DNA of 64,000 nt from positions 1,612,001 to 1,676,000 of the forward strand of contig NZ_LT629758.1 of the NCBI RefSeq assembly GCF_900104725.1, given 5' to 3'. The notes beneath the pieces were generated by a model. That model ran no database searches. It was not told the origin of the DNA and saw nothing but the letters and a program-made list of their open reading frames with translations. Both the position numbers and the translations under genes were made by a program. This document shows, piece after piece, positions 1 to 64,000 of the stretch. Within the stretch, counting starts at the first letter, position 1; the number at the start of each line of letters is the position of its first letter. Source of the DNA: Actinoplanes derwentensis. Lineage in GTDB: Bacteria; Actinomycetota; Actinomycetes; Mycobacteriales; Micromonosporaceae.

Positions 1-1171
1 CCTCGACGTGCGCGTGGCAGCCCCAGGCCGCGTCGCCCCACGAGTCGGCGACCTTGAGTTCGGCCGGTGCGCCGCATCCGGCGGCGCCGCCGAGCTGGCA
101 GCGTTCCGGGTGCGGGGCGGCGGCCTGTGCGGCCGCGGCGGCGCGCATCTGCGCGGTGAGTTCGGCGGCGGCGGTGGCGCGCTGCTCGGCGTCGGCGCGC
201 AGGCGCTGTTCGGAACGGACCGTCCGGGCCAGTTCGTCGTGGGCGGCTCTGGCCCGGGCCTCGGCGGTCTGTTTCGCCTGTTCGATGTGGTGGCGCTCGA
301 TGGCCAGCGCGGCGGTGCCGGCGAACAGGTGGGCGAGGGCTAGGTCGGTGTCCTGCGGGACGCGGGGTGTGCGGTGGTACATGGCGAAGGTGCCCAGCAG
401 GGCACCATCCCGGGCCAGGATCGGGGTGGACCAGCAGGCGGCGAGTTCGGCCTGCTCGGCCAGGTCCCGGAAGTCGGTCCAGAACGGGTCGGTGGTGATG
501 TCGGTGACGATGACCGGCTCACGGCGGTGGGCGGCGGTGCCGCAGGAGCCGACGCCTTCGCCGGTGGCGATGCCGTCGATGGCCTGGTTGTAGAAGTCGG
601 GCAGGCTGGGCGCGGCACCGTGCCGCAGGTGCCGGCCGTCGGGGTCGGCGAGCAGGACGGAGACGAGCACCTCCCGCGGGGCCAGGGTCTCGATGCTGCG
701 GGCCATCCCGTCGAGCACCTCGGCCAGCGGCGCCTGGCGGGCGATCTGTTCGAGCAGGGCCCGGTGTTCGGCCGTCAGTCGCTGGGCGTGTTTGACCTGG
801 GTGGTCTCCACGCCGATCATCCGGATCCCGGTCACCGTGCCGCCGACGTCGCGGTGGGGCTCGTAGGTGAAGTCGAAGAACGTCTCCCGCACGTGCGGGC
901 CGGTGCCCAGCAGCACCCGGGCGTCCCGGCCGGTGTACGGCTCCCCGGTGCGGTAGACCTGGTCCAGCAGGGCGAGGAAGCCCTGGTCGGCCAGTTCCGG
1001 TAGGAGTTCGGCGAGCGGTATCCCGGTGCGGGCCCGGTCGGCGCCGATGGCGGCGAAGAACGCCGGGTTCGCGCTCTCCACCACGTGCGAGGGCCCGGTG
1101 AGCGCGGCGAAGACGGCGATGGACTGCCCGAACAGGGTCCGCATGTCGTCGGTGCCCGATACCGCTGTCAT
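1..1171 (-). CDS. PAS-GAF sensor protein (3' end outside window)
   Basis: The minus-strand frame is open from ATG 1171 to the window edge, so the C-terminus is missing. About 390 residues are visible. Residues 10-125 read as a PAS fold (SANPAFFAAIGADRA, then TFFDFTYEPHRD) and residues 145-285 as a GAF domain (GEGVGSCGTAAHRREPV and LGTFAMYHRTPR are typical GAF strands). An Ala/Arg/Glu-rich helix, probably a coiled coil, follows to about residue 345. The last visible stretch holds four Cys and a His in a compact pattern that may bind metal. It is probably a cytoplasmic ligand or redox sensor; whether a kinase, PP2C or ANTAR output follows cannot be seen. It is transcribed divergently from the sigma factor gene. 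Confidence 0.8.
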   Translation of the reverse strand, partial: MTAVSGTDDMRTLFGQSIAVFAALTGPSHVVESANPAFFAAIGADRARTGIPLAELLPELADQGFLALLDQVYRTGEPYTGRDARVLLGTGPHVRETFFDFTYEPHRDVGGTVTGIRMIGVETTQVKHAQRLTAEHRALLEQIARQAPLAEVLDGMARSIETLAPREVLVSVLLADPDGRHLRHGAAPSLPDFYNQAIDGIATGEGVGSCGTAAHRREPVIVTDITTDPFWTDFRDLAEQAELAACWSTPILARDGALLGTFAMYHRTPRVPQDTDLALAHLFAGTAALAIERHHIEQAKQTAEARARAAHDELARTVRSEQRLRADAEQRATAAAELTAQMRAAAAAQAAAPHPERCQLGGAAGCGAPAELKVADSWGDAAWGCHAHVE

Positions 1172-1277
1172 GCTGTGGCCTGCCCGTCGTCGTGATGGTT
1201 GCTCAACGGCAAATGATGGTGGTCAGACTACGCAGGGGTCGGCGTACCGCATCTCGGCCTCCGCCTCCCCGGCGAGA

Positions 1278-1293
1278 TGTGACGGCCATCACA
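1278..1293. promoter_or_regulatory. CRP-type operator TGTGA-N6-TCACA
   Basis: A perfect CRP/FNR-family half-site pair (TGTGA at 1278-1282, TCACA at 1289-1293, six bases between) lies in the 188-base divergent region, about 107 bases upstream of the PAS-GAF start and 67 bases upstream of the sigma factor start. It could control either gene. The motif is seen directly; binding by a Crp/GlxR-like protein is inferred. Confidence 0.5.
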
Positions 1294-1359
1294 TCCACTG
1301 TGGTGCAACCTTTTTCGTGGTTGTCACCGTTCCACCTCCGTCAAAGGAGGCTGACGATC

Positions 1360-1893
1360 TTGAATGTCGAGGAAGAGGAAGGGTTTCGCCAGTTCGTCGC
1401 GGCTCAGCTGGGCCCGCTGCGCAAACTGGCCTACCTGACTTGCGGTAACTGGCACACGGCCGAAGACGCCGTGGCCACCGCCTTGGCCAAGCTGTACCCG
1501 CGCTGGCCCAAGCTCGACCGTCCCGACCTGTACGCCAAGACGATGGTGTACCGGGCCGCAGTCGACGAGGTGCGCCGGCCCTGGCGCCGGGAACGTTCGG
1601 CCGGCGACGAGATACCGGAGGTCGTCCTGCACGACCCGTCGACTGCCACCGACGACCGGATCCGGATCCAGGCGGCCTTGCGTGCCGTGCCCCGCAAGCA
1701 GCGGGTCGCGCTGATCCTTCGCTACTACCTCGGGATGAGCCTCGAGGAGAGCGCGGGGGTCCTCGGGGTCTCCGTCGGCACTGCCAAGAGCCAGACGTCG
1801 CGAGGGCTGTCGCGCCTTCGTGAGGTTCTGGCCACCGAGAGAATCGACCTGCAGGTCGCGGATGTTGAGGAGTTGTCCCGTGCGGTTGCATGA
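1360..1893 (+). CDS. SigE-family ECF RNA polymerase sigma factor
   Basis: A 177-residue ECF sigma factor of the actinobacterial SigE family. Region 2 is at about residues 10-75 (LTCGNWHTAEDAVATALAKL), region 4 at about 100-160 (VPRKQRVALILRYYLGMSLE, then a helix-turn-helix with VGTAKSQTSRGLSRLR). The TTG at 1360 is chosen because AAAGGAGG sits nine bases upstream at 1343-1350; the frame is open further upstream but has no such site. Its stop overlaps the start of the next gene by 14 bases, which suggests translational coupling to the membrane protein. It probably directs transcription in response to an envelope signal (inferred). Confidence 0.88.
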   Translation: MNVEEEEGFRQFVAAQLGPLRKLAYLTCGNWHTAEDAVATALAKLYPRWPKLDRPDLYAKTMVYRAAVDEVRRPWRRERSAGDEIPEVVLHDPSTATDDRIRIQAALRAVPRKQRVALILRYYLGMSLEESAGVLGVSVGTAKSQTSRGLSRLREVLATERIDLQVADVEELSRAVA

Positions 1894-3046
1894 GGTGGTG
1901 GATCTGGCGACGTCGGGCGCGCCGCCGGACCGGAACACGATCGACGAGATCGTCGGCAAGGGCCGCAGGGTGCAGCGTCGCCGGCGGGCCGGTTTCGCCG
2001 GTGCGGGCGCGGCGCTGGCCGTGGTCGCGGTGACCGCCGCGGTCACCGTTCCGTCGATCTTCGGGGGGACGGGTCAGGGCACGGTCGTCGACGCCGCGGC
2101 CCCGTCGGCCGGCACTCCGAAGACGGCCACGGCCGCGTGGGAGTTCCCGGCCGACCCGTTCCAGTTCACGTTCGGTGCCTTCGACGCCGGCCGCTGGCAC
2201 GTGGCGGCGCCGGTCGTGGCGTCGACGTCGTACCAGATCGCGTCGGTCTACCTGGACGGCCGCACCACGAACGACCGGGCGGCCACCGACGAGGAGATCG
2301 CCCGGGCCGGCGACAAGCGTGGCGGCCCACCGGAACCGACGATCTACGCCTATCTGGTGCTGTACCGGCCGGGCGCGTTCAACCCCGCCGGTCTGACCGG
2401 GGCCACCGAGCTGACGGTCGACGGCAAGCAGGCGTACCAGGTCGGGGACCCCGGCGACGGCGGTATGGCCCGACGGACGCTCGCCTGGGCGTACGCCCCG
2501 GACGCGTGGGCGGTCCTGACGACCCACTCGGACTCCGCGGAGGACCCGTCCGACGCGGAGCTGCAGAAGATCGTCGCGGGCCTCAAGCCGTCCCAGGCGG
2601 CCCCGGCCAAGCTGCCGTTCACCCTCGACTACGTACCGGCCGGCTACCAGCCCGTCGAACTCGGCTCGCACGCCATGTCCGGTCTCAACGGCATCGCGGC
2701 GGCCCGGAACGGCGACTACGGTGGCGCGATCTTCGCGAACCCGGCACCGCCCACCACGAAACTGATCGAGCCGTACGGCGGCGCTGACGGTGAGAGCCTT
2801 CCCGGCAGCTTCCAGATCTTCGTGGTGCCGCAGCAGAACTCGAACCAGACGACCGGCAACACGACGATCAAGTGCGGCAACGGCTTCTGCACCCACCGCA
2901 GCCCGGACGGTAAGACCAGCATCCAGGTGGCGAGCGACGGACGTCTCTCCGACGCCGAGATGACCAAGATCCTCAAGGGTCTGAAGCTGAAGAACGTGAA
3001 GGACGACTCCACCTGGGCGGACGCGGCCACCGCGCTCGTCAAGTGA
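1880..3046 (+). CDS. membrane-anchored protein paired with ECF sigma factor (probable anti-sigma role)
   Basis: A 388-residue protein starting at GTG 1880, inside the end of the sigma gene, with GAGGAG about eight bases upstream. A short basic cytoplasmic segment (GRRVQRRRRAGF, residues 28-39) precedes one membrane helix at about 37-60; the rest, about 320 residues, would be outside the cell. No zinc-binding anti-sigma HxxxCxxC motif is visible, so the anti-sigma role rests on gene order and topology alone. Proteins of this layout commonly follow SigE-family sigma genes in Actinoplanes-like genomes. The outer domain matches no family I recognise. Confidence 0.7.
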   Translation: MRLHEVVDLATSGAPPDRNTIDEIVGKGRRVQRRRRAGFAGAGAALAVVAVTAAVTVPSIFGGTGQGTVVDAAAPSAGTPKTATAAWEFPADPFQFTFGAFDAGRWHVAAPVVASTSYQIASVYLDGRTTNDRAATDEEIARAGDKRGGPPEPTIYAYLVLYRPGAFNPAGLTGATELTVDGKQAYQVGDPGDGGMARRTLAWAYAPDAWAVLTTHSDSAEDPSDAELQKIVAGLKPSQAAPAKLPFTLDYVPAGYQPVELGSHAMSGLNGIAAARNGDYGGAIFANPAPPTTKLIEPYGGADGESLPGSFQIFVVPQQNSNQTTGNTTIKCGNGFCTHRSPDGKTSIQVASDGRLSDAEMTKILKGLKLKNVKDDSTWADAATALVK

Positions 3047-3053
3047 TCCTCGT

Positions 3054-3099
3054 CTGAGGGCAACGGCCGGGCCCGCACGGGCCCGGCCGTTGCCCTCAG
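3054..3099. terminator. bidirectional terminator hairpin between convergent genes
   Basis: A perfect 22-bp inverted repeat (3054-3075 with 3078-3099) with a two-base centre lies between the sigma-operon end and the MFS gene. The stop codon of the MFS gene is inside the right arm, so the hairpin would serve both convergent transcripts. Confidence 0.8.
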
Positions 3100-4322
3100 G
3101 AACGCCGGGTGATCACGGCGATGCCCACCGCCGAGGCCAGGAACGTGAACGCCAGCAACGCCCACCCGGTGGCACCCATCGTCACAGCCGCCGTCACGAC
3201 GGTCGGCGCGGCCATCGCGCCCAGCGCGTATCCGGTGCCGTACATGCCCTGGTAGGCACCGATCCGGTCGGGCGGCGCGAGATCGAAACTGAGACTCCAT
3301 CCGGCCGCGCTCGACGTGATCTCGGCCAGCGTGTGCACGGCCGCGGCCGCGAACAGCACCACGACCGCCACGATCACGCTCACCTGCCCGGCCGCGGCCC
3401 ACAGACCGCAGGCGGCGGCCATCAGCCACCCGGCGTGCATCATCACCCGGCCCGCGCCCTGGACATCGCCGGTACCGCGGCTGAGCCGGACCTGCAACGC
3501 GATCACCAGCACCGTGTTGACCAGCAGCAGCGGCGACACCAGCACGTCGGGCGCCGTGGTGTGCCGCACGACCCACAACGGCATGGCGACCTCGAACAGC
3601 CCGAACTGCATGCCGAACACACCGCTGAGCACGGTGACGGCAAGGAACCGCCCGTCGCGATACGGCGACCGCGACCGGACCGCGGGCCCGCCGTCCGAAT
3701 TCGGTTCAGTGCCGGGCCGGGCGTCGATCCGGTCGGCGGGCAGCCCGACGAGCAGCACCGCCGAGACGAGATAGAGGGCACCGGCCGCCGCCATCGTCAC
3801 CCGGTAGGCGCCCCCGGTGCCGATCGCCAGCGGGATCGCCGCCACCGAGGTGCCCACGGCGATGCCGATGTTCGTCACGGTGCGCATGGTCGCGCGGATC
3901 CGGACCCGCTCCGCCCCCGGGAACGCCCGGCCGACCGCCGCCGCGCGCACCGACGACCCACCCTGCTGAGCGAGGGTGACCAGCGAGGAGACGACGATCA
4001 ACGTCACCAGATCATCGACCCGGAGGTACGCCACCAGAGCGCATGCCTGGACCAGGTGCAGCACGATCAGCATCTGCCGGGAACTCCACCGGTCGGCGAG
4101 GTGACCGAACCCGAGCGAGGCCACGACACCGACCCCACCGGCCACGGTGAGCCCGATTCCCGCCGTCACCGCCGGAATCCCGACGACGGTGGTGAGGTAG
4201 AGCATCGTCAGAGTGAAGAAGGCGCCACGTCCCACCGTGTCCACCAGGGTGACCGTGAGCAGGCGCCGCAACAGGGCGTCCCGGCGGACGAGGGAGCGTA
4301 ACGGAACAGCAGTCGTTGTCAC
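3096..4322 (-). CDS. MFS transporter
   Basis: A 408-residue major facilitator protein with about 12 hydrophobic segments. It begins at GTG 4322; the frame is open further upstream, but the protein-like N-terminus (TTTAVPLRSLVRRDALLRRL followed by the first helix) starts here. The motif GFGHLADRWSSRQ between helices 2 and 3 is the MFS signature loop (normally GxLaDrxGrr). It is probably an exporter in the inner membrane; the substrate is unknown. It is divergent from the broken ArsR-type regulator gene, with only 55 bases between the starts, which suggests that regulator once controlled it. Confidence 0.85.
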   Translation of the reverse strand: MTTTAVPLRSLVRRDALLRRLLTVTLVDTVGRGAFFTLTMLYLTTVVGIPAVTAGIGLTVAGGVGVVASLGFGHLADRWSSRQMLIVLHLVQACALVAYLRVDDLVTLIVVSSLVTLAQQGGSSVRAAAVGRAFPGAERVRIRATMRTVTNIGIAVGTSVAAIPLAIGTGGAYRVTMAAAGALYLVSAVLLVGLPADRIDARPGTEPNSDGGPAVRSRSPYRDGRFLAVTVLSGVFGMQFGLFEVAMPLWVVRHTTAPDVLVSPLLLVNTVLVIALQVRLSRGTGDVQGAGRVMMHAGWLMAAACGLWAAAGQVSVIVAVVVLFAAAAVHTLAEITSSAAGWSLSFDLAPPDRIGAYQGMYGTGYALGAMAAPTVVTAAVTMGATGWALLAFTFLASAVGIAVITRRS

Positions 4323-4377
4323 GGCTCTGTTCTGCCGTACCGCGGGTGCCAGGCCAATCGATGTAGCGTACTGCTTA

Positions 4378-4944
4378 ATGATCAGGTACCAACTGGCGCC
4401 GGGCGACGTGTCGGAGATCCGGTTCGGGATCTCCCCGCTCAGCGAACTCGGCCTGGGACTGCGCGCGGTGCGCTTCCCGGAGGCTTCGCCCCGTATTGGC
4501 CACGGATGCGCGCCGTCATGCAGGCCGACATCCTGTACCGCGGGCACGTGGCCTCCTCCGCCGGCCTGTCCCCGCACGTGTCGTTCGACGGACAGAACCT
4601 GGACGTACGCCTGAGCAGCCCCGACGCCCGTCGACGACACCCTGCCTCCCACGATCATGTACGCGGCCCGTGGCCAGGGCGCCATGTGGTCGGCCGGCGC
4701 CCGCCCCGACGCCGGCGCCGTCCGCGAACTGCTCGGAGGCACCCGCGCCGCCCTGCTGATCGCCCTCGGCGAACCGGGTTCCTCCACCGAACTGGCCCTG
4801 CGCCTGGGCATCACCACGTCCGCGGTCAACCAGCACCTGCGCCTGCTCGAACGCGCCGGCCTGCTCAACCGCGCCCGCTACGGCCGCAGCGTCCTCTACT
4901 ACCGCAGCGACCTCGGCGAGGCCTTAGCCGCCGCTGACCCCTAG
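4378..4944 (+). pseudogene. decayed ArsR/DUF5937-type transcriptional regulator
   Basis: Three frames must be joined to read one protein. Frame one from ATG 4378 gives an N-terminus typical of this family (MIRYQLAPGDVSEIRFGISP). After about base 4490 the homologous reading moves to a second frame (YWPRMRAVMQADILYRGHVA). From about 4635 it moves to a third, giving the C-terminal winged helix (LALRLGITTSAVNQHLRLLE, then LLNRARYGRSVLYYRS) to the stop at 4944. Intact family members are about 320 residues; here the total is 189 codons, so segments are also deleted. It would have been a repressor of the flanking transport genes. The DNA-binding end is nearly intact but no frame carries it with a proper start. 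Confidence 0.75.
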
Positions 4945-4976
4945 CTGCTACGTACATGTATGCGTATAGTTAAGTC

Positions 4977-5507
4977 ATGCCCAACAAAACCATCTATGTG
5001 TCCGACGACGATCTGCCACTGTTCCAGCGAGCGCAGGAGATCGCCGGAGGCAAGCTGTCCACGGCCATCGCCGCCGCGCTGCGCCGCTACGTCGAGATCG
5101 AGGAGGGCCGCCAGCAGGGCTACGAGGAGATCGTCGTCCGCGTCGGCCCCGGCCTCGGCCGCAAACAGCGCTTCTCCGGCATGCTGCTGGCCGAGATGGA
5201 ACTCAGCGGCAACGAACGCGACGAGACCTACCGCGTCTACCGCACCCGCACCGAGAAGTTCGTCGTCCACCACGAGCGTTCCGAAGCCCACGTGAACACC
5301 GGCCCGAACGCCGAGAAGTACCGCACCGGCTGGCGCGCGTGGGTCGGCGACTGGAGCGCCGACCAGTCCTGGACCCGGATTCCGGCCGACTCCACCCTGC
5401 ACATCACCGAAAACCTCGACGCGCTGCGCGAGTTCATTCCGGGCGGACTGTACGACCTGGTCCTCGACGCCGTCGACCAGCCCACCATCGAAGACCTGGA
5501 CATCTGA
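4977..5507 (+). CDS. EXLDI-family protein
   Basis: A 176-residue intact protein. The last residues (EDLDI) fit the C-terminal E-x-L-D-I signature that names this family, and the N-terminus (MPNKTIYVSDDDLPLFQRAQ) resembles a ribbon-helix-helix-like segment. Family members typically sit beside a daunorubicin-resistance-type ABC transporter, and remnants of one follow directly. The role is unknown; the RHH-like start suggests a regulator or a partner of the transporter. The palindrome TACATGTA lies just upstream at about 4952-4959 and could be an operator. Of the four genes in this cassette it is the only one without visible damage. Confidence 0.85.
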   Translation: MPNKTIYVSDDDLPLFQRAQEIAGGKLSTAIAAALRRYVEIEEGRQQGYEEIVVRVGPGLGRKQRFSGMLLAEMELSGNERDETYRVYRTRTEKFVVHHERSEAHVNTGPNAEKYRTGWRAWVGDWSADQSWTRIPADSTLHITENLDALREFIPGGLYDLVLDAVDQPTIEDLDI

Positions 5508-5513
5508 CCAAGG

Positions 5514-5841
5514 GTCGCGCTGCTCGGTTCGAACGGCGCCGGCAAGGCCACCCTGGCACGGATCCTCGCCACACTGCTGAAACCGGACCACGGTACGGCG
5601 ACCGTCAACGGCTTCGCCGTGCTGACCGTGGGATGCGCCGCCGCCTCGACATCGGCATGGGCCTGATCGGCGATCCGCCGGTGATCGTCCTCGACGAGCC
5701 GACCGCCGGCCTCGCCCCGGAGTCCCGCCGCGAGGTCTGGCAGGTGATCAAAAACTCGCCGAAGGCGGCACGACCATCCTGCTCACCACCCAGCACCTCG
5801 AAGCGGTCTTCCTGGCGACGGTCGGAAAGGGGCAGCGATGA
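5514..5841 (+). pseudogene. remnant of DrrA-like ABC transporter ATPase
   Basis: Pieces of an ATP-binding subunit of the daunorubicin-resistance type. Walker A is readable as GSNGAGKAT (usual GxNGAGKST, with the Ser changed to Ala). After about 45 codons ([14 protein letters not shown]) the frame breaks and a large internal piece is missing. The signature/Walker B end resumes in another frame ([20 protein letters not shown], then DEPTAGLAP), followed by a further shift before the switch region (TTILLTTQHLEAVF). An intact gene would be near 330 codons; this is 109. There is no start codon. The fragment overlaps the permease start by four bases, preserving the original operon order. Confidence 0.8.
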
Positions 5842-6110
5842 GCACGCATGTCATGCACGACACCTAGGTGATGCTCGGGCGTTCCCTCCGACATGTCACC
5901 CGCAGCATCGACACCATCATCACCGTCACCATCACGCCGATCGCGTTCCTGCTGCTGTTCCGCTTCGTGTTCGCCGGCGCTATCGAGGCCGGCGCCGGCG
6001 ACTACACGAACTACCTGATGCCCGGCATCCTGGTGCGGTTCACGCCGGCGCTGACTTGGCTGGCGGTGATCCCGGGCCTGTCGTTGTCCTCTGCCGCCGA
6101 AAGATCGCCT
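5838..6110 (+). pseudogene. remnant of DrrB-like ABC transporter permease
   Basis: The ATG at 5838 overlaps the ATPase remnant. Codon 10 is TAG where family members carry Trp (T-stop-V-M before LGRSLRHVTRS). Reading through, the first membrane helix of an ABC-2 permease follows (VTITPIAFLLLFRFVFAGAI, then GDYTNYLMPGIL), then a jump joins it to what looks like a later helix (ALTWLAVIPGLSLS), after which similarity ends. So there is a nonsense codon plus at least two deletions. Together with the ATPase and regulator remnants it shows the whole transport module has been lost. Confidence 0.75.
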
Positions 6111-6125
6111 GAAGCCGGCCGGTCA

Positions 6126-6698
6126 TCAGAACCAGGAGGGCGGCCACCACCACATACGCTTCGGCGGCGTGGCGGCCAGCTTCGCCATGAAGGCGGCGTC
6201 CGCGGCGACCCGTGCAGCGGCTTCGGCGGCGAAATCGGCCTCGGTCATCAGATGAATGGGAATCGGTTCCGACACGTGCGGCAGCACGGGCTGGTTCGGG
6301 GAACTGTTCTCTCCGGGGAACCGGCCGTCACTGTCCGGGAACAGGACCTGCTGCAGACGCATGCCGTCTCTGCCGTACGCCTCGCGGGCGACCGCCGGAC
6401 CACCAGTCGACGACCAGGTGGCCACGTCACGGATCAGCACCCGGCCCGAGGACAGGACTGCCTGCTCCCCGTCGGCGAGGACCCGCCCCTCGGCGACCAG
6501 CCGGCCCAACTCCTCCAGAGGCCTCCCGGAGGAGTCGTAGGCCAGCAACTCGGGCCGCCCGAAGCTGGTCAGGCCCACTGTGTAGGAGAACAGCGGACCC
6601 CGGTCGCCCGCGTTGGGGACCAGAATGACGATTCCCCATCCGCGGTCCTTCATCAACTGCTCGCGGTCCCGGCGGTCGGGATCGGGCTCGAATGGCAA
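6126..6698 (-). CDS. DUF4262-family protein
   Basis: About 190 residues with the typical opening of DUF4262 proteins (DRRDREQLMKDRGWGIVIL, then PLFSYTVGLTSFGRPEL). The start is uncertain. TTG at 6698 is chosen because it lies just before the conserved domain with a GTGAGG upstream; ATG 6656 would cut into the domain, and an ATG more than 180 bases further upstream would add a low-complexity leader. The C-terminus ends in an unusual Trp-rich tail (MWWWPPSWF). The function of the family is unknown. The gene lies convergent with, and 16 bases from, the decayed permease. Confidence 0.65.
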   Translation of the reverse strand: MPFEPDPDRRDREQLMKDRGWGIVILVPNAGDRGPLFSYTVGLTSFGRPELLAYDSSGRPLEELGRLVAEGRVLADGEQAVLSSGRVLIRDVATWSSTGGPAVAREAYGRDGMRLQQVLFPDSDGRFPGENSSPNQPVLPHVSEPIPIHLMTEADFAAEAAARVAADAAFMAKLAATPPKRMWWWPPSWF

Positions 6699-6912
6699 TG
6701 TGGCCTCACTGGGAAAGACGGATCGGGGCGCGACGCCATGGTAGAGGCAGCCGGAAGTTGTCCGGTCACCGATTCGGCTGATGAGCCGATCGGTGTCTGG
6801 CGTGTCGTCATCCGCCGGTGACCGTGTGCCGTTGAGTGATGGCGCGGTCGGGCTTGTGGACGAGGAACCGGCCGCGACCAGTTCCATTCCTCGTCCACGG
6901 AGACACCGATCC

Positions 6913-7341
6913 GTGACTGAACAGCCGTACACCCCGACCCCTCACAGCGGCCCATCCGCGGCGCCCGTACCAGTCCAGCCGACTTACGGCCCCTCGACAG
7001 TTCCCGGCATGACCACGATGGTGGCTGCTCCGGCGAAGATGAGCCTGCACAAGAAGTTCGCGCTGGCCTATGTCGGCGTTCTCGTTGGTCTGACCGTCAT
7101 CGGCATCGCTGCCGGTGGAGATGGAGAGACTCCCGCCGGAGTACCCGTTGCGGCAGCCACCACCATGACCGTTGCGGAGCCGGTCACGGTTTTGACCGTC
7201 TCCGAGCAGAACGCTGTCGAAATGGCATCCGACTACCTGGAATACAGTGCGTTCTCCCGTTCCGGCCTGATCAATCAGCTCGAATACGATGGTTTCACCA
7301 CCGACCAGGCCGACCACGGCACCACTCAAGTGGGGCTGTAG
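6913..7341 (+). CDS. short Ltp-family membrane protein
   Basis: A 142-residue protein from GTG 6913 (GGAGA about nine bases upstream). A Pro/Thr-rich N-terminus (TEQPYTPTPHSGPSAAPVPV) leads to one membrane helix at about residues 54-75, then an external linker and a single Ltp-type repeat (MASDYLEYSAFSRSGLINQL, then EYDGFTTDQA). Ltp-family surface proteins usually carry two or more such repeats. Here the reading stops right after the first (TTQVGL), so it is either a natural single-repeat form or has lost a repeat. The repeats have been linked to phage-exclusion lipoproteins in Gram-positives; that role here is only a possibility. Confidence 0.65.
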   Translation: MTEQPYTPTPHSGPSAAPVPVQPTYGPSTVPGMTTMVAAPAKMSLHKKFALAYVGVLVGLTVIGIAAGGDGETPAGVPVAAATTMTVAEPVTVLTVSEQNAVEMASDYLEYSAFSRSGLINQLEYDGFTTDQADHGTTQVGL

Positions 7342-7347
7342 CGCCGG

Positions 7348-7956
7348 TCAGTGGGTTCGGCGGGTGGGGAGGCCGGCCAGCAGGGCGTCGAGGGCGTCGG
7401 TGTCGGCCCAGCCGTTCACCGACACGTCGCCGGAGGCGGTGACGATCACTTCGAGGCGGTCGGGGCCGGACACGTCCCGTAGACGGTCGGTGAGGTGCCG
7501 GAACTCCTGGTTGGACGAACCCAGCCACGGGCGCTCGTGATCGACGAGGTCCTGCCGGAACGGGCCCGCCACCAGCAGGTCCGTGTGGTCCAGGAGGGCG
7601 GCCACGGCACGGTTTCCTTCGACTGCTTGGGTACGGAGGTCCGCGTACTCGTACCCGGTGAAGGTCATCACCGTCAGTCCCGCGGCCTGGACACCGGCCG
7701 CGATGACGGCCAGACCGGCGGGCTGTTCGAACGGTTCGCCGCCGAGCAGGGTGACTCCGCTGGTGCCGGCCGCCACCACCCGGGCCACCAGGTCGGCGGG
7801 GTCGGTCAGGGTGCCGCCCCGCGTACCGAACAGGTGGGGGTTGAAACAGCCCGCGCAGCGGATCGTGCAGCCCTGCACCCAGATCGCGGTCCGCTCGCCG
7901 GGGCCCTCGGCGGTGGTCTGCTCCAAAACCCGGGCCACCCGGACCGGCTCAGACAT
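7348..7956 (-). CDS. 4Fe-4S radical-SAM activating protein (NrdG-like)
   Basis: A 202-residue protein starting at ATG 7956. It has the radical-SAM cluster motif CxxxCxxC at C30, C34 and C37 (WVQGCTIRCAGC) and the GGEP motif (LLGGEPFEQP). Length and layout match class III ribonucleotide-reductase activases, but no nrdD is present, so it probably activates or modifies another partner in this operon. It is the last gene of a minus-strand operon with the AAA ATPase, DUF1257, DUF2997 and HhH genes. Its 5' end has been tandemly duplicated (see the repeat at 7922-8002). Confidence 0.82.
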   Translation of the reverse strand: MSEPVRVARVLEQTTAEGPGERTAIWVQGCTIRCAGCFNPHLFGTRGGTLTDPADLVARVVAAGTSGVTLLGGEPFEQPAGLAVIAAGVQAAGLTVMTFTGYEYADLRTQAVEGNRAVAALLDHTDLLVAGPFRQDLVDHERPWLGSSNQEFRHLTDRLRDVSGPDRLEVIVTASGDVSVNGWADTDALDALLAGLPTRRTH

Positions 7957-8002
7957 TTCCGGCCCGGTCCAGCACCCGGGCGACCCGGACCGGCTCAGAC
8001 AT
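7922..8002 (-). repeat. 46-bp-period tandem duplication of the radical-SAM gene start
   Basis: Bases 7922-7956 and 7968-8002 are the same 35-base block with three mismatches. The copy at 7968-8002 repeats the first 11 codons of the radical-SAM gene (MSEPVRVARVL) out of frame. Starting at ATG 8002 it makes a 17-codon open frame whose TGA overlaps the true start codon. The upstream gene's own stop (7995-7997) lies inside this copy. Confidence 0.8.
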
Positions 8003-8954
8003 CGACGATACGTCCGAACGGCTGATCCTGGACGTGCTGCGGAGTCGCCGGGGGAGTGCAGGTCAGCCGGTCCCGGACCGCCACGAACTCGTGCGGGGCC
8101 AGCCCGGCGGTGGCCAGGAAATCGGCGACCGAATGGAAACCACCGCGCGCCAGCCGGGCCGAGACGACGGTGGCGGCACGTTCCGCGCTGAAACCGGGCA
8201 GGGCGGCGAACTCGTCCGGGCCGGCCCGGTTCACGTCGACCAGCCCGGACGGCTGCGGCGGCGGCGCGGGATGGTCGAACAGGTTCCGCGGGCCGAATTG
8301 TTCGCCGAACGCGGGTACCGGATCCGCCGGAACCGGCGACGGTGCATCGGGATAGGGCGGCGGGAGAGAGTGACCCGGCGTCGTGGTCGCGGCCTGCTGG
8401 AAAGCGGGACCGGCGGGAGCGATGTAGGGCTGCGGCGCCGGGTAGGGCGAGGCGGGCGGCGTACCAAAGGTGGGCGTGGGGTAGGCCGGTGTCGCATAGA
8501 ACTGGCCCGGCGCCGGGACCAGACCCTGCACCTGCGGCGGCAGCGGAGCCTGAGCGGGCCACGGCATCGGCTGCTGCGGCGGCAGATACCACGGGTGCTG
8601 AGCGGCCCGCCACCGCAACCACTCGGCGTTGATGATCAGCGCGTGCACCACCGAGATCATCCACGTGAACAGCACGCCCAGGGCCAGGAGCATCGACCAG
8701 ACCGAGTCGTCCGGAACCTCGGGACCGACGAAGAAAAAGACGTTGGCCAGCACCGAGTAGACGATCCCGGAGACCCACCACATCGGACGCCGCGCCCGGA
8801 TCCCGACGTAGCAGAACCCGGCCGCGCTCAGGCAGCCGAAACTCAGGATCGGCAGCAGCAGCCAGGCACTGTTCCCGATCCGCCACCACACCCGGCTCGG
8901 CCCGCGGGCCGGCTTGACCCCGTGGGGGTGACCGTCAGGCGGGGTCCACGTCAC
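7995..8954 (-). CDS. membrane protein with C-terminal helix-hairpin-helix domain
   Basis: 319 residues from GTG 8954, overlapping the DUF2997 gene end by 20 bases. Residues 20-125 contain three or four membrane helices (SAWLLLPILSFGCLSAAGFC; WVSGIVYSVLANVFFFVG; MLLALGVLFTWMISVVHALI). Residues 130-245 form a Pro/Ala/Gln-rich linker. Residues 250-310 are a ComEA-like helix-hairpin-helix (LVDVNRAGPDEFAALPGFS). HhH domains bind DNA or mediate protein contacts; a cytoplasmic HhH tethered to the membrane is unusual. It is part of the AAA-DUF1257-DUF2997-radical-SAM operon. Confidence 0.75.
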   Translation of the reverse strand: MTWTPPDGHPHGVKPARGPSRVWWRIGNSAWLLLPILSFGCLSAAGFCYVGIRARRPMWWVSGIVYSVLANVFFFVGPEVPDDSVWSMLLALGVLFTWMISVVHALIINAEWLRWRAAQHPWYLPPQQPMPWPAQAPLPPQVQGLVPAPGQFYATPAYPTPTFGTPPASPYPAPQPYIAPAGPAFQQAATTTPGHSLPPPYPDAPSPVPADPVPAFGEQFGPRNLFDHPAPPPQPSGLVDVNRAGPDEFAALPGFSAERAATVVSARLARGGFHSVADFLATAGLAPHEFVAVRDRLTCTPPATPQHVQDQPFGRIVDV

Positions 8955-9153
8955 GGTTCACCTGCTGATCCTGCACGAACGAGGTCTGGCGCGTGTAGTC
9001 GCTGGTGAAGGCGCTGTTCTGCACCTTGCCGTCGATCAGGTCCTCCAGCACGGCGATGTAGTCGAGGCAGTGGTCGCCGAGGATGTCCAGGGTCTCGGCG
9101 CTGACCGTGCCGTCGGGGTTGACGGTGACCACGATCCGGGGCTTGCCGGTCAC
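8935..9153 (-). CDS. DUF2997 protein
   Basis: A 72-residue protein from GTG 9153, overlapping the DUF1257 stop by four bases (GTGA). The N-terminal half has the beta-hairpin typical of DUF2997 (KPRIVVTVNPDGTVSAETL); the C-terminal half is an acidic helix with a Gln/Asp-rich tail. DUF2997 and DUF1257 genes are known neighbours in cyanobacteria and actinomycetes. Biochemical function is unknown. Confidence 0.75.
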   Translation of the reverse strand: MTGKPRIVVTVNPDGTVSAETLDILGDHCLDYIAVLEDLIDGKVQNSAFTSDYTRQTSFVQDQQVNRDVDPA

Positions 9154-9587
9154 GTCCGCTCCACCTCGAAGACCAGCCGCACTCCGGCGTTGTCGTCGAC
9201 CGTCTCGGACTCCAGCCGCAGTCCGGCGGCGGGTGCCTGATCGCGCAGCCGCTCCAGCACGGTCTGCTGCACCCGGCGGCCGTAGGCGGCGTCTGTCGCG
9301 GTCACCAGCTCGACCGCGCGGGCCTGGTCGGCGCCGGTGAAGTGGGCACCCCAGATGCCCTCGGTGTCGCAGGCGAAAGTGGCGCCGACCTCGCCCCACA
9401 CGGCGGTCATCCGGTCGTCCGCGGTCGTCACCGTGGCGCCGGTGTCGCGCAGCGCGTCAGCCAGCAGGGTGACGTCGCGCATCCGGGTCCGGACCTGGCA
9501 GACGCCGTCGGCGCCACGGTCGGAAGCGGCTTTGATCGCGGCCGCACCGGCCACTGCCAGCGGCACCAGAAGTAGTGTCACACTCAC
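9150..9587 (-). CDS. DUF1257 (Ycf35-like) protein
   Basis: About 145 residues from GTG 9587, preceded by a G-rich site. The family assignment rests on size, the N-terminal small helix followed by a VRTRMRDVTLLADALRD-type strand-helix, and position directly beside DUF2997 and a Ycf46-like ATPase; the sequence is less conserved than the chloroplast Ycf35 form. A short hydrophobic N-terminus (SVTLLLVPLAVAGAAAIKAA) could anchor it in the membrane. Its function is unknown. It overlaps the DUF2997 gene by four bases and lies 35 bases after the AAA gene. Confidence 0.65.
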   Translation of the reverse strand: MSVTLLLVPLAVAGAAAIKAASDRGADGVCQVRTRMRDVTLLADALRDTGATVTTADDRMTAVWGEVGATFACDTEGIWGAHFTGADQARAVELVTATDAAYGRRVQQTVLERLRDQAPAAGLRLESETVDDNAGVRLVFEVERT

Positions 9588-9622
9588 GGCGAACCCCCGT
9601 TCCTCGTCGGTGTGCCGACACC

Positions 9623-11194
9623 TTACCGCCCGGACATGTCCCAGTCGTCGGTGCCGGTTGCCGAAACCGCCCTGGTGCGAGCCCAGCCGCGCAGCGCGTC
9701 GAGGCGTTCGGCCTGGGTGACGCTCAGCGGCACGATGCTCATCACCGCGCGCACCAGGTCGTCGCGGCTCAGCGGACGCCGTTCGGAGAAGGCGTCGAAC
9801 AGCCCGGCGGTGACGGCCTGTTCGATCTCGGCGCCGGAGTACCCCTCGGTCAGCCCGGACAGTTCGAGGAACAGTTCGTCGCCCTCCGGTAGTCCACCGG
9901 CGGCCCGGGGATGGCGCATCGCCCGCCGCAGATGCACCTGCCACACCGCGATCCGCTCGGCCCGGGTGGGCAGGTCGACGAAGAACGTCTCGTCGAACCG
10001 GCCCTTGCGCAGCAGTTCCGACGGCAGGCCCTCGAAGTCGTTGGCGGTGGCGATCACGAACACCGGATGCTGTTTCTCCTGCATCCAGGTGAGGAAGGTG
10101 CCGAACACCCGGGAGCCGGTGCCGGAGTCACCCGTCCCGGACGCGAACCCCTTCTCGATCTCGTCGATCCACAGCACACACGGCGCGATCGCCTCGGCCG
10201 TACGCAGCGCGGTCCGCATGTTGTGCTCGCTGGATCCGACCAGACCGGAGAAGACCCGGCCGATGTCCAGGCGCAGCAGCGGCAGGTTCCAGACGGCGGC
10301 GACGGCTTTCGCGGTCAGTGACTTGCCGCAGCCGGGCACACCGGTGATCAGCACCCCGCGCGGGACGGGCAGCCCGTAGTCGGCGGCGTCGGCGAGCCAC
10401 GATCCGTTGCGTTTGACCAGCCAGGCCTTCAGCTTCTCCAGACCGCCGACGTCGTCGAGCACGGTGTCGGTGGTGACGATCTCCAGCAAGCCCGACTTTC
10501 GTACGGTCTGACGCTTCTCGTCGTGCACGATGTCCAGGTCGTCCAGGTCCAGCACCGGGCTGTTGACCATGGCCCGGGCGTACGCGTTCTCCGCCTCCTG
10601 CATCGTCAGCCCGGCCGCCGCGGCGACGAACCGTTCACGCCCCGTCTCGTCCAGGTCGACCCGCAGCCGGCCGCTGGCCGTGTTCGAGCTGATCATCGTT
10701 TCCAGCAGCACCCGCCGCTGGGTCTCGCCGGGCAGCGGGTAGTCGACGATCGTGACGTCCTTGGACAGCTCGGCCGGGATCGCCAGAACCGGGGAGAGCA
10801 GCACCAGCGTGCGCGGGTGCAGGCCGCTGCGGAACACCTGGGCGATGTCGCGCAGCAGCCGGACCGGCTCCATGTTCTGCGGGTACTGCCCGTCCTGCAG
10901 CAGCGGATGCAGGTCACGGAAGACGAAGACGGCCGGCTCCTCGATGCGCTGGATCGCCTGCAGCGCGTCGACCGGTCGCAGACCGCCGGCTCGGGGCTGC
11001 CCGTCCTGGTGGATCAGGCCGCGGGTGGCCGTCCACGTCCACACCCCGCGCGGAATCCGCACCTGGTCGGTGTCCCGGGCGATCGCCGCGATCTCGTGCA
11101 GGGCCCGCTGCTCTTCGAACGACTCCAGGTAGAGGATCGGGAACCGGGCCTTCAGCAGTTGCGCGAAGGTCGCCGCGAAGGACCTGTGGTTCAT
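9623..11194 (-). CDS. Ycf46-like AAA+ ATPase
   Basis: 523 residues from ATG 11194. The N-terminal half (1-230) is the Ycf46-specific region (ARFPILYLESFEEQRALHEI) with an inactive-looking ATPase fold. The C-terminal AAA+ module has Walker A GVPGCGKS at about residues 285-292, Walker B VLWIDEIEKG at about 340-349, sensor-1 TAND and an arginine-finger-like ELLRKGRFDE. Ycf46 relatives are Cdc48-like cytoplasmic ATPases linked to carbon uptake in cyanobacteria; the actinomycete role is unknown. It is the first gene of the five-gene minus-strand operon and probably drives remodelling of the DUF1257/DUF2997 partners. Confidence 0.85.
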   Translation of the reverse strand: MNHRSFAATFAQLLKARFPILYLESFEEQRALHEIAAIARDTDQVRIPRGVWTWTATRGLIHQDGQPRAGGLRPVDALQAIQRIEEPAVFVFRDLHPLLQDGQYPQNMEPVRLLRDIAQVFRSGLHPRTLVLLSPVLAIPAELSKDVTIVDYPLPGETQRRVLLETMISSNTASGRLRVDLDETGRERFVAAAAGLTMQEAENAYARAMVNSPVLDLDDLDIVHDEKRQTVRKSGLLEIVTTDTVLDDVGGLEKLKAWLVKRNGSWLADAADYGLPVPRGVLITGVPGCGKSLTAKAVAAVWNLPLLRLDIGRVFSGLVGSSEHNMRTALRTAEAIAPCVLWIDEIEKGFASGTGDSGTGSRVFGTFLTWMQEKQHPVFVIATANDFEGLPSELLRKGRFDETFFVDLPTRAERIAVWQVHLRRAMRHPRAAGGLPEGDELFLELSGLTEGYSGAEIEQAVTAGLFDAFSERRPLSRDDLVRAVMSIVPLSVTQAERLDALRGWARTRAVSATGTDDWDMSGR

Positions 11195-11331
11195 GCCGCC
11201 ATGTTCGCACGACCGGCAAGGGAATTCCCGCTTGTGGCTGCCGCGCGAAATGTGCGGGCATAGCACGACTCCCCTGAGCCTGATGAGATCTATCAGCTTC
11301 GATGGTTGCGCCGGTAATTTTCGACTCCGAA

Positions 11332-11353
11332 AGCCGTTTGGGGGCAAACGGCT
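11332..11353 (+). promoter_or_regulatory. 5'-leader hairpin before subtilisin gene
   Basis: A perfect 9-bp inverted repeat (AGCCGTTTG, GGGG, CAAACGGCT) ends 33 bases before the protease start codon. It lies in the 192-base divergent gap with the AAA gene. It could be an operator or a leader structure; no partner is known. Confidence 0.45.
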
Positions 11354-11386
11354 CCTCTTCCACACCGATCGAGAGGAACAGGGGAC

Positions 11387-12943
11387 GTGACACTCCACCG
11401 CACGTCAGCAGCGAGCGCGGGCCTCCTCGCGCTGGGGCTGAGCGCGATCGTCGGTTACGGCACGCCCGCCGTCGCCGCCGAGCCCACCGGCACCATCCTG
11501 GCCGCCGGTTCACCGGACGCCATCGAGGGCAGCTACATCGTCGTCCTCAAGGACGGCACCACCACGACGGCCACCACACTCGCCGGCCGGTACGACGGCA
11601 CGGTCGAAGAGGTCTACGCGAAGGCGATCAAGGGCTTCGAAACCAGGATCGATGCCGACGACGCGGCGAAACTGGCCGCCGACCCGGCCGTCGCCTACGT
11701 CGAACAGAACCAGATCATCCGCCTGGCCGCCGGCACCCAGACCGGCGCCACCTGGGGCCTGGACCGGATCGACCAGGCGAGCCTGCCGCTGTCGACCACC
11801 TACACGTACCCGAACACCGCGTCGAGCGTGCACGCCTACATCATCGACACCGGCATCCTGACCACGCACTCGCAGTTCGGCGGGCGCGCGACCAGCGGTT
11901 ACGACTTCGTCGACAGCGACAGCAACGCCACCGACTGCAACGGCCACGGCACTCACGTCGCCGGTACCGTCGGCGGCTCCACCTACGGCGTGGCCAAACA
12001 AGTGCAGCTCGTCGCGGTCCGGGTCCTCGACTGCGAGGGCAGCGGCACCACGGCCGGCGTCATCTCCGGCATCAACTGGGTCACCAGCAACGCGATCAAA
12101 CCGGCCGTGGCGAACATGAGCCTCGGCGGCGCCGCCAGCACCACCCTCGACACCGCCGTGTCGAACTCGATCGCGGCCGGCATCACCTACGGCGTCGCGG
12201 CCGGCAACGACAACGCCAACGCGTCCAGTTACTCCCCGGCCCGTGTCACCAGCGCCATCACGGTCGGCGCGACCGCCAGCACGGACGCCCGCGCCAGCTA
12301 CTCCAACTACGGCAGCGTCCTGGACATCTTCGCGCCCGGCACGTCGATCACCTCGGCCTGGTACACCAGCACCACCGCGACCAGCACCATCAGCGGCACC
12401 TCGATGGCCACCCCGCACGTCGTCGGCGCGGCCGCCCTGGTCCTGCAGGACAACCCGTCCTACACCCCCGCCCAGGTCGCCTCGACCCTGACCACCAACG
12501 CGGTCGCCAGCAAGGTCACCAGCCCCGGCACCGGCTCGCCGAACCTGCTCCTGCAGGTCGGCACCGGCGGCGGAGGCGAGACCCCCACCCCCACCGGCTG
12601 CACCGGCACCAACGGCACCGCCGTCAGCATCCCCGACGCCGGTTCCGCGGTGACCAGCTCGATCACCGTCTCCGGCTGCGGCCGCTCGGCCTCGTCGGCC
12701 TCGTCGATCGCGGTCGACATCACCCACACCTACCGCGGTGACCTGACCATCGCACTGGTCGCCCCGGACGGCACCAGCTACGCGCTGAAGGCCAGCAGCA
12801 GCTCGGACAGCACCGACAACGTCAACACCACCTACACCGCGAACCTGTCCAGCGAGGCTGCCGACGGCACCTGGCAGCTCAAGGTCCAGGACGTCTACTC
12901 CTCGGACACCGGCACCATCAACTCCTGGACCCTCACGGTCTGA
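11387..12943 (+). CDS. secreted subtilisin-like S8 protease with P domain
   Basis: 518 residues from GTG 11387 (AGGGG just upstream). It has a Sec signal peptide (residues 1-30, ending AVAAE), an I9 propeptide (about 45-110, SYIVVLKDG to AYVEQNQ), then the S8 domain with catalytic Asp154 (YIIDTG), His187 (GHGTHVAG) and Ser339 (SGTSMATPH). A Gly/Thr-Pro linker leads to a C-terminal P/Homo B domain (about 403-518; HTYRGDLTIALVAPDGTSY, ending SWTLTV). It is probably an exported, self-maturing proteinase. The P domain is about 60% identical by eye to that of the HNH nuclease gene 1.8 kb downstream. Confidence 0.93.
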   Translation: MTLHRTSAASAGLLALGLSAIVGYGTPAVAAEPTGTILAAGSPDAIEGSYIVVLKDGTTTTATTLAGRYDGTVEEVYAKAIKGFETRIDADDAAKLAADPAVAYVEQNQIIRLAAGTQTGATWGLDRIDQASLPLSTTYTYPNTASSVHAYIIDTGILTTHSQFGGRATSGYDFVDSDSNATDCNGHGTHVAGTVGGSTYGVAKQVQLVAVRVLDCEGSGTTAGVISGINWVTSNAIKPAVANMSLGGAASTTLDTAVSNSIAAGITYGVAAGNDNANASSYSPARVTSAITVGATASTDARASYSNYGSVLDIFAPGTSITSAWYTSTTATSTISGTSMATPHVVGAAALVLQDNPSYTPAQVASTLTTNAVASKVTSPGTGSPNLLLQVGTGGGGETPTPTGCTGTNGTAVSIPDAGSAVTSSITVSGCGRSASSASSIAVDITHTYRGDLTIALVAPDGTSYALKASSSSDSTDNVNTTYTANLSSEAADGTWQLKVQDVYSSDTGTINSWTLTV

Positions 12944-12958
12944 CCCCGTTCCCCCGAA

Positions 12959-12996
12959 GTGATCGGGCCCGGCGACCACTCGCCGGGCCCGATCAC
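12959..12996. terminator. terminator after subtilisin gene
   Basis: A perfect 17-bp stem (12959-12975 and 12980-12996) with loop CCAC begins 16 bases after the protease stop codon. Confidence 0.8.
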
Positions 12997-13083
12997 CATT
13001 GGGTGGCCGCCGGTAAGGCCGACGCCCTCGCGCCCCGAAACGCCGGGGCCTTGCGGAAACGCCGTCCGTGGCATAGCCCCGGG

Positions 13084-13263
13084 GTGACCGACGAGGACGC
13101 CCTGACCGCTCGGTTTCGACGGCATCCGGGTGTCGGTCGATGACGTCACCACCGCGGAGTCCGCGCTGGCCAGGCTCGCGGATTTCACCGGCATCGAAGG
13201 CCTGGACCCTTCGGCGACGGCGATCCACTCGGCGTTCCATTTCCGTCCCGCGGACCGCTGACC
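13084..13263 (+). pseudogene. small gene remnant with frameshift (unrecognised)
   Basis: In the 381-base gap between the protease and the DUF2203 gene, GTG 13084 opens a reading (VTDEDALTARF) that meets TGA after 20 codons. The next frame carries on with protein-like content (DGIRVSVDDVTTAESALARL, then ADFTGIEGLDPSATAIHSAF) to TGA 13261. One base of shift near 13115 would join the two into a protein of about 59 residues. No family recognised. The rest of the gap holds only the terminator. Confidence 0.35.
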
Positions 13264-13324
13264 CGGTCGTTCTCCGGCGGCGCGGGGTCCGGGCGCCTCG
13301 GCGTGGGGGTGACACACTCTGATC

Positions 13325-13696
13325 ATGGGTTTGTTCACATTGCCGGAAGCGCGACTCGAACTCGTGAAACTACGGCCCGTCATCGCCGAGATCATCACTC
13401 TCCGTGCCGACATGGTGGAACTCTCCGCGGCCCTGGTACCCGGCGGTGAACCCACCACGCTCGGCGGCCTGCCGGAGCGCAAATTCACCGAGGCCCGTCT
13501 CAACGAACTGATGACCGAGATCCAGCAGACCGGCGCCGCACTCAAGGGCGTCGCCCCACTGCTGCTGGACTTCCCCGCCGATCTCGACGGCGTTCCCGTT
13601 CTGCTGTGCTGGCTCGAAGGCGACGCCGACATCACCTGGTACCACCGCGCCGACCTCGGCTTCGGCGGCCGTCGCCCACTCCCCGAAACCACCTAG
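13325..13696 (+). CDS. DUF2203 domain protein
   Basis: 123 residues from ATG 13325. The N-terminus (FTLPEARLELVKLRPVIAEI) and C-terminus (GVPVLLCWLEGDADITWYHR, then ADLGFGGRRPL) match the DUF2203 family, including the conserved CWxxGE-like and W-H strand near the end. Helical, probably cytoplasmic, function unknown. It is a single gene, convergent with the acetyltransferase across the repeat cluster. Confidence 0.85.
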   Translation: MGLFTLPEARLELVKLRPVIAEIITLRADMVELSAALVPGGEPTTLGGLPERKFTEARLNELMTEIQQTGAALKGVAPLLLDFPADLDGVPVLLCWLEGDADITWYHRADLGFGGRRPLPETT

Positions 13697-13712
13697 TTCA
13701 ACCGAGATCCAA

Positions 13713-14113
13713 ACCCTTTTCCGGTACGCCCCACGAAACGGTCCCGTCCACACCGCGCGAGATGGCAGCTGGTCACGGCCGACGACGCGGCCGCCGGGCC
13801 GAATGCGGTGGCCGCCGCTACGCCAGCCGAATGCGGTGGTCCCGGCACACCGGCCGAATGCGGTGGCCGCGGGGGCGTCGGCCGAATGCGACGACTGACC
13901 GCGGGCCGGGCCGAATGCGGTGACCCGGTGGGCGCACGGCTGAATGCGGCGGCTGTCGGCCGCCGGGTTCTGACCGGCCGGGCGCCGGGCTGAATGGGGG
14001 ACCGCTGGGCGGTGAGCATCGCATTCGGCCCGGCGGTCGCGGGTCGGCCGTTCGCCGGGAACCGCCTCGCGGGGCGAGGCGGGACCGTTTTGTGGGGCGT
14101 ACCGGAGAAGGGT
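13713..14113. repeat. 0.4-kb unit bounded by 36-bp inverted repeats
   Basis: Bases 13713-13748 and 14078-14113 are inverted copies of one another with three mismatches in 36. The ends read ACCCTTTTCCGGTACGCC on the left and its complement on the right. The enclosed 330 bases have no credible gene and carry the 28-base-period motif array described separately. It fits a miniature non-autonomous element (MITE-like) or a large stem-loop between two convergent genes. No target-site duplication is obvious. Confidence 0.65.
13798..14000 (+). repeat. array of GCCGAATGCGGTGG motifs at ~28-base spacing
   Basis: Copies start at 13798, 13826, 13853, 13881, 13910 and about 13939 (spacings 28, 27, 28, 29, 29), with a degenerate copy near 13989 and an inverted copy at 14021-14030. 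The first three share the 14-base core exactly; the fourth to seventh drift towards the 3' end. Between cores the sequence varies but stays GC-rich. The array is entirely inside the inverted-repeat unit. Confidence 0.75.
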
Positions 14114-14121
14114 CTAGGAAG

Positions 14122-14709
14122 TCACCGGGAGAGGGACGCCAGACGCCTCTGGTCGGCGGGGCGGCGGATCGCGCAGCGGACCTCGGGCCAGCGGGCGGGG
14201 CGTTCGTAGACGAGTTCGAGACCGTCTTCGGTGTCCCATTGTTCGCCGATCTGGCGGAAGCCGAAACCGGTGGCCAGCGAGCGCGAGGCGACGTTGTCGG
14301 GGGAGATGCTGACCCGGACCCGGTTGACGCGGGGGTCGCGGATCGCCCGGGACAGCAGATCATCGAGGGCGGTCCGGGCATAACCGTGACCGCGGTGGTC
14401 GGGGTCGATGCCGTAACCGATCTCGACCACGCCGGTGGAATCCGGTGGGCCGTGGAATCCGGCGGCGCCGACCGCCTTGTTGAGCGAACCGGCCCAGATC
14501 AGACCGGTCACCCAGGCTGCGGCGCGTGGATCAGCGTCGCATTGGGCGGCACGCATGCGCCAGACCGGGCCGCATTCGGGGCCGAGAAGGTAGGGGGTGA
14601 CCGGAACCGGAATGACGGTAGCGGCGGTGGCCGCATCGCCGTCGGCTAGCGCGTGGAACGCCGCGGGGGTCAGATGCAGGATGCGTACGTCGGGGTGTGA
14701 CTGTGACAC
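14122..14709 (-). CDS. GNAT-family N-acetyltransferase
   Basis: About 195 residues. The acetyl-CoA-binding core is clear: VVEIGYGIDPDHRGHGYART (motif A R/Q-x-x-G-x-G/A written as HRGHGYA) followed by ALDDLLSRAIRD, and the C-terminal VRVSISPDNVASRSLATGFG typical of GNAT strand 5 and helix. GTG 14709 is used; a TTG 18 bases further upstream is also possible. The substrate is unknown, resembling RimJ-type acetyltransferases. It ends just outside the inverted-repeat unit. Confidence 0.8.
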   Translation of the reverse strand: MSQSHPDVRILHLTPAAFHALADGDAATAATVIPVPVTPYLLGPECGPVWRMRAAQCDADPRAAAWVTGLIWAGSLNKAVGAAGFHGPPDSTGVVEIGYGIDPDHRGHGYARTALDDLLSRAIRDPRVNRVRVSISPDNVASRSLATGFGFRQIGEQWDTEDGLELVYERPARWPEVRCAIRRPADQRRLASLSR

Positions 14710-14785
14710 CGGGGAAGAGTGCCACAAACCCGGCGACTGCGACCCTTCTCATTAGGAGCGTCACAGTCGCCGGAATCACACTTTC

Positions 14786-15886
14786 CTAAACTGTGAGCGT
14801 CCAGGTGCTCAGATAGCCGGTGTCGCCGGAGTAGTTGTCCTTCACACTCAGGCTCCAGGTGCCGTTCGCGGTCTCGCTCGACAGGTTCGCGGTGTAGGTG
14901 GTGTCGACGTTCGCGGCACTGTCCGAACTGCTGGCCGCCTTGAGGATGTAATAGCTGCCGTCGGGGGCGTAAAGCCAGATCGACAGGTCGCCGCGGAAGG
15001 TGTGCACGACGTTGACGTAGACCGTCGACGTCGCCGACGCCGCCGTGCGGGAGCAACCCGAAATGGTGATCGAGCTGGCCACCGCCGCGCCCGCGTCCGG
15101 AACAGTCACGTCGGTCCCGTTACTGCCGGTGCACGTGCCTCCGGTCGCGGTGACCGTCGGTGATGCGGTAGCGGTCGGTGACGTCGTGATCGTCGGGGAT
15201 GTCGTGGTTCCGCCGCCGATCACCGTCACCACCGTGACCGTGCTGTTGGTGCACGCCGCGGCATAGGTGGTCAGCGCGGACTTCTCGGCGGTGTCCACGG
15301 TCAGGCCCCAGCGGGTCTTCACCGCGGTCCACTCGGTGATGTAACGGCAGCGCACGCTCGCCAGCGACGGGATCCACTCGGCCGGATCCTGATCACTCTT
15401 GGACTGGTTGACGTTATCGGTCACCGCGACCAGGGGCCGGGCGTCGCCGATGTCGTTGGCGTAGGCCTCCCGCTGCGCCGACGTCCAGTTCCGGGACCCG
15501 GAGTCCCACGACTCGGCCAGCGGCACCATGTGGTCGATGTCCAGGTCCGACGGGTCGGTCCAGGTCTCGCCGTCATAGTAGGAGAGCCAGGCGCCGCCAC
15601 TGAGCGCACATCCCGAGCCGACGCTCGGCGCGGTGGTGGCCTCGGCGATCAGCACCTCGTAACGGGTGTTGCAGCCGTCGCTGTCGGCGTCGATCCAGTG
15701 GTTGAACAGGTCCCGGTCGTAGCCGGTGCGCACCTCGGTGGCCACCGGCAGGTTGGCGACCATCGTGCGCAGCGGCTGCGAGACGGTGGCCGCCGCGGCG
15801 GGCCCGGCCGTCACGACGACGGCCACCAGCCCACTCGCCAGGGCTGCCGCGGCGGTGATGACGAGGGCTAGACGTTTCCGGATCAT
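14786..15886 (-). CDS. secreted HNH nuclease with C-terminal P domain
   Basis: 366 residues with a signal peptide (1-33, AGPAAAAT). The nuclease domain (about 35-210) has the HNH pattern DLDIDHMVPLAESW (Asp118-His119), then NDIGDARPLVAVTDNVNQSK and DPAEWIP, as in the secreted DUF1524-type HNH family of actinomycetes. A Thr/Ser/Pro-rich linker (225-250) leads to a P/Homo B domain of about 115 residues closely similar to that of the subtilisin at 11387. It is probably an extracellular DNase. A nuclease joined to a proprotein-convertase P domain is an unusual fusion. Confidence 0.85.
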   Translation of the reverse strand: MIRKRLALVITAAAALASGLVAVVVTAGPAAAATVSQPLRTMVANLPVATEVRTGYDRDLFNHWIDADSDGCNTRYEVLIAEATTAPSVGSGCALSGGAWLSYYDGETWTDPSDLDIDHMVPLAESWDSGSRNWTSAQREAYANDIGDARPLVAVTDNVNQSKSDQDPAEWIPSLASVRCRYITEWTAVKTRWGLTVDTAEKSALTTYAAACTNSTVTVVTVIGGGTTTSPTITTSPTATASPTVTATGGTCTGSNGTDVTVPDAGAAVASSITISGCSRTAASATSTVYVNVVHTFRGDLSIWLYAPDGSYYILKAASSSDSAANVDTTYTANLSSETANGTWSLSVKDNYSGDTGYLSTWTLTV

Positions 15887-15987
15887 GGGGGTTTCTCCGG
15901 TTCCTCAGGGGGTTTCTGAGATTCTGAGCCCTCACCGGGTCCGGATTGCATCGATCAACGGAAATGTTTCATGCCAGCTGGGCCATC

Positions 15988-16011
15988 GGGGCCGCGGTAT
16001 GCCACGGCCCC
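15988..16011. terminator. possible terminator between kinase and nuclease genes
   Basis: A 7-bp stem (GGGGCCG/CGGCCCC) with a 10-base loop lies between the kinase stop (16053) and the nuclease start (15886). It is weaker than the other hairpins. Confidence 0.35.
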
Positions 16012-16052
16012 CGGCCCACGCCCGACCGCTGACGTGAGCTGCGGGCCGTGGG

Positions 16053-17906
16053 TCAGATGCGGATGTCGATGTCGTTGAAGGCGACCTCTGCGGGGAGCTG
16101 GTCGGAGGTGTTCAGGACGCCCAGGACGATGCGGCCCTCGGTGAAGGGCGAGTCCTGCCAGGTTCCGAGCTTTTCGCCGTCGTGAGTGAAGGTCAGCTCG
16201 TCGCCCTCGGCGGTGACGCCGACGGTGATCGGGTCGCCCTGTGCCGCCGGTGCGGCGTAGTGGAATGTCGTCAGTTCGGTCATGTCGCTGCCGTCGTCGA
16301 GGCCGTGGGTCATCAGGCGGTAGCCGTCGGCGCAGACCGCCAAGAGGTGGCCCGCCTCCGTGTCGGATGACGCACTGAACTTGCCGAAACGCAGCCACAC
16401 CGCCGCACAGCCCTCCCCGGTCAGCAGCCGGGTCGTCACCGTGACGGTGAAGTCGCGGAAGGTCCGGCGTGGTCCGAGGCAGCGATACGGCCCGGGCGAC
16501 TTCTTCGTCACCACCAGAGCGCCGTCGAAGGAGCAGGATGCCTTGTTCGTCTTGTCCTGCACCACCCGCCAGTTCTTCTGAGCGGTCAGCGGGTCGGCGA
16601 CGGCCGACTCCCTCTCGGGCGCCTTCTCCGCCGTGCCGGAGGGGGAGACCGGCGGCTGGGAGGCCGCTCCGGAAACGCCCTGGCGGGTGTCGTCACGGTT
16701 GACCGGGATGAGGCCGGAGGCGATCCCCGCGAGCAAGGACACCGCGACGACCGCGGTGAAGGCCAGCACGACGGAGGCCGTCCGGCCGAGACCTTGCCGG
16801 GGCTTCGGCGTTTCGGCTGGCGGCCGGGCCTCGACCCATCTGGTCGTCTCCGACCCGGGAACACCGGCGGCGTGCACGGCCACCGTGGGACCGGCCTCGT
16901 CGACTGGAGCCTCGTCGACCGGGGGCTGCCGCGGATGGAACCGGGTCGTCACCGAAGCCGGGCTCGCCACGGCATGCCTGTCGTCGGCGGCCTGGGCGTC
17001 GGCCACCGCCTCGCGCAGTGCCGGCCGCTGGTTCAGTACGGACGTGGCGTCACCAGCACGTTGTGGGCCGGAGTGCAGAAGCCGGTCCAGCAGTTCCCGG
17101 GCGGTGGGCCGGTCCGCCGGGTCCTTGGCTAGGGCCTGTTCGACGAGGCCCCGCAACGATCCGGGTAACCCGTCCAGGTTCGGTGGCATGGTCATGATGC
17201 GGACCGCGACCATGTGCGGCATGTCGGCGGCGAACGGGCTGCGGCCGGTCCCGGCGTAGGCGATCACCGCGCCCCAGGCGAAGATGTCGGCGGCCGGGGT
17301 CAGGGAACGGGCGGAGTCCTCGTCGAAGCGTTCCGGGGCCATGTAGGTCACCGTGCCGACCACTTGACCGGCGCGGGTGAGCTCGGTGGCCTGCTCGACC
17401 GCGCGGGCGATCCCGAAGTCGATCACTTTCGGGCTGCCCGGGGCGAGCAGGACGTTGCCGGGTTTGAGGTCGCGGTGGATGACCCCGGCGCCGTGGATCG
17501 CGGTGAGGGCCGTCGCCACACCGATGGCCAGACCGTGCAGGTTGGGTGTGCTCAGCGGCCCCTGCTCGGCGACGACCGTGGCGAGGCTGGGGCCGTCGAC
17601 GTACTCCACGACCAGGTACGGCTGCTCATGCTCGGGGTCGGCGTCGAGGACCTCGGCGGTGCAGAACGGCGGCACGGCCTGCGCCCGCTCGACCTCGCTG
17701 CGGAACCGCTGCCGGAACTGCGGATCGTCGGCCAGCCCCGCCTTGATGACCTTCACCGCGACACGGCGGCCCTCCGGGTTCACGGCCAGATAGACCGTGC
17801 CCATGCCGCCCTCACCGAGCCGCCCGATCAGCTCGTAACGTCCCATGTGCCGTGGGTCGCCCGGCTTCAACGGACTGCCGTCCACCGGCCCGGTGGGATC
17901 GGTCAT
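16053..17906 (-). CDS. membrane serine/threonine protein kinase
   Basis: 617 residues from ATG 17906. A PknB-type kinase domain covers about 24-275: glycine loop GEGGMGTVY, Lys52, HRDLKPGN with Asp146, DFG at 163-165 and the activation loop GTVTYMAPE. A Pro/Thr-rich juxtamembrane region and one membrane helix (SVVLAFTAVVAVSLLAGIAS) follow. The external C-terminal domain of about 200 residues is a beta-sandwich-like region (DFTVTVTTRLLTGEGCAAVW; TEGRIVLGVLN). It probably senses an outside ligand. The TnpB transposon sits immediately upstream and may separate the gene from its promoter. Confidence 0.9.
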   Translation of the reverse strand: MTDPTGPVDGSPLKPGDPRHMGRYELIGRLGEGGMGTVYLAVNPEGRRVAVKVIKAGLADDPQFRQRFRSEVERAQAVPPFCTAEVLDADPEHEQPYLVVEYVDGPSLATVVAEQGPLSTPNLHGLAIGVATALTAIHGAGVIHRDLKPGNVLLAPGSPKVIDFGIARAVEQATELTRAGQVVGTVTYMAPERFDEDSARSLTPAADIFAWGAVIAYAGTGRSPFAADMPHMVAVRIMTMPPNLDGLPGSLRGLVEQALAKDPADRPTARELLDRLLHSGPQRAGDATSVLNQRPALREAVADAQAADDRHAVASPASVTTRFHPRQPPVDEAPVDEAGPTVAVHAAGVPGSETTRWVEARPPAETPKPRQGLGRTASVVLAFTAVVAVSLLAGIASGLIPVNRDDTRQGVSGAASQPPVSPSGTAEKAPERESAVADPLTAQKNWRVVQDKTNKASCSFDGALVVTKKSPGPYRCLGPRRTFRDFTVTVTTRLLTGEGCAAVWLRFGKFSASSDTEAGHLLAVCADGYRLMTHGLDDGSDMTELTTFHYAAPAAQGDPITVGVTAEGDELTFTHDGEKLGTWQDSPFTEGRIVLGVLNTSDQLPAEVAFNDIDIRI

Positions 17907-19283
17907 CAGATTCCTTTCGTGGACAATCCGGCCTTCGGGCCGGGGAGGAAACGGAGTGCCCTGCGGTGCAAGTCGGGGATAGTCGAGGCGGGTCGGCGTG
18001 TGCGCCGGATCCCCCGCAGGACCACTATCGGACAGGCGTGCTATCTAATGTGGATGAGCACCCTCGTGAAGCGGGCGTACAAGTTCCGCTTCTATCCGAC
18101 GTCCGAGCAGGCCGACCTGCTGGTGCGGACGTTCGGGTGTGTGCGCAAGGTCTACAACCTGGCACTGGAAGCCCGTACCGCTGCCTGGTCCGAGCGCCAC
18201 GAACGGGTGAACTACGCGGCGACCAGTGCGATGTTGACGGTGTGGAAGAAGTCGGAGGAGTCGGCGTTTCTGAACGAGGTTTCGTGTGTGCCGTTGCAGC
18301 AGTGTCTGCGGCATCTGCAGGGCGGGTTCGTGGCGTTTTGGGAGAAGCGGGCTCGTTATCCGCGGTTCAAGTCCAAACGCCGGTCGAAGGCGTCGGCGGA
18401 GTTCACCGCCTCGGCCTTCCGCTGGCGTGACGGTGAACTGACCCTGGCCAAGATGACCACACCTCTGAAAATCGTGTGGTCGCGGCCGGTGCCGCAAGCG
18501 TGTACGCCGTCGACCGTGACGGTGTCGCGCGACAGCGCTGGTCGCTGGTTCGTGTCGCTGCTGTTCGACGACACCATCGCCACCCTGCCCGCCACCGACA
18601 CGGCGGTCGCGATTGATGTCGGCCTGAACCATCTGATCACCCTGTCGACCGGGGAGAAGATCGACAATCCCCGCCACGAACGCGCCGACCGTAAGAGACT
18701 GGCCCGCGCGCAGCGTGTGCTGGCCCGTAAGGAGAAAGGTTCCAGGAATCGGGACAAGGCCCGGCTCAAGGTCGCCCGGATCCATGCCCGGACCGCTGAC
18801 CGGCGGCGTGACCATCTGCATCAGCTGACGACTCGACTCGTGCGTGAGACACAAACGCTCGTGATCGAGGACCTGCCCGTCCGCAACATGGTCAAAAACC
18901 ACCGTCTGGCCAGGAGCATCTCCGACGCAGCCTGGTCGCTGTTCCGGGAACTGCTGACCTACAAATGCAGCTGGTATGGGCGGGACCTGGTCGTGATCGA
19001 CCGCTGGTACCCGTCGACGAAACTCTGCTCGCACTGCGGGCACCTCATGGACAAGCTGCCGCTGGACGTACGAACGTGGGCATGCCCCGGATGCGGTGTC
19101 AGCCACGACCGCGACGTCAACGCGGCGAGAAACATTTTGGCCGCCGGGCTGGCGGTTGCTGCCTGTGGAGCTGGTGTAAGACCTCAACGGGGAAACCTCC
19201 GTGCGGGGCGGCAGGCTGTGAATCAGGAAACCCGGCGGGCGACCGCCGGAATCCCCGCCCCTTGAAGGCGGGGAGGATGTCAA
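17907..19283 (+). mobile_element. IS200/IS605-type element carrying only TnpB
   Basis: The element lies between two minus-strand genes. The right end is defined by two hairpins (19232-19249; 19253-19273, CCCCGCC/GGCGGGG) followed by GGATGTCAA, the usual form of such ends. The left boundary is not exactly visible; a hairpin CCGGCC-TTCG-GGCCGG at 17928-17943 probably belongs to it. No TnpA (Y1 transposase) is present, so it depends on another element for mobility. It abuts the antiporter stop codon on one side and the kinase start on the other. Confidence 0.75.
18048..19265 (+). CDS. tnpB: TnpB RNA-guided nuclease (RuvC type)
   Basis: 405 residues from ATG 18048 (ATG 18054 possible). N-terminal wedge region YKFRFYPTSEQADLLVRTFG. 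All RuvC residues are present: Asp190 (AIDVGLN), Glu274 (VIEDLPV), and Asp354/356 in HDRDVNAARN. The zinc finger has Cys327, Cys330, Cys346 and Cys349. Length and residue spacing are close to ISDra2 TnpB. So it is likely an active guide-RNA-dependent DNA nuclease. Its 3' end and the adjoining right end would form the guide RNA. Confidence 0.92.
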   Translation: MWMSTLVKRAYKFRFYPTSEQADLLVRTFGCVRKVYNLALEARTAAWSERHERVNYAATSAMLTVWKKSEESAFLNEVSCVPLQQCLRHLQGGFVAFWEKRARYPRFKSKRRSKASAEFTASAFRWRDGELTLAKMTTPLKIVWSRPVPQACTPSTVTVSRDSAGRWFVSLLFDDTIATLPATDTAVAIDVGLNHLITLSTGEKIDNPRHERADRKRLARAQRVLARKEKGSRNRDKARLKVARIHARTADRRRDHLHQLTTRLVRETQTLVIEDLPVRNMVKNHRLARSISDAAWSLFRELLTYKCSWYGRDLVVIDRWYPSTKLCSHCGHLMDKLPLDVRTWACPGCGVSHDRDVNAARNILAAGLAVAACGAGVRPQRGNLRAGRQAVNQETRRATAGIPAP

Positions 19284-19303
19284 GCGCTGTTCACCTGTGT
19301 CGC
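19150..19303 (+). ncRNA. putative omega RNA (reRNA) with guide from antiporter 3' end
   Basis: In IS605-type elements the guide RNA overlaps the tnpB 3' end and runs past the right end into flanking DNA. Here the scaffold would include hairpins 19232-19249 and 19253-19273. The guide would begin after GATGTCAA at about 19284 (GCGCTGTTCACCTGTGTCGC), which are the last codons of the antiporter gene read on the other strand. The 5' boundary is a guess. Confidence 0.45.
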
Positions 19304-21265
19304 TTCCTGATTCGCTGTCCCCAGCCGGGGCGCCCACGTGGCCGGGGCCTCATCGGCCCCACCGTCGGCAAGGACCACGACATTAGCGCCTGCCGTCGAG
19401 TCCGCCGCCACGACCATCGCCCCGTCCGGTCCGCCGTCTCCCCGTCCCTCCCGGACGGTCAGGCCGTGCCGGCGCAGTTCCCGCACGGTCGTCACCAGAC
19501 GGCGGGCGACCGGCGGTTCCGCGTCGACGACCAGCGTGACCTGGTAGGCCGCCGCCAGCTCTGCGGCCGTTCGCAGCACGGCGTCCGCCCGGGTGGCGCC
19601 GAGACGGGCGATCACGACACCGGCCGGCGCCGGGAGAGCCGCGACGAGGGTGATGACCGTGCCGGTCAGCGGCGTGCCACCCGGCTGCCCGTCGGCCATC
19701 ACGACCAGGTCGGGTTCCCCCGAGCGGACGATGTCGGCTAGGTCGTCGGCGGGATTGCTGCTGAACCGGGCCACCACCGGCACGTCCGGGCCGTTCCCGG
19801 CGCGTGCCGCCAGAGCGGTCAGTTCGGTCATCGCCTGGTTCATCTCCAGCAGGCCGTTGCCGATCTCCAGCGGGGCGGCCGGGTACGGCACCAACCGGGC
19901 CAGTGCGAGAGTCGCCGGCCGGCGGGACCGGACCAGCGCGGTCGCCAGGTCCAGGACCGCTGCGGCGCGGGCCTCCGCGTCCGGCACCACCACCAGCGCC
20001 TTGTACCCGGCGGTGCCGCGCAGTGCCGCCCGTTCCGCTTCGGCGACGTCACGGTCGGCGATGCGCCTCGGGTAGATCCACCCGAGCAGCGGGCCGGCCA
20101 TCATGGTGGTGACCAGGGCCATCACCACCATCATCGAGAAGATCTGCTGGTCGATGATGGCCAGTTGCAACCCGACGGACAGGATGACGATCTCGGTCAG
20201 GCCGCGGGTGTTCATCAGCGTCGCCAGAGCGCCGGCCTGCCGTGCCCCGACCCGGTTCAGCCTGGCTCCGGCGTACGCGCCGATGAACTTTCCGCTGATC
20301 GCCACGAGCAGGATCAGCGCCAGTTCCAGCAGTGCGCTGCCGTCGACGGTGGAGAGGTCGACCTGCAGGCCGGCGACCACGAAGAACACCGGTAGCAGCA
20401 GGAGCACACTGACCTGTTCCAGACGTTCGAGGATCTCGTGGCGCAGCGCCTCACCACCGGCCCGCGGCATCACCGCCCCGAACACGAACGCGCCGAAGAT
20501 GGCGTGCAGACCCATGATCTCGGTGAGGTAGCAGGAGATCATCAGCCCGGCGAGGATCACGGCCAGGACGTCGGGGGTGAGCCGCCCGGCACGCTCGCGG
20601 GCCACCACCAGGCGCCGCAGCAGCGGCCGGACCCAGCGGAACATCACGACCAGGAACGGGATGATGCCGAGCACCTGCCAGGGCAGGCCGCCGTCGGCGG
20701 TGCCGACCGCCACGACCACCGCCAGCAGGGACCAGGCGATCACGTCGTCGACCGCCGCACTGGCCAGGGCCAGGCCGCCGACCTCGGTGCGGATCAGGCC
20801 CCGGTCGGCGACGATTCTGGCCAGCACCGGGAACGCGGTGACCGCCATGGCCGCACCGAGGAACAGGGTGAACGGCAGGATGTCGGTGACGTCGTGGCGT
20901 CCGGCCAGCCACAGCGCCAGCACGGCGCCGAGCCCGAGCGGTGCCAGGATCGAGCCGATCGAGACGCTGACCGCGATCCGCTGCCGGCCGCGGACCAGGG
21001 TCTGGTCCAGCTCGTAGCCGACGATGAACATGAACAGCACCAGGCCGACGTTGGCCAGTCCGGCCAGTGCGGGACGGACGTCGGCCGGGAACAGCCGGTC
21101 ACTGACCAGGGTGCCGAAGATGCTCGGCCCGATCAGGATGCCGGCGATGATCTCGCCGATGACCGGCGGCTGGCCGATCTTGCGGGCCAGCGCGCCCAGG
21201 GCCCGCGCCAGCACGATGATGACCGCCAGGCCGAGCAGCAGCTGACCCACCGCGTGTGAGGTCAC
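19280..21265 (-). CDS. monovalent cation:proton antiporter (CPA2-type) with USP-like tail
   Basis: 661 residues from GTG 21265, which overlaps the kinase stop by four bases. Residues 1-390 form the Na+/H+ exchanger domain with about 12 membrane helices (QPPVIGEIIAGILIGPSIFG; AFPVLARIVADRGL; ASAAVDDVIAWSLLAVVVAV, carrying the paired acidic residues of this family). Residues about 430-640 form a cytoplasmic universal-stress-protein-like region (YKALVVVPDAEARAAAVLDL). It probably exports Na+ or K+ under control of the co-transcribed kinase/FHA proteins. The stop codon (19280-19282) lies inside the last bases of the TnpB right end, so the insertion may have set the C-terminus. Confidence 0.88.
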   Translation of the reverse strand: MTSHAVGQLLLGLAVIIVLARALGALARKIGQPPVIGEIIAGILIGPSIFGTLVSDRLFPADVRPALAGLANVGLVLFMFIVGYELDQTLVRGRQRIAVSVSIGSILAPLGLGAVLALWLAGRHDVTDILPFTLFLGAAMAVTAFPVLARIVADRGLIRTEVGGLALASAAVDDVIAWSLLAVVVAVGTADGGLPWQVLGIIPFLVVMFRWVRPLLRRLVVARERAGRLTPDVLAVILAGLMISCYLTEIMGLHAIFGAFVFGAVMPRAGGEALRHEILERLEQVSVLLLLPVFFVVAGLQVDLSTVDGSALLELALILLVAISGKFIGAYAGARLNRVGARQAGALATLMNTRGLTEIVILSVGLQLAIIDQQIFSMMVVMALVTTMMAGPLLGWIYPRRIADRDVAEAERAALRGTAGYKALVVVPDAEARAAAVLDLATALVRSRRPATLALARLVPYPAAPLEIGNGLLEMNQAMTELTALAARAGNGPDVPVVARFSSNPADDLADIVRSGEPDLVVMADGQPGGTPLTGTVITLVAALPAPAGVVIARLGATRADAVLRTAAELAAAYQVTLVVDAEPPVARRLVTTVRELRRHGLTVREGRGDGGPDGAMVVAADSTAGANVVVLADGGADEAPATWAPRLGTANQEATQVNSA

Positions 21266-22053
21266 GGCTGGATCCCGTCGATGCGGTCGGCGAGGGTGGC
21301 GGCGTCCGGCCGCTGGTCCGCCGGGCCGAGGCACTCCCGTACCAGGTCGGCGACCGGTCCGGGCAGGCTGTCGCTGACCCGTGGGGTGGTGGACAGCACG
21401 CGGCGCAGGGCGAGCAGGCCGTCGGACTCGGGCAGATCCCCGTAGACGCCGGTCCCGGTCGTCACCCGGTGCAGCACGACACCCAGTGACCACACGTCGC
21501 CGGCCGGACCCGGGGCACCGCCCAGCAGCAGGGCCGGGTCGACGTACTCGATCGCGTCGAGACCACCCATCCCGGTGACCGTGACCCCCGCGGCGAACAC
21601 CTGGGACAGCCCCAGGTCGGAGAGCCTGCCGCCGTCCGGATGAAGCAGCACGTTGCCCGGTTTGATGTCGCGGTGCGCGATGCCCGCCGCGTGCAGGGCC
21701 GCGGCGGCCCGCGCGGCAGCGGCCAGCGCCCGTAGACCCTGGACCGTGGTGTACGGCTCGGCCGGGTCGGCGAGTGACCCGGCGGGCAGGTACTCCATCG
21801 AGTAGAAGAAGACGCCGTCCTGCTGTCCCGCGTCGATCGGGGTCACCAGGTACGGGGAGCGCACCGCCGCGAACGCGGCCAGCTCCCGGGTGGCCCGGCG
21901 GAACGCCACGTCGCTGGACTCGGCGTGCAGCACCTTGACGGCGACGAACTCGACGTCCACCGGCAGCCGGCGCGGGCGCCGGGCTAGAAAGAAGTGCCCG
22001 TGGTTGCCGGAGCCGAGCGGTCGGATGAAGTCGTAGTCTGCGATTCCCTGCAC
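21262..22053 (-). CDS. serine/threonine protein kinase (soluble, short)
   Basis: 263 residues from GTG 22053, essentially a kinase domain with no membrane helix. Lys40 (FVAVKVLH), catalytic HRDIKPGNVLL with Asp129, and the metal-binding triplet is DLG (Asp146) instead of DFG. The activation loop is GGLDAIEYVDPALLLGG. It sits between the FHA gene and the antiporter, overlapping the antiporter start by four bases. The neighbouring FHA protein is the natural phospho-reader of its product. Targets are unknown. Confidence 0.85.
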   Translation of the reverse strand: MQGIADYDFIRPLGSGNHGHFFLARRPRRLPVDVEFVAVKVLHAESSDVAFRRATRELAAFAAVRSPYLVTPIDAGQQDGVFFYSMEYLPAGSLADPAEPYTTVQGLRALAAAARAAAALHAAGIAHRDIKPGNVLLHPDGGRLSDLGLSQVFAAGVTVTGMGGLDAIEYVDPALLLGGAPGPAGDVWSLGVVLHRVTTGTGVYGDLPESDGLLALRRVLSTTPRVSDSLPGPVADLVRECLGPADQRPDAATLADRIDGIQP

Positions 22054-22072
22054 CTGTTGATGTCCCTCACGT

Positions 22073-23140
22073 CTACGTGTTGCGGTGAGACTCGTAGCGG
22101 AACCATCGCGGTCCCATGTCGATCCGGGTGCCCGGGGTGATCACGGCGGGCACGCCGGGGGTGAGCTGTTCGGGCCCGGCGGCGCCGGGGCGGTGCAGCA
22201 AGGTGCCGTTCGCCGAGTTCAGGTCCACCACGGCGACGTGCCACCCGGTGAGCCGCACCCGCACGTGGCGGCGGGACACGCCGCTGGCCGGGCCGGTGAT
22301 CCGCATCGGGTTGGCCCGCTGCGCGGCGACGTCGTCGTCGGTGTCGGGCTCCCGGCCCACCACGTAGTCGGTGTCCAGGCGCAGCGTGCTGCCGTCGTCG
22401 AGCAGCAGCACCCCCAGCGGCGGCCGCGGCCCGAGCCGGGACACCTGGGTCAGTTGGGCCATCGAGATGCCGCAGATCTGGCAGTACCGCTGATCCGGGT
22501 CGTTGAAGTGGTCGTCGCGGCAGTACACCCCTTCGACCAGGGCCTGGGTAGCGGGCGGCGGTTCGGGGGCGGGACCGGGATCGGGAGCATATCCGGGCAG
22601 CAGGAGGACTGCCTCGAACGGAACCGCCCGGTCGGGCCGGCGGGCCGGCATCACGGCCCGGCCGGCGGGGGCCACCGGCTGGTCCATCGGCGTCACCGGC
22701 TGTGCCGGCTGTGCCTCGAGGCCGGCGCCGCTGACCACCCCGGCTTCGAGAGAGGTCCGCGGATCCGGCGCCCCACTGCCCGGCAGACTGAGCCGTAACG
22801 TCGACAACGGGCCGTCGATCGTCCGGAACTGCAGCATCGGCCCCTGCAACTCGACCGTGCCCTGCCTGCCGTCCGCCACAGCGGCCGCGCTCCCGCGTAC
22901 CAGAACGGCGGGGTTCTCACCCAGAGCGGCGACCGCGCAATCCGGACCATCGCCGCCGAGCCGACCGGCCAGCCGCGCGATCAGCACCGAGCCGTCGGCG
23001 CCCTCGGCCTCGGCGGCGACCTCCCGGACGAGCGCCAGCAGAGCGTCGGTCTGGGCGCCGCCGTCCGCGCAGACCGCGAGCAGCGGGCCGGTCCGGATGA
23101 CCAGCCCGGCGCCCGGCAGTGGTTGTACCCGCATGCTCAC
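22073..23140 (-). CDS. FHA-domain protein with central Cys motif
   Basis: About 355 residues from GTG 23140 (GGAGG five bases upstream; ATG 23134 is the alternative), overlapping the membrane-protein stop. Residues 1-125 resemble a PP2C-like or sensing fold (GAGLVIRTGPLLAVCADGGA, then QTDALLALVRE). A Pro-rich linker follows, then a short Cys motif (GVYCRDDHFNDPDQRYCQIC) that may bind zinc. The FHA domain is at about 245-350 (YVVGREPD, SGVSRRHVRV, NSANGTLL). FHA domains bind phosphothreonine, so it probably docks the adjacent kinase's substrates. Confidence 0.85.
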   Translation of the reverse strand: MSMRVQPLPGAGLVIRTGPLLAVCADGGAQTDALLALVREVAAEAEGADGSVLIARLAGRLGGDGPDCAVAALGENPAVLVRGSAAAVADGRQGTVELQGPMLQFRTIDGPLSTLRLSLPGSGAPDPRTSLEAGVVSGAGLEAQPAQPVTPMDQPVAPAGRAVMPARRPDRAVPFEAVLLLPGYAPDPGPAPEPPPATQALVEGVYCRDDHFNDPDQRYCQICGISMAQLTQVSRLGPRPPLGVLLLDDGSTLRLDTDYVVGREPDTDDDVAAQRANPMRITGPASGVSRRHVRVRLTGWHVAVVDLNSANGTLLHRPGAAGPEQLTPGVPAVITPGTRIDMGPRWFRYESHRNT

Positions 23141-23556
23141 ACCAGCCTCCCGCCCCGGAACCGCCAGCGCAGGAACGGCACCCGCATCGGCCCGTTCGCG
23201 GCAAGCCAGACCGCCACCCAGACCACCCCGAAGTGCGTGGCGAAGGCCCATCCCGCAGGCGCCGCCCCGATCAGCGGAACCGCACCGGCCTTCAGCAGGA
23301 TCCAGAGCAGCAGCCCTTCCGGTACGCCGGTGAGCAGTCCGAACAGCGTCGGCCAATCTTTCTCCCAGCGGAACTGCATCAGCAGGTGGTACAGCAGCTC
23401 CCAGCCGACGCCGATCACCGCGACCGCCGCCAGCACCACGAACGCGTCCCGATGGCTCAGGGGCAGCAGCGGGACCAGGACGAGGGTGATCAGTGAGCCG
23501 ACCAGCGCGATCAGGAAGAACCTGGTCTGGATGCGGCCGATCAGGATCGGGACCAT
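23137..23556 (-). CDS. small polytopic membrane protein
   Basis: 139 residues from ATG 23556 with four predicted membrane helices (RFFLIALVGSLITLVLVPLL; FVVLAAVAVIGVGWELLYHL; GLLLWILLKAGAVPLIG; HFGVVWVAVWLAANG). No family recognised. It overlaps the FAD-protein gene by 16 bases upstream and the FHA gene by four bases downstream, so it belongs to the same operon. Confidence 0.75.
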   Translation of the reverse strand: MVPILIGRIQTRFFLIALVGSLITLVLVPLLPLSHRDAFVVLAAVAVIGVGWELLYHLLMQFRWEKDWPTLFGLLTGVPEGLLLWILLKAGAVPLIGAAPAGWAFATHFGVVWVAVWLAANGPMRVPFLRWRFRGGRLV

Positions 23557-25091
23557 GCGGCACTTCCTTCCACCGGCCGGTTGAGGCTCCAGCGAATCCA
23601 CTGGGCGGTCGAGCGCAGCGGCCCGAGCCGGGGTGCCCAGCCGCGCCGGGCCAGGTCGTCGGCGATCTCCTGCGCCGCCACCTGCAGTCCGAGGAACGTG
23701 TCGACGCCGGGGAAGTAGCCGCCGAGGGTCGCGGTTCCGGAGGCGTACAGGGCGCCGTCGCCGTTGGCCGTGCCCTTGACCTCGAACGTCCGCTCGACCT
23801 CGAGGCGGCCCAGCGGGTTGCGCCCGGCTCCACCGTTGGTGAGCAGATCGTTGAGCAGCCGGTGGTCGGCGATGTCGGCTTCCAGCCCGGTGCAGTCGAT
23901 GATGAAGTCGGAAGCGATCCGCTGCACGCCGTCGTCGCGCTGCACGATGCTGGTCAGCCGGTTGCCCGGCTGCACCTGTTCGACCAGGCCCCGGTAGGCG
24001 CGGTACCAGCCGCCGTCCCGTCCGGCCTGCATCTGCTGCTGCCACCGGCGCCGTTTCGGGGTGTTGGTGCCGCCCATGCGCCGGTACTCGGCGGCCCGCT
24101 CCTCGCCGTCCAGCTTCCGCATCTTCGCCTTGAGCTGCCCGCCCCACACCGACTTCGGATAGTTGAAGCCCTGGTAGGCGAACCCGTGCCCGCCCTTACG
24201 CCGCGACCAGCGGTGCGGGCCGTGCGAGCCGGTCACGAACGTCCGGAAGACGTGCTCGATCTCGGTCCGCAGACCGAATTTCTCGCGGTCGTCCATCAGC
24301 CGCTGCAGCACCCGCGACGCGACGATCCCGCCGCCGCGCACCATCACGGTGCCGGGCGTGGTCTTCAGGTACTCGTACACGTGCTCGTGCGGCTCGTAGG
24401 CGTTGACCACGTGGTGGAAGTCGCCGTGTGTCTCCCGGAACGCCTGCAGGTCGGGCAGGAACTTCAGCCCCGGATAGCCGACGGCGATGTGCACGAACCG
24501 AGACCGGTAGGCGACACGTTTGGTCGCGGTGGTCCCGGCCGGCGGGGTGAGGATGGTGAAGTAGCCGCCGCCGGCCCGGCGGCGGACCATCCGGACCACA
24601 CCCTTGACGAGCATCTCCGGGTACGCGATCCGCGCCGACTCCCGTTGCAGGCTGGCGAACACCGCCCCGGCCCGTGGGGTCCAGTAGTCGGCGAAGATCG
24701 GCTCACCGAGCACGTGCAGTAGCGGCCGGAGACTGCGGTCCTGCCAGGCCTCCGACAGCGCGTACGACGGAAAGCCCCAGATGTTGTCCGGCCGCGACGA
24801 GGAATCCGACCGGATCCGCTCCGGCACCGGAATCTGCGACACCCGGGTCAGATACTGATAGGTCTGCCACGGATGGTCGATGTTCGACAGCACGGCGATC
24901 TGGTCCGTCGGCACCCCGGCGATTCGCAGGTAGTCGACGGTGACGAACGACCCGATCCCACCGCCGACGGTGACGAACGGTATGTCGCGCACCTCGATGC
25001 CCGACTCCTGAACCATCGCGTCCGTCCACAGGGGACCTTCCAGGAGCCGCGGTGTCAGCTCCCCGGGCATGCCGGTGTCTCTGGATTCCAT
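23541..25091 (-). CDS. FAD/NAD(P)-binding oxidoreductase-like protein
   Basis: 516 residues from ATG 25091. Near the N-terminus is a Rossmann motif (FVTVGGGIGSFVTVDYLRIA), and near residue 215 AYRSRFVHIAVGYPGLKFLP, then VMVRGGGIVASRVLQRLMDD as a second dinucleotide fold, and FIIDCTGLEADIADHRLL with the ATG/CTGL motif of flavoprotein monooxygenase-like enzymes. It is the first gene of the five-gene operon ending with the antiporter. Its place upstream of an FHA-kinase module suggests redox sensing rather than a catabolic role (inferred). Confidence 0.75.
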   Translation of the reverse strand: MESRDTGMPGELTPRLLEGPLWTDAMVQESGIEVRDIPFVTVGGGIGSFVTVDYLRIAGVPTDQIAVLSNIDHPWQTYQYLTRVSQIPVPERIRSDSSSRPDNIWGFPSYALSEAWQDRSLRPLLHVLGEPIFADYWTPRAGAVFASLQRESARIAYPEMLVKGVVRMVRRRAGGGYFTILTPPAGTTATKRVAYRSRFVHIAVGYPGLKFLPDLQAFRETHGDFHHVVNAYEPHEHVYEYLKTTPGTVMVRGGGIVASRVLQRLMDDREKFGLRTEIEHVFRTFVTGSHGPHRWSRRKGGHGFAYQGFNYPKSVWGGQLKAKMRKLDGEERAAEYRRMGGTNTPKRRRWQQQMQAGRDGGWYRAYRGLVEQVQPGNRLTSIVQRDDGVQRIASDFIIDCTGLEADIADHRLLNDLLTNGGAGRNPLGRLEVERTFEVKGTANGDGALYASGTATLGGYFPGVDTFLGLQVAAQEIADDLARRGWAPRLGPLRSTAQWIRWSLNRPVEGSAAWSRS

Positions 25092-25187
25092 TGGTGTTCT
25101 TTCCCATCGACACATTTACCTGTCGCTCGACGGGCACATGATTACCACAGCCCAGCAAAGTCCCGGCGCCCGCGTGGCGCCGGCCCG

Positions 25188-25818
25188 TCAGAAACCGAGA
25201 GCCGTCGCAGTCCGGTGATAGAGCGCCGCTTCGGCCTGAATCGTGGAACTGTCGAGACCGGGGCGTTCGTTGGTGGTGACCATCCGGAACAGCAGCGCCC
25301 GCGCCACCGCCGACACCGGAACCCCCAGCCTGGCCGGCAGGTCGGGCGGGCCGTCGTGCCAGCACAGGGCGTCGGCGACGATCATGCCCTCGGCGAACGA
25401 CACCGGCCGCCAATAGGGGGACACGTCGATCACCGCGGGTGGCAGGAGCGGCGCGAAAAGGATGTTTCCGGCCAGGTCCCCGTGGATCAACTGGGCGGGT
25501 TCCCGCTCGTCCGCGGAATCCAGGGCCCCGCGCAGTCGTGCCGCCAGCGCGGTGAACTCCGGCCGGAAGACGGCGTCCGATTCCGCCCACGCCACTCGGT
25601 CGGCGGTCGCCCAGCGATCCTGCCGGGTGCCGACGAACAGCGGTCGCTTCAGATGCGCGACCGCCCGCGATCACGTCCATGATGCGGGCCGGCCCCAGCC
25701 GGGGGTCGTGTTCCCGCAGCACCTGAGCAGCGGCCATCGAGCCGTGGGGGAGCACGTCGTCGACGAGGCGCTGCACCTCGGCGGGAAGAGACATCCAGAA
25801 CTCGCGGTCGGTGGTCAC
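25188..25818 (-). pseudogene. frameshifted aminoglycoside-phosphotransferase-like gene
   Basis: The N-terminal frame from GTG 25818 (TTDREFWMSLPAEVQRLVDD to GPARIMDVIAGG) and the C-terminal frame ending at 25188 read as one protein, but near base 25665 a frame change is needed. The second frame gives RPLFVGTRQDRWATADRVAW, then AQLIHGDLAGNILF with the APH-type catalytic loop (H-G-D-x5-N) and AVIDVSPYWRP. Product would have been about 210 residues, shorter than typical APH kinases. Whether the shift is real or a sequencing error cannot be told from one sequence. Confidence 0.7.
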
Positions 25819-25947
25819 CCGGCGATTGTCGTCGCAGCTGTGAGGCCGTGCACTTCGCCTTGCAGCCGGGGCGGCCGGGCGGTTGGGTCTGGGAGGCGCG
25901 TATCGGCTCGTTTGAGGAGACTGGTTTTGACGACGGGAGAACCGGCG

Positions 25948-26628
25948 GTGACGGAAGCGGGGCCGGCTCGGACGGCGGTGGTCACCGGCGCGAGTCGTGG
26001 ATTCGGGCGGGCGCTCGCCCTGGAACTCGCTGATCGCGGGTGGCACGTCATCGCCGGTGTCCGCGAAGGATCACTCGACCACCCGCGGATCCGGACCGTC
26101 GTCCATGACGTGCGCGACCCGGTCGACGCGGCGCTGTTCGGGGACGGGCCGATCGACGTGCTCGTCAACAACGCCGGGATCGGGGCTCCGGCCGAGCCGA
26201 TCGAGATCGCTGACCCGGCCACGATCCTGAGTGCGGTGGACGTCAACGTCGCCGGGCCGATGCGGCTCGTTCAGGCGCTGCTGCCGCTGCTGGAGAAGAC
26301 GCCCGACCCGCTGATCGTCAACGTCACGTCGCGGCTCGGGTCGCTGAGCGCCCAGGCTGAGGGGCGGTTCGCGGACCGGCGGAGCAGTTACGCCTACCGG
26401 ATCTCGAAAGCCGCCCAGAACATGCTGACGATCGCTCTGGCCCAGGAGTTGGCCGGGCAGGTGCGCTGCTGGGCCGTGCATCCGGGGGCGCTCACCACGG
26501 CGATGGCCTCGATCGACGCCGACACCTCGCCGGAGAGGGCGGCGGCCCGGCTGGCTGAGTTGATCGAGCGGGGCGGGCCGGAGTCCCCGAGCTATCTGTC
26601 GCTGGACGGTCCGAGGCTGCGCTGGTAG
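25948..26628 (+). CDS. short-chain dehydrogenase/reductase
   Basis: 226 residues from GTG 25948 (GGGAGA seven bases upstream). The NAD(P)-binding motif TGASRGFGRA, the NNAG motif (VLVNNAGIG), and the active-site Y-x-x-x-K (SYAYRISKAAQ) are all present; the usual catalytic Ser is in VNVTSRLGSLS. It is a cytoplasmic oxidoreductase of unknown substrate. It stands alone, divergent from the phosphotransferase remnant and convergent with the zinc dehydrogenase. Confidence 0.87.
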   Translation: MTEAGPARTAVVTGASRGFGRALALELADRGWHVIAGVREGSLDHPRIRTVVHDVRDPVDAALFGDGPIDVLVNNAGIGAPAEPIEIADPATILSAVDVNVAGPMRLVQALLPLLEKTPDPLIVNVTSRLGSLSAQAEGRFADRRSSYAYRISKAAQNMLTIALAQELAGQVRCWAVHPGALTTAMASIDADTSPERAAARLAELIERGGPESPSYLSLDGPRLRW

Positions 26629-26633
26629 ACGTA

Positions 26634-27623
26634 CTAGAGCTGGGGGTTGATCAAGATTTTGGGGCCGGTCGCGCTGCCCGCCGGACGGCGACCGGCCAGG
26701 ATCTCGGCGGCTGAACCCAGGCCGACCGTCGCGGCGACCAGCGGGCGCGGGTCGACCGAACCGGACGCGAAAGCCGCGATCGCCGGGGCCAGACCGGCCG
26801 ACGCGCCCAGGATGCCGACCGTGGTGACGTCCTTGAGCACCGCGTCGCGCGTGTCGATCAGGCTGGGGGTGCCGGACAGGCCGATGTAGACGACACGACG
26901 GCCGGGTTCGACCAGGGATACGGCGAGTCCGGGCAGTTCGGGACCGTTGGAAGCGTCGACGACCGCGTCCCACGGCAGATCCGGCAGCGTCTCGCGAGTC
27001 CACGCGTCGTCGCGGCCCGCGCGCTCACCGAGCAGATGCACCTCGATACCGCGAGCCCGCGCCAGCATGGCGGTGAGCAGGCCGATCGTGCCGGTACCGA
27101 GGATCAGTAGACGTTCGCCGGGGGCGAGGGCGGCGGCGTCGACACAGCGCTGGGCGTTGCCGGCCGGTTCGACGAGCGCTCCGGCGGTGGCGTCGACGGT
27201 GTCGGGGAGCGCGTGCAGGTAGGCGGCCGGGAACGCCAGCTGCTCGGCCAGCGCCCCGGCGAGACCGTCGCGGATGCCGAGCTCGTGCCGGTCCGGGCAG
27301 ACGTGGTGACGGCCGGCGATGCAGCGGCGGCAGTGTCCGCAACCGATCATCGTGTCGCCGGTGACGCGGCGGCCGGCCCACGACTCGTCGACACCGGGGC
27401 CGACCGCGCGCACGGTGCCGGACCACTCGTGCCCCGGCCGCAGCGGATAGGACGAGACACCGCTGTGCAGGTAGCTCATCTCGCCGGTGAACAGCTCCAC
27501 GTCGGTGCCGCAGACCCCGGCCCGTTCCACGTCGACGATCACCTGGCCGACTGCGGCGACCGGTTCGGGCACCTGCTGGACCTCGGCCTTGCCGGGCCCG
27601 GTGAGTACCAGCGCACGCATCAT
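26634..27623 (-). CDS. zinc-dependent alcohol dehydrogenase (MDR family)
   Basis: 329 residues. Catalytic zinc site GVCGTD and GHEW; structural zinc lobe CGHCRRCIAGRHHVC with all four Cys; NAD-binding GTGTIGLLTAMLARARGIEV. Resembles threonine/sorbitol/L-idonate-type dehydrogenases. ATG 27623 is used; ATG 27620 and GTG 27629 are alternatives, the last overlapping the MFS stop. It is probably translated together with the upstream MFS gene, hinting that the enzyme acts on an imported or exported compound. Confidence 0.85.
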   Translation of the reverse strand: MMRALVLTGPGKAEVQQVPEPVAAVGQVIVDVERAGVCGTDVELFTGEMSYLHSGVSSYPLRPGHEWSGTVRAVGPGVDESWAGRRVTGDTMIGCGHCRRCIAGRHHVCPDRHELGIRDGLAGALAEQLAFPAAYLHALPDTVDATAGALVEPAGNAQRCVDAAALAPGERLLILGTGTIGLLTAMLARARGIEVHLLGERAGRDDAWTRETLPDLPWDAVVDASNGPELPGLAVSLVEPGRRVVYIGLSGTPSLIDTRDAVLKDVTTVGILGASAGLAPAIAAFASGSVDPRPLVAATVGLGSAAEILAGRRPAGSATGPKILINPQL

Positions 27624-27625
27624 GA

Positions 27626-28774
27626 TCACGATCTTAGGACCTGCTCGCGGGATCGTCCGGCGGCCGCCCCCGCGACCACCTGGACCAGGCCCAGCGCGAT
27701 CACCATGACCAGGGCCGATCGCCAGCCGCCGGTGCGTTCGGCCAGCACGCCCGCCGCGACCGGGCCGGCGGCCGCCAGCAGGTAGCCGAACGACTGCGCC
27801 ATTCCCGACAGTCGGGTGGTCGCCGCGTCGGTGGTTCCGCCCAGGCTGATCAGTGTCAACGCGGTTACCAGGGCGGCGCCCTGACCGATTCCGGCTATCG
27901 CTGCCCACAGCACTGCCAGATGCGGGGTCAGTAGTAGCCCGGTTACCGCCAGGACCATCGGGAGGCTCGCCATTACCGCGCCCAGTCGCGGCCAGCCGTT
28001 CAACAGCAATGGAATAGCCAGCCCGCCGACGATGCCCATGCCCTGAAACACGAACAAATGCACCCCCGCCGTCCGCTCCGGCACCCCGTTCGCGACCTCG
28101 ATCGTCGGCAACCACGTGACCAGCACGTAGAAGCTCGTCGACTGCAACCCCATGAACGCGGTGATCCACCAAGCCCGAGGCTGCCGCCACACCGCGACAT
28201 CGCCGGTTGTCCGAATCGGCTCACGCTCCGGCACGCTACGGGCCCGCGGTGCCCAGGCCGCCGCGACGACCAGCGCCGGCAGACCCCACACCCCGAGCGC
28301 CAGCCGCCAGTCCACCGCGTCCGCGATCGGCACCGCCACCGCCGAAGCCGTAGCGGCCGCCACCGTGAGAAACGCGGTATAGGACCCGGTAGCCCGCGAC
28401 ATGTTCGCCGCGTAGTCGCGCTTCACGATGGCCGGCACGAGCACGTTCCCGACCGAAATCGCACACCCGATGATCACGGTTCCCACCCACAGCCCCACCA
28501 CCCCCGTCCAGGACCGCACGACCGCGCCGACCGCGAGCACCAGCAGCGCCACCAGCACCGCCCGTTCCATCCCGAGCCGCCCGGAAGCCCGATGGATTTG
28601 AGGCGACACCACCGCGAACGCCAGCAACGGCAGCGCTCCCAACAGCCCCAGAGCACTCTCGCCAAGCCCCACACCTACGCCGACCTGCGGAAGCACCGGC
28701 CCCACCGCGGTGATGGCGGGCCGCAGACAGAGTGCGACGAGAAAAACGGCCGCCGCCGGAAGTAGGCGCTTCAC
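27626..28774 (-). CDS. MFS transporter, CynX/NimT-like
   Basis: 382 residues from GTG 28774 with 12 predicted helices. It has the family's early RPAITAVGPVLP motif and ALPLLAFAVVSP, typical of the cyanate/2-nitroimidazole transporter group. It sits in the inner membrane. It overlaps or abuts the dehydrogenase gene, forming a two-gene operon. Substrate unknown. Confidence 0.83.
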   Translation of the reverse strand: MKRLLPAAAVFLVALCLRPAITAVGPVLPQVGVGVGLGESALGLLGALPLLAFAVVSPQIHRASGRLGMERAVLVALLVLAVGAVVRSWTGVVGLWVGTVIIGCAISVGNVLVPAIVKRDYAANMSRATGSYTAFLTVAAATASAVAVPIADAVDWRLALGVWGLPALVVAAAWAPRARSVPEREPIRTTGDVAVWRQPRAWWITAFMGLQSTSFYVLVTWLPTIEVANGVPERTAGVHLFVFQGMGIVGGLAIPLLLNGWPRLGAVMASLPMVLAVTGLLLTPHLAVLWAAIAGIGQGAALVTALTLISLGGTTDAATTRLSGMAQSFGYLLAAAGPVAAGVLAERTGGWRSALVMVIALGLVQVVAGAAAGRSREQVLRS

Positions 28775-29154
28775 GCCCGCGAGCCTCTTACGGGAAGAGC
28801 GAAAAGGTCAAGATCCATCCTTTCGGTACGCCCGGCCACAGCCCCGTTTCCGTCCCGCGAGGTACGCGATCCGCCCGGACCGCCGGGGCGCCCGCCTCCG
28901 CGAAAACGCACCCTGACCGCGGAGCGTGCCGAGGTGAAGCATCCGGCACCGCCGGGCGGCGGCTGGCGTAGGCAGCCGCCTCCTTGCGATCTCTCCTCGA
29001 TCACCTGGATGACCGCCATCTATGGTGAATGGCGGAAGTCAAGGTGGCTGCCGCCTGAACCCATTGGCCAGAGGCATTGGAAATGGTGACGCCAACCGTA
29101 TCTGGTAAGATGCGCGTCGCCCATCCCGATAATTGTCACCACAAAGGACGCAAA
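28775..29154. other. 380-base intergenic region
   Basis: Divergent region between the MFS gene and the unrecognised lower-GC gene. It becomes visibly less GC-rich from about 29030 on. I see no gene, hairpin of note or clear promoter. Confidence 0.5.
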
Positions 29155-29928
29155 ATGCAGGACGACGGAAGAACTCCAGTTTATTCGGCCGCCGATACGG
29201 TCGCCGTCGTACTGGACTTCCTGACCTTTCTGACGACCCTGCACCGCGACCGTGACCATCTCTATATGCCCCCGCCGGGAGGGTGGCCCGGTTACACGCC
29301 TGAGAACTGTGCCGATTTCAAGTCCGATCTCGTCGTCGAAGTGATGAGGAACCTCCCGTTCCTCGGCGGCGAGGCGACCCGGCACGACAGTTTGGGGCAA
29401 ATTCACTACAAATGTTGCCTGCTTGACTACACCACGTTCGATCGCGAGGAACTCACGGAGCAGGAAGACCTCTGGGAGAGGGAGGACGAAGAGAGCGACG
29501 ACGAGTCTGCGCCCGACCACGTCTTCATCCTCGCTGCTGGTTACGAGAGTGGCGGCCGGACTGTTTTCATCGACGCGCTGGAGGGCAAAGCCGTCGAAGC
29601 GGAGATCCGAGGTGGGAATGAAAACTCCATCTGGGATCTCAAAGAATACTTCGAGGACTTGAAGAACAAGTACCGGAATCTGGAGATCGTCCCCATCCCG
29701 CACGCCGAGATGAAAGTGATCACAATAGCGGACCTGCATCGTTTTGAGTCAGACGAAACGGTGAGCGAGGAAGAAGTTCTGATGCAAAGCGATCGCTGGT
29801 GGGGTAGCGACCTGGATATTAGATACACTCGGCAGCTCTACCGGGAGTTCGGGTGGCCGAATGATTTCCAGAGGGACGAGGCGTTCCGCGAACTCTGCAA
29901 GGTGATGGATGAGCGGATGGCCCGATAA
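29155..29928 (+). CDS. hypothetical acidic protein (lower GC)
   Basis: 257 residues from ATG 29155, with AAAGGACG at 29142-29149 as ribosome site; the frame is open upstream but that site decides. The composition is strongly acidic (LTEQEDLWEREDEESDDESA) and there are no membrane helices or signal. The DNA uses AT-ending codons (AAA, AAT, TAT, AAC/AAG mixtures) much more than its neighbours, which suggests recent transfer. No family recognised. An acidic standalone protein next to a divergent promoter fits an immunity or anti-restriction type of protein, but nothing in the sequence proves it. Confidence 0.7.
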   Translation: MQDDGRTPVYSAADTVAVVLDFLTFLTTLHRDRDHLYMPPPGGWPGYTPENCADFKSDLVVEVMRNLPFLGGEATRHDSLGQIHYKCCLLDYTTFDREELTEQEDLWEREDEESDDESAPDHVFILAAGYESGGRTVFIDALEGKAVEAEIRGGNENSIWDLKEYFEDLKNKYRNLEIVPIPHAEMKVITIADLHRFESDETVSEEEVLMQSDRWWGSDLDIRYTRQLYREFGWPNDFQRDEAFRELCKVMDERMAR

Positions 29929-29987
29929 GCAGAAGTCTCATCGGTGGGTGGTTCGAGGGCCCGCCCCGTGTGGAGATAATGCTCGAT

Positions 29988-30614
29988 ATGAACCCCCGAT
30001 ATGACGAGATTCTGGAACCGCTGCGCCAGGCGTACGATGCTCGCGCGGCCTGGCGGGACGGGACCACCAAGGAACCGTGGAAGTTGGCGGAGCGCCAGGC
30101 GTTCCGCGACCGGCTGGCGCCGGGTGCGCGGGTGCTGGAGGTCGGTGCGGGTACCGGGCAGGACAGCGCCTCCTTTCGGAAGGAGGGATTTGCCGTCGTC
30201 GCGGCTGATCTGTCGCCGGTGATGGTCGAGCACTGCCGGGCCAAGGGCATCGAAGCTCACGTGATGGACTTCCTGCACCTGGACTTGCCGGCCGGCTCCT
30301 TCGACGCGGTGTTCGCGATGAACTGCCTGCTGCATGTGCCCAACCGTGACCTGCCCGCGGTCCTGGAGTCGATCCGAGCGGTTCTGAGTCCCGGTGGTCT
30401 CTTCTTCGTCGGGGTGTACGGCGGCGAAAGTGCCGAGGGTCCTCTCGACGATGACCAGCACGTGCCGCCGCGCTTCTTCTCGTCGCGAACCGACGAACAG
30501 TTACTCGGCTTCGCCGTCGCCGCGCGGTTCGACGTGGTGGATTTCCATCCGGTCGATACCGGGCGTGGCTTCCGCTTCCAGTCGTTGACCCTGCGACGTC
30601 CGAGCGCCGGCTGA
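29988..30614 (+). CDS. class I SAM-dependent methyltransferase
   Basis: 208 residues. Motif I is VLEVGAGTGQDSASF, followed by VAADLSPVMVEHCRAKG (acidic loop) and SFDAVFAMNCLLHVPN (motif IV/post-I), then LSPGGLFFVGVYGG. This is the small-molecule methyltransferase type 11 fold. ATG 29988 is chosen because GGAGA at 29972-29976 is well placed for it and too close to ATG 29979. Substrate unknown. It follows the lower-GC gene by 59 bases. Confidence 0.83.
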   Translation: MNPRYDEILEPLRQAYDARAAWRDGTTKEPWKLAERQAFRDRLAPGARVLEVGAGTGQDSASFRKEGFAVVAADLSPVMVEHCRAKGIEAHVMDFLHLDLPAGSFDAVFAMNCLLHVPNRDLPAVLESIRAVLSPGGLFFVGVYGGESAEGPLDDDQHVPPRFFSSRTDEQLLGFAVAARFDVVDFHPVDTGRGFRFQSLTLRRPSAG

Positions 30615-30642
30615 TCGGGCCTTGCGGAGGTCCTGCGCCGGG

Positions 30643-31374
30643 TCAGAGCAGTGGGGACAGCCAGACCGCGGACGGGGTGGCCAGGAGCAGGCCGAGCAGG
30701 AACAAGGCCGCGGCGATGGTACGGCCGGTGCGGATCGAGTTCTGGTGGGTGGCGAGTGTTCCGGCTCGGGTGCCGGGAGTCAGGATCGTCAGGCCCAGAC
30801 GGGACGGGCGCAGGCCGCGGGCGGTCACCCGTCCGGTGGCGAAGACGGGGACGGCTCGCGGTACCCGTACCTCGATCAGGCGGAGCCGGTCGTTCTTTCG
30901 CATGTCGTTCAAGATCGAAGCGGGGACGATCGGCGGGGGCGGGACCTGTTCCACGGTCGTGGTGATCGTGATCCGGGGCTCGGTCTGAATCGGATCATGG
31001 AGGGCGCCGGGGGCCACCAGCCGCGGGTCGACGGGGACGTGGTGGCCACGGTCGGCGATCACCGGCCAGGTGGGGGACTCGATCTCCAGGAGGACGTCGT
31101 GGTCCGAGTCGGCTGTCGCGCGGCTGGGTGTGCGGAGCACGGTCAGCCGGAACCATGTGCAGTCCTCGCCGCTCAGTGGTGCCGTCTGGGGTCCGGCGGG
31201 GCCGTATTCGGTGGTGGCCTCGAACGCCACCGGGCCGACAGCCCCGGCTGGGGCGGGGCGGCGGCGGCGCAGGATCCAGAGTGCGCGCAGATCGCTGAGC
31301 ATGAGCAGGACGAAGATTCCGGAGGCGGCGATCAGGAGCCCGCCGATGCAGAACGCCACAGTCGCGACGGCCAT
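30643..31374 (-). CDS. membrane protein with GIDE-like domain
   Basis: 243 residues with a membrane helix at each end (VATVAFCIGGLLIAASGIFV and AAALFLLGLLLATPSAVWL). The region between resembles the GIDE domain of eukaryotic-like E3-associated membrane proteins: TAPLSGEDCTWFRLTVLR, then a beta-rich section with HHVPVDPR and ITTTVEQVP. No RING is present. In bacteria such proteins have no established function. The family call is by pattern only. Confidence 0.6.
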   Translation of the reverse strand: MAVATVAFCIGGLLIAASGIFVLLMLSDLRALWILRRRRPAPAGAVGPVAFEATTEYGPAGPQTAPLSGEDCTWFRLTVLRTPSRATADSDHDVLLEIESPTWPVIADRGHHVPVDPRLVAPGALHDPIQTEPRITITTTVEQVPPPPIVPASILNDMRKNDRLRLIEVRVPRAVPVFATGRVTARGLRPSRLGLTILTPGTRAGTLATHQNSIRTGRTIAAALFLLGLLLATPSAVWLSPLL

Positions 31375-31422
31375 CACGCCGCCACAGTAGGCGGGTGGGA
31401 CAACCCGTGTGTTCGCAGCCGG

Positions 31423-32379
31423 TCACGGCCGGGATCTCTGCTGGTGAGGTGCTGCCTTGATCTGGGATCGATAGGTCTCGTAGGCCGGTTTGGGGAGGTA
31501 GCCGCCGGTGCAGAGGCCGAAAGTGCCGAGTGGGGAGTCCGCGGCGGAGTCGGCGTCGGAGAGTGCGAAGAGCTCGAACTGCGCGGCCCCAGCGGCGGCG
31601 GATGCGTCGATCAACGCGGTCAGGGAGGAGACCTGGCCGGTGGGTGTGCGGTGTGCCCCGCTCGGGCTGCCGGCTTCGGCGATGTGGATCGGCAGACCGG
31701 TGGGGAAGTGTGCTTCGGCAAGGCGGTGGCGGAGGTGGCCCAGCGCGTGCAGGGTGGCGCCGTGCACGTCGTCGTGGGGGGAGAAGCCGTCCGGGTAGAG
31801 GCCGAGGCCCACATAGTCGACGTGTGCGGCGAAATCGGCGTACGGAATCGCGTTGAGGGATCTCCAGAAGTCGTCGTCGCCGCCGAGCCATTCGGCGGGT
31901 TCGGCGAGGGAGAAGCCGACCTGGACGCCCTCGCTCACGCGGGTGCGTGCGTGGGGCAGGCCTTCGGTGAGGGCGGCGAGCACGCCGGGTGAGCTGCCGT
32001 CGATGTGCGGAATGGGAAAGTTCGGTTCGAGGGTCACCTGGAGATATCTGACGAGGTGGCCGTAGCGGTCCAGGGCCCGGTCGATGAAGGCGAGCCAGCC
32101 ATCGAGGTCGGCGACCGGTGGCAGGTAGCTGAGCACGAGGTCCAGTTCGCGGCCGCCGGTGACGTACCAGTCGTCGGGCATGGTCAGGTGGTCGAGGTCG
32201 CCGGAGGCGCCGATCTGCTGTTCCAGGGCGGTATTGCCGCCGCACCAGCGGACATATTCGCGGATCACGAACGGCTGCCCGCCGGACAGGTCGTCGATCA
32301 GTGGGCCGATCCGAAGTGGATCAGCGGGGTCGGCGCAGGTGGCTCCGGCGCGGCTGCCGATGTAGATACCGAACCTCAT
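31423..32379 (-). CDS. TIM-barrel glycoside-hydrolase-like protein
   Basis: 318 residues from ATG 32379. No signal peptide. Beta-alpha repeats can be followed (MRFGIYIGSRAGA; ELDLVLSYLPPV; RYLQVTLEPNFPIP; HVDYVGLGLYPDG; LPIHIAEAGSP). A Glu in LEPNF and another in HIAEAG stand where clan-A glycoside hydrolases have their acid/base and nucleophile. The assignment is structural guesswork; no close family recognised. Its start overlaps the stop of the PadR gene by four bases (ATGA), so it is the regulator's partner. Confidence 0.6.
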   Translation of the reverse strand: MRFGIYIGSRAGATCADPADPLRIGPLIDDLSGGQPFVIREYVRWCGGNTALEQQIGASGDLDHLTMPDDWYVTGGRELDLVLSYLPPVADLDGWLAFIDRALDRYGHLVRYLQVTLEPNFPIPHIDGSSPGVLAALTEGLPHARTRVSEGVQVGFSLAEPAEWLGGDDDFWRSLNAIPYADFAAHVDYVGLGLYPDGFSPHDDVHGATLHALGHLRHRLAEAHFPTGLPIHIAEAGSPSGAHRTPTGQVSSLTALIDASAAAGAAQFELFALSDADSAADSPLGTFGLCTGGYLPKPAYETYRSQIKAAPHQQRSRP

Positions 32380-32915
32380 GCGAGCACCTCCAGGTCGCCG
32401 CCGGTGAGCCGGTCGGCGGTCTCGGTCAGCCAGGTGATCTCGGTGGCCAGTACGCGCAGCCAGTAGTGGGCCTCGATCATCTGGATTTCGGGTAGGCCGG
32501 GCGGGAGCGCCGGTGTTTCGCGGCGCAGGCGTTCGGCGCGAGCGCGCAGCACGGCGATCGCTTCGGCGGCGGGCAGGATTCCCAGGTACGCCACGGCGGT
32601 GAGGAAATCGGCCGAGGCGGGCGCCGTTTCGGTGAGTGCTTCGCGAACCCGGGAACGGAACAGGGTGATCCCGGCATCGGTGGGACGGTAGATGGTCCTG
32701 GCCGGGCGGCCGGCGACGCTTTCCGGGGTGCCGGCGAGGAGAAGACCGCCGTCGGCCAGCGATTTCAACAGTGTGACCACGCTGCTGCGGCGGATTTTGA
32801 GGTGTGGGTAGCGGGCCTCCAAGCGGCTGGTGACTTCGTAGGCGTGGGCGGGCTGCTCGACGAGCAGCCCGAGGATCGGCAGCACGAGACTGTTGCGGGC
32901 GGCGTCCAACGGCAT
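32376..32915 (-). CDS. PadR-family transcriptional regulator
   Basis: 179 residues from ATG 32915. The N-terminal winged helix is typical (VLPILGLLVEQPAHAYEVTS, then RRSSVVTLLKSLADGGLL with the TIYRPTDAG beta-wing), followed by a C-terminal helical dimerisation region. It probably represses its own two-gene operon by binding the palindrome just upstream. Confidence 0.85.
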   Translation of the reverse strand: MPLDAARNSLVLPILGLLVEQPAHAYEVTSRLEARYPHLKIRRSSVVTLLKSLADGGLLLAGTPESVAGRPARTIYRPTDAGITLFRSRVREALTETAPASADFLTAVAYLGILPAAEAIAVLRARAERLRRETPALPPGLPEIQMIEAHYWLRVLATEITWLTETADRLTGGDLEVLA

Positions 32916-32928
32916 AGCGCCCACCCTA

Positions 32929-32944
32929 TAGGCGTATACGTCTA
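32929..32944. promoter_or_regulatory. candidate PadR operator
   Basis: The palindrome TAGGCGTATACGTCTA (one mismatch pair; core CGTATACG perfect) lies 14 bases upstream of the PadR start, where a repressor would block transcription. It is one of few AT-containing stretches here. Confidence 0.5.
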
Positions 32945-33108
32945 ATGGCTAGGCCGGGCCGGCACGAGCCCGTGGATCGACTCGCGAACGATGTCAGCGG
33001 GATGACCCGTGATGGTGGCCATACCTCCTATGCGTGCGGGTGATTTCCGGGTTGTTGCAGGCTTTGATTGGGTGTCGGTGACGGCGATCACAGCAGGGGG
33101 CTCGGGAG

Positions 33109-33516
33109 ATGAAGCTCGATCACATCGGTGTGAGTGTGGGTGACCTGGCGGCGGCTGAGGGCTGGTACACGGCTGCGTTCGGGCTGCGGGTCGAACTGCG
33201 GCTGCGAGTCGAACCGGTTGACCTGGACATCGTGATGCTCATCCACGACGAGTACGGGTACCGGTTCGAACTGCTGCACCGGCCGGGAAGCGTCGCGGCG
33301 CCACCGGCCGGGTCGGCGGCGGCTGCCGTTCTGGCTCGGGGCTACGGGCACGTGGCTTTCGGCGTACCCAGGCTGCAGTCCGCTTTTGATCGGCTCCTGG
33401 AACTCGGGGCGCAACCGGTGATGGCACCGTGCCCGTCGCCGGAACCCGGCGTGAACATGGCCTACGTCGCCGATCCCGAAGGCAACCTGATCGAACTCGT
33501 GGAGCGTGCCCGATGA
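33109..33516 (+). CDS. VOC-family (glyoxalase/epimerase-like) protein
   Basis: 135 residues from ATG 33109. Two beta-alpha-beta-beta-beta modules: KLDHIGVSVGDLAAAEGWYT with metal-ligand His5, RFELLHRPG, GYGHVAFGVP with the second His, and NMAYVADPEGNLIELVE with the terminal Glu ligand. This is the metal-binding methylmalonyl-CoA-epimerase/dioxygenase superfamily. It is the first gene of a four-gene operon and overlaps the next by four bases. Confidence 0.87.
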   Translation: MKLDHIGVSVGDLAAAEGWYTAAFGLRVELRLRVEPVDLDIVMLIHDEYGYRFELLHRPGSVAAPPAGSAAAAVLARGYGHVAFGVPRLQSAFDRLLELGAQPVMAPCPSPEPGVNMAYVADPEGNLIELVERAR

Positions 33517-34304
33517 CGGACCTGACCGGAAAGGTGGCGCTGATCAGCGGCACCGGCAGGGGAGTGGGCCGCGCGGCGGCCCTCGAGTTCGTGGCGCGTG
33601 GCGCCATGGTCTTCGGCGCGGACCTGGACGCCGCGGCGAACGCCGAAACCGAACGGCTTGCCGAATCTCAGCTACGGCTAGCCGTAGCTGAGAAAGGTCA
33701 AATGCGCTCGCTGGCTCCGGTCGATCTCGGGAACCAGGTCGGCGCGGACGCGTGGACAGCCGCGGCCGTCGAGGCTTTCGGCGGCATCGACATCCTCTAC
33801 AACAACGCGTCTGCCCTGCGCCACGGCCCGATCGACACCATCCCCGAAGCCGACTGGTACTTCACCATCCAGAACGAACTCCACCTGGTCTTCCACTGCG
33901 TCCGCGCCGCCTGGCCACACCTGGTCGCCCGCGGCGGCGGGGTGATCATCAACGTGGCGTCGGTGGCCGCGAAACGCGGCGTGGCGTTCACCCCGATGGC
34001 TCCGCACGGCGCCGCCAAAGGCGCTGTCCTGGCGCTGACCAGGCATTTGGCTGCGCAGGGCGCCGACGTCGGCATCCGCGCCAACACCATCTCACCCGGC
34101 ATGATCCGCACCCCGGAGACCGCGCAATTCGTCGACGACCCGGACGGCCCGGTGCCGGGACTGCTGGCCCAGACCCCGTCGCGGCGGGTCGGTGAACCCG
34201 CCGACGTGGCGAAACTGGCCGCGTTCCTGGCCGGCGACGACGCCACGTTCATCAACGGCGCCGACATCGCGATCGACGGCGGCGTCTCCGCGATGGGCGG
34301 CTGA
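33513..34304 (+). CDS. SDR-family oxidoreductase with palindromic insertion
   Basis: 263 residues from ATG 33513. Cofactor motif SGTGRGVGRAAALEF, NNAS (ILYNNASALRHG), catalytic Ser in INVASVAAKRG, but the usual active-site Tyr position reads APHGAAKGAVL (H-G-A-A-K), so the Tyr is replaced by His. Residues about 52-61 (QLRLAVAEKG) are encoded by a 28-base palindrome and look inserted. With the VOC, FAD oxidase and second SDR genes it forms a probable catabolic or tailoring operon. Confidence 0.83.
   Translation: MTDLTGKVALISGTGRGVGRAAALEFVARGAMVFGADLDAAANAETERLAESQLRLAVAEKGQMRSLAPVDLGNQVGADAWTAAAVEAFGGIDILYNNASALRHGPIDTIPEADWYFTIQNELHLVFHCVRAAWPHLVARGGGVIINVASVAAKRGVAFTPMAPHGAAKGAVLALTRHLAAQGADVGIRANTISPGMIRTPETAQFVDDPDGPVPGLLAQTPSRRVGEPADVAKLAAFLAGDDATFINGADIAIDGGVSAMGG
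33666..33693. repeat. 28-bp perfect palindrome inside SDR gene
   Basis: The half-site TCTCAGCTACGGCT is followed directly by its exact reverse complement, with no loop. It is in frame within the coding sequence and adds about nine residues where SDR proteins usually have none. Confidence 0.85.
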
Positions 34305-34306
34305 TC

Positions 34307-35641
34307 ATGGACCTCGTCCTCCCCGGCGATCCGGGCTGGGAGCAGGCCCGCGTGGGCCGGGTCTTCAACGCCCGCCGTCCCGGCCGTCAGCCCGCCGCCG
34401 TTCTCCGGGCCAAGACCGAAAGAGATCTGATTGCTGGGGTACGGCTGGCCAAGTCACGTGGCTGGAGGATCGCCATCCGGTCCGGTGGCCACAGTTGGGC
34501 CGCGTGGAGTGTCCGCGACGACGCCCTGCTGATCGACCTGGGCGACTTCCGGGAGATGTCGTACGACCCGGAGAGCACCATCGTGTCGGTGACCCCGCCG
34601 GTCAAGGGCGGTGCCGAGCTGCGCCCGTACCTGGCCCTGCACGGCCGCTTCTTCGGCGGCGGCCACTGCCCGACCGTGGGTGTCGGCGGGTTCCTGCTGC
34701 AGGGCGGCCAGGGCTACAACGCCCGCGGATGGGGCTGGGCCGCCGAGAGCATCGTCGCCATCGACGTGGTGACCGCCGCCGGTGACCTGGTCCGGGCTTC
34801 AGCGACCGAGAACAGCGACCTGTTCTGGGCCGCCCGCGGCTCCGGCCCCGGCTTCTTCGGGCTGGTCACCCGCTTCCACTTGCAGACCCGCCCGCTCCCG
34901 AAGGTGATCGCCGAGACCGTCCACGTGTACCCGTTCGAGCTGTTCGACCAGGTGATGACGTGGCTGCACACGATTCATGCCACGATCTCGCCGGACGTGG
35001 AGATCGTCGCGGTGTCCGCCGATGGAGTTCTGGCGGTGACCGGTCTTGCTCTCGTCGACTCGCAGCAGGAGGCCGTCGCGGCTCTCGCTCCGCTGGAGAC
35101 GTGCCCGGTCATCGACCACACGCTGCACCGGCAGACCGCTGTCCCGTCGTCGTTCGAGTCGCATGCGGCCCGGCAGATGGCGGCCAACCCGGAGGGGTTC
35201 CGGTACATCGTCGACAACGCCTGGCTGAGCGGGCCACCGGCCGAGCTGACCAAAGCGCTGCATCCGCTGTTCACCGGGCTTCCTACCGTACGGTCGTTCG
35301 TGATCTGGTTCAGCATGGCCCCGCTGCGGGAGCTGCCCGACATGGCGTTCTCCCTGCAGTCGGAGATCTACTCGGCGACCTACCTGGTCTACGACGATCC
35401 CGCCGACGACATCCGCCTCCGGGCCTGGCTCACCGACCGGATGACCGAACTGCAACCGTTCACCGCCGGGCAGTACCTCGGCGACTCCGACTTCACCGCC
35501 CGTCAGGTCCGGTTCATGGGCGAATCCCAGTACCAGCGCCTTGAGTCGATCCGCGCCCGCCGCGACCCGGACGGAGTCTTCGCAGGCTACCTGACCGCCG
35601 GCGGCACCGAACCGGCCAACGTCAACCCGTGGGAGTCATGA
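34307..35641 (+). CDS. berberine-bridge-type FAD-linked oxidase
   Basis: 444 residues from ATG 34307. PCMH-type FAD domain with both covalent attachment residues: His62 (RSGGHSWA) and Cys121 ([10 protein letters not shown]), so the flavin is probably held bicovalently. The C-terminal BBE segment ends [12 protein letters not shown]. No signal peptide, so the enzyme is cytoplasmic, like tailoring oxidases of natural-product pathways and sugar or alcohol oxidases. It starts three bases after the first SDR and its stop overlaps the second. Confidence 0.9.
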
Positions 35642-36369
35642 TGCGATGCGCGGGCAAGATCGTCGTGATCACCGGGGCGGCCCGGGGCCAGGGCGCGGCC
35701 GAGGCTGCGGCGCTGCGAGCCGAGGGCGCCACCGTGATCGCCACCGACGTCCTGGACGCCGAGGGAGTACGCCCACTGGATGTGCGCTCGCTCGATCAGT
35801 GGACCGGCCTGGCTCAACACTTGCGGGAAACGTATGGACGTGTTGACGCGATAGTCAACAACGCTGGGATCACCGGCCGTGACCGGCTGCCCGACATCGA
35901 TCTGGACACCTGGGAGAACACCCTGGCCATCAACCTGACCGGCCCGATGCTGTCGATGAAGACCCTGGTCCCGCTGATGCCACCGGGCTCGTCGATCGTC
36001 AACATCTGCTCGGTCGCCGCGGTCTCCGGGCACGCTGCCGCCCCGTACACGGCCAGCAAATGGGCTCTGCGGGGTTTGACCCGCAGTGCCTCCCTGGAAC
36101 TGGGCGTGCGCGGCATCCGGGTCAACGCGGTGATGCCCGGCCTGATCGACACCCCGCTGATGGCGTCGGCCCCGCAGGCGTTCTTCGACGCGGCACTCCC
36201 GGAGATCCCCCTCGGCCGGGTGGGCACCCCGGACGACATCGCCCCGCTGATCGTCTACCTGGTCTCCGACGAGTCCGGTTACGTCAACGGCGCCGAGATC
36301 GTGGTCGACGGCGGCCTGACGGCCCACGTCTCCCACAAGGCCATCGCCGACGCGACCCGCCCCGGCTAG
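35638..36369 (+). CDS. SDR-family oxidoreductase
   Basis: 243 residues. ATG 35638 overlaps the oxidase stop (ATGATG; 35641 possible). [12 protein letters not shown] cofactor motif, [11 protein letters not shown], catalytic Ser in [10 protein letters not shown], Tyr/Lys in [11 protein letters not shown], and the family C-terminus [13 protein letters not shown] complete set of catalytic residues, unlike the first SDR of the operon. Probably acts on the product of the FAD oxidase. Confidence 0.88.
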
Positions 36370-36504
36370 GCGGCCTTCCCGGTCAAGGCGCGAATGCCTT
36401 TTCAGTGTGGTGAGTTCGGGTTCGATTCGCACCCCAAGTCACCACGCGGGTACGGGCGGTGGAACTTCTCCCGACGTTCCACCGCATCCGGGAACGGCTG
36501 GCCG

Positions 36505-37680
36505 TCAGACCGGGACCGGGGTCTTCGGCCGGTTCAGCGCCGGAGCGACCACCGCGGCCACCGCCAGCAGCGCGAGGACGGCGACCATCGCGTACCGCAG
36601 GCCGTAGTGCTCGCCGAGGAAACCCAGAGCCGGCGGCCCGACCAGGAAGGCGACATACCCGGCCGACGCGACCAGGGCGACCCGGGTGGTCGGGTTGTCG
36701 CCGGAGTCGCCGGCCGCGGACAGCGCCACCGGGAAACCGAGGGCCGCGCCGACACCCCAGAGCAGCACCGCGGCGGCGGCCACGATCTGGTTGTCGACGA
36801 AGACCACCAGGGCCACGCCGATCCCGCCGATCACGGCGCTGGCGCCGAGGACCGCGGCCCGGCTGAACCGATCGAGGAACCAGCCGCCGCCGAACCGCCC
36901 GATCGTCATGGCGGCGGCGAAGACCACGTAGACACCCGAACCGAGGGCGGCGTCGAAGCCGTGCCCGTCGACCATGAGCAGCGGCAGCCAGTCGTTGGCG
37001 GCGCCCTCGGCCAGGGCCATCGCGAGCACCACCACACCGATGAGCAGCAGCCTGGTGTCGCGCCAGACACTCGGGCCGCTCTTGTCGGCAGTGGCGGTGC
37101 GCGGCTGGACACCGACGCCGGAGGGCAGTTGCCGGACGGCGAGTGCGGCGACCGGTGCGGTGATCAGCCCGATGACGACCAGGTGCCAGGTGACCGAGAA
37201 GTCGGCGGCGGTCAGGAACATCCCGGCGACGGCGCCGAGTACCGTGCCGAAGCTGAAGAACCCGTGCATGAGCGGGAGCACCGCGCGCCCGATGATCTGC
37301 TCGACGTCGGCGCCCTCGACGTTCATGGCGACCTCGCTGCCGCCCATGCCGAAACCGAACAGGAACAGCCCGGCCGCGACGAGCACACTGCTGGCCAGGC
37401 CGGCGCCGATCCCGACGACCGGGGCGCTGGCGGTGGCGGTGAGGATGCCGACGGTGGCGACCGGCCGGGTACCGAACCGGCTGACCAGCGCCCCGGAGCC
37501 GAGGATCCCGATCATCGAACCGGCGGAGAGCCCGACCAGGATCAGGCCCATCTCGGCGGTGGTGGCGCCGAGCAGGTCACGGACGTCCGGGGTGCGGGTC
37601 ACCCACGACGCGAGACTGAGCCCGGGGATGAAGAAGAGCGCGAACAGCGCGGTGCGCCGGCGTGCGGTGGCGTGGTCCAT
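36505..37680 (-). CDS. MFS transporter (FucP/YbjJ-like)
   Basis: 391 residues from ATG 37680. Twelve predicted helices; ALFALFFIPGLSLASWVTRT start and the loop GALVSRFGTRPVATVG between helices 2 and 3 match the small MFS group that includes inner-membrane protein YbjJ. It is probably an exporter. A strong dyad in its promoter (37693-37720) suggests TetR-type control. Confidence 0.83.
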   Translation of the reverse strand: MDHATARRRTALFALFFIPGLSLASWVTRTPDVRDLLGATTAEMGLILVGLSAGSMIGILGSGALVSRFGTRPVATVGILTATASAPVVGIGAGLASSVLVAAGLFLFGFGMGGSEVAMNVEGADVEQIIGRAVLPLMHGFFSFGTVLGAVAGMFLTAADFSVTWHLVVIGLITAPVAALAVRQLPSGVGVQPRTATADKSGPSVWRDTRLLLIGVVVLAMALAEGAANDWLPLLMVDGHGFDAALGSGVYVVFAAAMTIGRFGGGWFLDRFSRAAVLGASAVIGGIGVALVVFVDNQIVAAAAVLLWGVGAALGFPVALSAAGDSGDNPTTRVALVASAGYVAFLVGPPALGFLGEHYGLRYAMVAVLALLAVAAVVAPALNRPKTPVPV

Positions 37681-37692
37681 CGAGATCCCTTT

Positions 37693-37720
37693 CCTAGTGC
37701 GTACAAACGTACGCACCAGG
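37693..37720. promoter_or_regulatory. TetR-type operator upstream of MFS gene
   Basis: Inverted repeat GTGCGTAC-AAAC-GTACGCAC, extended by flanking CCT...AGG, ends 13 bases before the MFS start codon. Its perfect 8-bp arms and position fit a repressor site. No regulator gene adjoins this MFS gene. Confidence 0.6.
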
Positions 37721-37752
37721 AAACGGGTCCTACCATGGGCCGACCGGGTCCG

Positions 37753-38913
37753 TCACGTCCGGAACGGGCCGGTGACACAGTAGGTGATGCCGCCCGAGGA
37801 CGAGCCGCTGGTGCCGCGCTGGGACGAGAAGTAGAGGCGGTTGCCGGCCGGGGTGAATGCCGGGCCGGTCAGCTCGGACGAGCCCTGACCGGTGACGCGC
37901 AGGAACACCGAGATCTTGTCGTCCGGCGTGATCACGCAGATCTCCATGCTGCCGCCGTCTTCGGCCACGTACAGGTCGCCGTACGACGAGCCGGTCACGT
38001 TGTCGACGCCGGTCAGGGGAGCCGAACCGGACGTGACCAGGCTGTCGTCGTACGCCAGCTCGAAGGTGTTGCTCTGGAGGTCGACCTGCCAGACCCGGTT
38101 GTCGCCCTTGGTGGTGAACCAGACGGTGTCGTTCGCGTAGTGGCAGCCCTCGCCGCCGTTGAAGGACTTCGCGCCGGAGACCTGATACCGGGTCCGGGTG
38201 GGGGAGCCGTCCGGGTCCGGCACGTTCTGCCAGCTGAACGAGCCACTGGTGCCGGTCCCGGCGACGAGCACCTGCAACGTGCCCGTCGACAGGTTCCCCC
38301 AGGTGCCGGGCACGAAGCGGTAGAACCGGCCGTCGGTCTCGTCCTCGGTCAGGTAGATCACCTGGCGGACCGGGTCGGCGGCGGCCGCCTCGTGCTTGAA
38401 ACGTCCCATCGCGGGCCGGACCACCGCGGTCCCGCCGAGCGGGTAGGTCTCCCAGACTCGGCCGAGGGTGATCTCCTCGCAGCTCAGCCAGGTGTTCCAC
38501 GGGGTCTTGCCGCCGGCGCAGTTCTGGTTGGTGCCGGACAGGATGCGGGAGGCTCCGATGATCGCGCCGGCCGAGTCGAACCGGATCCGGGACGCGCCAC
38601 CGCCCGCCGAGGAGCTGACCTCGGCGTTCGACACGTAGATCCAGCCGCTGCCGTCGGGGATCACCGCGCCACCGTCGGGGGCGTCGTGCCACACGTAGGA
38701 GGTGCCGGGTACGGCCTGCCGGGAACGGGCGATCACCGTGCTGGTGAAGCCGGCCGGCAGCTGGATGCCGTTGCTGTCGGCGGCCCGCAGCGCGCCGTAG
38801 GGGCCGGTCGCGTTCTGAGCCGGTGCGGCGTACGCCGCCGACCACGCGGTGAAGGGCAGGGCCAGGCCACCGGCGCCGGCCAGGGTGGTTCGCAACAGGT
38901 TTCGCCGATTCAT
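37753..38913 (-). CDS. PhoX-like (DUF839) Tat-exported protein
   Basis: 386 residues from ATG 38913. It opens with a twin-arginine signal (MNRRNLLRTTLAGAGGLALP). The mature part is a beta-propeller like PhoX alkaline phosphatases (NAEVSSSAGGGASRIRFDSA; WNTWLSCEEI; YLTEDETDGRFYRFVP; KGDNRVWQVDL). The conserved Cys-Glu-Glu of WLSCEEI and the TEDE acidic patch, which hold Fe and Ca in PhoX, are kept. It is probably a secreted phosphatase or related hydrolase. It is shorter than classic PhoX and may be a variant. Convergent with nothing; the MFS gene precedes it on the same strand. Confidence 0.8.
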   Translation of the reverse strand: MNRRNLLRTTLAGAGGLALPFTAWSAAYAAPAQNATGPYGALRAADSNGIQLPAGFTSTVIARSRQAVPGTSYVWHDAPDGGAVIPDGSGWIYVSNAEVSSSAGGGASRIRFDSAGAIIGASRILSGTNQNCAGGKTPWNTWLSCEEITLGRVWETYPLGGTAVVRPAMGRFKHEAAAADPVRQVIYLTEDETDGRFYRFVPGTWGNLSTGTLQVLVAGTGTSGSFSWQNVPDPDGSPTRTRYQVSGAKSFNGGEGCHYANDTVWFTTKGDNRVWQVDLQSNTFELAYDDSLVTSGSAPLTGVDNVTGSSYGDLYVAEDGGSMEICVITPDDKISVFLRVTGQGSSELTGPAFTPAGNRLYFSSQRGTSGSSSGGITYCVTGPFRT

Positions 38914-39127
38914 GCGGCGGACGTTAAGCATCCATTGAAGACGGTCGGTCAACATCCGGAAGCCAATCGCTGAACTTCAATGTGCGGCATGGTTTGCCCG
39001 ATTCGAGGGCTTTGTCGGGGGGTGCCCGAACCCCCGTCTCAGTTATCGACCGAACCATTGTCGATCGGCGTGCGGCGAATGAACATTCGATGGCAGACGA
39101 CGTTTTTATCCAGTGGGGAGAAAGAGA

Positions 39128-39997
39128 ATGGGCAAGACAATCCCGAAGGTATTCGGAATCGCCGCAGCCGTCGCTCTCGGTGCTGCTGGAATCACTCTCA
39201 TCCCGACGGCTGACGCGGCCACCGGGTCATTCGCGAAGGGGCCGGCGCCGAGCAACAGCAGTATCCAGGCGGCGCGCGGGCCGTTCGCGATCGCCGAGAG
39301 CAGTGTCGCGCGGGCCTCGGTGTCCGGGTTCGGTGGCGGCGACATCTACGCGCCGACCGACACCAGCGCGGGCACGTTCGGTGCGGTGGTGATCGCGCCC
39401 GGCTTCACCGCCCGCAAGTCGAGCATGGCGTGGCTGGCACCGCGCCTGGCCTCGCAAGGGTTCGTGGTGTTCAACATCGACACCCTGACCACCTCGGACC
39501 AGCCGGCCAGCCGGGGCCGGCAACTGCTGGCCGCCGCCGACTTCCTGACCAGGAGCAGCAGCGCCAAGGCGAAGATCGACCCGGCCCGGGTGGCGGTGGT
39601 CGGGCACTCGATGGGCGGCGGCGGAGCACTGGAGGCCGCGCAGAGCCGGTCGTCGCTGAAGGCCGCGATCCCGCTGACCCCGTGGAACCTGACCAAGAAC
39701 TTCCGGCAGGTGCAGGTCCCGACGCTGATCGTCGGCGCCGAGGCGGACACCATCGCGCCGGTGCGCAGCTTCTCGACACCGTTCTTCGAGAGCCTGCCCG
39801 CGGCACCCGGCAAGGCGTTCCTGGAGCTCAACGGGGCCAGCCACTTCGCGCCGAACACCCCGAACGCCACCATCTCGTCGATGAGCATCTCCTGGCTGAA
39901 GGTGTTCGTCGACGGCGACACCCGCTACCAGCAGTTCATCTGCCCGGGACCGGGCCGGGGCGCGGCGGTCGAGCAGTACACCGCGACGGCCTGCTAG
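39128..39997 (+). CDS. secreted cutinase/PETase-type polyester hydrolase
   Basis: 289 residues from ATG 39128 (GGGGAG upstream). Signal peptide to about residue 35 (PTADAATG). The mature chain follows thermobifida-type cutinases and PETases: GPFAIAESSVARASVSGFGG, GHSMGGGG with Ser161, GAEADTIAP with Asp207, NGASHFAPN with His239; the triad spacing (46 and 32) equals that of TfCut2. Trp in TPWNL is kept. The oxyanion/aromatic-clamp Tyr of APGYT is Phe93 here (APGFTARKSS). A Cys pair near the C-terminus is kept. The likely function is hydrolysis of cutin or other polyesters outside the cell. Convergent with a TetR gene. Confidence 0.9.
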   Translation: MGKTIPKVFGIAAAVALGAAGITLIPTADAATGSFAKGPAPSNSSIQAARGPFAIAESSVARASVSGFGGGDIYAPTDTSAGTFGAVVIAPGFTARKSSMAWLAPRLASQGFVVFNIDTLTTSDQPASRGRQLLAAADFLTRSSSAKAKIDPARVAVVGHSMGGGGALEAAQSRSSLKAAIPLTPWNLTKNFRQVQVPTLIVGAEADTIAPVRSFSTPFFESLPAAPGKAFLELNGASHFAPNTPNATISSMSISWLKVFVDGDTRYQQFICPGPGRGAAVEQYTATAC

Positions 39998-40548
39998 TCC
40001 TGCAGCAGCGCCCGCAGAGCCGGCTCGGCCGACTCGAAGGCGATCGGCCCGCTGCCCAGCAGCGGGCCGTACAACACCCCCTCCAGGGTGCGCACGTAGA
40101 GGGCGGCACGGCGGCGCAGGTCGTCCGGGCCGCCCTCGATGCCGGAGTCCCGGAAGATCCGGACCTGGGCGTCGATCGACCGGTGTTTGACATCGGCGGC
40201 CGCGGTGAACAGGACCCGGGCCGCGGCCTCCGGCTCGGCGGCCATGAACCGCCCCAGCTGCTGTGCCGACTCCAGCAGCTCCGCGAAGACCCGCGAGATG
40301 TCGATGACCCGCTCCGGCCCGGTGTTACGGGTCTCCCCGGCGGCCTCCGCGATCAGGATCTCGGCGATCGCCCACAGCACCTCCCCGAGCAGTCCGTCCC
40401 GGCTGCCGACCGCCCGGTAGAGAGTGGCCCGGCTGATCGCGAGTTCACCCGCGAGAGTGTCCATGTCGATTGTCGAATACTGCAGGAAATGGTTCGCCGC
40501 ACCCCGCAGCAGAACCTCCGGGTTGATGACACGCCGAGCGGTGGGAAT
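39994..40548 (-). CDS. TetR-family transcriptional regulator (ATT start)
   Basis: The helix-turn-helix is VDTLAGELAISRATLYRAVG. If translation began at ATG 40464 the first helix would be lost. The frame stays open upstream, reading protein-like sequence (TARRVINPEVLLRGAANHFL, then QYSTID) back to ATT 40548, with GGGAG seven bases before it and no ATG, GTG or TTG in between. With that start the protein is 184 residues, normal for the family. The C-terminus is helical. Its stop shares a CTAG with the hydrolase stop. It could regulate the hydrolase or the MFS gene at 36505. Confidence 0.7.
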   Translation of the reverse strand: MPTARRVINPEVLLRGAANHFLQYSTIDMDTLAGELAISRATLYRAVGSRDGLLGEVLWAIAEILIAEAAGETRNTGPERVIDISRVFAELLESAQQLGRFMAAEPEAAARVLFTAAADVKHRSIDAQVRIFRDSGIEGGPDDLRRRAALYVRTLEGVLYGPLLGSGPIAFESAEPALRALLQD

Positions 40549-40787
40549 GGCGGTTCTCCCGTCCTGAAGAATGGAGGCTGGCCGTGGGTGATACGCCTTG
40601 TCGGGGCGGCCGGTTCAATCCTTCGGCAAATATCATCCGGACGGCTGACGGGATTCGGTGATTCGCTCCCGTAACGGGACCGAAATCTCACCCACGGCAA
40701 CCGGACGAGTGACAGATGCGCGGAAGAGCCGGCCGGAAGTCCGGTTTGTGCCACCATCCCTGGTTGGTAGCCGTTCGAGGAGGTCAA

Positions 40788-41828
40788 GTGGGCAGTTCAA
40801 CGCGGCCGTGGTGGGTGCGGCTCGGGATCGTCGTCGGCGCTCTCCTGCTGGTCCCGGGCACTCTGGCCGCCGCCCACCCGATCCGGATATCCGCCCTCAC
40901 CATCGACGGCCCGGTCAACCTGCTGCTCGTCGGCATCGACCCGCGCGGCAGCCATCTCCGGCCGCTCGCCGACACCATCATGATCGCGCACATCCCGCGG
41001 AACCGGCGGGGCGTCTACCTCTTCTCCCTGCCCCGCGACCTGGTGGTGCAGATCCCGGCCTTCCCCCGCAACGGCAGCCCCACCCAGCGCGCGAAGATCA
41101 ACGCCGCGATGGCGCTGGGCAGCCAGACCGGCCCGAACCGCTACGACGCGGCCCAGGGCTTCGACCTGCTGTCGCGCACGGTCGGGCAGGTCACCGGGAT
41201 CCGCCGGTTCGACGCCGGGGCGGTCCTGAACTTCGGCGGCTTCCAACGGCTGATCACCGCGATGGGCGGCGTCACCATGGTCATCGACCAGGACGTGGTC
41301 TCCGAGCATCGCAAGCCCGACGGACGGCCCCGCGACCGCCGGCCCGAGTGCCGGGGGCACGACAACTGCCCACGGCCCTACACCGGCGTGCAGAAGACCT
41401 ACCGCAAAAGCCCGTCGCCGGTACGTCTGACCGGCTGGGAGGCACTCGACTACGTCCGGCAGCGCTACGGTCTGCCCCGCGTCGACTACGACCGTCAGCG
41501 CCACCAGCGGCAGCTCGTCCGAGCCCTGGCCGGGCAGGCGGCCCGGGCCGTGGCCGCCGACCCGGCCAAGCTGCCGAGGGTGATCGGGGCGCTCGGCGAC
41601 TCCCTGACGTTCATCGGTGGCCCGTACAGCGCCCTCGCCTGGGCCACCGCCGTCAAGAACCTCCGGCTCACCGCCCCGGTCTCGGTCACGTTGCCCGGCC
41701 GGGCGTACTTCGAGAACGGAAAGTACCTGGGCGAGCAACTGGAACCGGGGGCCCGGGACTTCTTCGCCGCGGTCAACGGCGACCGGGTGGCCAGGTTCCT
41801 GGTCGACCACCCGCGGATCGTCGACTAG
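40788..41828 (+). CDS. LytR-CpsA-Psr (LCP) family cell-wall ligase
   Basis: 346 residues from GTG 40788 (GAGGAGG about six bases upstream). One N-terminal membrane helix (WVRLGIVVGALLLVPGTLAA), then the LCP domain: VNLLLVGIDPRG, ADTIMIAHIPRN with the conserved Asp/Arg, YLFSLPRDLVVQIP, AVLNFGGFQRLITAMGG and LDYVRQRYG. It would transfer teichoic-acid-like or arabinogalactan-type polymers to peptidoglycan at the outer face of the membrane. Single gene. Confidence 0.87.
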   Translation: MGSSTRPWWVRLGIVVGALLLVPGTLAAAHPIRISALTIDGPVNLLLVGIDPRGSHLRPLADTIMIAHIPRNRRGVYLFSLPRDLVVQIPAFPRNGSPTQRAKINAAMALGSQTGPNRYDAAQGFDLLSRTVGQVTGIRRFDAGAVLNFGGFQRLITAMGGVTMVIDQDVVSEHRKPDGRPRDRRPECRGHDNCPRPYTGVQKTYRKSPSPVRLTGWEALDYVRQRYGLPRVDYDRQRHQRQLVRALAGQAARAVAADPAKLPRVIGALGDSLTFIGGPYSALAWATAVKNLRLTAPVSVTLPGRAYFENGKYLGEQLEPGARDFFAAVNGDRVARFLVDHPRIVD

Positions 41829-41885
41829 GTTTCGGGTGAGTCCCGGGCGGACAGCTCTTCGGCCGGTTCCCTCCAGCGCAGGCGT

Positions 41886-42920
41886 CTAGCGGCGCCGCCG
41901 CAGCCGGGCGATCACCAGGCCGATCAGCCCGGCGGCGATTGCGAGAGCCCCGCCGGCGATCAGTGCCCCGGTCGGCAGCTCCCGGTTGTTGGAAGCGGGC
42001 GCGGCCTTTGCGGCCTTGGTGGGCTCGGTCGTCACCTGAGCCGCCGCGGGCACGCCGTCCAGGGGATGGCTCAGCAGGTCGACCTTCTTCAGCCCGTCGG
42101 CCATCTCGGAGATGGTCAGCAGGGCGCTGCCGTCGGCGGAGTACGCGATCGACTCGCCCTGTGGCTCGTCCGGCAGCGCGACCGTCCGGGCCGTACCCCC
42201 GCTGATGGTTTTGACCAGGCCCTCCGCATCGGTCTGGCCCTCCGGCACGTCGAACTCGAAGGCGTCGGCATAGGTCCGCAGCGCGATACGCCGGCCGTCC
42301 GCGCTCACCGCCCCGCCGGTCACCACCAGCCGCCCCTTGAAACCGTAGGGGTTGCTGGTCGCGGTGATCGGGATCGTGAAGTCCCCGGCCCGCCGCAGCG
42401 GTGTCGTCCCGTCCGCCGTCAGCGGCCCGGCCGGCACGTAGACGCCCGCGGTCAGCGGATCCTTGGTGACCATGATCGGGACACCGTCCGAGCCGACCAG
42501 CAGCGCCTCCGCGTCGTGCGCACCGTCCGGGTAGGACATCCGGAACAGGGTCGGTGACTTGCCGCCCGGCTTCAGCCGCCACACCCCGATGGTCTCGCGG
42601 ACCCGGCTGTTGTCACCGATGTCGCCGACCCAGATCGTGCCGTCCGCGCCGCGGGCCAGGTCCTCGGTGTCGCGCGGCTGCGACGGGTAGGACACCTTGT
42701 CGGTGACCTTGCACTTCCTGTTCAGGAAGAAGATCTTGCGGCCGTTCGGGTCGTCGGCGCCGTCGTTGACCACCACGTAGCCGTCGCCGTCGGCGGCCAG
42801 GCCGGAGATCTCGTCGAGGAGATCGTTCTTGACCGTGCACGTGGTCTGCGGGGCCGCGGCCATCGGGATCGGGACAGCGGTCAGGGACACCGACAGAACC
42901 GCGGTGGTCAGGAACGTCAT
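41886..42920 (-). CDS. surface-anchored beta-propeller-like protein
   Basis: 344 residues from ATG 42920. N-terminal signal (MTFLTTAVLSVSLTAVPIPM). The body repeats propeller-like strands (ISGLAADGDGYVVVNDGADD; LARGADGTIWVGDIGDNSRV; ESIAYSADGSALLTISEMAD). Near the C-terminus are a Pro/Ala/Asn linker, one membrane helix (GALIAGGALAIAAGLIGLVI) and an Arg tail (ARLRRRR), so it is anchored at the C-terminus without a sortase motif. Function unknown. Confidence 0.75.
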   Translation of the reverse strand: MTFLTTAVLSVSLTAVPIPMAAAPQTTCTVKNDLLDEISGLAADGDGYVVVNDGADDPNGRKIFFLNRKCKVTDKVSYPSQPRDTEDLARGADGTIWVGDIGDNSRVRETIGVWRLKPGGKSPTLFRMSYPDGAHDAEALLVGSDGVPIMVTKDPLTAGVYVPAGPLTADGTTPLRRAGDFTIPITATSNPYGFKGRLVVTGGAVSADGRRIALRTYADAFEFDVPEGQTDAEGLVKTISGGTARTVALPDEPQGESIAYSADGSALLTISEMADGLKKVDLLSHPLDGVPAAAQVTTEPTKAAKAAPASNNRELPTGALIAGGALAIAAGLIGLVIARLRRRR

Positions 42921-43017
42921 GAGCTAACCCTGCCACGGCCCCGCCAGATACCGCGCACTCAGTAATCCCACAGGAGGCTCACGGGGCGAGCAGAAAAACC
43001 CAGGTCAAGCTGGGGAC

Positions 43018-43266
43018 ATGACACAGATGGCCCTCCCGTACGCGTACCCGTCCACCCGCCGAGCCGCGCTCGGCGACACCACCCCGGCCCGCTGGCGGCT
43101 GTTCGGCGCCGAGTTCGCCACCGCGCTCGCCGTCAACCTCGGCCCGGCCGCCGGCCAGCCCGTTCCCGACCACGGGGTGATGATGACCGCCGCCGCGCCC
43201 GGTGCCGTGATCGTCGGCGCGCAGACCCGGCTCGTCGCGGTTCAGCCGTCGATCACCTCGTGGTGA
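43018..43266 (+). CDS. small hypothetical protein
   Basis: 82 residues from ATG 43018 (GGGGAC upstream), followed by a good terminator hairpin. Content is plausible (LPYAYPSTRRAALGDTTPAR) but low in distinguishing features. No family recognised; it might be spurious. Confidence 0.35.
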   Translation: MTQMALPYAYPSTRRAALGDTTPARWRLFGAEFATALAVNLGPAAGQPVPDHGVMMTAAAPGAVIVGAQTRLVAVQPSITSW

Positions 43267-43306
43267 CCGCTGTGCCGGAAGTCATAAGTCCCACATTGTG
43301 GACGGT

Positions 43307-43339
43307 CGGCCCGCCGGGGCCCGTGTCCCCGGCGGGCCA
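43307..43339. terminator. terminator hairpin before lectin kinase gene
   Basis: A perfect 13-bp stem (TGGCCC... type, 43307-43319 with 43327-43339) and 7-base loop lie 40 bases after the small gene's stop. Confidence 0.65.
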
Positions 43340-43448
43340 CCGGCCACCGTGAACAGCGATCTTGAGACGTGATACGTCCGATTGACGACTGATTGACAAC
43401 TCTCCCCTGCGGACACACGGAGCCGGTCGATCCCTGTACCGTGCCGCA

Positions 43449-45110
43449 GTGTCGAATTTGATCGCAGAACGTTACCGCCTAGTAGGTCAACTCGGCCAGG
43501 GCGGCATGGGTCGCGTCTGGGCGGCCCGTGACGAGTTGCTCGCCCGGGACGTCGCGATCAAGGAGCTGACGCCCCCGCCCGGCCTCACCGAGCCGGAACT
43601 CGTTGCGCTGCGGGAACGCGCCATCCGCGAGGCCCGCTCGATCGCCATGCTGGACCAGCCCAACGTGGTCCGCATCTTCGACGTGGTGTTCCACGGCGGT
43701 GACCCGTGGATCGTCATGGAGCTGGTGCCGTCCCGCTCTCTCTTCGATACTGTCCGTGACGACGGCCCGATGGCTCCCGACCAGGTGGCCCGAGTCGGCC
43801 TCGGTGTGCTCGCCGCGTTGCGCGCCGCCCACCGGGTCGGTCTGCTGCACCGCGACGTGAAACCCGGCAACGTCCTGCTGGCCCATGACGGCCGAGTGGT
43901 CCTGACCGACTTCGGCCTGGCCACGGTGGCCGGCGACGTCAGCATCACCCGCACCGGCGTGGTCCTGGGCTCCCCGCAGTACCTCGCTCCGGAACGCGCC
44001 CTGGACGGCGAGGTCGGCCCGGCCGCCGACCTGTGGTCGCTGGGCGCCACGCTGTACGCCGCGGTCGAGGGCCGCCCGCCGTACGTCCGCTCGTCCCCGA
44101 TGACCACCCTGGCGGCCCTGGCTACCGAACTGCCGGACCCGCCGGAACGAGCCGGTGTGCTGCGGGTCGCGCTGACCGCCCTGCTCCAGCGCGACCCGGC
44201 CCGCCGCGCCGACGCCGAGACCGCGCACCGTCTCCTGCTGGCCGCCACCGCCCCGGGATCACCACCGCCGGCCGACGTCCCGGTCTACGGCGACCCCACG
44301 TTCGCCACCACCAAACCCAAGACCGCCACGCCCGCTCCGGTCGCCGCCGTCGCCGCCGGCAAACCCAGTGAGCCGTCCGAGTCGCTGACCACGGAGTCCG
44401 CCTCGAAGAAGGCCGAGAAACGGCGTGCACCGGTCGCCGTCGGAGTGGCGGTGGCGGCGCTGCTGATCGCGGTCGGGGCGATCACGTACCCGCTGGTGTC
44501 GAAGCCGGAGACGCCGAGCCCGCAGGCCCTGCCGTCCGCCTCGCTGCCCGGTCAGGCCGCCGGAGCCGGGACGCCACTGCCCGGCAAGCCGAGCAAAGCC
44601 GTCCGTCCCCGCCGCAGCCCTTCACCCGGCGCCCCGTCAGCCAGCGCAACCGCCGCCGGCACGGTCAAGGGCGGTAAGAAGCCGTCCGCGGGCGCGTCCA
44701 CCGCCGCGACCGGGACCACCACCCCCACGACCGAGGCGGCGGCCACCGGAACCCCGTTCGAGAGCAACGGCACCGGGACCTGCCTGTACGCCCCGGCGAG
44801 CACCGGGCAGATCCAGTCCTGGGCCTGCAACGGTTCCGCCGGTCAGCGTTTCACCATCGGATCCGACAAGACCCTGCGGGTACGCGGCAAATGCGTGCAG
44901 ATCGGCAGCACCGACGACGGCGCGACCCTCCGGCTGGCCACGTGCACCGGCGCACCGGCCCAGCAGTGGGACTACAACTCGTCGTTCGACCTGGTCAACC
45001 TGTGGGCGATCAAATGCGTCGACATCCCGGACGCCAGCAGCTCCAACGGGGTGGTCGTGCAGATCTGGGAGTGCACCGGCGCCTCCCACCAGAAGTGGAG
45101 CCACGCCTAG
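43449..45110 (+). CDS. membrane Ser/Thr kinase with C-terminal ricin-type lectin domain
   Basis: 553 residues from GTG 43449. PknB-type kinase at about 9-265: GQGGMGRVW, Lys38, HRDVKPGN with Asp136, DFG at 154, activation loop GSPQYLAPE. A Lys/Arg region and membrane helix (VAVGVAVAALLIAVGAITYP) at about 325-345 are followed by a Pro/Thr/Ala linker and, at 430-553, a beta-trefoil of the ricin B type with QxW-like repeats (QIQSWACNGSAGQRFTI; APAQQWDYN; ASHQKWSHA). It would bind carbohydrate outside the cell and signal inside. Confidence 0.9.
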   Translation: MSNLIAERYRLVGQLGQGGMGRVWAARDELLARDVAIKELTPPPGLTEPELVALRERAIREARSIAMLDQPNVVRIFDVVFHGGDPWIVMELVPSRSLFDTVRDDGPMAPDQVARVGLGVLAALRAAHRVGLLHRDVKPGNVLLAHDGRVVLTDFGLATVAGDVSITRTGVVLGSPQYLAPERALDGEVGPAADLWSLGATLYAAVEGRPPYVRSSPMTTLAALATELPDPPERAGVLRVALTALLQRDPARRADAETAHRLLLAATAPGSPPPADVPVYGDPTFATTKPKTATPAPVAAVAAGKPSEPSESLTTESASKKAEKRRAPVAVGVAVAALLIAVGAITYPLVSKPETPSPQALPSASLPGQAAGAGTPLPGKPSKAVRPRRSPSPGAPSASATAAGTVKGGKKPSAGASTAATGTTTPTTEAAATGTPFESNGTGTCLYAPASTGQIQSWACNGSAGQRFTIGSDKTLRVRGKCVQIGSTDDGATLRLATCTGAPAQQWDYNSSFDLVNLWAIKCVDIPDASSSNGVVVQIWECTGASHQKWSHA

Positions 45111-45241
45111 ACGTGCCGGAGCCGGGCGAAACCGAAGCCGGCCAGCAGGACCGTGAGGGTGAGGTAGAGGCCCAGCTCGATCCATGGGAACGACCAGGAC
45201 CGGCCGGCCGGGTCTGCCGTGCACTGTGGCCGACCTGTTCA
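45107..45241 (-). pseudogene. C-terminal remnant of a membrane protein
   Basis: About 44 codons on the minus strand ending at a TAG that overlaps the kinase stop (CTAG): QCTADPAGRSWSFPWIELGL, then YLTLTVLLAGFGFARLRHV, a clear membrane helix with a basic C-terminus. Upstream the frame is stopped by TGA. It probably once ended an ABC-2-type permease or similar membrane gene. Confidence 0.45.
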
Positions 45242-45278
45242 CCACCACCGTGAAAGCCACCATGAACCGGCGGCGGGC

Positions 45279-46049
45279 CTAACCCGCCGGGCGGCCCACG
45301 AGCAGGCGCAAGGCGCCGAGGAACTGCGGCTGGGTGCGCAGGTGGCCGTGGCGGCGGTCCCACGCCCCGGAGCCGAGGTCGGCGCGCAACCGTTCGACGG
45401 CACGGGCGGTGGCCGTCTCGTCGACGAAACCCCAGGCGGACTGCGCGGCCCGTACACGTGCGTCGAGGAACTGTTCGGGACGGGCGTAGAAAGCCTCGGT
45501 GAAACCGTCTGCGCAGTCGATCGGGATCGGCACCTCGACCACCTCGGTCGTTGTGCCGATCGCGGCCGCGATGTCGTCGACCGGCGGGTAGCGGCGGCGT
45601 TCCGCGGCGATCAGTTCCGGGGCGTACTCGGCGAGCCAGAGCCGGTCCAGGGCGTCGCCGTCGAAGGTCAGCACCACCACCGGACCGCGGGCCACCCGCC
45701 GCAGTTCGGCCAGGCCCCCGGCGGTGTCGGCCCACTGGTGCACGGTGACGGTGGCCATCACCGCGTCGAACGCGCCGTCGTCGAACGGCAGCCGCTGCGC
45801 GGTCGCGTCCAGCGCCGGGACCGCGGTCGCCGGCCGTTGGGCACGCATCTGCGCGGACGGCTCGACCGCGACCACGTACCGATCGGCGGGCTCGTAAGAT
45901 CCGGCCCCGGCACCGACGTTCAGCACGGTGCGGGCGTCACCGAGCACGGTGTGGATCATCGCGGCGATCCGGGGGTCGGGGCGGCGCTGCCGGGCGTACC
46001 CCGAGCCGTTGGTCTCGTAGTCGAAGTCGCCGCCCGTTGCTGTGCTCAT
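45279..46049 (-). CDS. class I SAM-dependent methyltransferase
   Basis: 256 residues from ATG 46049. Motif I TVLNVGAGAGSYEPADR, VVAVEPSAQMRAQRP, LPFDDGAFDAVMATVTVHQW and LAELRRVARGPVVVLTFDG define a type-11 methyltransferase. Substrate unknown. A 7-bp hairpin overlaps its stop codon (45271-45289). Flanked on both sides by gene remnants. Confidence 0.82.
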   Translation of the reverse strand: MSTATGGDFDYETNGSGYARQRRPDPRIAAMIHTVLGDARTVLNVGAGAGSYEPADRYVVAVEPSAQMRAQRPATAVPALDATAQRLPFDDGAFDAVMATVTVHQWADTAGGLAELRRVARGPVVVLTFDGDALDRLWLAEYAPELIAAERRRYPPVDDIAAAIGTTTEVVEVPIPIDCADGFTEAFYARPEQFLDARVRAAQSAWGFVDETATARAVERLRADLGSGAWDRRHGHLRTQPQFLGALRLLVGRPAG

Positions 46050-46083
46050 GTGCCGACGCTAAACCTGTACCCCCGGGTCCAGG

Positions 46084-46240
46084 TCAAGCGCGCACGGCGA
46101 CGGCGTGGAAACGGGCCGGGGAGTCGTCGTAGCCGACCAGGTCCCAGCCGGTGTCGGGGGTGAGGACCCGTAGGACGGGTCCGGCCAGCGGCTCGTCGGG
46201 GTCCAGGACGCGGCCGCCGGGCGTCGGCGAGCAGCCCGGC
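46084..46240 (-). pseudogene. C-terminal gene remnant (unrecognised)
   Basis: Minus-strand reading RVLDPDEPLAGPVLRVLTPD, then TGWDLVGYDDSPARFHAVAV to TGA 46084. It has protein-like composition but no start; upstream the frame loses its character. It lies between the methyltransferase and LysR genes. Confidence 0.4.
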
Positions 46241-46272
46241 CCGCCCGTCGACCAGCGCTGCTGCGGGAAAGG

Positions 46273-47160
46273 TCAGGTGGGTAGGGCGGCCTCGGCTGCC
46301 AGCCGTAGGCTCCTGATCATCGGGTTCGGGTCGCCTTTGCGGCTGACCAGGACGACCCGGCTGGGGGAGGCGCCTTCGATCGGGACGGTGGCCAGGTCGG
46401 GACGCAGCGAACTACGACGATCACCGGCCGGGAGTACGGCGATCGCCCGGCCGTTCGCGACCAGTTCGAGTTTGTCCTCATAGCTCTCGACCTGCGGAAC
46501 ACCTGACCCGAGCAGCTGGTACGACGTCCAGTCCGCGGTCTCGAACACGCAGGGCGCCGCCTGCACACCGGCCAGCTCCGCCGAGGTCACCGACGCGCGC
46601 CCGGCCCACGGATGGTCGTGCGGGACCACGAGCTTCCGCGGCTCCTCGTACAACGGGGTGGTGCGCACGTCGTCGTCGGCCAGCGGCAGCGGCGCCCGTG
46701 CGATCAGCGCGTCGACAACCTTGCCGGCCAGTGCGCCGACATCGCGGCAGTTCAGGTGCCGGGTGGTGATCTCGGCGCCGGGGTGGCGGCGGCGCAGTTC
46801 CCGGACGGCGGCCGTGATCACCAGGTCCTCGACGTAGCCGATGGTGATCCGTTCGGCTTCGGCCTGCTCGCGGACGGCCAGTTCGGCCTCGCGGGCGGCC
46901 TGCAACAGAGCCCGCGCGCGGGGCAGGAACGCCTGCCCGGCCGGGGTGAGCCGGGTGCCCTGCGGGATCCGGTCCAGCAGCCGTACGCCGAGATGTTTCT
47001 CGAGCCGCTGGATCTGGCGGCTCAGCGCCGGCTGGGCCACGTGCAGGTCGGCGGCGGCCCGGCCGAAGTTCTGGTGCTCGGCCACCGCGGTGAAGTAGCG
47101 CACGAGGCGCAGTTCCAGGTCTTGTCCGAGATCGTTCACCCGGTCCAGCGTACGCGTCAT
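46273..47160 (-). CDS. LysR-family transcriptional regulator
   Basis: 295 residues from ATG 47160 (GTG 47139 possible). The N-terminal helix-turn-helix is canonical (LRLVRYFTAVAEHQNFGRAA, then LHVAQPALSRQIQRLEKHLG) and the rest is the substrate-binding domain. It is divergent from the quinone-oxidoreductase gene with a 99-base gap, the classical arrangement for a LysR regulator and its target. Confidence 0.88.
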   Translation of the reverse strand: MTRTLDRVNDLGQDLELRLVRYFTAVAEHQNFGRAAADLHVAQPALSRQIQRLEKHLGVRLLDRIPQGTRLTPAGQAFLPRARALLQAAREAELAVREQAEAERITIGYVEDLVITAAVRELRRRHPGAEITTRHLNCRDVGALAGKVVDALIARAPLPLADDDVRTTPLYEEPRKLVVPHDHPWAGRASVTSAELAGVQAAPCVFETADWTSYQLLGSGVPQVESYEDKLELVANGRAIAVLPAGDRRSSLRPDLATVPIEGASPSRVVLVSRKGDPNPMIRSLRLAAEAALPT

Positions 47161-47259
47161 GCCGTTTCGGAATGATCGGGTTACCGGACCGGTCTTGGAC
47201 GGCCGGGCCGTCGCGGGCTTTGACTTCAGGGGCAACGATTCCCGAAGAGAGCGACAGGA

Positions 47260-48261
47260 ATGATGAAGGCGATCCAGTTCCACGAAGCCGGCGGGCCGGA
47301 CGTTCTGCGGTACGACGAGGTGCCGGTTCCGGCGATCGGGCCGGGTGAGGTGCTCGTCCGGGTGCACGCCGTGGGCATCAACCCGCCGGACTGGTACCTG
47401 CGTGAGGGCATGACGGTCATGCCGCCCGAGATGCGGCCGGCGTTGGAGTTCCCGCTGACTCCCGGTACGGACATGTCCGGCGTGGTCGAGGCGGTCGCCG
47501 TGGACGTGCCGGAGTTCGCCGTCGGTGACGAGGTGTTCGGGATGCTGCGGTTTCCCGGGTTCGACGGTCGCGCGTACGCCGAATACGTGGCCGCACCGGC
47601 CGCGGACCTGGCCCGCAAGCCGGCCGGGGTCGACCACGTGCAGGCCGCCGGGGCGCCGATGGCGGTACTCACGGCCTGGCAGTATCTGATCGATCTCGGC
47701 CATGACGTGCCCTCGCCGTTCACCGGGCAGGTGCACCGGCCGGTGCTGATCACGCCGGGGATGACCGTGCTGGTCAACGGCGCCGCCGGTGGGGTGGGCC
47801 ACTTCGCGGTGCAGTTGGCGAAGTGGAAGGGGGCACGCGTGATCGCGGTGGCCTCGGGTCGGCACGAGCGGTTCCTGCGCGAGCTGGGTGCTGACGAGTT
47901 CATCGACTACACCACGACGGACGCCGCCGACGTGGCCCGCGATGTGGACCTGGTGATCGACGCGGTCGGCGGGCCGGGCGCCCAGCGCTTTCTGAACGTC
48001 CTCAAGTCCGGTGGCACGATCCTTCCGGTGTTCTTCGCCGAGTACGACCCGCAGGAGACAGCGCGCCGGGACATCACGGTCTCGAACATTCAGGTTCGGT
48101 CCAACGGTCCCCAGCTCGCCGAGATCGGGCGGCTGTTCGATTCCGGTCTGCTCCAGGTCGGGGTGGACAGCACCTACCCGCTGTCCGAGGCAGCGGGCGC
48201 GCATGCGCGGGCCGCGCAGGGCCACATCCAGGGCAAGATCGTGCTGACGGTTCGCCCGTGA
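47260..48261 (+). CDS. NADP-dependent quinone oxidoreductase (MDR family)
   Basis: 333 residues from ATG 47260 (ATG 47263 next). No catalytic zinc ligands (the position reads INPPDW), so it is the zinc-free quinone-oxidoreductase type. Cofactor motif NGAAGGVGHFAVQLAK, then ARVIAVASG; C-terminal GHIQGKIVLTV. Reduces quinones or enals in the cytoplasm. Probably under the adjacent LysR regulator. Confidence 0.87.
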   Translation: MMKAIQFHEAGGPDVLRYDEVPVPAIGPGEVLVRVHAVGINPPDWYLREGMTVMPPEMRPALEFPLTPGTDMSGVVEAVAVDVPEFAVGDEVFGMLRFPGFDGRAYAEYVAAPAADLARKPAGVDHVQAAGAPMAVLTAWQYLIDLGHDVPSPFTGQVHRPVLITPGMTVLVNGAAGGVGHFAVQLAKWKGARVIAVASGRHERFLRELGADEFIDYTTTDAADVARDVDLVIDAVGGPGAQRFLNVLKSGGTILPVFFAEYDPQETARRDITVSNIQVRSNGPQLAEIGRLFDSGLLQVGVDSTYPLSEAAGAHARAAQGHIQGKIVLTVRP

Positions 48262-48390
48262 CCACCGGACCTGAGTAGACGGTGGCGGTCCGCCCGGATG
48301 CCTGAAGCTCCCCGAGTTGGTAAGGATCTTGACCGAGCCCGCGTGACGTGGTCGTCACAGGCTCATGGTGACGGTGGTGGCGCTGCGGGG

Positions 48391-48416
48391 AGCGGTCTCC
48401 GGGTTCGGAGACCGCT
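48391..48416. terminator. terminator-like hairpin
   Basis: An 11-bp perfect stem around AGCGGTCTCCG with loop GGTT, 130 bases downstream of the oxidoreductase stop. Confidence 0.55.
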
Positions 48417-48902
48417 GCGGCTCCAACGGCGACCCCGGCACCAGGCCCCTGCACCAGGTCCGGCGGCGGCACTCTCCGCAGCCGTCGCGACGAACAGTGG
48501 CCAGATGGCCGGCGGCATCCAGAAACCTCGCCGGGCGGGGGAGTGCGGGATCCGCATGAGTTGGGATAGTATCCAATCAAGCTCAGGTTGGGTCCCGCTG
48601 AATGGTGGACTCTTGGCGTGAGCGGGATGGGGTCGTGGGTCCACCCGGAGGGTCGGAGTTCGGCTTCCTCCATTTCGGCGGTGCGCTGGAAATCGCACTG
48701 GAGTCGTGTGCGTCGGCGATGCCGACGATGCTCTGAATATGGCATTTTCCCAGGTGGCGTACGGGATGGCCGGTTCTTGATGTGGCGCGTGAATTGCTGA
48801 CCGCGCCATTTTTTGCTGTCCGTTCGCTGTGCAATGGGCCCGCAGTCGAGTTTTCGGGAACGAAACAATCGCTTCATCATTCGTTCGCATTCTCGATCTT
48901 TC

Positions 48903-48916
48903 CTATCACTCGATAG
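48903..48916. promoter_or_regulatory. candidate operator of transporter operon
   Basis: CTATC-ACTC-GATAG, a perfect 5-bp dyad in the AT-richer leader 68 bases before the binding-protein start. Could be the site of the TetR regulator encoded at the end of the same operon. Weak evidence. Confidence 0.3.
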
Positions 48917-48983
48917 CAACGAGCCCGGCGGGTCCCGCCGAGACCGGAGCGACTCCGTGACATCCGTCGAGAGGTTGCGCACG

Positions 48984-50554
48984 ATGAATAGAAGGAAACT
49001 CCTGACCGCGGCCGTCGTGGCCACCGCACTGACCGCCCTGTCCGCCTGCAGCGGCGGCGCCACCCCGGGGACCTCGTCGTCCACCGGCACCGGCGGCACG
49101 CTGAAACTCGCCTTCCTCGCCGGCATCAGCACCCCCGACCCGGACACCGCATACGACGGCCCGGAGCTCAACCTCGTCAACAGCGCCTACGAAGGTCTGC
49201 TCAAGTACCAGCCGGGGCAGGCGAAACCGCAGCTCACCGGCGCACTCGCGACCAAGTGGGCGGCGAACGCCGACAACACCGTGTTCACCTTCGACCTGCG
49301 GACCGGCGTGACGTTCCACGACGGCACCGCCTTCACCGCGTCCGCGGTCGAACCGTCGTTCCAGCGGCGCACCACGATGGCCAAGGGCCCGTCCTACATG
49401 GTCGCCGATGTCAAGTCGGTCGAAGCGCCCTCCGACAGTCAGGTCGTCATCACGCTGAAGGCGCCGAACAGCGCCTTCCTCGACCTGCTGGCCTCCCCGT
49501 TCGGCCCGAAGATGCTCAGCCCGAAGGCCCTGCAGGACCACCCGACCAGCACCGACGAGGACAACTGGTTCGCCACGCACGACGCCGGCACCGGCCCCTA
49601 CACGTACGGCACGTTCGAGCCGGACGCCGACTACAAGCTGACGGCCTACCCGGGCTACTGGGGGACCAAGCCCGGTTACAGCGCCGTGGACTTCACTGTG
49701 CTGGCGAGCATGTCGACGATCCAGCTCAAGTTGCAGAGCGGTGAACTCGACGGTGTCATCGGCTCCCTGGACGGCGCCAGCTTCACCACCCTGAAGGGCG
49801 ACAGTTCGCTCACCACCAGCGCGTTCTCCAGCATGCAGACGCCGACGCTGTTCGTGAACCCGAAGAGCGCTGCCGTCGGGGCCGCCGATGTCCGGGCCGA
49901 GCTGCTGGCCGGTATCGACTTCGCGGCGCTGATGAAGAAGGCGCTGCCGGACACCACCGAGCCGACCACCGAGGTCTTCCCGGTCAACCTGCTCGCCGAC
50001 CCGGGCACCGACCAGCAGAAGATCACCTACGACGCGACCGCGCTGGCCGGGCTCGCCTCGGGCGCCCTCGCCGGCAAGACCGTCAAGATCGCGTACACCC
50101 AGACCGGCCCGGACGGTCAGGCCCTCAGCGACAACCTGGCGGCCGTGCTCAACACCGCCGGCATCAAGGCGGAGAGCGTCGGTTACGCCGCGGGCACCTA
50201 CTACCCGGCGCTGGCCAAGGGCGCGGACGCGCCGGACCTGACGATCTTCGCCGGGTTCCCGGACACCGCACACCCCGACGCGTGGGCCTCGGTCTTCTAC
50301 ACCCCGGACGGTGGCCTGGACCTGTTCGGCGCCGAGGTGCCCGGCCTCGCCGAGACGCTCGCCGCAGCCCGCAAGACCAACGACCAGGCGGCGTACGGCA
50401 GAGCAGCCGCCATGGTCAGCGAGTCCGCCTACTGGTACTCGATGGGGACCATGAAGGGCACCGCCTCGTTCGCCAAGGACGTGGCCGGCGCCGACACCGC
50501 CTGGCACCCGGTCATCACCGGCGTGCTGGAACTCAACCTGCTGCACCCGGCTTC

Positions 50555-50558
<4 letters not shown>
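48984..50558 (+). CDS. ABC transporter substrate-binding lipoprotein (SBP family 5)
   Basis: 524 residues from ATG 48984 (GAGAGG eight bases upstream). Lipoprotein signal with lipobox LSAC (residues 20-23). The mature part is a family-5 solute-binding protein: LVNSAYEGLLKYQP, VFTFDLRTGVTFHDGTAFTA, GTGPYTYGTFEPDADYKLTA, as in peptide, nickel and related importers. It begins an operon with the double ATPase, two permeases, two cysteine hydrolases and a TetR gene. The hydrolases suggest the imported compound is an amide-type small molecule (inferred). Confidence 0.92.
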
Positions 50559-52193
<1,635 letters not shown>

Positions 52194-52210
<17 letters not shown>

Positions 52211-53039
52211 CCTGGTGCGGCCGGTCACCCTCAAAGCGGCCGGACCGGGCGAGCGGATCGCTGTCGGGCTGCTGTTGGTCCTGGTGATCGTGGTGATCTG
52301 CGGGCCGCTGCTGTCGCCGTACAGCGCGATCGTGCCGTCCGGTGAGCCGTACCTGCCGCCGCTGTCCGCCGGGCATCCGCTCGGCACCGACAACCTCGGG
52401 CTCGACGTCGCGACGCGGGTGCTGGACGGCATGCGCACCAGCGTGTACGCGGCCGTCGTGGTCACCCTGTTCGCCGCCGTCGCGGGCCTGGTCATCGGTA
52501 CTCTCGCCGGTTTCGCCGGCGGTTTCCTGGACACCGCGCTGATGCGTTTCACCGACCTGTTCCTCGCGCTGCCGGCGACCATCGTCGCGATGGCCATCGC
52601 CGCCGGTCTCGGCCCCAGCCTGACCAGCTCGATGATCGCGATCGGGGTGGTCTGGTGGCCGCTCTACGCCCGTCTCGTACGCGGTGAGGTCCGGCGCGTC
52701 ACCACCGGCCTGCACGTCGAGGCGGCCCGGATGAGCGGTACGAAGGGACTGCGTCTGGTGCGGCGGCACGTCGTCCCCAGTGTGCTGCCGACCGTGGCCG
52801 TCACCGCCAGCCAGGACATCGGCGCGGTCATCCTCACCATCGCCTCCCTGTCGTTCGTCGGGCTCGGCGCGCCCGCCCCGGCACCCGAGCTGGGCCTGAT
52901 GGCGTCGGCCGGTATGCAGTACGTCGTCAACGCCTGGTGGATCCCGGTCGTCCCCGGCCTCGCCGTCGGACTGCTGTCGCTGCTCTGCACCTATTCCGGC
53001 GACGGACTGCGATCCGTCCTACGGGCGAAGGGAGCCTGA
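52194..53039 (+). CDS. ABC importer permease (DppC-like)
   Basis: 281 residues from ATG 52194, overlapping the ATPase end by 17 bases. Five to six membrane helices; the DppC hallmark HPLGTDNLGLDVATRVLDGM, then EAARMSGTKGLRLVRRHVVP as the EAA coupling loop. It forms the membrane channel with the DppB-like protein. Confidence 0.92.
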
Positions 53040-53044
53040 CCCCC

Positions 53045-54037
53045 ATGCTGCGCTTCGCGGTACGACGTACCGTCGCCCTGTTCTTCGTCCTGCTCGTCCT
53101 GGTCGTGCTGGTGTTCCTGATCAGCCGGTACGGCGGCGGCGACCCGGTCCGCGGCTACCTGGGCGCCAACGCCTCCGCGGCGGCCGTCGCCCAGGCCCGC
53201 GTCGACCTCGGCCTGGACCGCCCGGTGTGGGCCCAGTTCGCCGACTACCTGGGACGGCTCGTGCGCGGCGACTTCGGGATCAGCCTGAGCAGCAAACGCC
53301 CGGTCGCCGACGACCTGAGCTCGCGGATCCCGGCCACCGCCGAACTCGCGATCTGGACCGTCTTCGTCACCGTGTTGCTAGGTGTGCTGCTCGCCCGGGT
53401 GTCGTCGATGCGCGGCCGGTTCGCCGGGGTGCTGCGGTTCGTCCTGTTCAGTGGCGCCAGCGCGCCGTCGTTCTTGCTGGCCACCGGCGGCATCCTGCTG
53501 TTCTTCGTGCACCTGCGGATCCTGCCGGTCGCCGGGCGTACCGCGTACGGGCCGAGCGAGGGACTCAGCGGCATGTACGTGCTGGACGGGCTCCTGACCG
53601 GCAACCTGGCGTACGCCGGGGACGCGGTCCTGCACCTGCTGCTCCCGGCGGTGGCCGCCGGACTCGGCCCCGGACTCGCCCTGGCCCGGGTCCTCGCCGA
53701 CGGGCTCACGAGCAGCCTGCGATCCGGGTACGCCCGGACCGCGCGCTCACTCGGCGAGACCGAGTCCAAGGTGCTGTGGCGGCACTCGCTGCGCAACGCC
53801 GCCAGCCCCGCGCTCAGCCTGCTCGGCGTCCAGCTCGGCATGATGCTGTCCAGCCTCGTCGTGGTCGAGCAGATCTTCAGCTGGAACGGCCTGGGTCAAT
53901 ATCTGGTACGGGCGATCAGCGGCGCCGACACCAACGTCGTCGCCACCGTCAGCCTCATTCTCGGCGCCTGCTACGTCGTCCTCAACGCGCTCGTCGACCT
54001 CGCCCTCGCGGCCGTCGACCCGCGCGTCCGTCTGTAA
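53045..54037 (+). CDS. ABC importer permease (DppB-like)
   Basis: 330 residues from ATG 53045, six bases after the DppC-like gene. N-terminal helix LFFVLLVLVVLVFLISRYGG, then GGDPVRGYLG and LGLDRPVWAQFADYLGRLVR typical of DppB, and the EAA loop YARTARSLGETESKVLWRHS. The order DppC then DppB is reversed from the usual one. Confidence 0.92.
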   Translation: MLRFAVRRTVALFFVLLVLVVLVFLISRYGGGDPVRGYLGANASAAAVAQARVDLGLDRPVWAQFADYLGRLVRGDFGISLSSKRPVADDLSSRIPATAELAIWTVFVTVLLGVLLARVSSMRGRFAGVLRFVLFSGASAPSFLLATGGILLFFVHLRILPVAGRTAYGPSEGLSGMYVLDGLLTGNLAYAGDAVLHLLLPAVAAGLGPGLALARVLADGLTSSLRSGYARTARSLGETESKVLWRHSLRNAASPALSLLGVQLGMMLSSLVVVEQIFSWNGLGQYLVRAISGADTNVVATVSLILGACYVVLNALVDLALAAVDPRVRL

Positions 54038-54050
54038 GGAAGGAACCCCC

Positions 54051-54692
54051 GTGATGGCACTGCAAGTCACCGACATCACCCCCAGCGACCAGCTCAAACC
54101 GGTCGGGAACGTCGTTCTGGTCGTGGTCGACATCCAGGGCGGCGGGCTGGAGAACCCGTTCACGCCCAGCAAACCCGAACAGACCTTCATGCCCGGCCGG
54201 CCGGAACGCAACGCGGCGGCCGTCACCCTGGTCGAGGCGTTCCGGGCCGCGCAGGTGCCGGTCGTGTTCATCCAGGAGGTGCACAAGCCGTCGCTCGTCG
54301 ACATCGGCCGTGAGCTGGACGGCAACGAGGGCCCGCACTGCATCGAAGGCGAGCCGGCCACCGAACTGCACCCCGGCCTCGACCCCCGCCCCGACGAGTA
54401 CCTGATCAAGAAGCGGCGTTACTCCGCGTTCTACGGCACCGAACTCGACATCGTGCTGCGCGGCTACAAGGCCGAGACGGTGATCCTGATCGGTGGCATG
54501 ACCGACGTCTGCATCCACTACACGGCCGTCGACGCCCACCAGTACGACTACCACATCCGGACCGTCTCCGATCTGGTCGTCGGATCCGGGCAGGAGCTGC
54601 ACGACGCCGCCCTGCGCGCCATCAAGTACCTGCAACGCGACGCGCTGGTCAGCAGCGACGCCGTCTACACCTGGCTGGGGGAGCAGAAGTGA
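54051..54692 (+). CDS. isochorismatase-like cysteine hydrolase 1
   Basis: 213 residues. GTG 54051 (AAGGAAG seven bases upstream; ATG 54054 next). The catalytic triad of the family is present: Asp27 (VVVDIQGG), Lys120/121 (IKKRRYSAF) and Cys154 (MTDVCIHY). Enzymes of this superfamily hydrolyse amides or ureides (nicotinamide, biuret, N-carbamoylsarcosine). It is co-transcribed with the importer and about 60% similar by eye to the next gene, so a tandem duplication is likely. Confidence 0.88.
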   Translation: MMALQVTDITPSDQLKPVGNVVLVVVDIQGGGLENPFTPSKPEQTFMPGRPERNAAAVTLVEAFRAAQVPVVFIQEVHKPSLVDIGRELDGNEGPHCIEGEPATELHPGLDPRPDEYLIKKRRYSAFYGTELDIVLRGYKAETVILIGGMTDVCIHYTAVDAHQYDYHIRTVSDLVVGSGQELHDAALRAIKYLQRDALVSSDAVYTWLGEQK

Positions 54693-55255
54693 ACATCGTC
54701 GGGAAGACCGCACTCGTGGTCGTCGACTTCCAGGGCGGACCGCTCGACGGCCCGCAGAGCGCCTACGCCCACGAGCAGCGGGACAAGGCCGTCGCCATGG
54801 TCGCCGCGTGCCGGGCCAAGGGGGTGCCGGTGGTGTGGATTCAGGAGGTCCACAAACCCCACATGATCGACATCGGCCGGGAACTGGACGGTTCCGAGGG
54901 GCCGCACTGCATCGAGGGCGACAAGTACACCGAGATCGCCCACGGGCTGACGCCGCTGCCGGAGGAGTTCCACATCCGCAAACGGCGCTACTCGTCGTTC
55001 TTCGGCACCGAACTCGACATCGTGCTCAAATCGTACGGCGTCGACAGTCTGGTTTTGATCGGCGGTTTCACCGACATCTGCATCCTCTACACCTCGGTCG
55101 ACGCCCACCAGCGCGACTTCTACCTCAACGTGGTCACCGACGTGGTCGCGGGCAGCTCGGTGCAGGCCCACGACGACGCCCTCAAGATGATCAACTACTT
55201 GCAGCACAAGTCGCTGGTCGAATCCGGCGAGGTCATGGAGTGGCTCGCGGCATGA
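54689..55255 (+). CDS. isochorismatase-like cysteine hydrolase 2
   Basis: 188 residues from GTG 54689, overlapping hydrolase 1 by four bases. Triad Asp13 (VVVDFQGG), Lys98 (IRKRRYSSF) and Cys131 (FTDICILY). It lacks the first about 14 residues of hydrolase 1 and differs in the substrate-facing segments (EIAHGLTPLPEEFH instead of ELHPGLDPRPDEYL). The pair may act as two-step enzymes or a heteromer; both are conserved catalytically. Confidence 0.88.
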   Translation: MNIVGKTALVVVDFQGGPLDGPQSAYAHEQRDKAVAMVAACRAKGVPVVWIQEVHKPHMIDIGRELDGSEGPHCIEGDKYTEIAHGLTPLPEEFHIRKRRYSSFFGTELDIVLKSYGVDSLVLIGGFTDICILYTSVDAHQRDFYLNVVTDVVAGSSVQAHDDALKMINYLQHKSLVESGEVMEWLAA

Positions 55256-55845
55256 CGGAGCACCGGAACCGGGCGGGTAGCGGGCGGGAGCGCATCCTCG
55301 ACGCCGCGGCGCAGCTGTTCGCCGCCCAGGGGTACGCCGGCACCTCCACCCGGGACATCGCGCAGCAGGCCGGCATCCGGCAACCGTCGTTGTACGCACA
55401 CTTCTCCGTCAAGTCCGAGATCCTTTGCGAACTGCTCGTCGAGACGTTGCGGCCACCGGTCGAGTACGCGGCGAAACTGTTCGACGACACCGACCTGCCC
55501 GCCCGGGACCGGCTGATCCGGCTGCTCGACTTCGACATCCGCGGACTGTTCGCGGGACGCCGGCCGGTGGCCGTGCTCGGCGTCCTGCCGGAGGTGCGCG
55601 GCCCGGAGTTCGCCGAGGCGCACCGGCTGCGCAACGGGCTCCGCGAGCTGTACGGCCGGCTCTGCGGTGACGCTCTGGCCGCCGCCGGCGCCCCGGTCGG
55701 GCCGGACGAGCTGCACCGGACCACCGCGATCGTGTTCACCCTGGTGGAGGGCATCAGCGCCCGGCGGTTCGAGGACCCGGATCTGGACGTGGACCGGACC
55801 ATCCAGGACACGACCACCGCGATCCTTCGCATCCTCGGCGTGTAG
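55252..55845 (+). CDS. TetR-family transcriptional regulator
   Basis: 197 residues from ATG 55252, overlapping the second hydrolase stop. The helix-turn-helix is ILDAAAQLFAAQGYAGTSTR, then DIAQQAGIRQPSLYAHFSVK. It is the last gene of the operon and probably controls it through an upstream operator. Confidence 0.9.
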   Translation: MTEHRNRAGSGRERILDAAAQLFAAQGYAGTSTRDIAQQAGIRQPSLYAHFSVKSEILCELLVETLRPPVEYAAKLFDDTDLPARDRLIRLLDFDIRGLFAGRRPVAVLGVLPEVRGPEFAEAHRLRNGLRELYGRLCGDALAAAGAPVGPDELHRTTAIVFTLVEGISARRFEDPDLDVDRTIQDTTTAILRILGV

Positions 55846-55869
55846 CCCGTGGCCCCGGACCGGCTGACT

Positions 55870-55933
55870 CAGGCCAGGTCGGCGCGGACGTGCTCGAAGA
55901 GCCCGTCGCTCTCGGTGGGCGGTGTCGGACATG
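55870..55933 (-). pseudogene. N-terminal gene remnant
   Basis: A good ribosome site (AGAGGAGC) precedes ATG 55933 on the minus strand. The first codons (MSDT) only connect to a protein-like continuation (PPTESDGLFEHVRADLA) after a one-base shift, and a TGA follows at 55870. It looks like the start of a gene that has otherwise been deleted. It is adjacent to the chimera at 56017, consistent with deletion events at this locus. Confidence 0.35.
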
Positions 55934-56016
55934 GGTGCTCCTCTTGTTCGTGGAGGGCATCACCATGCCTCGGGCGCCCGGAAACAACCAGGGTGCGGTA
56001 CTCCCTGGAAGATCCG

Positions 56017-56460
56017 TCAGGCGGTCGCGTGCGCTGCGGGACGTACCGCCTCGTCGCTCTTGGCAGTCGGTCGGCGACCGCGCACGCCGCTGACCAGGAC
56101 CAGAACGACTCCGAGTACGAGCCAGGCGGACAGGACGACGATGGAGTGGGTGGTGCCGCGGCCGTCGAAGTAGGCGGTGGAGCGCAGTAGTTGCCCGCCT
56201 GCTCCGGGCGGAAGCAGCTGGCCGAGGGCGCCGGCCCAGCCGGGCAGCATCTCCGGGGCGCTGGCGGTGCCGGACAGCAGGGTGCCGACGTCCACCTCGG
56301 CCGCGGCGGCGATCCCGCGGATGGTGGCGCGCTCGTAGCCGAGTTCGGCGAACAGGCGCCGGGCGGTCTCCAGGATCCGCCGCCGGGTGCGTTCACCCTT
56401 GCGTTCACCGTGCGACGGCTCCCCGTCGGCGGCCGGTGCCGGAGTGGCGGCCTGGGTCAT
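56017..56460 (-). pseudogene. deletion chimera: TetR DNA-binding head joined to permease tail
   Basis: 147 codons from ATG 56460. Residues 1-65 are a TetR N-terminus with full helix-turn-helix (RRRILETARRLFAELGYERA, then TIRGIAAAAEVDVGTL). From there the chain continues in frame into the end of a membrane protein of the YhgE/ABC-2 kind (MLPGWAGALGQLLPPGAGGQ, then a final membrane helix IVVLSAWLVLGVVLVLVSG). TetR regulators normally have about 120 more residues for ligand binding and dimerisation. So an in-frame deletion appears to have removed the regulator's C-terminus and most of an adjacent permease gene. Whether the product is made is unknown. Confidence 0.7.
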
Positions 56461-56695
56461 CGTGCACCTCCGGTACGTCGGCGTCCGACCGTACAATCAG
56501 CGATCCTCGGCATCGGTTCGGTGCGGCCGTTCCCTGTCCAGGCGGGTGGAACCACCGGCACGGTTCGGCGGTTGGAACAGGCCGGTCTTGTACGCCGCTC
56601 GCCGTCGGTCTCCGGCGAGCGGGTCACCATCGTCGGACCGGCCGCCGCCAGGCTCGCCCTGCGGCACGAGGCCGTGAGCATCATTTTTGAGATCC
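56461..56695 (+). other. region with a possible wHTH remnant
   Basis: On the plus strand, about 56550-56690 reads TGTVRRLEQAGLVRRSPSVS and GERVTIVGPAAARLALRHEA, which resembles the end of a winged-helix domain, but there is no start and no clear boundary. Otherwise only the promoter of the sugar-binding gene follows. Confidence 0.3.
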
Positions 56696-56724
56696 TTGAC
56701 ACAAACGTCATGGGCTCGTAACGT
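56696..56724 (+). promoter_or_regulatory. sigma-70-type promoter of sugar-binding protein gene
   Basis: TTGACA at 56696-56701, a 17-base spacer and TAACGT at 56719-56724. The -35 box matches the consensus exactly. Transcription would start near 56731, just before the LacI-type operator. Confidence 0.7.
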
Positions 56725-56739
56725 AAATGACCACGAAGG

Positions 56740-56751
56740 TGAAACGTTTCA
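56740..56751. promoter_or_regulatory. LacI-family operator TGAAACGTTTCA
   Basis: A perfect 12-bp palindrome with the central CG typical of LacI-family sites, immediately downstream of the predicted transcription start. The obvious regulator is the LacI gene at 57968. Confidence 0.75.
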
Positions 56752-56781
56752 AAAATGCGATTGCAATTCTTGGGAGTCCAT

Positions 56782-57816
56782 ATGCGCTTCGACCGCAAGT
56801 TCGCCGGTGCTCTGGCGATCACCACGGCGACGGCCCTCGTCCTCACCGGCTGTACCAAGAAGAACGAGACGGATACTGCCGCGTCGGGTGATGCGGGGAG
56901 TAAGACGTACAAGGTGGCGTTCGTTCCGAAGTTGCAGGGGGTGCCCTACTTCGAGGCGATGAACGCCGGTGGTGAACAAGCGGCTGCGGCGTTGGGGAAT
57001 GTGCAGTGGCTGTATCAGGGGCCGACGCAGGCGGATGCGGCGGCGCAGGCCGACATCGTGCGGTCCTACATTCAGCAGAAGGTCGACGCGCTGATCGTGG
57101 CCCCGAACGACCCCGATTCGATGGCGCCGTTGTTGCAGCAGGCCAAGGATGCCGGGATTCATGTGGCGACCGCGGACACCGACGCGCCGTCGAGTGTGCG
57201 GGAGGTGTTCGTCAACCAGGCCACCGCCGAGGGCATCGGCCAGGGCCTGACCGACAGTCTGTTGACCGCGATGGGCGGTAAGGGCAAGTACGCGATCGTG
57301 TCGTGCGGGCAGACCGCGGAGAACCTGAACTCCTGGATCGAGGTGCAGAAGGCGTACACGAAGGAGAAGTACCCGGACGCGCAGATCGTGGACATCGTGT
57401 ATGCCGGTGAGGATCAGGCCAAGGCCACGCAGATGGCCACCGACCTGATGAACGCCCACCCCGATTTGACCGGTCTGGTCGGCGAGTGCACCTCCAGCGC
57501 GCCGGGGGTGGCGCAGGCGGTCAAGGACGCCGGGAAGATCGGCAAGGTGTTCACCGTGGGTCTGGGCACGCCGCAGGCGATGAAGCCGTACCTGACCGAC
57601 AAGTCGTCGACCGCCGCGATCCTGTGGGACGTGGAGAACCTGGGCTTCCTGACCGCGTGGGCCGGCGCTCAGATCGCTCAGGGCAAGACCCCGGAGGCCA
57701 CCAACAACGTCTCGGCCGACCTGCCCGCGGTCACCTACGACAGCACCTCCAAGATGCTGCTCCTCGGCCCGGCCCTGGCGATCACCGCCGAGAACGTCGA
57801 CCAGTTCAACTACTGA
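56782..57816 (+). CDS. sugar ABC transporter substrate-binding lipoprotein (LsrB/RhaS-like)
   Basis: 344 residues from ATG 56782 (GGGAG five bases upstream). Lipobox LTGC at residues 21-24. Periplasmic-binding-protein type 1 fold: VAFVPKLQGVPYFEAMNAGG, VDALIVAPNDPDSMAPLLQQ, NQATAEGIGQGLTDSLL, as in rhamnose- and autoinducer-2-type binding proteins. No permease or ATPase follows; the gene ends in a strong terminator. So it is an orphan receptor for a transporter encoded elsewhere. Controlled by a LacI operator. Confidence 0.9.
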   Translation: MRFDRKFAGALAITTATALVLTGCTKKNETDTAASGDAGSKTYKVAFVPKLQGVPYFEAMNAGGEQAAAALGNVQWLYQGPTQADAAAQADIVRSYIQQKVDALIVAPNDPDSMAPLLQQAKDAGIHVATADTDAPSSVREVFVNQATAEGIGQGLTDSLLTAMGGKGKYAIVSCGQTAENLNSWIEVQKAYTKEKYPDAQIVDIVYAGEDQAKATQMATDLMNAHPDLTGLVGECTSSAPGVAQAVKDAGKIGKVFTVGLGTPQAMKPYLTDKSSTAAILWDVENLGFLTAWAGAQIAQGKTPEATNNVSADLPAVTYDSTSKMLLLGPALAITAENVDQFNY

Positions 57817-57836
57817 CCGGCCCAGCCGCAGACAGC

Positions 57837-57874
57837 ACGAGGCCCGGGACGGGCGACCCCGTCCCGGGCCTCGT
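57837..57874. terminator. terminator after sugar-binding gene
   Basis: A perfect 17-bp stem (57837-57853 with 57858-57874) and 4-base loop begins 21 bases after the stop. Confidence 0.8.
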
Positions 57875-57967
57875 TATGCTTCACCCGGCGTCGGCCACAG
57901 CGGTGAGTCCTGAGGTCACCCCGCGGGCCGGGCGCGACGACAAGAGAACACGCTGAGGAGTGGCTTG

Positions 57968-58954
57968 GTGCGCACGACTGTGCAGGATGTCGCGCGTGCG
58001 GCCGGGGTGTCGGTGTCGACGGTGTCGCGGGCGCTCACCGGCGGAGCGGTCAGCCCGTCGACCCGGGAGGCCGTCGTTGCCGTGGCACACCGGCTCGGCT
58101 ATCGACCCAATCGGGCGGCTCGGGGACTCATCACCGGGCGTACCGGCAATCTGGGTTTGATCGTCCCTGACCTGCGCAATCCCTTCTTCGCTGATGTCGC
58201 CAAGGGGGTCACCGCGCGGGCCCGGGCGGTCGACTGCGGTGTCTTCATCAGCGACACCGACGAGGATCCGGTCGCCGAGTTGGAGGCCGTCGCCACGTTG
58301 CGGCACAACACCGACGGCATCCTGCTCTGCTCGCCGCGGTCCTCCGATGCGCAGATCCTGGCCGCCGCCGACCCGCAGAACACGGTTCTGCTGCACCGGC
58401 GGGTGCCGGGCATGACCTCGGTGGTCGCCGACGTCGCCGACGGCATCCGGCAGGCCGTCCAGCATCTGCGGGCGCTCGGGCACCGGCGGATCGCGTTCGT
58501 CTCCGGGCCGGAGGATTCGTGGGCGTCCCGGCAGCGGCTCGCCGGACTCGCCGCATTCGGCGCCGACCGTGAGCTGGAGATCCTGCCGGTCGGCACGGTG
58601 GCGCCGACCTTCGACGGCGGGGTGCTCGCCGGCGACCTGGTGCTCGCCAGCCCGGCGACCGCGGTTCTGGCCTACAACGACCTGGTCGCGATGGGTCTGC
58701 TGCACCGGCTCGCGGCTCGTGGCGCGGTGGTGCCGGACCGGATGAGCGTGGTCGGTTACGACGACATCAGCCTCGCCGGGATGAGTCATCCGCCGCTGAC
58801 AAGCGTTTCCGTCCCCAAGGATCGGGCCGGGGCGATCGGTCTCGACCTGCTGCTCGGCCGGGCCGGCACGGTCACCGCCGCACACGGCGCCGAGGTCATC
58901 CTGCCGACCGCCCTCGTAGTACGCAGCTCGTCCGGCCCTCTGGCTCAGGCCTGA
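57968..58954 (+). CDS. LacI-family transcriptional regulator
   Basis: 328 residues. GTG 57968 is chosen over TTG 57965 because GAGGAG ends seven bases before it. The helix-turn-helix is VQDVARAAGVSVSTVSRALT, with hinge helix RPNRAARGLITGRTG, and the effector domain is PBP type 1 (GLIVPDLRNPFFADVAKG; SVVGYDDISLAGMSHPPLTS). It probably represses the sugar-binding gene and the divergent catabolic genes. Confidence 0.92.
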   Translation: MRTTVQDVARAAGVSVSTVSRALTGGAVSPSTREAVVAVAHRLGYRPNRAARGLITGRTGNLGLIVPDLRNPFFADVAKGVTARARAVDCGVFISDTDEDPVAELEAVATLRHNTDGILLCSPRSSDAQILAAADPQNTVLLHRRVPGMTSVVADVADGIRQAVQHLRALGHRRIAFVSGPEDSWASRQRLAGLAAFGADRELEILPVGTVAPTFDGGVLAGDLVLASPATAVLAYNDLVAMGLLHRLAARGAVVPDRMSVVGYDDISLAGMSHPPLTSVSVPKDRAGAIGLDLLLGRAGTVTAAHGAEVILPTALVVRSSSGPLAQA

Positions 58955-58956
58955 CC

Positions 58957-60492
58957 TCAGGTGACCGCGCCCAGTTGCCACGGGACGAACTCGTCGCGGC
59001 CCAGGTCCAGGTCCTCGCTGGCGGTGAGTTCGCCGGAGGCCACGGCCAGGATCGCCTCGAAGATCTGCTCGCCGGACTCGGTCAGCGAAACGGTTCCGGC
59101 GACGATGCCGCCGGTGTCGATGTCCATGTCCTCGCGCATGCGCTGGTAGATCTCCGAGTTCGTCGCCACCTTCAGCACCGGCGCCGGTTTGCCGCCCAGC
59201 ACCGAACCCCGGCCGGTGGTGAAGACGACGACGGTGGCACCCCCGGCGACCAGGCCGGTCACCGAAACCGGGTCGTACCCCGGCGTGTCCATGAAGGTGA
59301 ACCCGGTATCGGTGATGGGTTCGGCGTACTCGTAGACGGCGGTCATCGGAGCGGAACCGCCCTTCGCCACCGCACCCAGGGACTTCTCCAGGATCGTGGT
59401 CAGGCCACCCGCCTTGTTGCCGGGGGAGGGATTGTTGTCGAGCGTGCCGCCGCCCGCCGAGACGTAGGTGTGCCACCACGCGATCCGGTCGAGCAGCCGC
59501 TGCCCCACCTCCTTGCTGACCGCGCGCCGGGTGAGCAGGTGCTCGGCGCCGAACACCTCGGGTGTCTCGGCGAGCACGGTGGTCGCGCCCTGCGCCACCA
59601 GGAGGTCGGAGGCGTGACCGAGGGCCGGGTTGGCGGTGATGCCCGAATAGCCGTCGGAGCCACCGCAGTTCAGGCCCACGACCAGGGACGACGCGGGCAC
59701 GGTCTCGCGGCGGCGTTCATTCAGACGATCCAGGAGGGTGCGAATGACGGTCGTGCCGGCGCGCACGGTCGCTCGTACGCCGCCGGTGTCTTGAATGGTC
59801 AGTCTCTCGACGATCGTGTCCGAGGCCTCGGGGAGCCCGGCCAGCACCGTGTCCACCCCGATCATCTCGCAGCCCAGTCCCAGGACCAGCAGGCCGCCGA
59901 TGTTCGGGTGGTTCGCGTAACCGCGCAGCGTACGCAGCAGGATCCGGCCGCCCTCGCTGGCCGGGACCAGGCCGCAGCCTGAGTCGTGGGCGAGCGCGAC
60001 CACGCCGTCCACGTGCGGGTACGCCGCCATGACCGGGCCGCGGAACTGGTCGGCGATCATCCGGGCGGTGGAGGCCGAACAGTTGACCGAGGTGACGATG
60101 CCGACGAAGTTGCGGGTGCCGACCCGGCCGTCGGCACGGCGGTAACCCTGAAAGGTGCGCGTCTCGGTGGCCGGTTCCACAGGTTTGACGCCGGTGCCGA
60201 ACTCGTACTCGTGATCGACGGCGGCCATGCCCAGGTTGTGGGCGTGCACGTGCTCGCCGGCCCGCACGCCGACGGTGGTGCTGCCGATGACCTGGCCGTA
60301 CTTGTGGACCGGCGCGCCGATGGCCAGGTCGCGCAGCGCGATCTTGTGGCCGCGCGGAACGGCGGTCCGCACGGTCAGCTCCCGGCCGTCGTGGCGCAGC
60401 GTGTCGCCGGCCGGCAGTTCCCGGGTCGCCACGGCGACGTCGTCGTTTTCGCGCAGCAGCAGTGCCACCTCGCGCAGGTCCAGGTGCGGCAT
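58957..60492 (-). CDS. UxaA-family altronate/galactarate dehydratase
   Basis: 511 residues from ATG 60492 (AAGGA six bases upstream). N-terminal SAF domain (residues 1-95, DVAVATRELPAGDTL to GEHVHAHNL) and C-terminal dehydratase domain (RVGTRNFVGIVTSVNCSAST; HDSGCGLV; LNCGGSDGYSGITANPALGH; GGGTLDNNPSPGNKAGGLTT). Fe-dependent dehydration of altronate, galactarate or a related sugar acid is the expected reaction. Both halves are fused, as in the full-length UxaA/GarD type. It is divergent from the Gfo/Idh gene. Confidence 0.9.
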   Translation of the reverse strand: MPHLDLREVALLLRENDDVAVATRELPAGDTLRHDGRELTVRTAVPRGHKIALRDLAIGAPVHKYGQVIGSTTVGVRAGEHVHAHNLGMAAVDHEYEFGTGVKPVEPATETRTFQGYRRADGRVGTRNFVGIVTSVNCSASTARMIADQFRGPVMAAYPHVDGVVALAHDSGCGLVPASEGGRILLRTLRGYANHPNIGGLLVLGLGCEMIGVDTVLAGLPEASDTIVERLTIQDTGGVRATVRAGTTVIRTLLDRLNERRRETVPASSLVVGLNCGGSDGYSGITANPALGHASDLLVAQGATTVLAETPEVFGAEHLLTRRAVSKEVGQRLLDRIAWWHTYVSAGGGTLDNNPSPGNKAGGLTTILEKSLGAVAKGGSAPMTAVYEYAEPITDTGFTFMDTPGYDPVSVTGLVAGGATVVVFTTGRGSVLGGKPAPVLKVATNSEIYQRMREDMDIDTGGIVAGTVSLTESGEQIFEAILAVASGELTASEDLDLGRDEFVPWQLGAVT

Positions 60493-60670
60493 GAGCAGTC
60501 CTTGACGATTTGCGGGAACGTTTGCACCACCATCCTGACACGCCCGGCATCGATGGGAAACCCGCCGTGAACACTTGACGGCCGTCGAGTCGGATGAAAG
60601 CCTCGGAATGCGCTTTCCTGCAGGTGGAAAAGAGTTTCGATCTCGATCGAGAGAGGACTTCCGGTCAGGA
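60493..60670. promoter_or_regulatory. divergent control region with LacI-type palindromes
   Basis: The gap contains a GGAACGTTTGC site with a central AACGTT (60517-60522), 25 bases upstream of the dehydratase start, and a perfect 12-bp palindrome TCTCGATCGAGA at 60641-60652. A third, TGAATCGATTCA at 60672-60683, overlaps the start used for the Gfo/Idh gene. All have the CG-centred form of LacI-family operators. Confidence 0.55.
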
Positions 60671-61870
60671 ATGAATCGATTCACGCAGGACCGAGGGAAA
60701 CCCGGATCGTCGACTCGATCGCCAGCCCTGACGTCGGCCCGGTCGCACTCCCACACGTCGGCCCGATCGTTCGCTCGTCGCCGCGCGGCGATCGTCGGGA
60801 CCGGGGCGATCGCGGGCGCTCATGCTGAAGCGTTGCGGGCCCACCGCGACCGCGTCGAGATCGTCGCCGTGCAGGACCTCGCCGTCGACCGGGCCGAAGC
60901 CTTCGCCGAGACGTGGCAGATCCCCGCCGTCCACGCCTCGATCGACGAGTTGCTGGCCACCGGGATCGACCTGGTCCACCTCTGCACCCCGCCCGCCACC
61001 CACCTGCCGATCGCCTTGCAATGCCTCAAAGCCGGAGTGAACGTCCTGGTCGAGAAGCCGCCCACCCTCTCCCTCGCCGAACTCGACCAACTCGCTGAAG
61101 CCGCCGCCGACTCCGGGGCACACTTGGCCACCGTCTTCCAGCACCGGTTCGGCTCCGGCGCCGCCCACCTGAGAGCCCTCATCGAGACCGGAACCCTCGG
61201 CCGGCCGTTGCTCGCCACCTGCCACACGCTGTGGTTCCGGGACGACGCCTACTTCCAGGTGCCATGGCGCGGCCGGTGGTCTACCGAAGGCGGCGGCCCG
61301 ACGATGGGCCACGGCATCCACCAGTTCGACCTGCTGCTGTCGGTACTCGGCGGCTGGGAACGGATCACCGCCGTCGCCGCCCGCCGCAGCCGTCCGGTCG
61401 AGACCGAGGACGTGTCGATGGCCCTCGTCGAGTTCACCGACGGCACGGTCGCCTCAGTCGTCAACTCGGTGATCTCACCCCGCCAGACGTCATCGCTGCG
61501 TTTCGACTTCGAACGAGCCACCGTCGAACTCGACCACCTGTACGGGTACACCGACGCCGACTGGACCCTGACCCCCGCCCCCGGCCACGAGTCGATCACC
61601 TGGTCGCCGCCTCCCACGCCCGCGGCTTCACCTGGGTCTGTCGCCTTCCTCGCCAGGAGTGGGCATGCCGATCAGCTCGCGGTCCTGCTCGACGCACTCG
61701 ACGCCGGTGCCGAACCACCGGTGAGTATCGGCGACACCCGCCGGACCATGGAGTTCGTGGCGGCGCTCTACGCCTCCGCGGCCACCGGGCAGCAGGTCAG
61801 GCGAGGCGAGATCACCGACGGTCATCCCTTCTACCGCGCCATGAACGGAGACCGATGGACCTTCGCGTAG
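60671..61870 (+). CDS. Gfo/Idh/MocA-family oxidoreductase
   Basis: About 399 residues if it starts at ATG 60671; the real start may be later because the Rossmann motif (AAIVGTGAIAGAHAEAL) begins only at about residue 37 and the leader is low in structure, but no later ATG, GTG or TTG precedes it. Conserved VLVEKPP motif (EKP) and the C-terminal substrate domain (GGGPTMGHGIHQFDLLLS with the active-site-like Asp/His). Reduces or oxidises a sugar or inositol-like substrate with NAD(P). It overlaps the PmoA-family gene by 16 bases. Confidence 0.83.
   Translation: MNRFTQDRGKPGSSTRSPALTSARSHSHTSARSFARRRAAIVGTGAIAGAHAEALRAHRDRVEIVAVQDLAVDRAEAFAETWQIPAVHASIDELLATGIDLVHLCTPPATHLPIALQCLKAGVNVLVEKPPTLSLAELDQLAEAAADSGAHLATVFQHRFGSGAAHLRALIETGTLGRPLLATCHTLWFRDDAYFQVPWRGRWSTEGGGPTMGHGIHQFDLLLSVLGGWERITAVAARRSRPVETEDVSMALVEFTDGTVASVVNSVISPRQTSSLRFDFERATVELDHLYGYTDADWTLTPAPGHESITWSPPPTPAASPGSVAFLARSGHADQLAVLLDALDAGAEPPVSIGDTRRTMEFVAALYASAATGQQVRRGEITDGHPFYRAMNGDRWTFA
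60672..60683. promoter_or_regulatory. LacI-type operator TGAATCGATTCA
   Basis: A perfect 12-bp palindrome of LacI type. It overlaps the first codons of the start used for the Gfo/Idh gene, which argues that the true start may lie further downstream. Confidence 0.55.
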
Positions 61871-62748
61871 ACCACCGGTTGGACGATTCGGTCACCGTGT
61901 CCGCGGGAGACGTGCCCATCGCCGAGTACGTCTACCGCCCGGACACCGTGCAACGGGAATCCCCGAAGCCCTACCTGCACCCACTGCGCACGCTTGCCGG
62001 AGACGAGGTGTCCCTGTTCCGCCCGCACGATCACGTCTGGCACAAGGGAATCGCCTGGTCGTTGCCGCACGTGGGGGAGCACAACTTCTGGGGTGGCCCG
62101 ACGTATGTACACGGCAGCTCCTATGTACAGAAGCCGAACAACGGCAGCGCCACCCACCGGCGTCTCGTCAACATTGATGCGGCAACGTTGACACACGAAC
62201 TTGACTGGACTGCACAGGGCGGCGAGCCCGTCCTCACCGAGGAACGGACCCTCACCTTCGCGGTGATCGACGACATCAGCTGGGTGCTCACTTTCGACAC
62301 GGCGATGACCAACGTCTCCGGGGCCGTTCTGGCTTTCGGATCCCCGACCACAAAGGGCCGGGAGAACGCAGGTTACGGCGGCCTGTTCTGGCGCGGCCCG
62401 CGCTCGTTCTCCGACGGCCTGCTGCAGTCCTCGTCGACAACGGGCGGTGACGAGTTGCGCGGCACCCGGGCCGAATGGTTCGCGTTCCGCGGCCGTCACG
62501 ACGGCACCGGCCGGGCGTCGACCGTGCTCATCGTGGACGACACGGCCAACCCCCGTCACCCGCCGCAGTGGTTCGCCCGTACCGAGCAATTCGCCTGTCT
62601 CAACCCCGCCCCCTTCTTCAGCGAGGAACTGGACCTGGCCGACCAGGAGACCGTGCGCTTCCGCTACGCCGTCGTGATCACCACCGGTGACCACGGCGAA
62701 CCCGGCACCGCCGCCCTGGCCACCCACGGCCGAAAGGCGCTGGCATGA
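61855..62748 (+). CDS. PmoA-family (DUF6807) protein
   Basis: 297 residues from ATG 61855 (GGAG five bases upstream), overlapping the end of the Gfo/Idh gene. Family features: PKPYLHPLRTLAGDEVSLF, RPHDHVWHKGIAWSLPHVGE and NFWGG near residues 40-80, and YGGLFWRGPRSF. Such proteins usually sit beside Gfo/Idh enzymes in sugar operons; the reaction is unknown. Confidence 0.85.
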   Translation: MDLRVDHRLDDSVTVSAGDVPIAEYVYRPDTVQRESPKPYLHPLRTLAGDEVSLFRPHDHVWHKGIAWSLPHVGEHNFWGGPTYVHGSSYVQKPNNGSATHRRLVNIDAATLTHELDWTAQGGEPVLTEERTLTFAVIDDISWVLTFDTAMTNVSGAVLAFGSPTTKGRENAGYGGLFWRGPRSFSDGLLQSSSTTGGDELRGTRAEWFAFRGRHDGTGRASTVLIVDDTANPRHPPQWFARTEQFACLNPAPFFSEELDLADQETVRFRYAVVITTGDHGEPGTAALATHGRKALA

Positions 62749-63575
62749 CCCAGTTCCCCGGCGGGACGTCGGTCACCCGGCTTCAGGTCTATACCGATGG
62801 CGGCGGCACCCCGCATCTGCACACCGTCTCCACCGAGGCATATGTGGTGATCGGCGGCAAAGGCACGCTGCAGACCCTCGACATGTCCGGCTTCCGGGAG
62901 ACACCGCTCGAAGCGGGCAGCACCGTGTGGTTCACCCCCGGCGTGATCCACCGGGCGATCAGCGACGGTGACCTGCAAGTCGTCGTGGTGATGTCGAACG
63001 CGGGGCTGCCCGAGGCCGGCGACGCCGTGATGACTTTCCCCGCCGACGTGGTCGCCGACCCGGTCCGTTATCAAGAGGCGATCACCCTCGGTGACGATCC
63101 TGCCGAGCCGGTACGGCGGCGCCGGGACCTGGCCGTCGAGGGATTCCTCTGCCTGGTCGACGACCCCGGCGCGCTCGCCGGCTTCTACCGGGACGCCGCC
63201 GCCCTGGTCCGGCCACGCATCGAAAAGTGGCGCCGGATCTGGTCACACACCGCCGAGGCGCAGACCCGTCGTACCGCCGCCATGCTCGACGCCCTCGACC
63301 GCGGCGACTTCCAGCACCTGCACGAGGCCACGTTGCAGGCCGCCGACCCGGACCCGGCCCCCAGCTGGGGCATGTGCGGGCACCTCCGCCCACTCCACGC
63401 CCTTCCCGCCCCATCGTCCTCGGTCACCCCGCGGCCCGCCGTGACGGCACCGCTTTCCGTGACGGCGCCGTCGTCAGCCGCCCCGGAGCCTTCCGTCACC
63501 TCGCCGCTTCCCGTCGCCTCGCCGCCTCCTGCTACCGCGCCATCGCCCGTCAGCCCGCCCAACAACGTTCCGTGA
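62745..63575 (+). CDS. cupin-domain protein with Pro/Ala/Ser-rich tail
   Basis: 276 residues from ATG 62745, overlapping the previous stop by four bases. Cupin at about 15-95: GGGTPHLHTVSTEAYVVIGG with the metal-ligand His pair and Glu, then WFTPGVIHRAIS with the third His. A second helical region covers 120-205. From about residue 208 the chain becomes a Pro/Ala/Ser/Val-rich tail with no structure, possibly the result of a late frameshift. Probably a sugar isomerase or a sensor in the operon. Confidence 0.78.
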   Translation: MTQFPGGTSVTRLQVYTDGGGTPHLHTVSTEAYVVIGGKGTLQTLDMSGFRETPLEAGSTVWFTPGVIHRAISDGDLQVVVVMSNAGLPEAGDAVMTFPADVVADPVRYQEAITLGDDPAEPVRRRRDLAVEGFLCLVDDPGALAGFYRDAAALVRPRIEKWRRIWSHTAEAQTRRTAAMLDALDRGDFQHLHEATLQAADPDPAPSWGMCGHLRPLHALPAPSSSVTPRPAVTAPLSVTAPSSAAPEPSVTSPLPVASPPPATAPSPVSPPNNVP

Positions 63576-63585
63576 AGGGAGCCCC

Positions 63586-64000
63586 ATGACCCGCCGTTAC
63601 GGCATTGTCGGGCTTGGTCACCGTGCACAGCTCTACGTCGACGCGCTCGCCGGAGACTGGAGCGACACCGGCACGATCGTCGCGCTCTGTGATACCAACC
63701 GCACCAGGATGGCCTACTACAACACCGGATTGCGGTTGTACGACCCCGCAGAGTTCCCGGACATGCTCTCGACCATCGACGCCCTGATCGTGACCACGGT
63801 CGACGCCACCCACGCCGGCTACGTGTGCGCCGCTTTGGAAGCCGGTGTCGACGTGATCGTGGAGAAGCCGCTGACCACCGATGAGGAGGGGTGCGCCCGG
63901 ATCGCCGCGGCCGCCGCCCGTAGTTCGGCCCGGCTGATCGTGACGTTCAACTACCGCTACTCGCCGCGTAACTCCGCGGTGCGCGAGGTGCTCGCCTCCG
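63586..64000 (+). CDS. Gfo/Idh/MocA-family oxidoreductase (3' end outside window)
   Basis: 138 residues are visible from ATG 63586 (GAAGGGA upstream) to the right edge. Rossmann motif YGIVGLGHRAQLYVDAL, VIVEKPLTTDEEG with the EKP motif and TFNYRYSPRN, typical of the glycoside-hydrolase-109-like and inositol-dehydrogenase group. It continues the catabolic operon. Confidence 0.85.
   Translation, partial: MTRRYGIVGLGHRAQLYVDALAGDWSDTGTIVALCDTNRTRMAYYNTGLRLYDPAEFPDMLSTIDALIVTTVDATHAGYVCAALEAGVDVIVEKPLTTDEEGCARIAAAAARSSARLIVTFNYRYSPRNSAVREVLAS

Follow-up and report, generated by a model that had tools for sequence, protein, structure and literature searches.

What do relatives of Ycf46, DUF1257 (Ycf35) and DUF2997 do in an operon that also encodes a radical-SAM enzyme and a membrane protein? 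All three occur in cyanobacteria, and Ycf35 and Ycf46 are also found in many plastids; to our knowledge, none of them has an agreed function, and Ycf46 is reported to bear on CO2 use. The operon analysed here lies in a stretch of 64,000 nucleotides from Actinoplanes derwentensis (the window). In it, relatives of Ycf35, DUF2997 and Ycf46 are joined with a defined radical-SAM enzyme and with membrane proteins that have a common C-terminal tail, and the open annotation problem becomes simply testable through the tail, binding and enzyme-dependent mass shifts. No function for the five-gene set was found in the literature searched, in agreement with the initial annotation.

Gene organization and conservation of the set

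The five genes proposed by the initial annotation are present, all on the minus strand, and the overlaps it described are exact: the stop of the DUF1257-like gene and the start of the DUF2997 gene share a GTGA at 9150..9153, and the DUF2997 and HhH genes overlap by 20 bases at 8935..8954. An S8 subtilase gene (I9, S8 and P domains) adjoins the operon divergently and lies outside it.

The proposal that these genes form one system is supported. All 76 loci in which the five parts were identified by profile carry them on one strand, in 15 different gene orders, so their adjacency is not due to chance; this count excludes 3-kb duplicates, with a few genomes still counted twice (L043/L129, L155/L234). 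The five-part set is present in Actinomycetota, Bacillota, Bacteroidota and Melainabacteria. A second sample, anchored on DUF2997, contained the complete set in 31 of 34 loci. Within the genus, carriers are patchy (17 of 67 genomes), and all five genes were detected by tblastn in 17/17 genus loci and confirmed in the 16 that were refetched. The genome scan took the best 80 of 559 loci, with a bias toward close kin.

On plasmids, all five parts were found in three of the nine records examined from the ATPase search, out of 1553 matching records (68 of which match over 80% of the ATPase). Seven of 139 plasmid records matching the enzyme, and one of 132 phage records, were also examined. A tblastn search of plasmids with the 72-aa DUF2997 protein gave no match. 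The core was also seen in viral contigs and spirochaete loci, which the initial annotation had missed. The only viral contig with an HhH gene, L155/L234, closely resembles the loci of Gastranaerophilales and could come from a host rather than a virus.

The ATPase and the two small proteins

The AAA+ ATPase gene (9623..11194, minus strand) has an ATG start and encodes 523 aa with an intact C-terminal AAA domain (Pfam AAA, E 1.5e-30). All the expected motifs are present: Walker A (residue 285), Walker B (340), sensor 1 (381) and the arginine-finger region (394). The N-terminal half is possibly a degenerate AAA module, as a weak hhalign match between the two halves (E 0.003, probability 10%) would suggest. 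Matches to curated models are of the generic CDC48/FtsH class and far under their cut-offs, with no Ycf46-named model among them. In PADLOC, the best match is IetA (71.9 bits), which looks like a generic AAA match. IetA is the ATPase of the anti-phage system IetAS, in which its partner is an S8 protease. A subtilase is likewise found next door here; however, no protease was found within the operon by Pfam search, and the subtilase is near the cassette in only two of 16 other genus loci (L125 and L131, with a partial match in L128).

The DUF1257-like gene (9150..9587, minus strand) has a GTG start and encodes a divergent protein of 145 aa with a hydrophobic N-terminus. No Pfam family matches this protein, and PF06868 (DUF1257) has no match anywhere in the genome. 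A profile built only from DUF1257-like rows of HhH loci nevertheless finds the annotated DUF1257 protein of L025 (E 2e-7) and the Pfam-confirmed one of L104 (E 1e-6), with no matches in a reversed-ORF control; it misses L026-L028, and direct hhalign of two small DUF1257 seed sets is weak (probability 21%). By this profile relationship, the protein appears related to accepted DUF1257 (Ycf35) members. The hydrophobic N-terminus is seen in 53 of 81 rows from loci with HhH versus seven of 39 from loci without it.

The DUF2997 gene (8935..9153, minus strand) encodes 72 aa with a GxxC motif and matches PF11211 at E 2.1e-15 (56.7 bits, above the cut-off of 24.1). PDB searches with DUF2997 and DUF1257 returned nothing credible. 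A passage of PMC4284462 lists the cyanobacterial ferredoxin gene fed7 next to those of DUF2997 and Ycf35 (DUF1257), a cluster resembling the present one in pairing both families with an iron-sulfur partner. Three cyanobacterial plasmids also have related AAA ATPases near DUF2997/DUF1257, but the radical-SAM enzyme, the HhH protein and the GR tail were not found at those three loci.

The radical-SAM enzyme

The last gene of the operon (7348..7956, minus strand) encodes an NrdG-like radical-SAM activase of 202 aa. The enzyme resembles NrdG and pyruvate formate-lyase activase in its size, its CxxxCxxC motif and its Fer4_12 domain (E 2.5e-27), and pyruvate formate-lyase activase (PFL-AE) is the closest solved relative of the family. 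The three cysteines are present in 14 of 14 aligned rows, with a longer first spacing in the distant row L028. Unlike NrdG, the protein does not reach the cut-off of the NrdG model TIGR02491 (84.2 versus 126.1 bits), and it belongs to a branch of its own: all 34 enzyme rows from HhH loci fall in one branch of 47 rows (support 96/91), which includes no NrdD-linked row and is shared with a PIN/AAA plasmid system.

The initial annotation described an activase without its ribonucleotide reductase, and this description holds. NrdD has no match in the window's genome or in any of the 19 carrier genomes tested, and it is present in 20 of 33 genomes of the scan loci. Among the best 80 of 559 loci, NrdD was not found within 8 kb (as far as fetched) of any of 31 radical-SAM genes, so the enzyme is not mainly found beside nrdD, the placement that the initial annotation had set against a single system. 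A Gly_radical domain is absent from eight of the 19 carriers and encoded elsewhere in the genome in 11, the window's genome included. Because NrdD is missing from all 19 carriers and the branch is free of NrdD-linked rows, this radical-SAM protein is not an ordinary NrdG.

The HhH membrane protein and the common C-terminal tail

The remaining gene (7995..8954, minus strand) encodes a membrane protein with a proline-rich linker, an HhH domain (HHH_3, E 4.3e-9) and a C-terminal tail. Its membrane part, recognized by reading and a crude hydropathy count, is found in 89 of 97 distinct HhH proteins. The tail, GRIVDV, is encoded together with the stop at 7995..8015 on the minus strand. It went unnoticed in the initial annotation that ATPases and membrane HhH proteins end in a common tail, [G/E]R-x-[ILV]-D-[hydrophobic]. 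With a profile that excludes the last 22 residues and allowing up to two extra residues, the tail is present in 58/58 HhH proteins. The penultimate residue is D in 116 of 123 HhH ends, chosen without the tail pattern and including duplicate loci, and in 59 of 67 ATPase ends, which were chosen by a pattern requiring D or E there.

The tail was discovered in the first set and then checked on a Gastranaerophilales set that is partly kin of the first-set loci. In the second sample of 34 loci, the tail was found on 34/34 ATPases and 35 of 39 HhH proteins, the other four being close variants. Among non-core ORFs, it was found in three of 919 in this sample (all membrane proteins by eye) and in three of 1130 in the first set, again membrane proteins. 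Three tailed proteins carry Mrr_cat domains. As a code for assembly, a tag common to non-homologous operon proteins (AAA ATPase, TM-HhH, TM-Mrr nuclease and TPR protein) would be unusual.

Within enzyme-bearing loci, the GR tail of the ATPase occurs together with the HhH gene: it is present in 54 of 58 loci with HhH versus three of 28 without it, in a test that omits 3-kb duplicates, identical C-termini, ATPases that score below 400 bits or are truncated at contig ends, and the PF11211 set from the own phylum (where 3/16 have the GR tail). The tail is therefore read as a putative docking address. The three exceptions without HhH are L096, which has a different type of tailed membrane protein; L284; and L348. 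The HhH genes of L348 are under the score limit of this test but present in the second sample.

The window's own ATPase ends in WDMSGR, without the tail, which is likewise absent from 16 of 17 ATPases of the genus. Since only one of 17 has it, the ATPase tail is dispensable in this genus, where the ATPase seems to have mostly lost it and the HhH protein alone to keep it.

A search for tailed client proteins scattered in genomes gave no sign of them. Across 15 genomes, the tail codon pattern matched 51 times, counting the system genes, versus 53 times for a backward control, and in-frame ORFs of at least 60 aa at 30 loci fetched for pattern matches were all system proteins. The window's genome has five matches; of the three fetched, only that of the HhH gene ends an ORF of at least 60 aa.

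Proposed mechanism

The reading that we favour, and to which we give somewhat less than an even chance, is that the operon encodes an AAA+ remodelling complex anchored in the membrane, with a radical-SAM activase of its own and membrane partners that dock through their tails; the complex, the docking, the receptor, the remodelling and any radical chemistry are what we infer. The ATPase ring would form the core, steadily accompanied by DUF1257 and DUF2997, and the NrdG-type enzyme would activate or modify either a part of the machine or one of its clients. The TM-HhH proteins and, often, DUF1257 with its hydrophobic N-terminus would make up a membrane module; 28 of 81 DUF1257 rows from HhH loci are without this N-terminus, which counts against such a module.

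Proteasomal ATPases dock via C-terminal peptides, among them the HbYX tail (hydrophobic-Tyr-any at the C-terminus). Cdc48/p97 and the proteasomal ATPases resemble the present ATPase in belonging to the AAA family and having a short conserved C-terminus with a hydrophobic last residue. However, the penultimate residue here is D or E rather than Tyr, so the tail is not of the HbYX type, and it is common to membrane proteins, with no proteasome partner implied. In most HhH loci, one R-x-hydrophobic-D-hydrophobic-COOH tail is common to the ATPase and its membrane proteins. As a docking address, it would let both bind equivalent pockets on a shared partner, for which DUF1257 is a first guess, in the manner of the proteasomal ATPases. 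The ring would thereby reach membrane proteins whose domains are DNA-binding (HhH) or nuclease-like (Mrr), and might remodel or extract them. Several cases count against docking: L372 and L377, whose ATPases have the tail with neither HhH nor enzyme found beside it, L368, with a tail and no HhH, and the tail-less ATPases of the genus. The single tail match on DUF2997 (1/34 in the second sample) was unforeseen by the docking model.

A more speculative and rather doubtful extension is a machine under radical-SAM control, in which the enzyme would alter a component and the ring would then engage or release tail-bearing membrane proteins (HhH, Mrr nuclease and others) via their common C-terminal address. 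If true, tag and receptor would form one system here, and what viruses carry would be its core, for the most part without the tag.

Alternative explanations

Glycyl-radical activases act close to the C-terminus of their targets, and the tail could itself be the substrate, the enzyme modifying or cleaving the C-terminus of the ATPase and HhH proteins. Among the best 80 of 559 loci, the ATPase has the GR tail in 21 of 31 with the enzyme versus two of 49 without it, both of the latter (L050 and L055) cut by contig ends. The tail is present on 57 of 74 ATPases in loci with HhH and enzyme, nearly all tailed ATPases have GG ahead of the arginine, and the HhH tail of the genus is retained together with the enzyme in 17/17. 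This reading is nonetheless unlikely: 25 of 28 enzyme loci without HhH have no such tail, L372 and L377 are tailed with no enzyme found nearby, and in 34 of 123 HhH tails the arginine is preceded by E, so that a glycyl radical on the glycine of the tail cannot be the general rule.

An anti-phage or plasmid-conflict system, in which the AAA ring would unleash membrane HhH DNA-binding or Mrr nuclease proteins, has similarly poor prospects. The patchy distribution in the genus, the occurrence on plasmids, the Mrr_cat domains, the branch shared with the PIN/AAA plasmid system and the IetA match would all fit. However, that match looks generic and the operon is without a protease, neither the DUF1257-like, DUF2997 and HhH proteins of the window nor two Clostridium relatives have a match in PADLOC, and viral contigs carry the core. 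A defence-island reading is further weakened by the Gastranaerophilales neighbours, which look like housekeeping genes (ORFs read by eye).

The initial annotation named the small DUF2997 protein as a candidate substrate of the enzyme; the protein is also usually nearby, with invariant Gly and Cys residues. This now seems distinctly improbable, as those residues are equally conserved in 56 rows with the enzyme and 30 without it (alignment numbering: G17 1.00/1.00, G28 1.00/0.97, C31 1.00/1.00), and DUF2997 is kept, with no enzyme found, on cyanobacterial plasmids and at several viral loci. In its favour, D33 and Y34 reach 0.71 each with the enzyme and at most 0.30 without it; better conservation alongside the enzyme, also seen at T52, may be a kinship effect.

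Finally, an ordinary nrdG beside unrelated genes is scarcely credible despite the kinship with pyruvate formate-lyase activase, given the missing NrdD and the separate branch, and chance adjacency is ruled out by the conserved co-occurrence of the genes.

Organization of the Five-Gene Operon

The host genome is a single contig of 10.65 Mb, and five consecutive minus-strand genes of the window encode, in this order, an AAA+ ATPase (11194-9623; Pfam AAA over cut-off), a DUF1257-like protein (9587-9150; no Pfam match), DUF2997 (9153-8935; Pfam DUF2997 over cut-off), a membrane protein with a helix-hairpin-helix (HhH) domain (8954-7995; HHH_3 over cut-off) and a radical-SAM protein (7956-7348; Fer4_12 over and Radical_SAM below cut-off). 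The gene coordinates bear out the overlaps described in the initial annotation, between the DUF1257-like gene and DUF2997 (9150-9153) and between DUF2997 and the HhH gene (8935-8954).

The start of the radical-SAM gene carries a 46-bp out-of-frame tandem duplication (7911-8002): the ATG at 8002 leads to a stop after 17 codons, and the gene is opened by the ATG at 7956. An S8 subtilase gene (I9 prodomain and P-domain; 11387-12943) adjoins the operon divergently, and a subtilase is also close to the cassette in L125, L131 and partly L128, among 16 other loci of the genus. An Ltp-lipoprotein-like ORF (6781-7341, plus strand) begins inside a DUF4262 ORF (6126-6932, minus strand), and one of the two starts is probably misplaced.

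Conservation of the Gene Set

The distribution of PF11211 is rare but recurrent. With the window's own genome counted, 17 of the 67 genus genomes have it, as do 3/150 of an order sample and 3/396 of a phylum sample (one of these three below cut-off). Elsewhere, it occurs in 4/341 genomes of the class of a Clostridium and 1/296 of the phylum of a Tenacibaculum, central genomes counted, and in 36/146 of the order to which a Gastranaerophilales genome belongs.

All five genes were detected by tblastn in the 17 genus loci (17/17), a result repeated in 16 refetched loci. The complete set is also present in 31/34 loci of a Gastranaerophilales sample anchored on DUF2997. Among the best 80 of 559 loci of an ATPase-driven genome scan, the 31 with a radical-SAM gene contained DUF2997 in 28, DUF1257 in 27 and HhH in 25 cases, versus 6, 11 and 2 in the 49 without it. 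Gene order varies: a genome of another family (G118) has ATPase-DUF2997-radical-SAM-DUF1257-HhH, and the order of the window recurs in three of nine plasmid records inspected from the ATPase search, all three actinobacterial. With all sets pooled, the 76 five-part loci display 15 gene orders, always on a single strand (76/76); outside these, L055 and L368 have one part on the opposite strand. Varied order with a constant strand resembles a functional unit, which upholds the proposal that the five genes are one system.

Identity of the DUF1257-Like Protein

No PF06868 match was obtained anywhere in the window's genome by profile search. Nevertheless, a search profile made with 79 rows, all from HhH-type loci, picks up a DUF1257 annotated in Pseudanabaena (E 2e-7) and, in a planctomycete, a protein (E 1e-6) assigned to DUF1257 by Pfam (E 1.1e-26), with no match among reversed ORFs; it missed three proteins of other plasmids that are annotated as DUF1257 (L026-L028). 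Given these matches and the clean control, the original DUF1257 call holds in the sense of a divergent relative. The N-terminus is hydrophobic in 53/81 rows with HhH versus 7/39 without.

The Radical-SAM Enzyme and NrdD

The radical-SAM protein scores under the NrdG cut-off. NrdD was not matched in any of 19 carrier genomes (the window's own, 16 genus-mates, G077 and G118, the last two from outside the genus), in agreement with the description of an activase without its ribonucleotide reductase. Among genomes carrying loci from the best 80 of 559 in the scan, 20/33 contain NrdD; within 8 kb of the 31 enzymes of these loci it was never found, as far as contigs extend, so the gene is not mainly a neighbour of nrdD. 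A distant glycyl-radical target is possible in 11 of the 19 carrier genomes, the window's included (two places), since they hold a Gly_radical domain; the other eight lack it.

In a tree of 133 enzymes, from which genus near-copies and repeats were excluded, all 34 enzymes of HhH loci fall within one branch of 47 (support 96/91) containing no NrdD-linked row. This branch also includes two core loci (ATPase, DUF1257 and DUF2997) in which HhH was not found, six rows without known neighbours and five enzymes from operons on proteobacterial plasmids that also encode a PIN protein and an AAA_2-type protein, the latter ClpB-like by eye (Pfam run on one operon). These operons (L031-L034, L038), comprising an AAA-domain protein, the PIN protein, a hypothetical protein, the AAA_2-type ATPase and the radical-SAM enzyme, look like another undescribed system. 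Core-adjacent enzymes of viral contigs are scattered over several other positions, some near NrdD-linked rows and several on long branches; because of this scatter, the AAA core may have become paired with an NrdG-like enzyme on more than one occasion.

A C-Terminal Tail Shared by the ATPase and HhH Proteins

At most HhH-type loci, the C-terminus of the ATPase reads RGGR-x-[LIV]-D-[hydrophobic] and that of the HhH protein [GE]R-x-[ILV]-D-[hydrophobic] (R in 117/123 and D in 116/123 HhH proteins, duplicate loci counted). Where the tail was first noticed, it was present in 58/58 HhH proteins, identified by a profile excluding the last 22 residues and with two extra residues tolerated, and in 3/1130 other ORFs. 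These three all lie in HhH-type loci and are membrane proteins by eye: one is a TM-Mrr nuclease, another is rhomboid-like, and the third has no family. In the Gastranaerophilales sample the tail was found on 34/34 ATPases, 35/39 HhH proteins (the four misses end in ERxVD, three, or ERILDLDE, one), 1/34 DUF2997, 0/37 DUF1257 and 0/33 radical-SAM proteins, and on 3/919 ORFs outside the core, membrane proteins of which two have Mrr_cat. The tailed Mrr_cat nucleases (L057:7809-8546, L344:2654-3412, L348:15900-16646) are apparently membrane-anchored. In a rumen bacterium (L065:2290-7329), seven consecutive HhH ORFs, all tailed, lie upstream of the radical-SAM and ATPase genes.

Across 15 whole genomes the codon pattern of the tail was not commoner than its backward control; among the matches read, those in ORFs of at least 60 aa were all system proteins, and the tail looks confined to the five-gene locus. 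It follows the membrane module, not the enzyme: in enzyme-bearing loci, own-phylum set excluded, the ATPase has the tail in 54/58 cases with HhH versus 3/28 without (p 2e-14, a guide only because the rows are kin). Counting against this reading, the ATPase lacks the tail in 16/17 loci of the window's genus, while the HhH tail is kept in 17/17.

Proposed Mechanism

From the observed gene set, the tail and its link to HhH, the enzyme branch and the absence of NrdD in the tested genomes, we infer a membrane-anchored AAA+ remodelling complex, docked by tails and with a dedicated radical-SAM activase; this tentative reading has, in our estimate, slightly less than an even chance of being correct. 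The ATPase ring and its membrane partners would dock through the one common tail, presumably at a shared receptor, and the activase would act on a substrate that is either a component or a client of the complex. DUF2997, the substrate candidate of the initial annotation, is disfavoured because its invariant residues are the same with or without the enzyme. Tailed membrane proteins carry HhH and Mrr domains, a hint that the complex works on DNA at the membrane.

As the initial annotation had it, no function for this set was found in titles and abstract openings on DUF2997, DUF1257, PF11211/PF06868, ycf46, ycf35, slr0374 and AAA/radical-SAM/HhH neighbourhoods; subscription journals lay mostly outside this scope, and an earlier description is possible. 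PMC4284462 lists cyanobacterial DUF2997 and Ycf35 together with ferredoxin fed7.

Viral and Spirochaete Relatives

Many viral contigs (among L236-L247, L187-L190 and L297-L313) carry the ATPase, DUF1257 and DUF2997, some also with radical-SAM, and a single contig (L155 = L234) was found with HhH. In L239, L241-L243 and L246 the ATPase terminates with RRRIM[SN] or RRRVMN. Three spirochaete loci (L024, L084:3144-11660, L089:2567-11919) combine the ATPase with radical-SAM, together with DUF2997 in L084 and L089, next to annotated (L024) or apparent (L084, L089) contractile-injection genes; their ATPases end in RKLEM, RQLELNK and RKIEMK.
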